The notes under the pieces were generated by a model. The model was not told where the DNA came from and did no database searches. It saw nothing but the letters and a program-made list of their open reading frames with translations. 34,936 nt of DNA from Candidatus Bathyarchaeum sp. (lineage in GTDB: Archaea > Thermoproteota > Bathyarchaeia > Bathyarchaeales > Bathyarchaeaceae), in assembly GCA_016930555.1 (NCBI GenBank), contig JAFGGM010000066.1, positions 1 to 34,936 of the forward strand, given 5' to 3'. The translations under genes were made by a program, and so were the position numbers. Shown one piece after another: positions 1-34,936 of the stretch (within the stretch, counting starts at the first letter, position 1; each line of letters begins with the position of its first letter).

Positions 1-1
1 A

Positions 2-157
2 AACCATGGATCGCGAACTGCAAGAGGAGAGCTAGGAAAAGGCTTTATTTCATTAGTCAACATTTTTTGGAAGGAGCCAATGGAACGTATATCGATCTTA
101 AACTATCCGAGGCCAATGTACCCTTTCACTCACATCAAAGTCTTGGAAACCGTTTGA
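2..157 (+). CDS. C-terminal end of an unidentified CDS cut by the left edge (...GELGKGFISLVNIFWKEPMERISILNYPRPMYPFTHIKVLETV*)
   Basis: Frame 2 is open from the edge to TGA at 155-157 and has protein-like composition. Frame 1 is also open, so the frame choice is uncertain. Confidence 0.4.
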   Translation, partial: NHGSRTARGELGKGFISLVNIFWKEPMERISILNYPRPMYPFTHIKVLETV

Positions 158-175
158 ATTGAGAGGATATATAAA

Positions 176-694
176 ATGAGTTACGAGAGGAAGTGGAAAC
201 TGTTGGCTGACCTGCTGACAAAACTACAAGAAAAGGGAGAGAGGATTCCGGCAGATGTGCTAAATGATCTGCGTTCTGCCAAGACCATGATCCAAGTCTT
301 GAAAGCTGACCCAACACACATAGAAAGCATGTATCGAATTGACACATACTTGAGAACGGTTGAAGCATACACCATTTTCACCATTGAGAAACAAGGAAAA
401 GGAAACGTGGAAGAATGGCTGAAAAAACTCAAAGAACCAGAAAGATGGGAGACCAACGAAAAATGGGAAAAAAATAGCGCATTTGTAACCAACGTTCCCA
501 GAAATAAGAATTGGATCCGAATCCAGATTTCAAAAGATATCCCTAGAGAAGAAATGAAAAAACTTATAGAAGAAAACAGGCTTTCTTACAGGCTAGATAA
601 AAACGGACACATTATTGTTCACGGCGACAAGGAAAAGATAAAATTGCTTGTCAAAAAGCTGGCAGAGCAATTTCGCGGCGCCATAAAGGGTTGA
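176..694 (+). CDS. DUF2096-like conserved archaeal protein
   Basis: 172 aa ORF with a gagagg Shine-Dalgarno upstream. The N-terminus (LLTKLQEKGERIPADVLNDLRSAKTMIQVLKADPTH) resembles DUF2096 proteins as I recall them. Confidence 0.7.
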   Translation: MSYERKWKLLADLLTKLQEKGERIPADVLNDLRSAKTMIQVLKADPTHIESMYRIDTYLRTVEAYTIFTIEKQGKGNVEEWLKKLKEPERWETNEKWEKNSAFVTNVPRNKNWIRIQISKDIPREEMKKLIEENRLSYRLDKNGHIIVHGDKEKIKLLVKKLAEQFRGAIKG

Positions 695-747
695 GATAGC
701 CTCAAAACTTTTGTACTAGTTAGTTTAATCCTGTAGTGTAAACATAG

Positions 748-757
748 TTTATTTATA
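748..757 (+). promoter_or_regulatory. Putative TATA box for the smc operon (TTTATTTATA)
   Basis: AT-rich TATA-like element about 75 nt upstream of the smc ATG, which implies a roughly 50 nt leader. Confidence 0.35.
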
Positions 758-832
758 GAAGAAAATATAGAGAAGTTGTGAAACACGGGAGATTCCCGGT
801 CATGTAAAAAACCGAGGGCGAATTAGAAAAAG

Positions 833-3800
833 ATGCCTTACATTAAGAAGATAGAACTCAAAGGCTTCAAGTCCTTCGGCAACAAAACCGCCACTGTTAC
901 GTTAGATCAAGGCTTCACTGCCATCACTGGACCTAACGGAAGTGGAAAAACAAACATAGCAGACGCGGTCCTTTTTGGTTTAGGCGAGCTCAGCGCTAGA
1001 AGAATGCGCGCTGCAAACCTTTCTAAACTAGTTTATCATGGTTATCCTGAATTGCAGGTTAAGAAAGCGAATAGCGCAAAAGTTGTTCTCCAGTTTGATA
1101 ATTCTGATAGCCGCTTGCCTGTGGAAACGAAGACGGTTACGATTTCCCGTGAAATGAACAGGGCAGGTCAAAGCACTTATCGTCTTAATGGAAGAAGGAT
1201 TTCGAGAAGTCACATTCTTAACATCCTTGGCATGGCAGGAATCAGTCCAACAGGACATAATGTTGTTTTGCAGGGAACAATTACACGGATTGCTGAAATT
1301 GCTGCTCCTGACCGTAGAAGAATGATATCAGATTTGGTTGGAATAGCCCAGTATGATGATGAGAAGGCTGAGGCAGAAGAGAAGCTTCGGGCGGCTGAAA
1401 TTTCTATCCGCACAGCCATGGGTCGAATAGATGAAGTGCAGAAGAGAGTAGATGATCTTGAAAGAGAGCGCAACGAACTGCTTCGTTACATGTTCCTTCA
1501 AAAAGAGATCAAACGGTTTGAGGCTATGAAGATTTTCGGGGATATAATGGAAGTCCAGAGGAAGACAGCTGATGTGACCTCAAAAATTGAAGCGGTTAGA
1601 AGCAAGGTTGACAAGTCGAGGCAGTTGAGGGAAGAGCTTAGGTCTCAGCGGCATGACGCTGAAACAGAATGGAGAAAACTTGGCTCAGAAATGATTGAAG
1701 AACGAGGAACGCGTCTTCTTGAGGTTCAATACAAGATAGGGGAAGTAAAGTCAAAGATAAGCGAGCTGACCACAAAAATTGGGGCTGGAACCGCGAGCCT
1801 TGATGGACTTAGAAAGGTGATGGAGAACAGCGATAAAAAACTGGAAGCCATTCAAAACGAGGTTAAAGAGAACCGAAAAGAGGTTAGGCGCTCAAAACGT
1901 GAGCATGAAACTCTCCTTACGGAAATTTCACAGAAACAGGCAGAATATGATAAGGTCTCAGAGGCAGCATCCCAACTACGGTCCAGCTTGGGAGAAAATA
2001 GCAAAAAAATCAGAGATGTAGAGGATGAACTGGAAAAGCGTACCCAAGACTTTGTTAATCTTCGTAGCGATGCCATAAAGAGCCGCACCTCTTTGAAAGT
2101 TCTTACTCGGCAACTAAACGAACTTGTAAAGCGGAAGGAAACTTTCGAAACTAATCTCTCTGCTCTCAAGAAGTCTTACGCAGACCTCAAAATAGTACAA
2201 AAAGACCAGATAAACCGCTCCAAGAATCTTGAAAAAGCTATAGATAGAAGACTTGCACAAGAAGAATCCGCCAAGATAGAGATTGCCCAAGCGGAGAAGA
2301 TTGCTAAATCTGCGCGAGAGGCAGTAGTGGAGTTTGCCACTCAAAGGGAAATGGCTGAGAAGGTTGCAACAGAAGAAAATGCCCTAAGAAACATTGAAGA
2401 GTTAGCAGATTTGGGTGTGATTACTGGTGTTCACGGGCGCCTTAAAGATTTGATCAGAATTGAGAGGGGATATAGGAAAGCTGTGGAAGCGACGGCAGCA
2501 GGTTGGCTTGATGCCATGGTTGTTCAGAACTTTGATGCGGCATTTATGTGTGCTGAAACTCTGAAGCGTATGAAGTTGGGTAGAATCAAGATAATTCCCC
2601 TTGAAGAGATGTCCGCAATCGATTCCATCAGCACCCCCGCGATTAGGGGAGTAGATGGAACTACTTCCAATTTTGTTTCATGCAGCAAGAAATTTGTTCC
2701 TGCTGTAAGTTTTGTTTTTGGGGACACTCTTGTAACAAAAGATGATAAAATTGCCTTTGTAGCTTCACGGAACGGTCACCGCACAGTTACTCTTAACGGA
2801 GACCTTTACGAGGCTCAAGGAGGCTTCGAAAGTGGCTATTACCGAGCCCCAGTTGACTATTCTTCGATCATTCCCAGCGAAACAGCTGTGAAGAGTCTTG
2901 ATGAAGCTGTGGGAGCTCTTCAGAGGCATTTGTCAAAAAGGGAGAGCGACATAAGCGGCTTTAAAGAAGACATTGAAGGAATCAGGGTGGAAATCGCTGG
3001 CTTGACTGAAACAATAGTGACGCTTGGAGGCGAGATTGAAAGAGTTCGCCAGAATGTTAAGCATACAAGAAAGAACGTCAAGCGTATCGAGAAGCATGTA
3101 TTAAGAATCAACCAGAAAAGAGAAGAGGAAAAGACTCAACTAGGAAATCTAAGAACACAGCGCAACGAACTAGAAAAGGAAATGGAAAATCTCCGCGGGG
3201 AAATATCGGAATTACGTTTGAAAACAGACCCAGCTAGGATTCAAGAGATGGAAATTGAAAGAGAAAGAATTGGGAATGAGCTCATTGAGTTGCGTCAGGT
3301 AATGGGCAACATAGAAACGAATATTGCTACCCTCGAATCCACTTATGGAAATGTCCTCAAGATTGGTGCAGACAATATTAGAATTCAGCTCCGAAAGTTG
3401 AAAGCTCAGATTTCAACTGTTGAAGAAGAAGTGGATTTGTCCATCAAAGAAAAAGCGTCTCTTGAGGAAGAGATTCTGGAACTGGGAAACAGCAAAGAAG
3501 AGCTTTCTCGAACAGTTCTAAACGCAAAACAAGAATCCAAAAAATTCACGGTCCAAATTGATGACATTGATAAAAAGTTGCAAAGATTGGATGCGATATA
3601 TGAACGATCAGACAAGCTCTACACTGAACTCCAGTATAATCTTCAAACGTGTGAACTGAAAAGAGAACAGCATTATCAGCGGCTCCAAGAACTGGGTTAT
3701 GATGAACCGATGCAGATTTCGCCTGAACAGATAGAGACTGCAGAGACATCTCTTAGGCTTCTGCGTCTTGAATTGAATCGCCTCGGCGCCGTGAATCAGT

Positions 3801-4381
3801 TGTCTCTGGACCACTACTCTGAGCAGGCTTCACGATACAAGGAACTCTCCATACGCATGAATGAACTTGAAAAAGAAAAACAGTCTATCCTTGCTTTTAT
3901 GGATGAAATTGAGAGGAAAAAACGGGCAGTTTTCATGGAGGCTTACAACACGATTAACGAGAGATTCAGCAGTTACTTCACAAAGTTAACGGGGGGGGGC
4001 GAAGCTTCGTTGATATTAGAGAATCCCGAAAACCCCTTCGCTGGAGGAATGGACATGAATGTGCAGTTCAGGAATAAAGCATCAATTTTGGTAAGTGGAG
4101 CCAGCAGCGGTGAAAGGTCAGTGTCTGCTGTTGCATTCATTTTTGCTCTGCAAGACTATATGCCCACAGCCTTCTACCTGTTTGATGAAATAGATGCTCA
4201 CCTTGACCCATTCCATGTATCCAGGCTGGGAGACCTTCTTTCTGAGATATCTACTAAGTCCCAGTTTGTGGTTATCACCTTGAAACCAGAGATGGTTAGC
4301 AAGGCTAAGAAGGTGTGGGGAATCTACGAGCGTAGCGGATACTCTCATGTTGTTTCAGCCAAAATTAAGGAGGCAGCCTGA
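833..4381 (+). CDS. smc: Chromosome segregation protein SMC
   Basis: Walker A GPNGSGKTN, long coiled coils, hinge (GVITGVHGRLKDLI...), signature-region SGASSGERSVSAVAF and Walker B FYLFDEIDAHLD. Confidence 0.97.
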   Translation: MPYIKKIELKGFKSFGNKTATVTLDQGFTAITGPNGSGKTNIADAVLFGLGELSARRMRAANLSKLVYHGYPELQVKKANSAKVVLQFDNSDSRLPVETKTVTISREMNRAGQSTYRLNGRRISRSHILNILGMAGISPTGHNVVLQGTITRIAEIAAPDRRRMISDLVGIAQYDDEKAEAEEKLRAAEISIRTAMGRIDEVQKRVDDLERERNELLRYMFLQKEIKRFEAMKIFGDIMEVQRKTADVTSKIEAVRSKVDKSRQLREELRSQRHDAETEWRKLGSEMIEERGTRLLEVQYKIGEVKSKISELTTKIGAGTASLDGLRKVMENSDKKLEAIQNEVKENRKEVRRSKREHETLLTEISQKQAEYDKVSEAASQLRSSLGENSKKIRDVEDELEKRTQDFVNLRSDAIKSRTSLKVLTRQLNELVKRKETFETNLSALKKSYADLKIVQKDQINRSKNLEKAIDRRLAQEESAKIEIAQAEKIAKSAREAVVEFATQREMAEKVATEENALRNIEELADLGVITGVHGRLKDLIRIERGYRKAVEATAAGWLDAMVVQNFDAAFMCAETLKRMKLGRIKIIPLEEMSAIDSISTPAIRGVDGTTSNFVSCSKKFVPAVSFVFGDTLVTKDDKIAFVASRNGHRTVTLNGDLYEAQGGFESGYYRAPVDYSSIIPSETAVKSLDEAVGALQRHLSKRESDISGFKEDIEGIRVEIAGLTETIVTLGGEIERVRQNVKHTRKNVKRIEKHVLRINQKREEEKTQLGNLRTQRNELEKEMENLRGEISELRLKTDPARIQEMEIERERIGNELIELRQVMGNIETNIATLESTYGNVLKIGADNIRIQLRKLKAQISTVEEEVDLSIKEKASLEEEILELGNSKEELSRTVLNAKQESKKFTVQIDDIDKKLQRLDAIYERSDKLYTELQYNLQTCELKREQHYQRLQELGYDEPMQISPEQIETAETSLRLLRLELNRLGAVNQLSLDHYSEQASRYKELSIRMNELEKEKQSILAFMDEIERKKRAVFMEAYNTINERFSSYFTKLTGGGEASLILENPENPFAGGMDMNVQFRNKASILVSGASSGERSVSAVAFIFALQDYMPTAFYLFDEIDAHLDPFHVSRLGDLLSEISTKSQFVVITLKPEMVSKAKKVWGIYERSGYSHVVSAKIKEAA

Positions 4382-5073
4382 TGCCACAATCTACGGAGAA
4401 ACCTTACTATTTCCAACCTCCCTTGAGCATACTGTTTGAGATTCACAGATTAGAGAAAGTTATGCCTTGGGATGTCAATATTGCCTATCTGCTAAAGACT
4501 TTCTTGACAGAAATGGAGGATAGAGGCGAAGTTGATTTCAGAGCATCAGGTGTGGCGTTAGATTCGTCTACGACAATCTACCTTATGAAAACTAAGCTTC
4601 TGCTAAAACTTGAGGAGCCTCCACCTCCACCTAAAAGCACACCAGATTTCATTCCTCCACCCATGTTCCTCCCGCTCCGCTATGAGTTATCTTCAACGAC
4701 TCTAGAAAATCTGCTGGATGTGCTGGATGAGGTCCTGAAAGGCGAAAGCGTGCGTCCGCCACCAACGCCTCAGCCAATATTACCCACCCCCGAGGTTCTT
4801 CCTCCAGTTGACCTCTATCTGCTGGAAATCGACAAGCACATGAAAATCGTTTACGACCAGCTCCTCCAACTAGCAAGAGAAGGGGAATTAATAGCATTCT
4901 CTAAGCTTATTGCCGGGCTAGAAAGAATTGAGGCAGTAAAAATATTCATAATTCTCCTGTTTCTTGCCCAGAGGGGGAAGATAGGTTTGTGGCAGGAACA
5001 AGAAATTGAAGAGCTGTACATAACCGTAACAGGAGACCCTGTCCTTGACGGAAAACGAACAGAAATCATCTGA
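4381..5073 (+). CDS. scpA: Segregation and condensation protein A (kleisin)
   Basis: Starts in the overlapping TGATG of the smc stop. ScpA-like N-terminus (HRLEKVMPWDVNIAYLLKTFL), Pro-rich linker and C-terminal winged helix (FIILLFLAQRGKIGLWQEQEIEELYI). Confidence 0.9.
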   Translation: MPQSTEKPYYFQPPLSILFEIHRLEKVMPWDVNIAYLLKTFLTEMEDRGEVDFRASGVALDSSTTIYLMKTKLLLKLEEPPPPPKSTPDFIPPPMFLPLRYELSSTTLENLLDVLDEVLKGESVRPPPTPQPILPTPEVLPPVDLYLLEIDKHMKIVYDQLLQLAREGELIAFSKLIAGLERIEAVKIFIILLFLAQRGKIGLWQEQEIEELYITVTGDPVLDGKRTEII

Positions 5074-5641
5074 CAAACCTAAACAAGACAAGGTGAAACA
5101 CAAGTTAGCCTTGCTAGAGGCAGGGCTCTATGTGGCAGGACGTCCCCTTGACTTGAAGACTTTGGCAAACGTGGTTGGAACCCGTTCTAAAAAGAAGGTC
5201 ATGAAACTTGCTAGAGCCTTAGTAGCAGACTATATGCGCCGTGACACAGCCCTTGAGGTTCTTGAACTTGAAGGGCAAAGGTTCGTTATGCAATTAAAAG
5301 TCGAGTACACGGGCAATGTCAGGAAATTGGCAACAAGACCACTTCTTTCTGCAGGTCCACTGAAAACGTTATCGTATATTGCGTTTAGGCAACCGATTCT
5401 TCAGACACAAGTTATTGATGTTAGAGGTCACCACTCCTACGGTCACCTTAAACAATTGGAAGATATGGAGTTAATTTCTCGGGAGGGCGTAGGCAGAAAA
5501 AAGTTGATACGAACAACAGAGTTTTTTGCTGATTTCTTCGGTTTGAGCCATGACTTGCGAAGCATGAAACGGCAACTTAAAACCGTGTTCCATGACGTCT
5601 CAAAGCCAGAAACAGAAGAAACTGTCAAGGCAGAAGGATAA
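5045..5641 (+). CDS. scpB: Segregation and condensation protein B
   Basis: ScpB-like winged helices (LEAGLYVAGRPLDLKTLANVVG; LSYIAFRQPILQTQVIDVRG...HLKQLEDMELISREG). Overlaps the end of scpA. Confidence 0.9.
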   Translation: MTENEQKSSDKPKQDKVKHKLALLEAGLYVAGRPLDLKTLANVVGTRSKKKVMKLARALVADYMRRDTALEVLELEGQRFVMQLKVEYTGNVRKLATRPLLSAGPLKTLSYIAFRQPILQTQVIDVRGHHSYGHLKQLEDMELISREGVGRKKLIRTTEFFADFFGLSHDLRSMKRQLKTVFHDVSKPETEETVKAEG

Positions 5642-5706
5642 TCTATAAAGATAAGCTTATATGGGGAGTTTTGCTAGTCTCATCGTTATCTATGAGATGA
5701 TGTGGC

Positions 5707-6099
5707 TTGTCAGTTTGGCACGGAGATCAACATAAACGCAAAGATTCGGGCGGAAGAAAAACAGCCAACCGAAAAAAAAGAAGATATGAGAAAGGCTACT
5801 TCCCAGCAGAAACAGCGCTGGGCAAACCAAAAAGCAGAATCGTTAGGAAGCATGGAGGTAACGAGAAGGTTCGACTTCTAGCTGTTAATCAAGCAAACAT
5901 CTCTGATGCTTCTGGAAAAACCTCGAAAGTAGAAATACTTCGAGTAATAAAAAATCCAGCTAACGTGGACTACGATCGACGAGGTGTAATCACAAAAGGA
6001 ACCGTGATTGCTACGTCCTTGGGAAATGCGCGTGTAACATCCCGCCCGGGACAAGATGGCATCGTAAATGCGATTCTTGTCTCCAAAAAGGGCGACTAA
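5707..6099 (+). CDS. rps8e: 30S ribosomal protein S8e (TTG start)
   Basis: S8e hallmarks: WHGDQHKRKDSGGRK and ITKGTVIATSLGNARVTSRPGQDGIVNAILV. Confidence 0.95.
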   Translation: MSVWHGDQHKRKDSGGRKTANRKKRRYEKGYFPAETALGKPKSRIVRKHGGNEKVRLLAVNQANISDASGKTSKVEILRVIKNPANVDYDRRGVITKGTVIATSLGNARVTSRPGQDGIVNAILVSKKGD

Positions 6100-6108
6100 T
6101 ACTCTTTT

Positions 6109-6393
6109 TTATCGCCGTAGCTGACAAAGTTCTTCCGCAATCTTCTTCACAGTTTTATCTTTCGATTCCGTTTTGGGTAGAATAAGTTGGCCAGTTTTCA
6201 GCCATGGAGAACTTGGGTGCGCAGCGTCAGACACTACTTCAGGTTGAAGACCTAACCTTTTTGCAGCTCTCTGAATTTCTTCAAGTTTTGGTGCGGATAC
6301 GGCAAGTTTTTTTGGTACCCTTCGTCCATCTGCTCGAGTTTTGTTTGCGTCAAAGTAAATGGACCAAAGAATAATCTTGTTTTTGTTCCGCAT
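6109..6393 (-). CDS. srp19: Signal recognition particle 19 kDa protein
   Basis: SRP19-like IILWSIYFDANKTRADGRRVPKKLAVSAPKLEEI and LKTGQLILPK. Confidence 0.9.
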   Translation of the reverse strand: MRNKNKIILWSIYFDANKTRADGRRVPKKLAVSAPKLEEIQRAAKRLGLQPEVVSDAAHPSSPWLKTGQLILPKTESKDKTVKKIAEELCQLRR

Positions 6394-6643
6394 TTTTATC
6401 TGTTTTGCTATCGATTTGGAGTGTTTTATTAGTTGTGGTAGATTCGCTCTGCCTTTTAGGGGTTTTGGGGGTTTAATTGTTTTGAAGCATTTACGTCCAG
6501 AGATAGAAGGGTTTTTCGTATCAAAAATTGTTAATAAATTAACATTTTATCATAGCAATTTTTTTTTTAAAATTCTTTTGTTTACAACAAAAATTTCAAT
6601 TACAAGAATCGATTGTGCATTTCAGGAAAGGCCCTCAGAAACG

Positions 6644-6653
6644 TTTAAATAAA
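6644..6653 (+). promoter_or_regulatory. Putative TATA box (TTTAAATAAA) for gar1-tfb
   Basis: Archaeal TATA-like motif 35-45 nt upstream of the gar1 start codon. Confidence 0.5.
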
Positions 6654-6678
6654 ACGCTCCGTGTGAACATTAGGTTTT

Positions 6679-6954
6679 GTGAGGGGAAGAAAGGTTTTGA
6701 ATAGAATCGGTTGCGTCCTTCACGTGAGCAACACAAAAAACATGATTCTTAAGGCAGAAAATATTCCCCGCATTGGCGATCAAGTGGCGAATGAAAAACT
6801 CAAGCCAGTGGGAACAGTTTTTGACGTTTTCGGTCCCACATCCTCCCCGTACGTAGCTGTTAAACCCAACATCAAAACCCCAGAACAACTGGTAAACCAT
6901 ATTCTATATGCCATCCCCTCAAAATCGGGAAGAAGACAGAGGAGAAAAAGATGA
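6679..6954 (+). CDS. gar1: H/ACA RNA-protein complex component Gar1 (GTG 6679, or TTG 6697 after gaggggaag)
   Basis: Gar1 fold motifs: [31 protein letters not shown]. Confidence 0.88.
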
Positions 6955-7886
6955 AAAAAGAAAACATGCCACAACCCCCGATGATTCGAAAATGCCCAGA
7001 ATGCGGAAGCACCCGTCTCATGAGAGACTATGAATGTGCTGAAATAGTTTGCATGGGTTGCGGTTATGTCGTTGCCGCCAAACTCGCAGACCAGGGACCA
7101 GAATGGCGAGCATTTGACGATGAACAACGCGCTAAACGTGCCAGAGCGGGCGCTCCCCTCACATTCACGATTCATGATAAGGGTCTCTCTACTATGATTG
7201 ATTGGCATGACCGGGACGTTTATGGCAAGAGGCTTGCTCCGGGTCAGAAGGCTCAGATTTATCGGTTGAGGAAGTGGCAGCGTCGAATCAGGGTTTCCGA
7301 TGCTACAGAGAGGAATCTTGCTTTTGCTCTTTCTGAAATATCTAAGATAGCTAATAATCTGAATTTACCCAAGAATATTCTTGAGACTGCTTCAGTTATT
7401 TATCGTAAGGCAGTTAAGGAGCGGCTCATCAGGGGAAGGTCAATTCAGGGTGTGACTGCAGCTGCGATTTATGTAGCTTGCCGGCAGTGTGGAGTTGCCC
7501 GAACATTGGATGAGATTGCGGGGGCTTCTGCAGTGAATAAGAAAGAGGTTGGACGGAGTTACCGTTTTCTGATAAAGGAACTCAATTACTTTATTCCGCC
7601 ATTGAAGCCTAGTCAGTACATAACCAAGTTTTCTAACCAGCTGACAATGCAGGGAAAGGTTGAGGAGATTGCTCATAAGATACTTGCTGCAGCTAAAGAG
7701 TTGAAACTTACATCAGGAAGGGGACCAACAGGCATAGCCGCGGCAGCCAGCTACATTGCATCAGTTCTGACTGGAGAAAGAAAAACCCAAAGAGAAATCG
7801 CAGAAATCGCCCAAGTAACAGAAGTAACCATAAGAAACAGATACAAAGAACTGGTCGAACGGCTCCAATTCATAATCTATCTCTAG
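6951..7886 (+). CDS. tfb: Transcription initiation factor IIB (TFB)
   Basis: N-terminal zinc ribbon (CPECGS...CMGCGYV), B-reader/linker ([11 protein letters not shown]) and two cyclin-like repeats. Confidence 0.97.
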
Positions 7887-8019
7887 ATTACTTCTTTCAC
7901 TATAGTTTTCTTTTTACCGATTTACTTAGCACAGAAAATCAGAAAATACTGTTTTCACCAATGTACTTCTATTAGGCTCTTTATAGTTTTGGGCACGGTT
8001 GGACAAAAAATGGTTGTGA

Positions 8020-8038
8020 TTGGGCAGTTGATGCCCAA
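8020..8038 (-). terminator. Hairpin TTGGGCA-GTTGA-TGCCCAA between the convergent tfb and asparagine-synthase-like genes
   Basis: Perfect 7 bp inverted repeat just past the stop of the minus-strand CDS (8053). A T-rich stretch follows on the minus strand. Confidence 0.4.
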
Positions 8039-8052
8039 CAACTTACTATTTT

Positions 8053-9054
8053 TTATATGGGGTAGTTTCCGCAGATTCTGCAGAAGCCGATTTTTGTGTC
8101 AACGTATCCTTTGCAGAGTGGGCATCGTTTGCCGGCGGGTTCTCCGTAGACTTCGGATGGTTTTCCGAAAATTTTTCTGAAAATCTCGTAGTATATCAGC
8201 TGTTCTTTGGATGTGAGTATCACATCGTCTTCTTCTAGGATAAGTTTCTTTTTCTCCTCAAAATCTGCTGTGGGCATCTCTTTTTCAAAATAATCGGGCA
8301 GAACCCATGTTCCAGTTCCTTGTTCCAGAGGTACTTTTCCCCGCCAGATTACATCGTCTGGAATCAAGCCAGCATAGGCTTTACGGAGAATCCATTTGCC
8401 ATATTTCACGCCATTCTCCATGTTTACTTTTAGGTTCACTGGAAGTTTTTTCGCGTAATCCATAAACAGGGGATCAAGATAGGGGGATTGCACTTTTACT
8501 CCAATTGAATCACCCATAGGCTTAGAGGAGAAGGTCATTTCGCCCCACATATTAGATAATGCCTTAGCAAATTCGCTTTTAGACAAATGGAATTGCCAAG
8601 GATAACCGAAAAGCTCATCCAAAGCATCGCCAGTGAGAACACTTTTGATGCCCTTCTTTTTAGCTGCTTTTAATCCTATGTACGCTGGTACAGTATTCCT
8701 GACGTCCATTGGATCAAAAGTCTTCAGCACTTTCACGACATCTTTTGCAGCATCAATCGCGTCTTCCACGTTGAAGACGTGGGTTTCATGATTGAGGTTA
8801 AGGAATTTTACCATTTTCTTGACGTATTCGATGTCTTTGGGTTTTCCCTGCTTGAAAGAAACAGTTATTGTAGGAATTTTTGGGTTAAATTTGACTGCCT
8901 CATAGGCTATTATGGTTGTGTCTGTTCCTGCTGAAAACAAAATTCCTTCAGCCATATTGTTTTTGACAACCGTGCTGACCAAGGCACGAGCCTCAGGCAA
9001 GAGTTTAGCTAAATCTTGTTCATCAGGTTTCATCTTATTTTCATCCCTTGCCAT
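8053..9054 (-). CDS. Stand-alone asparagine-synthase-like PP-loop ATPase with C-terminal zinc ribbon
   Basis: PP-loop SAGTDTT, LTGDALDELFGYPWQFH, QSPYLDPLFMDYAKKLP and KWILRKAYAGLIPDDVIWRGKVPLEQGTG. The C-terminus is CPLCKGYVDTKIGFCRICG. There is no N-terminal glutaminase domain. Confidence 0.85.
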   Translation of the reverse strand: MARDENKMKPDEQDLAKLLPEARALVSTVVKNNMAEGILFSAGTDTTIIAYEAVKFNPKIPTITVSFKQGKPKDIEYVKKMVKFLNLNHETHVFNVEDAIDAAKDVVKVLKTFDPMDVRNTVPAYIGLKAAKKKGIKSVLTGDALDELFGYPWQFHLSKSEFAKALSNMWGEMTFSSKPMGDSIGVKVQSPYLDPLFMDYAKKLPVNLKVNMENGVKYGKWILRKAYAGLIPDDVIWRGKVPLEQGTGTWVLPDYFEKEMPTADFEEKKKLILEEDDVILTSKEQLIYYEIFRKIFGKPSEVYGEPAGKRCPLCKGYVDTKIGFCRICGNYPI

Positions 9055-9075
9055 ATACTTTGAATGGCTACTATT

Positions 9076-9438
9076 TTAGTCTTCAATTCCAGTTTCTTCA
9101 CTCCAGAAGGTGAAGCGGTTTCCACTTTCATCCGAGGTTATGCCAATCAAGAGAGGTTCCCCGCGGTTCTGGTATGTTAACACAACAAGTTCTGACGTTA
9201 TTCTACGGACTCTGAAAATAGTGTTTTCGTAGATCATGCACTTCGTTTCGTTTATTATTGCATTGCCTTACGGATCTTTCGCTTTTGAAGCGAAATTTCC
9301 TTTCCATTATCCAAGCTCCAATTTTTGGGTTCGTTAGCTGCGTGTGAAGTACCATGGTTCATTGATTTCGGTTTTATTGCAGATTGATTTTGTTTCTGGT
9401 TCGTATTCGGTTTTTTCATATTTTTCATGGTCCCCCAT
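9076..9438 (-). pseudogene. 121-codon single-frame coding remnant (or recoded gene) interrupted by three TAA codons
   Basis: Hand translation of one frame: MGDHEKYEKTEYEPETKSICNKTEINEPWYFTRS*RTQKLELG*WKGNFASKAKDP*GNAIINETKCMIYENTIFRVRRITSELVVLTYQNRGEPLLIGITSDESGNRFTFWSEETGIED*. Confidence 0.55.
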
Positions 9439-9530
9439 CTTCACCACAATTCAATTTAAGCTCATAATTGGAGAAAAACACATAAAAATTGTGTAATAAA
9501 TGAATATTTATTCTGTTAAAGTATAGATAA

Positions 9531-9683
9531 ATGAATGAAATATCAGCGGTTTTCCTCAAACAAAAGCTTAATTCAAAAAAGGCTCAAACCATTTACCAAA
9601 AACTTCGGGTATCAAATGCCACAATACAAGGAGACTGCAAAGCATTGAAAAAATTTTTAACGAAAACACTCAACTATTACTGA
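9531..9683 (+). CDS. Small ORF, 50 aa (MNEISAVFLKQKLNSKKAQTIYQKLRVSNATIQGDCKALKKFLTKTLNYY)
   Basis: Below the ORF-track length limit. Protein-like composition, and it ends 10 nt before the zinc-ribbon gene. Confidence 0.4.
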   Translation: MNEISAVFLKQKLNSKKAQTIYQKLRVSNATIQGDCKALKKFLTKTLNYY

Positions 9684-9693
9684 GGAATCATAA

Positions 9694-10098
9694 TTGCCAG
9701 AGTGTCCCCGATGTGGAACGAAAACATATGTCCCAACCAAAATATGGGCAATGGTTGGCAGACCCAGCAGAACAGGTGAACGCTTCAAGCTTACAATAGG
9801 ACTTTTCACATGCCCCAAATGTGAGAAAGGATTCCGAGAAGTTTTGGGGAAAGAAAAAGAGAGAGCAACTCTTAAAGGCGTAGTTAATGAGATTAAAGGA
9901 ATTGAAAGGAGTCTTGTTTACAGCTTGGGGGATTTAAAAGACAAAATCGAGAAACTAAAACTCCAGAAATCTGAACTTCTGGACGAAATAGAAGAACTCA
10001 AGAGAGCAGGTCAAGAAAAGGCAGACACATTAGAAAAGGAAGTAGCATCCATTCGAGAAGAAGTGGAATCTCTGAAGGAGATTCTAGGCGATTACTGA
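9694..10098 (+). CDS. Zinc-ribbon / coiled-coil protein (TTG start)
   Basis: CPRCGTKTYVP...TIGLFTCPKCEKGFREV zinc ribbon followed by a charged heptad-like coiled coil. Confidence 0.75.
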   Translation: MPECPRCGTKTYVPTKIWAMVGRPSRTGERFKLTIGLFTCPKCEKGFREVLGKEKERATLKGVVNEIKGIERSLVYSLGDLKDKIEKLKLQKSELLDEIEELKRAGQEKADTLEKEVASIREEVESLKEILGDY

Positions 10099-10135
10099 TA
10101 CAATCCCACAAAGAAATCCCAGAAACATATTCAGG

Positions 10136-10189
10136 AAACAGTTTCTACCAGATAAACAGTTTTAGAGCTACACTAGAAACAAACTGTTT
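10136..10189. repeat. AAACAGTTT direct repeat (10136-10144, 10154-10162) plus inverted copy AAACTGTTT (10181-10189)
   Basis: Exact 9-mers in the convergent intergenic region; they can form alternative hairpins. Confidence 0.6.
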
Positions 10190-10268
10190 AATACTTGAAG
10201 GAAAGCCACCAAAAAATGGTAATCTGGATAAGACTAAACAGTAACCAGGAAAGAAAGAGCCATTTCTG

Positions 10269-10529
10269 CTACGGATGGTTTTTATTGCGCGAATAAAGCA
10301 GGAGACGTTTCTTTATCAGGTCCTTAACTTCTTCGTGGAACTGATAATCTTTTTCCAGTTTCAGAAACTCGTTACTGAATCTTTCGAATCCTGTTGGAAT
10401 TTCCACGCTCAATGTAATGAAGGGTTTTCCAATAGCCATTTCAAATTTTCGTTTAGCCTCTTCATACTCGGTTTCGGGTTGTTTGTCTCTTGATTCGATC
10501 CATTTCTTTACCAAACTATTCACATCCAT
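10269..10529 (-). CDS. Small hypothetical protein, 86 aa
   Basis: Start overlaps the end of the upstream permease CDS. Charged, protein-like composition. Confidence 0.6.
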   Translation of the reverse strand: MDVNSLVKKWIESRDKQPETEYEEAKRKFEMAIGKPFITLSVEIPTGFERFSNEFLKLEKDYQFHEEVKDLIKKRLLLYSRNKNHP

Positions 10530-11797
10530 AAACTAAATCGCACAATCAAATAAAGGCTTGCAAAGCCTAACTGAACAAGTGATGTAATCACACCCACTTT
10601 CGTGATTTCAGTGAAGCTCACAGAGATTCCTTCACGTTTCAGGGCGCCTATAGCCATCATAGTAACAGCACCACTTAAAGGCGTAGTTGCACCTCCCAAA
10701 TTTGTTCCGAGAATTAACGCCGACCATACAGCTGGCGAGTTTAATCCCTGAGCTCCACGAATTATAGGAGTAAACGTTAGAGCAATTGCAATATTACTTA
10801 TCATGCTGCTTGCAAGACCACTGAACCAAAGAGTTGTCATGCTTGCCCCTAAATCGCTTGTTCCAACAGCCTGGAAAAGTTGCGTCGACAAATCTTTCAA
10901 AATTCCTGAACTTTCCAAACCCCCAACCACGAACATGAATCCTGCGATGAAAAATATTGTTTCCCAGTCAAGTTTTTTGAAAATTTCTGCAGGGTCAGCC
11001 CCACTTAGTGCCAATGCAAGAATGGCGCATCCTAAAGCCACAGCTTCTATTCCAATCCCAAAGGTTTCCAGCGTCAAGAAAAGTACCACTAAAAGGATTA
11101 GGATGAAAATTGAGCGGTAGAAGAGTTTCTTGTCTTCAACGCTCTCCCAAGGATCATATTTGGGCAGTTCTTTTTTTTCGCCGAGCCTTGACTTGAAAAG
11201 CATATACAAAACAAAGATGGTTAGCGCCCATAGAGCAATTTCACAAACTCCTAAATATCCAACGAATTCTGTGAAGCCTATCCCTGCGTCAACACCAATT
11301 ATCATGTTAGATACTGAACCAATCAGAGTGCTTGTTCCGCCCAGATTAATCATAATCATGGCAGAGATGAAGTAAGGCACAGGATCGTAGCGTAATAACT
11401 TGGTTATGGTCGCCATGGCAGCGGCAATGAGCAGCATCGCGGTTGGGTCACTGAGAAACACTGAAACAGCAGCAGCGATGACGCAAACAGAAACAAAAAG
11501 TATGCTAGGATTTCCCCGCGAAATTTTTACGGCATACAATGCTCCGAAACGAAAGAGACCGCTCCGCTCCGCCACTTCCACTACAATCATGATGCCCAGT
11601 AGCAGAAATATTAGCCGCATGTCGATGAAGCCTAGAGCTTCGTTATAGGTGAAGGCTTCGTATGAGGGCATAAGACCAAACAAGGCTGTAAGTAATGCTC
11701 CAATCATGGCAGCGACTGACATGGGAACGATTTTGGTTGCTGAAATTAGAATTGTTAGAATATAGATGAGGATAAAGATTATTTGAACAGGTTCCAT
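10520..11797 (-). CDS. ArsB/NhaD-type (ion transporter superfamily) permease; start revised to MEPVQ at 11797
   Basis: Multi-TM. Motifs VFLSDPTAMLLIAAAMATI, NLGGTSTLIGSVSNMIIG and LGTNLGGATTPLSGAV. The longer ORF start (11869) overlaps the upstream gene; ATG 11797 lies 1 nt after that gene's TGA. Confidence 0.85.
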   Translation of the reverse strand: MEPVQIIFILIYILTILISATKIVPMSVAAMIGALLTALFGLMPSYEAFTYNEALGFIDMRLIFLLLGIMIVVEVAERSGLFRFGALYAVKISRGNPSILFVSVCVIAAAVSVFLSDPTAMLLIAAAMATITKLLRYDPVPYFISAMIMINLGGTSTLIGSVSNMIIGVDAGIGFTEFVGYLGVCEIALWALTIFVLYMLFKSRLGEKKELPKYDPWESVEDKKLFYRSIFILILLVVLFLTLETFGIGIEAVALGCAILALALSGADPAEIFKKLDWETIFFIAGFMFVVGGLESSGILKDLSTQLFQAVGTSDLGASMTTLWFSGLASSMISNIAIALTFTPIIRGAQGLNSPAVWSALILGTNLGGATTPLSGAVTMMAIGALKREGISVSFTEITKVGVITSLVQLGFASLYLIVRFSLWM

Positions 11798-11798
11798 G

Positions 11799-12398
11799 TC
11801 ATTCACTGTTTTTCTTTTTGTCAGCCATTTTGACAAGTCCGTCTGCAAAAGATTCGGCTTTCCGTTCAACTATTCGATATAGGATTCGTCCAATATCATA
11901 GAACAGGACAAGTATCATCCCAAGAGCAACATAGGTAGTGATAATTGTCAAAGGGTCTTTGATGCTCGAATCTAGAGTTGTGATAAGTGGATAAAGAGCG
12001 GTTGCAACCAGAAGAATAACAATAATATATATTGCGTCTCTCGCTGCTCGCCTAGGAGACCTTTCTTCCTTGATTCCAAGCCGGTTCACAAAGATGTCAG
12101 TTAAAATGTCGCTCAAGACTAAGCCATCAGACAGGGCACGAATCAGAAAAATGGCTGTAAATATCAATGCAATAGTCCCCACTAACGTACCAATCTTTAT
12201 GTCGAACATTCCTGGTAGGGGTACGTCTCCCATCAGTGGTGGAACAATGGTGTTTATCAAATAGAATATAATTGCCATAAACAGACTCATGGTTAACCGA
12301 GGAAATCTTCGCCGAACCTCTTCACCAATAGGCTTCCCCACTAATTGTCCATCCTCTAGAATTAGTGGTATGATTTGATACTTCCAGAATATTAACAC
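11799..12398 (-). CDS. Multi-pass membrane protein of unknown function
   Basis: Several hydrophobic helices; its stop abuts the permease start, consistent with translational coupling. Confidence 0.65.
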   Translation of the reverse strand: MLIFWKYQIIPLILEDGQLVGKPIGEEVRRRFPRLTMSLFMAIIFYLINTIVPPLMGDVPLPGMFDIKIGTLVGTIALIFTAIFLIRALSDGLVLSDILTDIFVNRLGIKEERSPRRAARDAIYIIVILLVATALYPLITTLDSSIKDPLTIITTYVALGMILVLFYDIGRILYRIVERKAESFADGLVKMADKKKNSE

Positions 12399-12593
12399 TA
12401 CGGATTAGAACTCAATAAATATCTAAAAATTCAGCAAAATTTTAAAAAAATAGGATGAAAATTACACGAATGCTTTGAGGACACGCATGTTTGGACATTT
12501 TTTGACAAAAACAAGACACAATAAGTATGGACCGTTTCAATGATTCCAGCCAGCACAATAGAGCAGAAATAGGGTAATTTATCGTGGAATTTG

Positions 12594-12764
12594 ATGATGG
12601 AAAAGTTTGTTCTTTCATTTAAAAAAGAAGCTTTGGCATTGCTGCTTTTGCATGCTTTGCTGAAACTTTTTGTTGACAGAAGCCTCTGTGGAGGGTTTTT
12701 GGGCGTTTTCGATGGCATTAAAGCTTTTGTGTTAGAACAGCCTAACACTCTCTTTAACATTTAA
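12594..12764 (+). CDS. Possible small hydrophobic ORF, 56 aa (MMEKFVLSFKKEALALLLLHALLKLFVDRSLCGGFLGVFDGIKAFVLEQPNTLFNI)
   Basis: Hand-translated ORF ending 16 nt before the GTG of the next gene. No recognised homolog. Confidence 0.2.
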   Translation: MMEKFVLSFKKEALALLLLHALLKLFVDRSLCGGFLGVFDGIKAFVLEQPNTLFNI

Positions 12765-12772
12765 CACAAAAG
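12724..12772. repeat. Nested inverted repeats CTTTTGTGTTA / TAACACAAAAG with inner GTGTTAG / CTAACAC
   Basis: 11 bp perfect arms at 12724-12734 and 12762-12772. Competing 7 bp arms at 12729-12735 and 12742-12748. Confidence 0.65.
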
Positions 12773-12780
12773 GGTTTACC

Positions 12781-13119
12781 GTGGAAAAAGAAGAATTAAA
12801 GAGAATGGCTGTTGTGCTGCAAGAGTTGGGAATGAGTTATGCAGATACCGTTGAAGTCATAAACGAAATGGCTAAGGACGCGAACGCGGCCAAAAAATTA
12901 TGGAGAGACGGGCACAAATCTAAACTCATTAAAATCGCCATTACTCTGATTACTTTTCCGGAACCCACACCTATAAGCGAAACTGTAGGTGCTGCGTTTC
13001 TAGTGGCTGGACTTGTCCAGAATAGAAGAAAAAAGGCAACATTACATGTTGAAGATGTCTACAAAACATTCCAAGACGTAAACAATGACATACTAAAAAT
13101 CAGGAACTTCAGAAAATAG
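12781..13119 (+). CDS. Hypothetical protein, 112 aa, GTG start
   Basis: Protein-like ORF with a hydrophobic FPEPTPISETVGAAFLVAGLV segment. Confidence 0.65.
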   Translation: MEKEELKRMAVVLQELGMSYADTVEVINEMAKDANAAKKLWRDGHKSKLIKIAITLITFPEPTPISETVGAAFLVAGLVQNRRKKATLHVEDVYKTFQDVNNDILKIRNFRK

Positions 13120-13154
13120 CAATCTTGATTAGACTGAACAGCATGCCTAGCAAA

Positions 13155-14363
13155 TTAAGAGTGAGGTTTTTTGTCTGGAACCAATTCTTTCAGTTTTTCT
13201 TCTGGTGCACCTAAACAGTAGAGGATTCCAGCAAGGTTGTCCTTGGTTATGACGCCTGATGCAACTTTCTGAAGGACCTTTTTAGGATAGAGAGCGATTC
13301 CCAATCCAGAGTTTTGGAGCATGAACCGGTCGTTTGCCCCATCACCAACCGCAACCACCTGTTCCATTAAAAGATTCTCGCGCTCGGCAATCTCCCTCAT
13401 TAACTCAGCTTTTCGCTCCGCATCAATTATAGGTTCCACCAGTTCTCCAGTCAGTTTTCCATCTTCAATTACAAGCTTGTTGGCGTAGACGTAGTCGATT
13501 CCGAGTTTTTCTTTAATTTTTTCAACAAATTGGGTGAAGCCTCCAGAGATAAGGGCTATTTTGTAACCTAGGGCTTTGAGGGAGGTTATCAGTTCCTCTG
13601 CTCCTGGAGTAACATCCAAGTTTTCAACTATCAAATCAAGGATGTTTTCATCTAAGCCTTTCAGGAGTTGAACCCTTTCTTTGAGGGCTTGCTTGAATTC
13701 AATCTCTCCGTTCATGGCTCTTGAGGTGATTTCGCTAACTTTTCCGCCGACTCCAGCAGCCTTTGCCAGTTCGTCAATCATTTCAGCGTCGATTAATGTG
13801 CCGTCCACATCAAAAACTATCAGGCGTTTGGGTCTCCGGAAAACAGTGTCCTTCTGAAAAACAACATCCTGTCCAACTGCTTTGCACTCTCGGCTTAAGG
13901 ATTCCTTGAAGTCTTCGAGGGGAATGGAGATGTCGTTTATGTCGATTAGTATCTCCATGGCATTTAATTCCCCATAGGCTATCATGCGTATTCGTTCAAT
14001 GTTAGCGTTGTTTTGAGAAAGAAACCGTGAAACGTTTGCCACAATGCCTGGGCGATCCTTTCCAAGAGTTGTCAAAAGCACAAGTTTTTTGCCACTCTTT
14101 CGTCTTCCAGCAGGAAGAGATTCAATTGTAACATCTAAGCCAATCTGTTTTCCGATGTTCATCAGTTGAGTTTTTAGGCTCTCGAAGGGTACTGAAATTT
14201 TTCGTGTATCCACTATCATGAAGATGGCAAAGAGCCCCCTCATGCTGAAGGCTTCGATGTCAATGATGTTCCCGTTTACCTTAGCGACAGATTCGGTTAT
14301 CTCAGTAATTAAACCCGGTTTGTCTTTTCCGGTTGCTGTAATAATCACGAAAGGTTTAGGCAC
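13155..14363 (-). CDS. serB: Phosphoserine phosphatase (HAD) with two N-terminal ACT domains
   Basis: ACT-like ITATGKDKPGLITEIT and LTTLGKDRPGIVANVS. HAD motifs VFDVDGTLID, ISGGFTQF and VGDGANDRFML. Confidence 0.93.
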   Translation of the reverse strand: MPKPFVIITATGKDKPGLITEITESVAKVNGNIIDIEAFSMRGLFAIFMIVDTRKISVPFESLKTQLMNIGKQIGLDVTIESLPAGRRKSGKKLVLLTTLGKDRPGIVANVSRFLSQNNANIERIRMIAYGELNAMEILIDINDISIPLEDFKESLSRECKAVGQDVVFQKDTVFRRPKRLIVFDVDGTLIDAEMIDELAKAAGVGGKVSEITSRAMNGEIEFKQALKERVQLLKGLDENILDLIVENLDVTPGAEELITSLKALGYKIALISGGFTQFVEKIKEKLGIDYVYANKLVIEDGKLTGELVEPIIDAERKAELMREIAERENLLMEQVVAVGDGANDRFMLQNSGLGIALYPKKVLQKVASGVITKDNLAGILYCLGAPEEKLKELVPDKKPHS

Positions 14364-14484
14364 GTTGGCGTTTCCCCTCAGAAGAGCGTTTTTTACGATT
14401 AGCGAATAGTCTCCCTCTACAGTTAAATAAATATAGCTTTGGCGGTGTTTTCAATTCTTTTTACACACTAGATGACTCTAAGGA

Positions 14485-15423
14485 TTAGACGAATGCTTGA
14501 AAAAGCAGGTATGACGCCAACAGAAGTAAGCCGCCAATTTTGGAGATTCCACCTCTTGTGAGAAAGCGCCAGAAGATGACTGTTGTTATTAACAGGAATG
14601 GAAGAAGCTCAGTGAAAACGGTCGTATCAACTGCAAAGGGGGAAGCCAGCAAGACCAAACCTAAGACAAGAGTAAGATTTGTGAGGTTAGAGCCTATTAT
14701 CCCTCCAATTGCTAAATGAACGCGTCCGCGTCGAACAGCCGAAAAATCCGTGGTAAGCTCAGGAAGAGAGGTGCCGATTGCAATAATCTTTGCTCCAAGC
14801 AAGATTGGCGGAGCCCCAAGAAGTGATGCTAGTTCGAGTCCAGATGTAACAACCAAACGCGCTCCCACAATAACACCTAACAATGCAAGCAGTAACATAA
14901 CAACAACTTTTGGCAAAACTTTCCTCTTAGGAGGAGCAACTATCCCGTTTGATTCAACCGCAGGTAGTCTCTTTTTTGCCATGAAGTAGGTGTTAATCAT
15001 AAAAGTTGCCAACAGAATTGCTCCAACAATAGGGTTTGAAACCTTGAATATCACGAGTAGAAGGGGGATCAATGAAGTAATTAGAAGTATATCAGTGAGT
15101 TCGGTCAAAAGGTTCGTGCAGCATGTTTTGAGGTAGCCTAAAATGCCTAACAGTCCTAAAACCGCTCCTATGTTAAAAACGTTTGAGCCAAGAATGTCTC
15201 CCACACTTATTCCAGCTTCTCCTTGAAGAATAGCAAAAAGGGCTACAATAATTTCAGGGACCGAAGTTAAGGTTGCAAGAAGTATGAATCCTGCAGACAT
15301 CTCGCTTAGCCCTGTGAGCTCGATAAGCTTCTCTATAGCCTTTATAGTGTAGTGACTGGAAAAAGCCAAAACAATTAATGAACCAACAAGTATCAGCAAT
15401 TGGACTATAATAACATCAATCAC
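14485..15423 (-). CDS. Sodium/calcium exchanger family (CaCA, YrbG-like) membrane protein
   Basis: Duplicated alpha repeats: LATLTSVPEIIVALFAILQGEAGISVGDILGSNVFNIG and AIGTSLPELTTDFSAVRRGRVHLAIGGIIGSNLTNL. Confidence 0.92.
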   Translation of the reverse strand: MIDVIIVQLLILVGSLIVLAFSSHYTIKAIEKLIELTGLSEMSAGFILLATLTSVPEIIVALFAILQGEAGISVGDILGSNVFNIGAVLGLLGILGYLKTCCTNLLTELTDILLITSLIPLLLVIFKVSNPIVGAILLATFMINTYFMAKKRLPAVESNGIVAPPKRKVLPKVVVMLLLALLGVIVGARLVVTSGLELASLLGAPPILLGAKIIAIGTSLPELTTDFSAVRRGRVHLAIGGIIGSNLTNLTLVLGLVLLASPFAVDTTVFTELLPFLLITTVIFWRFLTRGGISKIGGLLLLASYLLFQAFV

Positions 15424-15507
15424 AATATTGAACCTATACTAGTCTATTATTTGGAGTCACATATGCTTTGCTAACAAGATGCGACCGACGTTAGAAAACT
15501 GCTTAAG

Positions 15508-15515
15508 ATTTAAAT
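15508..15515 (+). promoter_or_regulatory. Putative TATA box (ATTTAAAT)
   Basis: TATA-like motif in the divergent region, about 45 nt before the small ORF at 15558. Confidence 0.35.
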
Positions 15516-15557
15516 GGGCTTCCATAGTTATTTAATCAAAAAATTCATTAGATTGGA

Positions 15558-15674
15558 ATGCTGCTGATGAATAAAATTTCGCATCCATGTCCTGAAACGT
15601 TCGCTACAGAGCCATTGTATCAATCAGGATTCTGCACTGCAACCTATTTCCAAAAGGTACTAAAGGAGAATTAA
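15558..15674 (+). CDS. Small ORF, 38 aa (MLLMNKISHPCPETFATEPLYQSGFCTATYFQKVLKEN)
   Basis: Ends 1 nt before the ATG of the Fe-S membrane gene. The aaggaga Shine-Dalgarno for that gene lies inside its last codons. Confidence 0.35.
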   Translation: MLLMNKISHPCPETFATEPLYQSGFCTATYFQKVLKEN

Positions 15675-15675
15675 C

Positions 15676-16656
15676 ATGGTCATGGAACTTGTAGCTGAGT
15701 TACTAAAGTTAATGATTCTTGCAGCATTAGCTATAGCAGGAGTATTAGTTATAACAATATGGAAAAAGAACCAAACACTAAAAGTAACATACATTAGATT
15801 CATTATTCAAGCAGCATCCTTGGCTGCAGTATACTACTTGTTTACCTATCCTGTAAGACCACTCTACATAGTGGCATTTATTCTCATAATGACCCTTGTT
15901 TTGGGACGATTCTTCTGCGGCTGGATCTGCCCCTTCGGCTTATACATGGACGTGCTCACACTAATCCGAAAAGCCCTCAAAATACGCTACAGAATCATCC
16001 CAGACAAACTCAACAAACTCTTGCACAACCTCAGATATGCAATTGTAGGCTTCTTTCTAGTTCTAGCCGCTTTTCTGTACATAATAGACACGCCAGCAAC
16101 AACAAAGGAGCTCACACTTACGGCATTAGGTTTATCGGGCGTTTTCGAACAGATGTACCTCCTGCTTGGTCCAGTGGTGCCGTTGATTGTACCTTGGGAA
16201 GGACCACTAGAAATTGGTAGAATATACTTTAGTTTCCCCTATATTAGAGAAGTGATGTTATACTCGGGCGAAAATTTTGCTACAGTTGCCGCGTTAATTT
16301 TCTTGGCGTTAGTATTTGTAGGTTCATTTTTCATACGACGTAGTTGGTGCCGTTTCTGCCCAACAGGAATATCCCTTGCTGTCGTGAATAAGCTCAAGGG
16401 GTTCAAGTGGGCTCCAGTGCTTCACCTGGACAAGAATGAAACAAAATGTACCAAATGTGGAATATGTAAAAGAGTGTGCCCAGTTCAGGTCACCGAAATT
16501 TACGAGGAGAAGGGAGGAAAAATTATGACGTCAATGTGCATGCTCTGTTTACGATGCGTGGAAATGTGTCCCTATGAGGATTGCTTAAGACTAAACTTGG
16601 GCGGAAAAACCGTTTTCAAGTCTCGGAACTGGCTGGAACCAGCAGAACTTGACTAA
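15676..16656 (+). CDS. NapH/NosR-like membrane 4Fe-4S ferredoxin protein
   Basis: Multi-TM with GRFFCGWICPFGLYMDVL and RRSWCRFCPTGISLAVV (CxxxCP motifs), plus CTKCGICKRVCPV and CMLCLRCVEMCPYEDC ferredoxin motifs. Confidence 0.88.
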   Translation: MVMELVAELLKLMILAALAIAGVLVITIWKKNQTLKVTYIRFIIQAASLAAVYYLFTYPVRPLYIVAFILIMTLVLGRFFCGWICPFGLYMDVLTLIRKALKIRYRIIPDKLNKLLHNLRYAIVGFFLVLAAFLYIIDTPATTKELTLTALGLSGVFEQMYLLLGPVVPLIVPWEGPLEIGRIYFSFPYIREVMLYSGENFATVAALIFLALVFVGSFFIRRSWCRFCPTGISLAVVNKLKGFKWAPVLHLDKNETKCTKCGICKRVCPVQVTEIYEEKGGKIMTSMCMLCLRCVEMCPYEDCLRLNLGGKTVFKSRNWLEPAELD

Positions 16657-16771
16657 ACAGCATAACAATTTTTTGGTTTTGTCCGGGGAGTCAATAACAA
16701 TTCTATTTTAGATTATACGTTGAAAATGTACCATGTCTTCAAGAAATTCTTAAAAGCAATGTTGAATTATG

Positions 16772-16797
16772 AAATGCTGCATAAAAAGACAGCATTT
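16772..16797. repeat. Inverted repeat AAATGCTG-N10-CAGCATTT upstream of the CARDB gene
   Basis: Perfect 8 bp arms (16772-16779, 16790-16797), 24 nt before the ATG. Confidence 0.5.
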
Positions 16798-16821
16798 ACT
16801 GTTCCTGTGAGTTGAATAATC

Positions 16822-19761
16822 ATGGTCACTAGATCAAAGAAACTGAAAATATTTTTGTTAGCTGATTTGATAATTCTGGCTCTTGTAATTCCAGGCTACT
16901 TCTATGTTGATGCGCAGATTTTAGAGCCCGCCAACTTCCAAATAACTGATTTGAGCATTAATCCTGACTGGATACAAGTTGGAGAAACTCTTCAGATATC
17001 GGTCAATGTTACTAACATTGGGGACAGGAGCGGCAACTATACAGTAACCCCAGCAATAGACGACATTCCGATATCAACAAAAACTGTTCAGCTTGCAGGC
17101 GGAGAAACCACAACAGTTGTATTTACAGCCACACAAGCAACAGAAGGCAACCACACAGTTGCAGTAGAAGACGTAACGGAAACATTCCAAGTTAGTTCAG
17201 ACGCACCAAATAAACCTGCCGAACTAGAATTAACTGATTTGGTAACAAACCGAAAAGAGGCTGAAGTTGGAGATACCATAACTGTTTCAGTTACGGCAAC
17301 GAACATCGGTGACGAAGCGGGAGAGTTCTCGCTTGAACTGTTCATAAACGAACAAAATAGAGAAACAAAAAGCATCCAGTTAGATGCAGACGAAGTAAAG
17401 ACGGTGCAGTTTGAAATTGTTGAAAATTCTGAAGGCACATATACAGTTACGTTAGAGTCTTTGACCACATCCTTCACAATCACTTCTGAGGCTCAACCAG
17501 TTAAACCCGCAGAGTTCCAAGTAGCAGATGTAATGGTTAATCCCTCCTCTGCAATGGCAGGTGAAGCTGTAGAAATCTCGGTTAAGGTAACTAATGTTGG
17601 AGAGGAAAGCGGCACATACACCGTGAACCTCAAAATTGACGGAACCACAAGAGACACCAAAGATGTAACGTTGGCTGGACAAGTAACTGATACAGTAGAG
17701 TTTGAAGTAACTGAAACAATTGCTGGCACCCACACAGTTGAAGTTGGCGATCAATCAGCAATATTCACTATTGAAGCCCCCATTGCTGCATCAGACAAAG
17801 TCGATTTGCTGAGAGTGTTCGTAAACCCGTATGAAGTGTGGATAGGAGAAACAGTAACTATCACAGTTAAAGCCAACAACACAGCAAACGAAGAGGCAGT
17901 CCTTGGTGCAAGGCTTCTTGTTGCAGGTGAAGCTGTTGCAACAAATACAGTTACTTTGGCTGCAGGAGATTCTGAAGGAACACTACAATTTACGGTTACA
18001 GCAGGTCCAGCAAACGAGAACACTACAAAAGGTTACCAGGTTGAAATAATAAATCTCGCCAACCAAAGTGATAAATTGAAAGGCTATTTCACAGTTGCTC
18101 CAAACGGCTTCCACACACTCTCTATTAATAGGGCAGGTGGCGGCAGCAAACCAATGATATTTACTTTGGATGGAGTGACATACGAAAGTCCTTATGTTAA
18201 TCTGTTAGCGGTGGGAGAATATAGCATCAGCACAGACAAAACTGTTGATGTTGGCACAGGAGTAGTAGAGTTTGATCATTGGCAGGATGGTGTGACAAGT
18301 GAATCAAGAACTATAGTCTTGGACCAGTTTCTTTCAGTGCTTGCCCATTACATAGTAATTAGCGGATATGCTTCATGTCCTTCACTCTATTATTGGAATG
18401 GAACAGATTACGTCTATGTTACAGAAGTTTCGAACGCGGGCTGGTTAGGATACATAGGCTACATAGAAGAGGATGGCGACATTGTTTTCACTGGAGGAAA
18501 TCCATGGGACCACGTTAAATTGGATGCAAGCCAACTGGAACCAAAGATAGAGAACGGTGAAGAATATTATGACATTGTCCTCTTCCAACAATGGGATGAA
18601 ATCTTCTATACTGACAACGTTTACATGGTAGTTGTTGACCACCCCAGCGATGTCGACGTTTATTCAACCATGGTCAATTATGTCAACCGAGGTTTCTTTG
18701 GTCAAGTTTACACCGTAGACGGAGACAACCTAATGACACCAGTTTCTGCCATAAACGAAAACGGAGATGATGTTCTATCTCTAATCTCAGAACTTGATAG
18801 CGTCTTCACACCAGCAATTAATGGAGTTGACAGCCCATCATGGAACGACATAAAATGCAACCAGTTAACTCTAGATTTGGGCGACTTATCTAACGCAGCA
18901 GAAATCAAACTTGTTATCAACGGAATGGTTGATTGGGGACCAGCTGAACCATACTACGAGTGGATAGACCAATTCAAGACAGCAGCTGCCCAAGGTTTAG
19001 TGGTAAATGGTACAGAAATTAATCCGCCAGCTTACATGGAGATTATGGATGCACAAGGTAATTGGATACGAGTCTCACAGGATAAGCAAATGCCGATTCC
19101 TGGAGATTATGTTCCCAGAACATTCTCTGTGAGCTTGAATGGACTTTTCCCCGAAGATGTAACTGAATATAAGATTAGAATTACCAACTTCTGGAATGTA
19201 ACGTTCGATTATATTGGAATAGACATAAGCCCACAACAAGACATAACAATCACTGAAATTCTTCCTGAGGCATCTTTTGAGCCGCTGGTTTTTGCTGATT
19301 CAATTTCTACTGCTTCAGGCATGTTTACAAAGTATGGTAACGTAACAGAGTTACTTGCTGAAGCAGATGACATGTATGTTATTGGAATGCAGGGAGACAA
19401 AATGGTTCTCAAGTTCCCCACATCAAGTCTTCCGACTCTTGAAGCAGGCACATCACGAAGTTACTTCATATATGTAGCTTCATGGTTCAAAGACCCGGCA
19501 GGTAATTGGGGTTACGGATTCGATTTCACAACAGAACCGTATCCTTTCCGTGACATGAGTGGATTCCCATACCCAGACACAGAAAGTTACCCAACCAGCG
19601 AAGAGTATGTTCAATACATCAAAGAATGGAACACGAGAGCAGTTAACATTCCTGAAATAAACACTATCACAGAATTAGTAGCTAACATAATGAAGTATAT
19701 GGCGTTTGTAGGAGCAGCAATAGCAGCAGTACTAGTTACGCTGATATGGAAAAAATCGTAA
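16822..19761 (+). CDS. Large CARDB-repeat surface protein with N-terminal signal/anchor and C-terminal TM anchor
   Basis: Four CARDB-like repeats (starting near 16927, 17215, 17506 and 17797), a region CPSLYYWNGTDYVYVTEV...DEIFYTDNVYMVVVDHPSDVDVY, and a C-terminal TM ending IWKKS. Confidence 0.85.
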   Translation: MVTRSKKLKIFLLADLIILALVIPGYFYVDAQILEPANFQITDLSINPDWIQVGETLQISVNVTNIGDRSGNYTVTPAIDDIPISTKTVQLAGGETTTVVFTATQATEGNHTVAVEDVTETFQVSSDAPNKPAELELTDLVTNRKEAEVGDTITVSVTATNIGDEAGEFSLELFINEQNRETKSIQLDADEVKTVQFEIVENSEGTYTVTLESLTTSFTITSEAQPVKPAEFQVADVMVNPSSAMAGEAVEISVKVTNVGEESGTYTVNLKIDGTTRDTKDVTLAGQVTDTVEFEVTETIAGTHTVEVGDQSAIFTIEAPIAASDKVDLLRVFVNPYEVWIGETVTITVKANNTANEEAVLGARLLVAGEAVATNTVTLAAGDSEGTLQFTVTAGPANENTTKGYQVEIINLANQSDKLKGYFTVAPNGFHTLSINRAGGGSKPMIFTLDGVTYESPYVNLLAVGEYSISTDKTVDVGTGVVEFDHWQDGVTSESRTIVLDQFLSVLAHYIVISGYASCPSLYYWNGTDYVYVTEVSNAGWLGYIGYIEEDGDIVFTGGNPWDHVKLDASQLEPKIENGEEYYDIVLFQQWDEIFYTDNVYMVVVDHPSDVDVYSTMVNYVNRGFFGQVYTVDGDNLMTPVSAINENGDDVLSLISELDSVFTPAINGVDSPSWNDIKCNQLTLDLGDLSNAAEIKLVINGMVDWGPAEPYYEWIDQFKTAAAQGLVVNGTEINPPAYMEIMDAQGNWIRVSQDKQMPIPGDYVPRTFSVSLNGLFPEDVTEYKIRITNFWNVTFDYIGIDISPQQDITITEILPEASFEPLVFADSISTASGMFTKYGNVTELLAEADDMYVIGMQGDKMVLKFPTSSLPTLEAGTSRSYFIYVASWFKDPAGNWGYGFDFTTEPYPFRDMSGFPYPDTESYPTSEEYVQYIKEWNTRAVNIPEINTITELVANIMKYMAFVGAAIAAVLVTLIWKKS

Positions 19762-19778
19762 ACAAAAAAGGGAGAAAA

Positions 19779-21005
19779 TTAGGTTCTGGCAGCTGCTTTC
19801 TCCAGAGCCACAACTCCGGGCAACTGCTTCCCCATAAGAAATTCTATCAGGGCGCCTCCTGCAGTGCTAACATAGGACATTTTTTCGGCTAGCCCCAACT
19901 TTTCTACGGCAGCAACGGTGTGTCCTCCGCCAACAAGAGAGAAGCCTTCAGAGTCAGCTACTGCATCAAGAACAATCTCAGAGCCCTTCTTGAATTCTGG
20001 ATTCTCGAAGACACCCACAGGACCACTGACTACAATGGTTTTTGCTTTCAGTATTATGTCAGCGAACTTCTTTGCGGTTTCTGTTCCAATGTCCAAGATA
20101 TTATAGTTTGTAGGAAGCGCGTCAACAGCAATTTCCTGTCGCTTATTGTTCACGTCCATAGCCAAATCAATAGGAACAATGATGGCTTTAGGATATTTGC
20201 TCATGAGCTCTTTTATTCCTGGAACTAGCCCCATCAATTCCTTCTTCTCCAAAAAAGCCATGTTTCCAGTACCAAGGTCAACGCCTTTTGCCACCAGAAA
20301 GATGTGCCCAATTACTCCGCCTGTTAGAACGTAGTCTGCGATGCTGTTCTTCAGCACATAATTGGATATATCTAATGAGTCGTCGCCCTTTGCTCCGCCA
20401 ATCACAAACACTGAGGGCTTTTCAGGAGCCTCCAGAACTTTACCTAATGCTTTGAGTTCCTGCTCCATTATTCTGCCAGCGGCGCTAGGTAAAACAGCGG
20501 TGAAGCCAACCATTGAGATGTGAGCCCTGTGAGCCGCAGCGAAAGCATCATTAATGAAGATGTCTGCCAGAGGAGCAAGATTCTTCACGAACTCGGTTTT
20601 AGCGTGCTCTTCAGGCGACGCCTTCGTTTGCTCATTTGAAACTCCTCGAACGTTCCCTAAGACCAGAACTTCTCCGCTCTTCAACGCCTTGATTGCATTC
20701 TGTGCAGCCTCCCCAAAAACATCATCCACATACTTGACAGGCATTTCTAACGCTTTGCCGAGAAGCTCAGCATGTTCATTAAGAGGAATAAAGTCTGCAT
20801 CTCCAGGTCTGCCCTGATGGGCTAAGATTACAGTTTTTGCGCCTTTTTGAACAAGTTCTTTGATGGTTGCGTCTGCGTGGGCGCGGATTCTCTTGTCATT
20901 GATTATCTGTTTGGTTTGTGGGTCAAGGGGAGAGTTAAAGTCCACTCGCAAAAGGACTGTCTTATCTTTTAGATCGAAATCGTCCATTGTCAAGAATTTT
21001 GGCAT
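19779..21005 (-). CDS. pgk: Phosphoglycerate kinase (archaeal type)
   Basis: LLRVDFNSPLD, ILAHQGRPGDADF, FINDAFAAAHRAH, FVIGGAKGDDS and GGGHTVAAVEKLGL. Confidence 0.95.
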   Translation of the reverse strand: MPKFLTMDDFDLKDKTVLLRVDFNSPLDPQTKQIINDKRIRAHADATIKELVQKGAKTVILAHQGRPGDADFIPLNEHAELLGKALEMPVKYVDDVFGEAAQNAIKALKSGEVLVLGNVRGVSNEQTKASPEEHAKTEFVKNLAPLADIFINDAFAAAHRAHISMVGFTAVLPSAAGRIMEQELKALGKVLEAPEKPSVFVIGGAKGDDSLDISNYVLKNSIADYVLTGGVIGHIFLVAKGVDLGTGNMAFLEKKELMGLVPGIKELMSKYPKAIIVPIDLAMDVNNKRQEIAVDALPTNYNILDIGTETAKKFADIILKAKTIVVSGPVGVFENPEFKKGSEIVLDAVADSEGFSLVGGGHTVAAVEKLGLAEKMSYVSTAGGALIEFLMGKQLPGVVALEKAAART

Positions 21006-21068
21006 TTTATCACCTACAATAATTAAAAAAAGAAAAGGGTGGGATTTGAGAGTTTTGCTGTTTTCCGT

Positions 21069-22079
21069 TTAGGCCATATTGCAGATCTTTTCGATCATGC
21101 GTGCCATCTTGACGGAGTAGCCCCACTCGTTGTCGTACCATGCGAAAACTTTTACCAAGTTACCGATGGTCATGGTTAACTGTCCGTCTATGATAGCTGA
21201 ATTATTGTTGTGAATAATGTCTGACGAGACAAGAGGCTCTTCACTGTAACTGAGTACGCCTTTCAATGGACCTTCAGCTGCCTTCTTGAGAGCTGCATTG
21301 ATTTCTTCTGGGGTAGCTTCTTTTTTCAGAATTGCCACCAAGTCAACTATAGAAACGTCAGGTAGTGGAATACGTAATGAGATACCATTCAGTTTTTTGT
21401 TGAGCATTGGAAGGGCTAAACCAACTGCTGTTGCTGCACCCGTTGATGTAGGAATCATGTTGAAGGCTGCTGATCTAGCGCGTCTAAGGTCACTGTGTTG
21501 CATGTCAAGAAGTCTCTGGTCGTTAGTCACTGCATGAACTGTGGTCATTAGACCTTTCTCAATTCCGAAGTTCTCATTGAGAACTTTGGCGACTGGAGCC
21601 AAACAGTTAGTAGTACATGAAGCCAAGGACATTATACTATGTTCTTTGGGATTATACAGGTTGTCATTAACGCCATAAACAACGGTTAGGTCAGCGCTAG
21701 TTGCTGGACTCATCGGAGCTGAAACAAGAACCTTTTTTGCTCCAGCGGTTAAGTGTTTGCTAGCTGCATCTCTTGATCTGAATCTTCCTGTTGATTCAAT
21801 CGCAACGTAAACGTCCATTTCTTTCCAAGGTAGTTTTGCGGGGTCGGGTTCTGCTAGAATTTTGAGCTCTTTTCCGTCAACTATCAAAGATGAACCTTGA
21901 GCTTTTACATCGAAGGGGAATTTCCCATGGGTTGTGTCGTTTTTTAAAAGGTGTGCCAGAGTTTTTGCATCGGTCAAATCGTTGACTGCTACAAAGTTTA
22001 TGTCTGCACCTTCTTCAAGGGCTGCCCGGTATAGGAGCCGCCCTATTCTTCCAAATCCATTTATTGCTGCATTCACCAT
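21069..22079 (-). CDS. gapA: Glyceraldehyde-3-phosphate dehydrogenase, class I (bacterial type)
   Basis: AINGFGRIGRLLYRAA, AVNDLTDAKTLAHLLKNDTTHGKF, catalytic SLASCTTNCLAPVAKVL, HAVTNDQRLLDMQHSDLRRAR and WYDNEWGYS. Confidence 0.96.
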   Translation of the reverse strand: MVNAAINGFGRIGRLLYRAALEEGADINFVAVNDLTDAKTLAHLLKNDTTHGKFPFDVKAQGSSLIVDGKELKILAEPDPAKLPWKEMDVYVAIESTGRFRSRDAASKHLTAGAKKVLVSAPMSPATSADLTVVYGVNDNLYNPKEHSIMSLASCTTNCLAPVAKVLNENFGIEKGLMTTVHAVTNDQRLLDMQHSDLRRARSAAFNMIPTSTGAATAVGLALPMLNKKLNGISLRIPLPDVSIVDLVAILKKEATPEEINAALKKAAEGPLKGVLSYSEEPLVSSDIIHNNNSAIIDGQLTMTIGNLVKVFAWYDNEWGYSVKMARMIEKICNMA

Positions 22080-22204
22080 TTTCGTTCACCTAATTTAGGA
22101 TGGGAAGATTACCGAATTACAGAATATTAACTTTATTGCAGTCGTTAACAGTAAGAAAAAAGAAACAGGAGTGGGAACAAAAAACCCGCAAAGAAACTAA
22201 TTAG

Positions 22205-23080
22205 TTACGCAATTTTCTCAAGAACCTTATCGGCTTTGATTTTGTGGCTTCTAAGAGCTAACTCCTCAGGAGCTACGCCAAGAGCCAAAGCCAAAAGCTC
22301 TGAATAATGAAGAATCGGCATGTCATAGATCTCTTGGAACTTTCCCTTCACCTGAATCTGCCCAATGTCCAGGGCAACGAAGCAGAATGGACACAAAGTG
22401 CTGATGCAGTCAGCGCCTGCTTTGTTAGTGTTTGCGAGTTTCTCTCTTGCAAGTTCTAGTGCAGTGTCGTCAGAGATGCCTTTCAGCAGACCTCCGCAGC
22501 ATTTCAGTTTGTTTCGATATTCTAGAGGTTCTGCACCGAGAGATTCTATGAGGTTTTCGAAGATTTGTGGTCGTTCAGGGTCATCTAGTTGTAGTAGTTT
22601 GCTGGGTCTGAGGGAGTGGCAACCATAAAATGGTGCTACCTTCAGGCTGCTTAGGGGCTTTGTTACTTTTTCTTGGATTTTTTTTAGTCCAATATCTTCT
22701 ATCAAGACTTGAAGGAAATGTTTGACTTCGATTGTGCCTTGGAACTCTTTGCCGACTTTGGCTAGAACTTTGTTAATTTCGGCTTTTAGTTTCTTATCTT
22801 TTTTCAGAGCCGCGTTTGCCATTGCGAGTGATTCAAAGCATCCGTTACACAGTGCAACAATATCCAGTCCAGCTTCTTCAGCCAGACAAATGTTATATGC
22901 GGCAATGGCTTGGCTACTTTCCAAGTTAATTGATTGGATTGGTGCTGGGCAACAGCAGGTGAAGTTGTCTAAGTCAACTAATTCGACATCTAACTTCTCC
23001 AGAGTTTTTCGTGCGGAAAGTTCATAGTTTGGTTGGCGTGCGGGTATAGTGCATCCTAGGAATATGGCGAAACGTTTCAT
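22205..23080 (-). CDS. hdrB: CoB-CoM heterodisulfide reductase subunit B (CCG domain)
   Basis: Two Cys-rich domains: FLGCTIPARQ...TCCCPAP...LCNGC and YGCHSLRP...KCCGG...LCPFC. Confidence 0.93.
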   Translation of the reverse strand: MKRFAIFLGCTIPARQPNYELSARKTLEKLDVELVDLDNFTCCCPAPIQSINLESSQAIAAYNICLAEEAGLDIVALCNGCFESLAMANAALKKDKKLKAEINKVLAKVGKEFQGTIEVKHFLQVLIEDIGLKKIQEKVTKPLSSLKVAPFYGCHSLRPSKLLQLDDPERPQIFENLIESLGAEPLEYRNKLKCCGGLLKGISDDTALELAREKLANTNKAGADCISTLCPFCFVALDIGQIQVKGKFQEIYDMPILHYSELLALALGVAPEELALRSHKIKADKVLEKIA

Positions 23081-23592
23081 TTTGATGCCTCCTTCTGTTC
23101 TGGTTTAGTGAAGCCTGTCGCCTCAAGAATCTTGTTCAAGTCTTCTACGCCCACGGGCTTAAGAGGGGGTAAGCCGAACTCTTCGCGTTTCTTTTCCACG
23201 AACTTGGAAATCGCAACAATTCGTCCATCAGCAATTAAAGCTCCACCAAAATCTGCGTAAATGTTCGGGGAGTTGCCTGCTTCTATGGCAATGTTTCTCA
23301 AAGCAAAAATTAATTCGGCAATCTCAACGTTCTGGGGGCATCGTTCTTGACAATTAAAGCAGGAAGTGCATAACCATATTGCGTCTCCAGAGAGGACTTC
23401 GTCTTTCTCTCCTAAGAGTGCAAGCTTAAGAATTTCGCGGGGATTAAACCTTGAATCTAGCCGAGCTACGGGACAGCTGCTGGCGCAGGTTCCACACTGG
23501 TAACAGGCAGTTAAGGTTTCTCCACCATGACGGCAGGTAACCTCTTCAGAGAAGGATATAGCTTCAGCTTTTTTCACATTATGATGTAGCAA
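23077..23592 (-). CDS. hdrC: CoB-CoM heterodisulfide reductase subunit C
   Basis: Two 4Fe-4S motifs: CYQCGTCASSCPVA and CTSCFNCQERCPQNV. 4 nt overlap with hdrB. Confidence 0.93.
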   Translation of the reverse strand: MLHHNVKKAEAISFSEEVTCRHGGETLTACYQCGTCASSCPVARLDSRFNPREILKLALLGEKDEVLSGDAIWLCTSCFNCQERCPQNVEIAELIFALRNIAIEAGNSPNIYADFGGALIADGRIVAISKFVEKKREEFGLPPLKPVGVEDLNKILEATGFTKPEQKEASK

Positions 23593-23607
23593 TTCAATTC
23601 TTCTCCT

Positions 23608-26043
23608 TTAGGAATCTCCCATAAGTTTTAGTGTACCTAGTTTAGCTACGCGTTCAGTCATCATCTGTGCAGCTTCCGCAAACTGTGCACCTTCAATGTA
23701 AACCATCTTGAACATTTCCAGCCTTTCAGGTTCAATTCCGTATTCCTTAAGCAGCACTTTCGCAGAGTCTGCCTTATTTTCTGCCTTTTCACTGCCCACT
23801 TCATAGTGACAACCATCAGTTTTGCAGCCAACAATCATGACGCCTTGGGCGCCAGCTTTGAAGGCCTCAAGAATCTGATTAACTCGTACGATGCCAGCAC
23901 ATGGAACCTTGATGATTCGCACGTTAGCAGGATACTCCATTTTGGCCATACCAGAAGAATCTACGGCAGTGTGTCCACACTCTTGGCAGCAGATAGCTAA
24001 AACCAAAGGTTTTGAGGTTCCATTCACTGACAGTAGAGCATCTATCTGCGCTGCCATCTGGTTTGGTGTAGAGTTTTTTAGTTCGATTGCGTTTAGTGGG
24101 CAGGTTCCGACGCAGACACCGCATCCTTCACAGAGGAGGTCATTAACGCGGGCAACAAAATGGTTCTCAGTTGTGGGCTCCAAAGTGATGGCACCAAATG
24201 GGCACATTACTGGACAGAATTCACAGTCCCCACAATACTCGTCATTAATTATTGCGGTTCGTAGGTCCTTAACGATTTTGCCGCTGTTCAAGAACTTTGC
24301 AGCTTTCAGAGCAGCTGAATGAGCATGCAATGAAGTAGTGGGTGCATCCTTAGGGAATGTTGCTCCTCCACACAGGAAAATCCCTTTCTGCTTAGTTTCG
24401 GTTGGTCGCAGTTTGGCGTTGTATTCTTTGAAGAAGCCGTCTGCCTCTAAATCTATGTCCAAAATTTCGGCAAGTTCTGCGGTTCCTTCAGGAGGCACCA
24501 TAGCGGTAGCTAAAACAACCAAGTCAGCTTCCAAGTCTAGGAAACGTTTGAGAAGAGCATCTTCAACGTCGACAATCAGTTTGCCTTTCTCTTCGTCAGC
24601 ATAGATTTCTGTGGGTCGTCCTTTAATAAATTTGATGCCCATGTCTCTGGCACGTTCATAGTAGTACTCATGTTCTCTTCCTGTTGTTCGTATGTCAATG
24701 TAGCAGATTGAAACTTCCGCGTCAGGGTTAGCTTCCTTAATTAAAGACGCGTTCTTCAATGAAATCATACAGCAGATGCCAGAACAGTACGGATTGTAGC
24801 GGCGATCACGTGAGCCAGCACATTGAACAAAAACGATTTTCTTGGCGGGCTTGCCGTCTGAAGGACGAACAATTGCTCCGCCTGTTGGACCAAAGCTGTC
24901 AATCATCCTAGCCAATTCAAGGTTAGTGATGACATCAGGATAGTTATCATAATGGTATTCTTTTATTGCGCTTGCATCAAATTCTTTGAAGCCTGTTGCA
25001 ACAATTATACTGCCCACATTATAGGTCACCTGCTCAGGTTTCTGATCCAAATCAATTGCGTTTGTTGGACAAGCTGAAACACATTTGGCGCAGTCTTTGA
25101 ATTTGCAGGCGTCCTCGTCAATTGTGTAGATTTGTGGGTAAACAGAGGGAACATTGATGTAGATAGCTTTTCGGTTCGTCAAGTTTGCGTTGTATTCGTC
25201 AGGAGCTTCAACTGGACAAACAGAGACACATTTGTCACAGGCCACACATTTGTCTGCGTCAACATATCGGGGCTTCTTTTCGATCGTAACTTTGTAGTTT
25301 CCAGGAACTCCTTCAACAGCCACAACCGACGCGTTTGTCAGTATATTCAGGTTAGGAATCTCGCTTAAGCCAGAACGGTACACACACTTTCGGGAAGTGT
25401 GAGTAATTGTCTTCACGTCAGAGGAAGGAGGCTGAATACAGATGGCACAGTCGTCTGTTGGAAAGAATCGACCAGCACGAGCAGCCAAACCTCCAAGAAA
25501 TGGCTGTTTCTCAATCAGGTTCACTTCAAAGCCCAAATCAGCTAAATCCACAGCAGTTTGCATGCCGCCGATTCCGCCGCCTATAACTAGAGCGGATTTG
25601 AGGGCGGGAAACTCTAGCTTCTCTATTGGCTCAAGGAGTTTTGCCCGTTCAATGGCTGAAAGTAGCATAGCTTTAGCTTTTTCAGTGGCTTCTTTTGGTG
25701 CATTTCTGTGGGGCCATGCACAGTGGTCTTTGATGTCAAGCACTTCAACTAAGTATGAATTGAGACCTGCGTCTTCAACGGCCTGAGCGATGTTCACGTC
25801 ACTAACTTTTGTTATGCTTTCAGCGACAACAACACGGTTGATTTTTCCGGTTTTCACAGCATCTACGATTGTCTGTAATCCTTTGCCTCGCCAGAACTCA
25901 CTACCCCTGGCAATAAGAGCAACATTAGGGACGCCCTTAACAAAGTTTGTTAGAGCGTCAAAGTCTAGGATTTCAGAGAGCTGCTTTCCGCAGTCAGACA
26001 GGAACACTCCGACTTTAGGTTGCTCCATTTTGGAAACGCTCAT
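23608..26043 (-). CDS. hdrA: HdrA fused to a C-terminal MvhD-like domain
   Basis: FAD motif VIGGGIGGMQTAVDLADLGFEVNLIEK, CAGSRDRRYNPYCSGICC, four ferredoxin motifs. MvhD-like tail: AICCQECGHTAVD...KVPCAGIVRVNQILEAFKAGAQGVMIVGCKTDGCHY. Confidence 0.94.
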   Translation of the reverse strand: MSVSKMEQPKVGVFLSDCGKQLSEILDFDALTNFVKGVPNVALIARGSEFWRGKGLQTIVDAVKTGKINRVVVAESITKVSDVNIAQAVEDAGLNSYLVEVLDIKDHCAWPHRNAPKEATEKAKAMLLSAIERAKLLEPIEKLEFPALKSALVIGGGIGGMQTAVDLADLGFEVNLIEKQPFLGGLAARAGRFFPTDDCAICIQPPSSDVKTITHTSRKCVYRSGLSEIPNLNILTNASVVAVEGVPGNYKVTIEKKPRYVDADKCVACDKCVSVCPVEAPDEYNANLTNRKAIYINVPSVYPQIYTIDEDACKFKDCAKCVSACPTNAIDLDQKPEQVTYNVGSIIVATGFKEFDASAIKEYHYDNYPDVITNLELARMIDSFGPTGGAIVRPSDGKPAKKIVFVQCAGSRDRRYNPYCSGICCMISLKNASLIKEANPDAEVSICYIDIRTTGREHEYYYERARDMGIKFIKGRPTEIYADEEKGKLIVDVEDALLKRFLDLEADLVVLATAMVPPEGTAELAEILDIDLEADGFFKEYNAKLRPTETKQKGIFLCGGATFPKDAPTTSLHAHSAALKAAKFLNSGKIVKDLRTAIINDEYCGDCEFCPVMCPFGAITLEPTTENHFVARVNDLLCEGCGVCVGTCPLNAIELKNSTPNQMAAQIDALLSVNGTSKPLVLAICCQECGHTAVDSSGMAKMEYPANVRIIKVPCAGIVRVNQILEAFKAGAQGVMIVGCKTDGCHYEVGSEKAENKADSAKVLLKEYGIEPERLEMFKMVYIEGAQFAEAAQMMTERVAKLGTLKLMGDS

Positions 26044-27497
26044 CTTCTCATGTTTTTGACTAGTTGCTTGTTGCTGTCGAAGACATTAACCTCTAGTGGC
26101 ATCTCGCCGATAGCAAAGTGTGTAGCACAAGCCCAGCATGGATCGTATGCCCTGAAGGCCATCTCAACCATGTTCAGCAAGCCATCGTTGACATTGCCAT
26201 CCTTGATTATGCCTTGAGCAGCATTCTTTACGGACATGCAGATGCCTGGCGCGTTGTGAGTTGTCGCCACAACTAAATTAACTTTCTTTGCTAAAGCGTT
26301 TTCATCCAATTGATAGTGGTGGATCAGAGTACCTCTTGCAGCTTCAACTATTCCGACACCTTCTCCTGGTTTTCCTGGCTTGTTTCGAATGTTCTTGCTG
26401 GTTATTTCAGGGTCTTTGATCAGTTCTAGACCACGTTCAGTTGCATACATCAACTCGATGAGTCTTGCCCAGTGGAAAGCCAAAGTTGCGTGGACAGGTT
26501 TTCCGCCAAGAGTCTTGTACATCCGCTCATATTCTGCTTGGGCTACTGGAGTTGCCATACCTTCGGATGCGTTGAGTCTTCCAAGTGGACCGACACGGTA
26601 TAGGCTTGTTTCTGGACCGTCAACGAAGCCTCTCCATCCAAGTTTCTTGAGGTAGGGCATTTTAACGTAAGTCCAAGGTTCAACATGTTCTTCAATAACG
26701 TCCAAGTATTCGTTGGGACCAAATTTGACGAACTCTTTTCCTTCTGTATCAACAACGCGGACTTTTCCGTCGTAGAAGTTGACCTTGTTGTTTTCGTCAA
26801 CTGTGCCCATGTAGTATGTCTTTAAGTTGTAAGGGTCGCTTGTGATCAATTTAACGTAGTCAGCATTCTTTAGAACAATATCGTCAAAGAGTTTCAGGCT
26901 TAGCTTGGCGAATTCGTGGCAGCTCTTAAGCATGTCTTCGATGTCTTGGCGTTCTTCTTCGTTAATTGCTTTGGCTATACCGCCTGGCATAGCTGCACTA
27001 ACAGGATGAGTTGGTCGTCCTCCGATAATGCCGGTTATTTTTTGTCCAAAAGCGCGGTGCTTAATGACTTCGCCTGCGACTTCTAAACCAGCTTTTTCGA
27101 TTACTCCGAGAATGTTACGTTTTGCTGCTGGAGCGTCAGGTCCAACAACAAAGTCTGGACCGCCCAAGAAGTAGAAGTGAAGTATATGGTCGTAGATGAA
27201 GTAGCCACAATATTCTAGTTCACGTAGTTTTTTGGCTGTTTCTGTGGGTTCTACATTGAATGCTGCGTCGAGTGCTTTTGCTCCTGCCATGTGGTGGGCA
27301 ACTGGGCAGACGCCACAGATTCGGGTTGTTATTATGGGTAGGTCTTCTGCGCGTCTTCCTTCACAGAATTTTTCGAAGCCTCTTAGTTCTGGAACTTGGA
27401 AGTATGCATTTTCTACGTTTCCTGCATCGTTTAGGAATATGGTTATTTTTCCGTGTCCTTCAAGTCTTGTTATTGGGTCGATTACTATTTCTTTCAT
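26040..27497 (-). CDS. mvhA: F420-non-reducing [NiFe] hydrogenase large subunit (group 3c-like)
   Basis: DPITRLEGHGKI, L1 motif RICGVCPVAHH, L2 motif YDPCWACATH with a C-terminal extension. Confidence 0.94.
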   Translation of the reverse strand: MKEIVIDPITRLEGHGKITIFLNDAGNVENAYFQVPELRGFEKFCEGRRAEDLPIITTRICGVCPVAHHMAGAKALDAAFNVEPTETAKKLRELEYCGYFIYDHILHFYFLGGPDFVVGPDAPAAKRNILGVIEKAGLEVAGEVIKHRAFGQKITGIIGGRPTHPVSAAMPGGIAKAINEEERQDIEDMLKSCHEFAKLSLKLFDDIVLKNADYVKLITSDPYNLKTYYMGTVDENNKVNFYDGKVRVVDTEGKEFVKFGPNEYLDVIEEHVEPWTYVKMPYLKKLGWRGFVDGPETSLYRVGPLGRLNASEGMATPVAQAEYERMYKTLGGKPVHATLAFHWARLIELMYATERGLELIKDPEITSKNIRNKPGKPGEGVGIVEAARGTLIHHYQLDENALAKKVNLVVATTHNAPGICMSVKNAAQGIIKDGNVNDGLLNMVEMAFRAYDPCWACATHFAIGEMPLEVNVFDSNKQLVKNMRR

Positions 27498-28447
27498 TTC
27501 TGCACTTTCCTCCGTAGGATAGAATTAGCTAATGAATACTTGTAGAATGTTCCTATGGGATCCACAATCTGCTTAACAACATCTGAATCGGCTGCAAGTG
27601 ATGCAATGGCACTAATAGCCGCTGCACCTTGGTCGTCCACTCGGGGACCTGGACCGCCACAACCAGTGCATGGTATGTTCACGTTGGGACATTGAGAACC
27701 ACAGCCAGCACGAGTGGCTGGTCCCATACAGATGACGCCTTGGTCCAAGAAGCAGGTTTCGCCGTCGTCTTCAATTTCGTAAATTCTTTTTATTTCAGTG
27801 ATTTGGGTGTGCTTCTTTTCTCGTGGGCATTCATCACACACTGATTTTTCTGGCAGGAAGCTTGAACCTTTAGGAGGCAGATCGCCGCTTATGAAGGCAG
27901 TAAACATGCTTAGTATGGCAGGAATTGGGGGTGGACAGCCAGAGATTGTGTAGTCAACATCAACTGTTTGGGGCAAAGTTTTTACGGTGTCATAGAATTT
28001 AGGAAGTTCAAGTTCTCCCTCTTTGACTTTGACACGTGTTTTGGGGGTTACTTCGTCTGGGTTTACAGTTGATTGAGTTTCAAGATAGGCTCTCTCAAAG
28101 ACGGTTTTCCTGTCCCAAAGATTTGCAAGGCTTTTCACGCATCCATCGTTGGCGCATGAACCGAAAGCCACGAGTATCTTTGATTTCTGTCTTAGAAGTT
28201 TAGCCATCTTTTCATTTTCTTCTGTTCTTATTGCGCCGTTGAAGAAGCAGGCATCTATGTATTTGTCTGGCATAGCTTCGACATCCTTGTATTTGACGTC
28301 CATTGCTACTGGCCAGAAGACAATATCAGCAGCTGCAACGACATCTAATATTTTCTCATTGACGTCGAGGACAGCCACTTCGCAGCCTCCACAACTAGCC
28401 GCCCAATAAAAAGCGATCTTTAGTTTTTCCTTTGCCATAGGAACCAC
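27494..28447 (-). CDS. mvhG: F420-non-reducing hydrogenase small subunit
   Basis: FYWAASCGGCEVAVLD, GSCANDGCV, SGCPPPIPAI and the distal CGSQCPNVNIPCTGCGGP cluster region. Overlaps the mvhA start by 4 nt. Start may be ATG 28438. Confidence 0.93.
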   Translation of the reverse strand: MVPMAKEKLKIAFYWAASCGGCEVAVLDVNEKILDVVAAADIVFWPVAMDVKYKDVEAMPDKYIDACFFNGAIRTEENEKMAKLLRQKSKILVAFGSCANDGCVKSLANLWDRKTVFERAYLETQSTVNPDEVTPKTRVKVKEGELELPKFYDTVKTLPQTVDVDYTISGCPPPIPAILSMFTAFISGDLPPKGSSFLPEKSVCDECPREKKHTQITEIKRIYEIEDDGETCFLDQGVICMGPATRAGCGSQCPNVNIPCTGCGGPGPRVDDQGAAAISAIASLAADSDVVKQIVDPIGTFYKYSLANSILRRKVQK

Positions 28448-28608
28448 CGTTTACAAGAAACTCGATTAAAGTGACGCGGGCAAATAAAGCTTTCTTTTTA
28501 ACAATAGATTTCAGACATGCTGCGATAATGTGTTTAGGAAAAAAATTGCTTAGTAAAAAAATCTAAACAGATTAACAAAAGTTGGTTAGAAAAAGGGAAA
28601 AGGTTGGA

Positions 28609-29949
28609 TTAGGTAAGTTTTCGCAGAAGCAACTCTGCGGCCAATACCATGGGTTCCCAAGTTTCTGATACTGGAGGCGCGTAGCAGGTTTCAGCTTTTG
28701 CAAATTCTTGGATAGTCATTTCGTTCAGTATGGCAAACGATAGGACGTTGATTCGCTGGGTTACTTCTTCGCCGCCAACGATTTGGCCGCCAATCAGTTT
28801 TCCTGTTTCTTTGTCTGCAACGAGTTTGACTCTGACAGGAAGTGCTCCTGGGAAGTAGTCAGCCCGTGTTTTCGAAACTAATGTAGCTGAAACTGGCTCC
28901 AATCCGGAACGTTTAGCCATGAATTCTGTGAGTCCGGTTCCTCCGACTTCAGTGCCAAACAATCGTGTAATCCATGAGCCTAATGCACCATTAAATGTGG
29001 AGTATCCTCCTGCAGCGTTGATGCCTGCAACTTTGGCTTGTCTTACTGCGGTGGTTCCAAGCTGGCTCATCATAGGTCTACTCGTAATCAGGTATATTGA
29101 CTCCGCGCAGTCTCCAGCCGCGTAAACGTCTTTGATGTTGGTTTCCATTCGCACGTTGGTTTTTATTCCTTGTCTTCCAAGGGCGACTCCAGCATTCTTT
29201 GCCAATTCAAGATTTGCTCTTACTCCAGTTGCTACAACAACCAAGTCTGCTGGAATTACTTCTCCTGCAACTTTGACTCCGGTAAGTTTGTCGTCTCCAA
29301 GGAACTCTTCTGCTCCTTTTCCGACAATAATGTTCAAGCCTTTCTCTTCAAGGGCGCTCTGGACGTGGTCAGCCATTGCTTTGTCCAGCAGCACAGGAAG
29401 AACGTAGGGCAAAAATTCGACAACGGTAGTCTTTAGTCCCCGCTCAAGACAGGCTACGGCAACTTCAAGACCGATAAGTCCAGCGCCGATTATTACTGCT
29501 GATTTTGCTGTTTCGATTGCTTTGTTGATTTGTTTTCCGTCATCTATTGTTCGAACAGCAAATATTCCTTTTTTGTCGCGTCCTTTTATGGGAGGCATAA
29601 AGGGGTCAGCGCCTGTGGCTATGATTAAACTGTCATATGAGAGGGTGTCTTTTTTGCCGTTCTTGTATGTTATGTCAACTGTTTTTGCTTCTGTATCGAT
29701 TTTTGTTACAGTGGTTTCAAGTAGAAGGTTCAGTTTCATCATTTTATAGAATCTTTCAGGAAAAACTACTAAATCATCAAAAGTTTTTATGTGTCCACCC
29801 AGAACAAACGGGAGACCACAACGGGAGTATGCCGCCTTATCTTCTTTGGTTATTAGAGTTATTTCTGCGGTTCTATCGGTTTTCCGGGCTGCAGAAGCTG
29901 CATCAAGACCTGCAGCGTGGGCACCAATAATAACTATTTTTCGCGTCAT
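28609..29949 (-). CDS. FAD-dependent pyridine nucleotide-disulfide oxidoreductase (CoA-disulfide reductase / NADH oxidase-like)
   Basis: IIGAHAAGLDAASAARK, redox Cys in YSRCGLPFVLGG, ATGADPFMPPIKG, VIIGAGLIGLEVAV and VYAAGDCAES. Confidence 0.9.
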   Translation of the reverse strand: MTRKIVIIGAHAAGLDAASAARKTDRTAEITLITKEDKAAYSRCGLPFVLGGHIKTFDDLVVFPERFYKMMKLNLLLETTVTKIDTEAKTVDITYKNGKKDTLSYDSLIIATGADPFMPPIKGRDKKGIFAVRTIDDGKQINKAIETAKSAVIIGAGLIGLEVAVACLERGLKTTVVEFLPYVLPVLLDKAMADHVQSALEEKGLNIIVGKGAEEFLGDDKLTGVKVAGEVIPADLVVVATGVRANLELAKNAGVALGRQGIKTNVRMETNIKDVYAAGDCAESIYLITSRPMMSQLGTTAVRQAKVAGINAAGGYSTFNGALGSWITRLFGTEVGGTGLTEFMAKRSGLEPVSATLVSKTRADYFPGALPVRVKLVADKETGKLIGGQIVGGEEVTQRINVLSFAILNEMTIQEFAKAETCYAPPVSETWEPMVLAAELLLRKLT

Positions 29950-30049
29950 TTACATCTCAACCTTGGCTGTCAGATAAAGAACAGGTTTACATATTAATCT
30001 TATTCTCAATGGATATTTTGAACAAAAAACTAGCCAAAAAAAGCAAGTG

Positions 30050-30232
30050 TTACTTTTTCGCAAGGGAGTAAGTGCGAGTTTTTGGGTCGCTGTCGATGTC
30101 GCCGTCGCTGAAAAGCTTCTTTAGAGCATTGTATACTTTCTTTTCGGATTTCTCAAGGGCTTCTGCAAGCTCAACGAGAGTAAAGGGCTTTTCTGCAAGT
30201 AACTTCTTTATATCGTTATGGATTTTTGCCAT
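30050..30232 (-). CDS. Small winged-helix/HTH protein (likely start MAKIHND at 30232)
   Basis: KPFTLVELAEALEKSEKKVYNALKKLFSDGDIDSD fits a winged helix. Confidence 0.7.
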   Translation of the reverse strand: MAKIHNDIKKLLAEKPFTLVELAEALEKSEKKVYNALKKLFSDGDIDSDPKTRTYSLAKK

Positions 30233-30329
30233 TACTGATTCCAGCCTAATTTGGTACACAGTAATTGTATGTTCCTAGATAAAAAATCTTTTAGTGAAAA
30301 AAGTGTTTGGGCTAACCCCATGATATGAT

Positions 30330-30363
30330 AGTCTTAACATTTTTTCATAAAACCGTTAAGACT
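30330..30363. terminator. Inverted repeat AGTCTTAAC-N16-GTTAAGACT downstream of gcvH
   Basis: Perfect 9 bp arms (30330-30338, 30355-30363), 16 nt past the gcvH stop. Confidence 0.45.
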
Positions 30364-30378
30364 TTTTCTGTAGCCAGT

Positions 30379-30804
30379 TTAGCCCTCTTGTGCAAGCTCC
30401 TTGTGCCATGCCACAGCTGCATCGAAGTCTAGTATGTTTTTCAAATCTGCATCCAAGTTTGTTGGGGTTACGATTATAAGCCATCCTTCACCGTAGGGGT
30501 CTTCGTTGATTAGTTCAGGTTTAGATTCTAATTCTTCGTTTACTGTTTCAATTGTGCCGCTTATGGGGGCAATAAGGTCGGATACAGCTTTCACGGATTC
30601 TAATGTTCCGAAGGGTTCATTTTGTGTTACTTCGTCGCCTGCGCTTGGAAGTTCAACATATACAATGTCATTGAGTTGTTTTTGAGCAAAATCGATCATT
30701 CCAATTTTTACTTTGTCGCCTTCCACTTTGGCCCAGAGATACTCTTTGTGGTAATACAGATTTTCAGGCACTTCACAGTCTTCTACTTTGACCATATTTT
30801 TCAC
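30379..30804 (-). CDS. gcvH: Glycine cleavage system H-like lipoyl carrier protein
   Basis: LYYHKEYLWAKVEGDKVKIGMIDFAQKQLNDIVYVELP and lipoylation site GTLESVKAVSDLIAPISG. Start is ambiguous between MKNM and MVKVED. Confidence 0.93.
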   Translation of the reverse strand: MKNMVKVEDCEVPENLYYHKEYLWAKVEGDKVKIGMIDFAQKQLNDIVYVELPSAGDEVTQNEPFGTLESVKAVSDLIAPISGTIETVNEELESKPELINEDPYGEGWLIIVTPTNLDADLKNILDFDAAVAWHKELAQEG

Positions 30805-30936
30805 CTCAGTCAGTTATTGTATTGTGGTACCTGTTTATCTTAAAAACCTAACGATTCGATGAAGCGAAAATAAACTAGATGGATCAAAAAAAGCATCCGG
30901 TTGAAGTTGTTAAAAATCAGGAAAGTAGTCTAGAAA

Positions 30937-31926
30937 TTAAAGGTGTATGTCTTCAAAAATTTGGGAACAGCAGAGAGACGAGAAAGAGATTTTCAGATTC
31001 AGTGATTCTGCTAACTGGATGGCTTCGTCTACTGGGAAGGCTATGCCGTTTACTCCAGTTCTAACTGCAAGTAAGTCTGTTTTTTTTCTGTGTTCGCCTT
31101 TTGGTCTCATGCACCCCAAAACAGTCGGTGTGTTTGGCATCAACAACTTTGATGTTACTAAAATTTTTGCTATATCTTCAGGCTCAGGTGGAGGCACTTT
31201 TTCCATAGGCGTTCCACGGATAGGCATAAAAGCTATTGTTATGACTGCTGAAGGGGAATATTTTGCGATTATTTTCAGTGCCTCAAATTCGCCTTTCAGT
31301 TCCCCGTAATGAAGTCCTGCCAGTACATGTGGAACAAAAGGGATTCCGACGTCATGAAAAGCCTTTAGGGATCTGTCATAGTCTTTAACTTTGATGTCTA
31401 GGTTGTACAATTTGTGGATTGTTTCGTCAGAGCCAATTATGTCGATTAATGCGGCGTCAACTCCAGCTTCTTTCAGCAGTTTTGCAGTTGAAAAGTTGAC
31501 TATTCCCGTATGAACTGTTACGGTTAGACCCAGATTTTTCTTTATTTTGGCGATGACGTCCATGAACCTGTCGAGGGGAACAGAGCCGTCTGGAAGGCAT
31601 CCACCGCTTATTAGGCAGCCACCTGCGCCATCTTCTTTTAGTTTTGTGCAGACGTTAAAAAGTTCCTCTGGGCTAGGAGCAGAAAGCATGGTGTCTAATA
31701 CTTTGCCATTACAGTGCTGGCATTTTAGGGCGCAGGAGGAGCCTGTGATTGAGATTGAGGGAAAGGAGCTGTGAGATGAATGGAAATATTTGTTCTTGTA
31801 GTAGACGAAACTTGGAGCATAAAATTGAATCTTTCCTGTCAGGTTAGGAAAAGCTCCCCTCTGAATTAGCGTAACTAGGTTCTTTTTTGGCATGTGCCAT
31901 ATGGTCTCAGCGTCAGGGTGTGACAT
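30937..31926 (-). CDS. Radical SAM protein, candidate LipS1/LipS2-type lipoyl synthase subunit
   Basis: CX3CX2C motif CALKCQHC, TIM-barrel motifs (GGCLISGGCLPDGSVPLDRF) and a terminal Cys pair (SSLCCSQIF). The identity rests on context with gcvH and the partner radical SAM gene. Confidence 0.75.
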   Translation of the reverse strand: MSHPDAETIWHMPKKNLVTLIQRGAFPNLTGKIQFYAPSFVYYKNKYFHSSHSSFPSISITGSSCALKCQHCNGKVLDTMLSAPSPEELFNVCTKLKEDGAGGCLISGGCLPDGSVPLDRFMDVIAKIKKNLGLTVTVHTGIVNFSTAKLLKEAGVDAALIDIIGSDETIHKLYNLDIKVKDYDRSLKAFHDVGIPFVPHVLAGLHYGELKGEFEALKIIAKYSPSAVITIAFMPIRGTPMEKVPPPEPEDIAKILVTSKLLMPNTPTVLGCMRPKGEHRKKTDLLAVRTGVNGIAFPVDEAIQLAESLNLKISFSSLCCSQIFEDIHL

Positions 31927-31997
31927 ACAGGTTTATCAACGGAAGGGGTTTCTAAAAAACTTTTGAGAAAATTAAGGATGACCTAGAAAAGCCGTTT

Positions 31998-33080
31998 TTG
32001 GGGTGCTCAGTTTTGGTAGAATTAAATATGGGCACAGAATTATTAGAAAGCAGATTTCAGAAATGTCGGTGCCGCAGAATGAATACAGCATTTTTTCCTG
32101 AAAGAGTTCGTGTTTCTACGGGCTCAGCCATAGTAATTGGCTTGATGAAAGGTAGGATAGATGCTAAGCCCACAACCGTGTATCTTCTTATGTGCCGAAA
32201 TAAGAAGTGTTCCGCTAACTGCAGTTTCTGCCCCCAAGCCAAAGAAAGCAGGGGAAGAGGAGATATGCTCTCCAGAGTTACTTGGCCACCGTTCCCTACA
32301 AAACAGGTAGTTGATAGTCTAGAAAGTGCAACAAAAAGTGGCCTAATGAAACGGGTTTGCATTCAATCACTGAATTATCCAGAAGCCTTTGATGATGTTT
32401 TGTTGCTGGTTAGGGAAATCAGGTCTAAAGTTTCGGTGCCTATTTCTGTTTCATGTAAGCCCTTCGATAGGCAGAAGATGAGAATGTGGACAGATGCTGG
32501 TGTTAACAGGATAAGTGTTGCTTTGGATGCTGCTACAGAACAGATTTTTGACAGGGTTAAGGGAAGAAATGTGGGTGGACCTTACCTTTGGCATAGGCAA
32601 CGTAAGGCTTTGAAGGAAGCAGTTGAAGTCTTCGGAGAAGGTTCCGTTAGTACACATCTTATTGTGGGTTTAGGAGAGACAGAGAAGGAGATTTGCGAAA
32701 CGATTCAATGGTGCGTCGATTCAGGAGTTTATCCAGGCTTGTTTGCTTTTACGCCGATTCCCGGAACCCGGCTTGAAAAGAGTTCTCCGCCTTCCTTAAG
32801 CAGCTACCGTAGGGTTCAGCTCGCCCATTACTTCTTAACCCATAAAGAAAATCGATTTGAAAATATGGCATTCGACAGTGGCGGTTGCATTATTGGCTTT
32901 GGAGCATCCAAAGAAAGATTGCTGGAAGCTATAGGCAGTGGTGAGCCGTTTTTAACGTCGGGGTGTCCAGGATGCAATAGACCATACTATAATGAGAGAC
33001 CTGGGCGTCCACTCTACAATTATCCGAGGCAGTTATTGCCTGAAGAGATTGAGGAAGCAAAAAGGGTTTTGGGGTTTTAG
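31998..33080 (+). CDS. Radical SAM protein (biotin-synthase-like), candidate LipS1/LipS2 partner subunit; start uncertain (TTG 31998 or ATG 32028)
   Basis: CSANCSFCPQA (CX3CX2C), HLIVGLGETEKEI, FAFTPIPGTRL and C-terminal SGCPGCNRPYYNERPGRPLYNYPR. Confidence 0.75.
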   Translation: MGCSVLVELNMGTELLESRFQKCRCRRMNTAFFPERVRVSTGSAIVIGLMKGRIDAKPTTVYLLMCRNKKCSANCSFCPQAKESRGRGDMLSRVTWPPFPTKQVVDSLESATKSGLMKRVCIQSLNYPEAFDDVLLLVREIRSKVSVPISVSCKPFDRQKMRMWTDAGVNRISVALDAATEQIFDRVKGRNVGGPYLWHRQRKALKEAVEVFGEGSVSTHLIVGLGETEKEICETIQWCVDSGVYPGLFAFTPIPGTRLEKSSPPSLSSYRRVQLAHYFLTHKENRFENMAFDSGGCIIGFGASKERLLEAIGSGEPFLTSGCPGCNRPYYNERPGRPLYNYPRQLLPEEIEEAKRVLGF

Positions 33081-33745
33081 ACCCAGACTCTTTTTGGTCT
33101 TCTTAGTAGCAGAACAAATACGGTTATGCTGGCGACAATGGTTGTGGCAATGAAGACCCACATAAGATTTCGGGTAGAATCGGAGTTGTCTGGGATTTGC
33201 GATTTCAGTTCGTTATATTCTTTGAGGATAGTCTCGTGTGTAGCAAATAATTCGTCATAGTCTTTTTGGAGTTGCTCTAATTCCACGTCTTCGATGTATG
33301 TTAAGATAAATCCAGAGGATAGAATCTCGAAGGACACTCCTACAGCTTTCCAGTTGCAGCTTACATCTCCATAGGTTAATCCTGGAGAGAGATTATTGGG
33401 CATTGTTATGTTGTAGTGTATTTCATGAATAGAAAGGGGAACATTGCTCAGGTGGTCGATTTGAGTCAAAAGAACACGGTCTGTGACGTTTACTATGCCA
33501 TAGAGTTCTAGTGTAATGTAGTTGATGTAAATTTGTTGTACATCAGATGCGCTTGTTCGAACAGTGATGGTTATGTTGTCGCCTGGGCGGGCTTGAACAG
33601 GAGCTGTGATGTCAATTCGTAGACCTCCATAGTTTAGTGGAGTAACAGTTTGTGTTCCTTGGGGTTCTGCATATCCAATTTCAGAGAAAGCTAAAGTCAG
33701 AAGAATTGCGCATAAAGTTATTACACCCAGTTTTTTTTGTGCCAA
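33077..33745 (-). CDS. Secreted, membrane-anchored protein: signal peptide, Ig-like region, coiled coil, C-terminal TM
   Basis: N-terminal LGVITLCAILLTLAFSEIGYA and C-terminal LMWVFIATTIVASITVFVLLLRRPKR. Its stop overlaps the radical SAM stop. Confidence 0.75.
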   Translation of the reverse strand: MAQKKLGVITLCAILLTLAFSEIGYAEPQGTQTVTPLNYGGLRIDITAPVQARPGDNITITVRTSASDVQQIYINYITLELYGIVNVTDRVLLTQIDHLSNVPLSIHEIHYNITMPNNLSPGLTYGDVSCNWKAVGVSFEILSSGFILTYIEDVELEQLQKDYDELFATHETILKEYNELKSQIPDNSDSTRNLMWVFIATTIVASITVFVLLLRRPKRVWV

Positions 33746-33881
33746 TCTGGTTACCTCTCAAAATCACTGTCCCTCTTTTTCGGTTAGAGAAATATTTAAC
33801 AGTTGTCATTTTCTGGGACTAAGGTTTTTGTTGTTGTTCTACAAAAATACAAAAATTGTGAAAAATGGTTTGAAGAGCAAC

Positions 33882-34112
33882 TTATCGTATTTGACGAATA
33901 AGGCTTTGATACATATAAACGAAATAAATTAAAGCAAAGAAAGTTAGAACAATTTCAAAAGAGAGAATTGCTTGGTTCTGTTCTGTTGCCCTGAAAATTC
34001 CTGTTTGAGATATGTCCCAGAAGACTAGCATTTGTAGAAAGATGGCGCTGCTGACGCAACCAAGACCCAAACTGTGGAACATGAATCGTAGGCTGTATGG
34101 TGCTTTGCTCAT
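33882..34112 (-). CDS. Small membrane protein, 76 aa
   Basis: Two hydrophobic segments and no overlapping gene. Confidence 0.5.
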   Translation of the reverse strand: MSKAPYSLRFMFHSLGLGCVSSAIFLQMLVFWDISQTGIFRATEQNQAILSFEIVLTFFALIYFVYMYQSLIRQIR

Positions 34113-34228
34113 TTTGCTTCAGGAGAATGCTTACGCCGAGACCTTATCTTACTTATGAAAAATAAATAAAGATTGAAAAAATGGATTTTAACTACCTAAT
34201 TTTAGGCAGTTAATTTGTGAGCTATGGG

Positions 34229-34936
34229 TTATCTCCAGCGCCAAATCTTTCTGTCATAGAAGATTTCAGGGAATATCAGCAATCCTGACAGAGATAGGGG
34301 TATGACTATGGCCCAGTCCTCGAGTCTTAAGGGTACTGTGTCGAATAATCCTGTGAAAGGCACAATCATTGTTGCAATCGCTGATGCAACTACAGCAAAG
34401 AGTAACCACTTGTTTGAGGTGAATCCAACCTTGAAAGCATTCTTTCGTTCTGAGCGACAGTTCCAAACAACCATCAATTCTCGTAAGGTAGCTTGCATGA
34501 AAGCCATTGTTCGTGCACGATAGAAATCGGGACTGTCTACAACTCCGTCGCCCAATACATAGAACATTACTAGGAATACTACTCCTGTTCCAAGGAATTG
34601 TGTTATGAAGCTCATCAGAATAGAAGCGAATCTTCCATGCAGTATTCCCTCTTTTGGGTCTCGGGGAGGCTTTTCCATCAAGTCTTTCTGTGGTGGGTCC
34701 AAGCTTAAAGCTAGGGCAGGACCTCCGTCTGTTATCAGATTTATCCACAGAATCATTCCAGCTGCTAAGGGCAGTTCTAGTCCTAGTAAAGCAAATAGTC
34801 CTATGACGAGAAGTTCGTCGAAGTTGGAACGTAGCAGGAAGAATGAGAATTTGCGTATGTTGTCGTATATGGCTCGTCCGCCTTCAACTGCGGTGACGAT
34901 TGTGGCAAAGTTGTCGTCTGCAAGCACCATGTCTGC
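34229..34936 (-). CDS. Cation-transporting P-type ATPase (Ca2+-ATPase-like), C-terminal part, cut by the right edge
   Basis: ADMVLADDNFATIVTAVEGGRAIYDNIRKF and LWINLITDGGPALALSLDPP. The frame stays open to the window end. Confidence 0.92.
   Translation of the reverse strand, partial: ADMVLADDNFATIVTAVEGGRAIYDNIRKFSFFLLRSNFDELLVIGLFALLGLELPLAAGMILWINLITDGGPALALSLDPPQKDLMEKPPRDPKEGILHGRFASILMSFITQFLGTGVVFLVMFYVLGDGVVDSPDFYRARTMAFMQATLRELMVVWNCRSERKNAFKVGFTSNKWLLFAVVASAIATMIVPFTGLFDTVPLRLEDWAIVIPLSLSGLLIFPEIFYDRKIWRWR

Follow-up and report, generated by a model that had tools for sequence, protein, structure and literature searches.

The window analysed here, i.e. the whole stretch of 34,936 nucleotides at positions 1 to 34,936 of contig JAFGGM010000066.1 from Candidatus Bathyarchaeum sp. 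(assembly GCA_016930555.1), holds two neighbouring genes on the forward strand, one encoding a NapH/NosR-like membrane iron-sulphur protein (NapH-like protein) and one a large extracellular CARDB-repeat protein, followed by a convergent phosphoglycerate kinase (PGK) gene (Table 1). Both reading frames lie at the coordinates given in a preliminary description of this DNA. Further downstream (22205-26043), an HdrB-like gene and a gene for an HdrA-FlpD/MvhD fusion (811 aa) are located between GAPDH and a hydrogenase large-subunit-like gene, a site without counterpart in the stretches compared from Ca. B. tardum and G002.

Table 1 Features of the NapH-like/CARDB locus and of related loci. Coordinates are those of the window unless another locus is named.
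Feature	Position	Strand	Basis or remark
NapH/NosR-like membrane 4Fe-4S protein, 326 aa	15676..16656	+	Fer4_5 (PF12801) 60.5 bits; Fer4_10 35.3 bits
First transmembrane helix (TM1) of the NapH-like protein	15685..15768	+	Family-conserved; invariant A18, I25, W26
CARDB-repeat extracellular protein, 979 aa	16822..19761	+	CARDB PF07705 80 bits, 3 stretches
Linker EINTIT, derived from the untranslated leader and start codons of a NapH-like gene	19654..19671	+	gaaataaacACTatcACA vs gaaataaacATGatcATG in G004
C-terminal anchor helix of the CARDB protein, homologous to NapH TM1	19672..19755	+	Profile and alignment scores
Right border TAAACAAAAAAGGG	19759..19772	+	Common to the CARDB-PGK spacer of anchorless G002; now stop codon and 3' flank
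Phosphoglycerate kinase, convergent	19779..21005	-	Positional marker common to Ca. B. tardum, G002 and G004
Type II CARDB C-terminal anchors	L117, L139, L140, L132, L163, L064		
Double-cubane-type CARDB/NapH operon examples	L119 8919-12983; L128 8689-13739; L160 8756-13428; L163 1579-5608		

The NapH-like protein, which has orthologues in many Bathyarchaeia, contains the two membrane Cys-Pro motifs (C81GWIC85P and C225RFC228P, in the Fer4_5 region) and the C-terminal dicluster ferredoxin (2x[4Fe-4S]) by which we define the NapH/NosR-like superfamily. C81, C85P, C225, C228P and the ferredoxin cysteines are invariant or nearly so across 22 orthologues. On the NapH/MauN model TIGR02163 the protein reaches 74.7 bits, and the curated cut-off of 213 leaves it outside that family. 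Its predicted structural model had a pLDDT of 54, and no reading was drawn from it.

The CARDB protein is composed of an N-terminal hydrophobic segment, CARDB repeats, which score well above the PF07705 gathering score of 22.7, an all-beta domain and a C-terminal anchor; hydrophobic 19-mers occur at residues 10 and 957 only, and the predicted model has a mean pLDDT of 84. The all-beta domain comprises about 500-520 residues (about residues 420-945; window 18079-19656), with many positions invariant across Bathyarchaeia and the motif [WY][DN]E[IL]xYxD..VVDHP. It has no Pfam or NCBIfam name, and its matches here were confined to Bathyarchaeia-type records. A PDB fold search with this C-domain returned weak jelly-roll matches only (EphA ligand-binding domain type, TM-score of about 0.5 on the target), from which no function was drawn.

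As already noticed in the preliminary description, the N-terminus of the NapH-like protein (ELVAELLKLMILAALAIAGVLVITIWKK, 15685-15768) and the C-terminus of the CARDB protein (ELVANIMKYMAFVGAAIAAVLVTLIWKK, 19672-19755) align without gaps over 28 residues, of which 16/28 are identical, as are 58/84 bases. The pair reaches a BLOSUM62 score of 75, compared with 39 for the best of 13,769 other hydrophobic 28-mers, which come from the window and two relatives of the same genus (777 ORFs). On a profile of NapH TM1, built from 44 segments with the window's own NapH left out and set against TM-helix background frequencies, the CARDB tail scores 36.6 bits and the best of 13,767 other segments -2.2 bits; shuffling the tail 20,000 times never attained its score. 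Since both scores are far above background, chance likeness and the shared hydrophobicity of helices are excluded as explanations, and the match indeed surpasses that of random archaeal transmembrane helices. A preferential keeping of family-conserved TM1 positions in the CARDB tail gave no clear sign (6/10 vs 7/18).

The Bathyarchaeia NapH-like orthologues compared share the consensus start ExIxExLxLxVLAGLxxAGxLxILIWKK. A profile search for this segment (profile A4) across the class yielded 74 matches in 60/257 genomes. All but one (73/74) lie in frames of 317-529 aa, which is the size of NapH-like genes, and their assignment as NapH-like rests on this size, only some of the frames having been read individually; the single exception is the tail of the window's CARDB protein, located in a 981-aa frame (E 2.2e-6 per genome). 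Another NapH-like protein (L027 889-2475) has an extended 528-aa frame. By position, the CARDB tail falls outside the definition of a NapH-type TM1, which is N-terminal in a Cys-Pro/ferredoxin protein, as it is C-terminal and ends IWKKS-stop. Judged by its sequence, the tail helix nevertheless is a member of the NapH-like family.

The CARDB proteins of G001, G002, G004, G006 and G007 all terminate at the same place, with NTR(A/V)VNVP-stop and without a tail, and the nearest relatives (Ca. Bathyarchaeum tardum and two further genomes) are tailless. Most CARDB relatives end NTRxxxxP and are tailless, while six carry an unrelated C-terminal anchor, which we refer to as type II (..IAVVDLGVLAYFKKR) and which is found in the scattered lineages of G005, G039, G063, G072, SKW11 and Zod. 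On the CARDB tree, the order (G004,(window,(B. tardum, G002))) has SH-aLRT values of 96-100%, the NapH-like anchor occurs in the window alone, and the state of the anchor switches four times or more. Because TM1 sits in NapH-size genes while the closest CARDB proteins are without the tail, we conclude that the helix moved from the NapH-like gene to the CARDB gene, a transfer seen in one species only, on one contig of one MAG.

The likeness extends beyond the helix into the DNA preceding it. In a comparison with 45 leaders, the code of the linker EINTIT (GAAATAAACACTATCACA) agreed in fixed register with the NapH leader and start of the sister species G004 (GAAATAAACATGATCATG) at 14/18 bases, and at least 14/18 matches are reached at a frequency of 1.7e-5 of positions in these genomes; the window's own NapH leader agrees at 10/18. 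In this alignment, two former NapH start codons are now Thr codons in the CARDB linker. The left border of the insert lies immediately after CCT, the final CARDB codon in G004, and the right border sits in an A run common to NapH (TGGAAAAA) and to the G002 CARDB spacer. The transplanted piece thus measures about 102 bases: some of the leader comes first, then the start codons and, last, the first helix. Since it includes leader and start codons, the direction was from NapH to CARDB, and an ancestral fusion is not supported. Neither the G004 spacer nor the sequence beyond the window's stop held a further NapH remnant above chance. At the level of sequence comparison, we regard four points as demonstrated: the homology of the helix, the homology of the leader, the fact that the closest relatives are tailless, and the occurrence of TM1 outside NapH-length frames only here.

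The adjacency of the two genes in relatives, on which the preliminary description had made the link depend, is borne out. Among 60 CARDB rows, a NapH-like gene follows at up to 1.2 kb downstream in 33 and lies upstream in three (the window, Ca. B. tardum and G002), the remaining 24 being alone or cut by contig ends. In G004 the NapH-like gene is also upstream, as judged across two separate contigs. The NapH-CARDB order is therefore confined to the window's clade, others having CARDB-NapH, and represents a single change on the CARDB tree. G005, of the same genus, shows the CARDB-NapH order in the same SMC-ScpA-ScpB-TFIIB neighbourhood, and its CARDB is distant on the tree. The window's own genome carries a second, diverged CARDB-NapH pair on contig C59 (L071 7210-10998); its order is the usual one, 37 bases separate the two genes, and an anchor is lacking.

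Our preferred reading, to which we assign a probability of roughly three in four, is that the CARDB anchor is a transplanted 5' end of a NapH-like gene; on this reading it would have been acquired by way of a tandem duplication and would tether the CARDB protein in the membrane. A CARDB-NapH tandem would have been duplicated at the base of the Bathyarchaeum clade, or close to it, and then thinned, the loss of the first CARDB and of most of the second NapH leaving the NapH-CARDB order with a NapH stub behind CARDB. In the window's species, the CARDB stop would then have been lost and the stub would have entered the frame, its two ATG codons changing to Thr codons and a spacer-derived stop closing the frame. 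Because NapH TM1 is predicted to run from outside to inside, the helix could anchor the exported CARDB protein with its tail inside, beside the NapH-like partner. The new gene order and the stub would both follow from a tandem duplication with subsequent loss, and the anchor may accordingly be what is left of a lost downstream NapH copy. Compared with NapH TM1 genes, the tail is no closer to that of the window than to those of G004 or Zod (58/84 each), which argues against a recent copy; given this equidistance and a 102-base tree that leaves the placement of the tail unresolved, the time of copying is not fixed.

The main rival shares the homology and the direction of transfer with the preferred reading and differs in the path alone. 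Here the NapH 5' end would have been freshly copied about 4 kb downstream into the CARDB 3' end by template switching or recombination, without an earlier second NapH. The source gene in the same cluster, the right border in an A run present in both NapH and the G002 spacer, and relatives showing no other NapH remnant are all in line with such a copy. However, it leaves the swapped order in the same clade alone unexplained, and the linker is nearer to the G004 leader than to the window's own, from which we conclude that the copy is not recent. We therefore consider this path possible, on the improbable side of even.

Regarding function, the tail has a hydropathy of 2.03 over 19 residues, and KK stands at the C-terminal side of the helix, so that this end is predicted to lie inside, like that of NapH TM1. 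The topology proposed in the preliminary description, with ELVA outside and IWKK inside, is consistent with the positive-inside rule. Most likely, to go by these features, the tail tethers the exported CARDB protein to the membrane near its NapH-like partner. It could also be a functionless stub, tolerated once the loss of a stop had let translation run on into a NapH remnant, which would be compatible with the proposed origin and which we consider rather unlikely. The identities to NapH TM1 are spread evenly over the codon positions (19, 20 and 19 of 28) and the sister genomes manage without the tail, as expected for a neutral stub. On the other hand, after about 30% divergence the tail still encodes an open, hydrophobic and uncharged helix, which only 3-8% of neutral simulations equal and which we take as a weak sign of selection, and a separate C-terminal anchor occurs at the same place in other lineages. 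The tail may also have been present earlier in the CARDB lineage and lost in the sister species.

The preliminary description had offered segmental duplication or, alternatively, an ancestral fusion, with a CARDB anchor leading straight into a NapH-like domain. The former stands, in the shape of a NapH 5' end copied into a CARDB 3' end in one species; the latter, a CARDB-TM-NapH protein that was later split, we judge very improbable, since in spite of the usual CARDB-NapH order with spacers of at times just 20-50 bases, no fused frame was found among the 74 helix matches in 257 genomes, the helix is missing from other CARDB proteins, whose anchors, where present, are a different helix, and the linker derives from an untranslated leader and start codons. 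Descent from an ordinary type II anchor with convergence towards NapH was rejected as practically negligible, although type II anchors sit at the same place in related CARDB proteins, one of them in the same genus, because on a profile of the six type II anchors the tail scores -5 bits, a value that 524 background windows equal or beat, against 36.6 bits on the NapH profile, and because the leader likeness falls outside the helix.

With respect to the wider setting, a conserved operon of Bathyarchaeia runs CARDB - (DsbD_2) - NapH-like - double-cubane-type reductase - two BcrAD_BadFG ATPases, and a small ferredoxin is at times present as well. An HGD-D protein and BcrAD_BadFG ATPases follow CARDB-NapH in 19/25 loci with at least 1.8 kb of downstream sequence, and in 17 loci CARDB and NapH have a DsbD_2 protein between them. 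On the double-cubane model NF040772, whose cut-off is 350, the one HGD-D protein tested scored 329 bits. No DCCP-like reductase or activases lie beside the window's pair and no DCCP was found in G000 (84% complete); in B. tardum, the double-cubane reductase is located about 22 kb from the pair, beside another NapH-like gene. In benzoyl-CoA reductases and DCCPs, it is ATPases of the BcrAD_BadFG type that power the transfer of electrons at very low potential (PMC11971306), the system of DCCP and activase ATPase being attributed to Jeoung and Dobbek 2018 as cited there. Since the pair precedes a reductase and ATPases of this kind, the gene order suggests that the NapH-like protein may exchange electrons between the double-cubane system and the membrane or the outside. 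Beyond this, we tentatively put forward, as a doubtful proposal, that CARDB, DsbD_2 and NapH-like proteins form a so far undescribed membrane module of Bathyarchaeia, by which electrons pass between the cell surface and a double-cubane reductase driven by ATP, and in which CARDB is here tethered by a copy of its partner's helix. A link between the iron-sulphur and the extracellular protein, as postulated previously, is likely on the ground of the gene order that Bathyarchaeia have kept, not of the helix common to both. The previously suggested redox or surface module is plausible; the pair usually heads the double-cubane reductase and activase operon, but does not do so at the window's locus. 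In the literature searched we found no mention of the NapH-like/CARDB pair and did not meet CARDB, NapH and DsbD_2 as companions of DCCP systems; for B. tardum an enrichment culture exists, and the paper on it speaks of neither CARDB nor double-cubane proteins (PMC10477458).

Taken together, the helix transfer is well documented but small as an evolutionary event, and its setting is of moderate interest. It represents a traceable gain of a membrane anchor, for which the donor gene, the copied stretch with its non-coding leader and start codons, the borders and close relatives free of the event can be named. The functions given here for the anchor and for the module are inferred. The NapH-like/CARDB pair, which is conserved in Bathyarchaeia and usually leads a double-cubane-type reductase operon, offers a testable link from an extracellular protein to an electron pathway of very low potential, in a class of archaea that is abundant yet hardly cultivated.

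The duplication of gene fragments and the fusion of adjacent genes are general processes. The present case resembles them in that a piece of one gene forms the end of its neighbour, and differs in that an untranslated leader has become a linker and start codons Thr codons. With NapH/MauN and NosR the NapH-like protein has in common the Fer4_5 Cys-Pro motifs and the C-terminal dicluster ferredoxin, whereas it stays at 74.7 bits against the cut-off of 213, has a conserved N-terminal TM1, and belongs to a family whose neighbours are CARDB and double-cubane genes instead of Nap or Nos genes. Likewise, the CARDB protein is similar to known CARDB surface proteins in its PF07705 repeats (80 bits) and adds the unnamed all-beta domain of about 500 residues. 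DCCP systems are matched by the HGD-D protein and BcrAD_BadFG ATPases of the 19/25 loci; in contrast to them, the HGD-D score lies just under the NF040772 cut-off, and the window's pair stands without a DCCP at its side.
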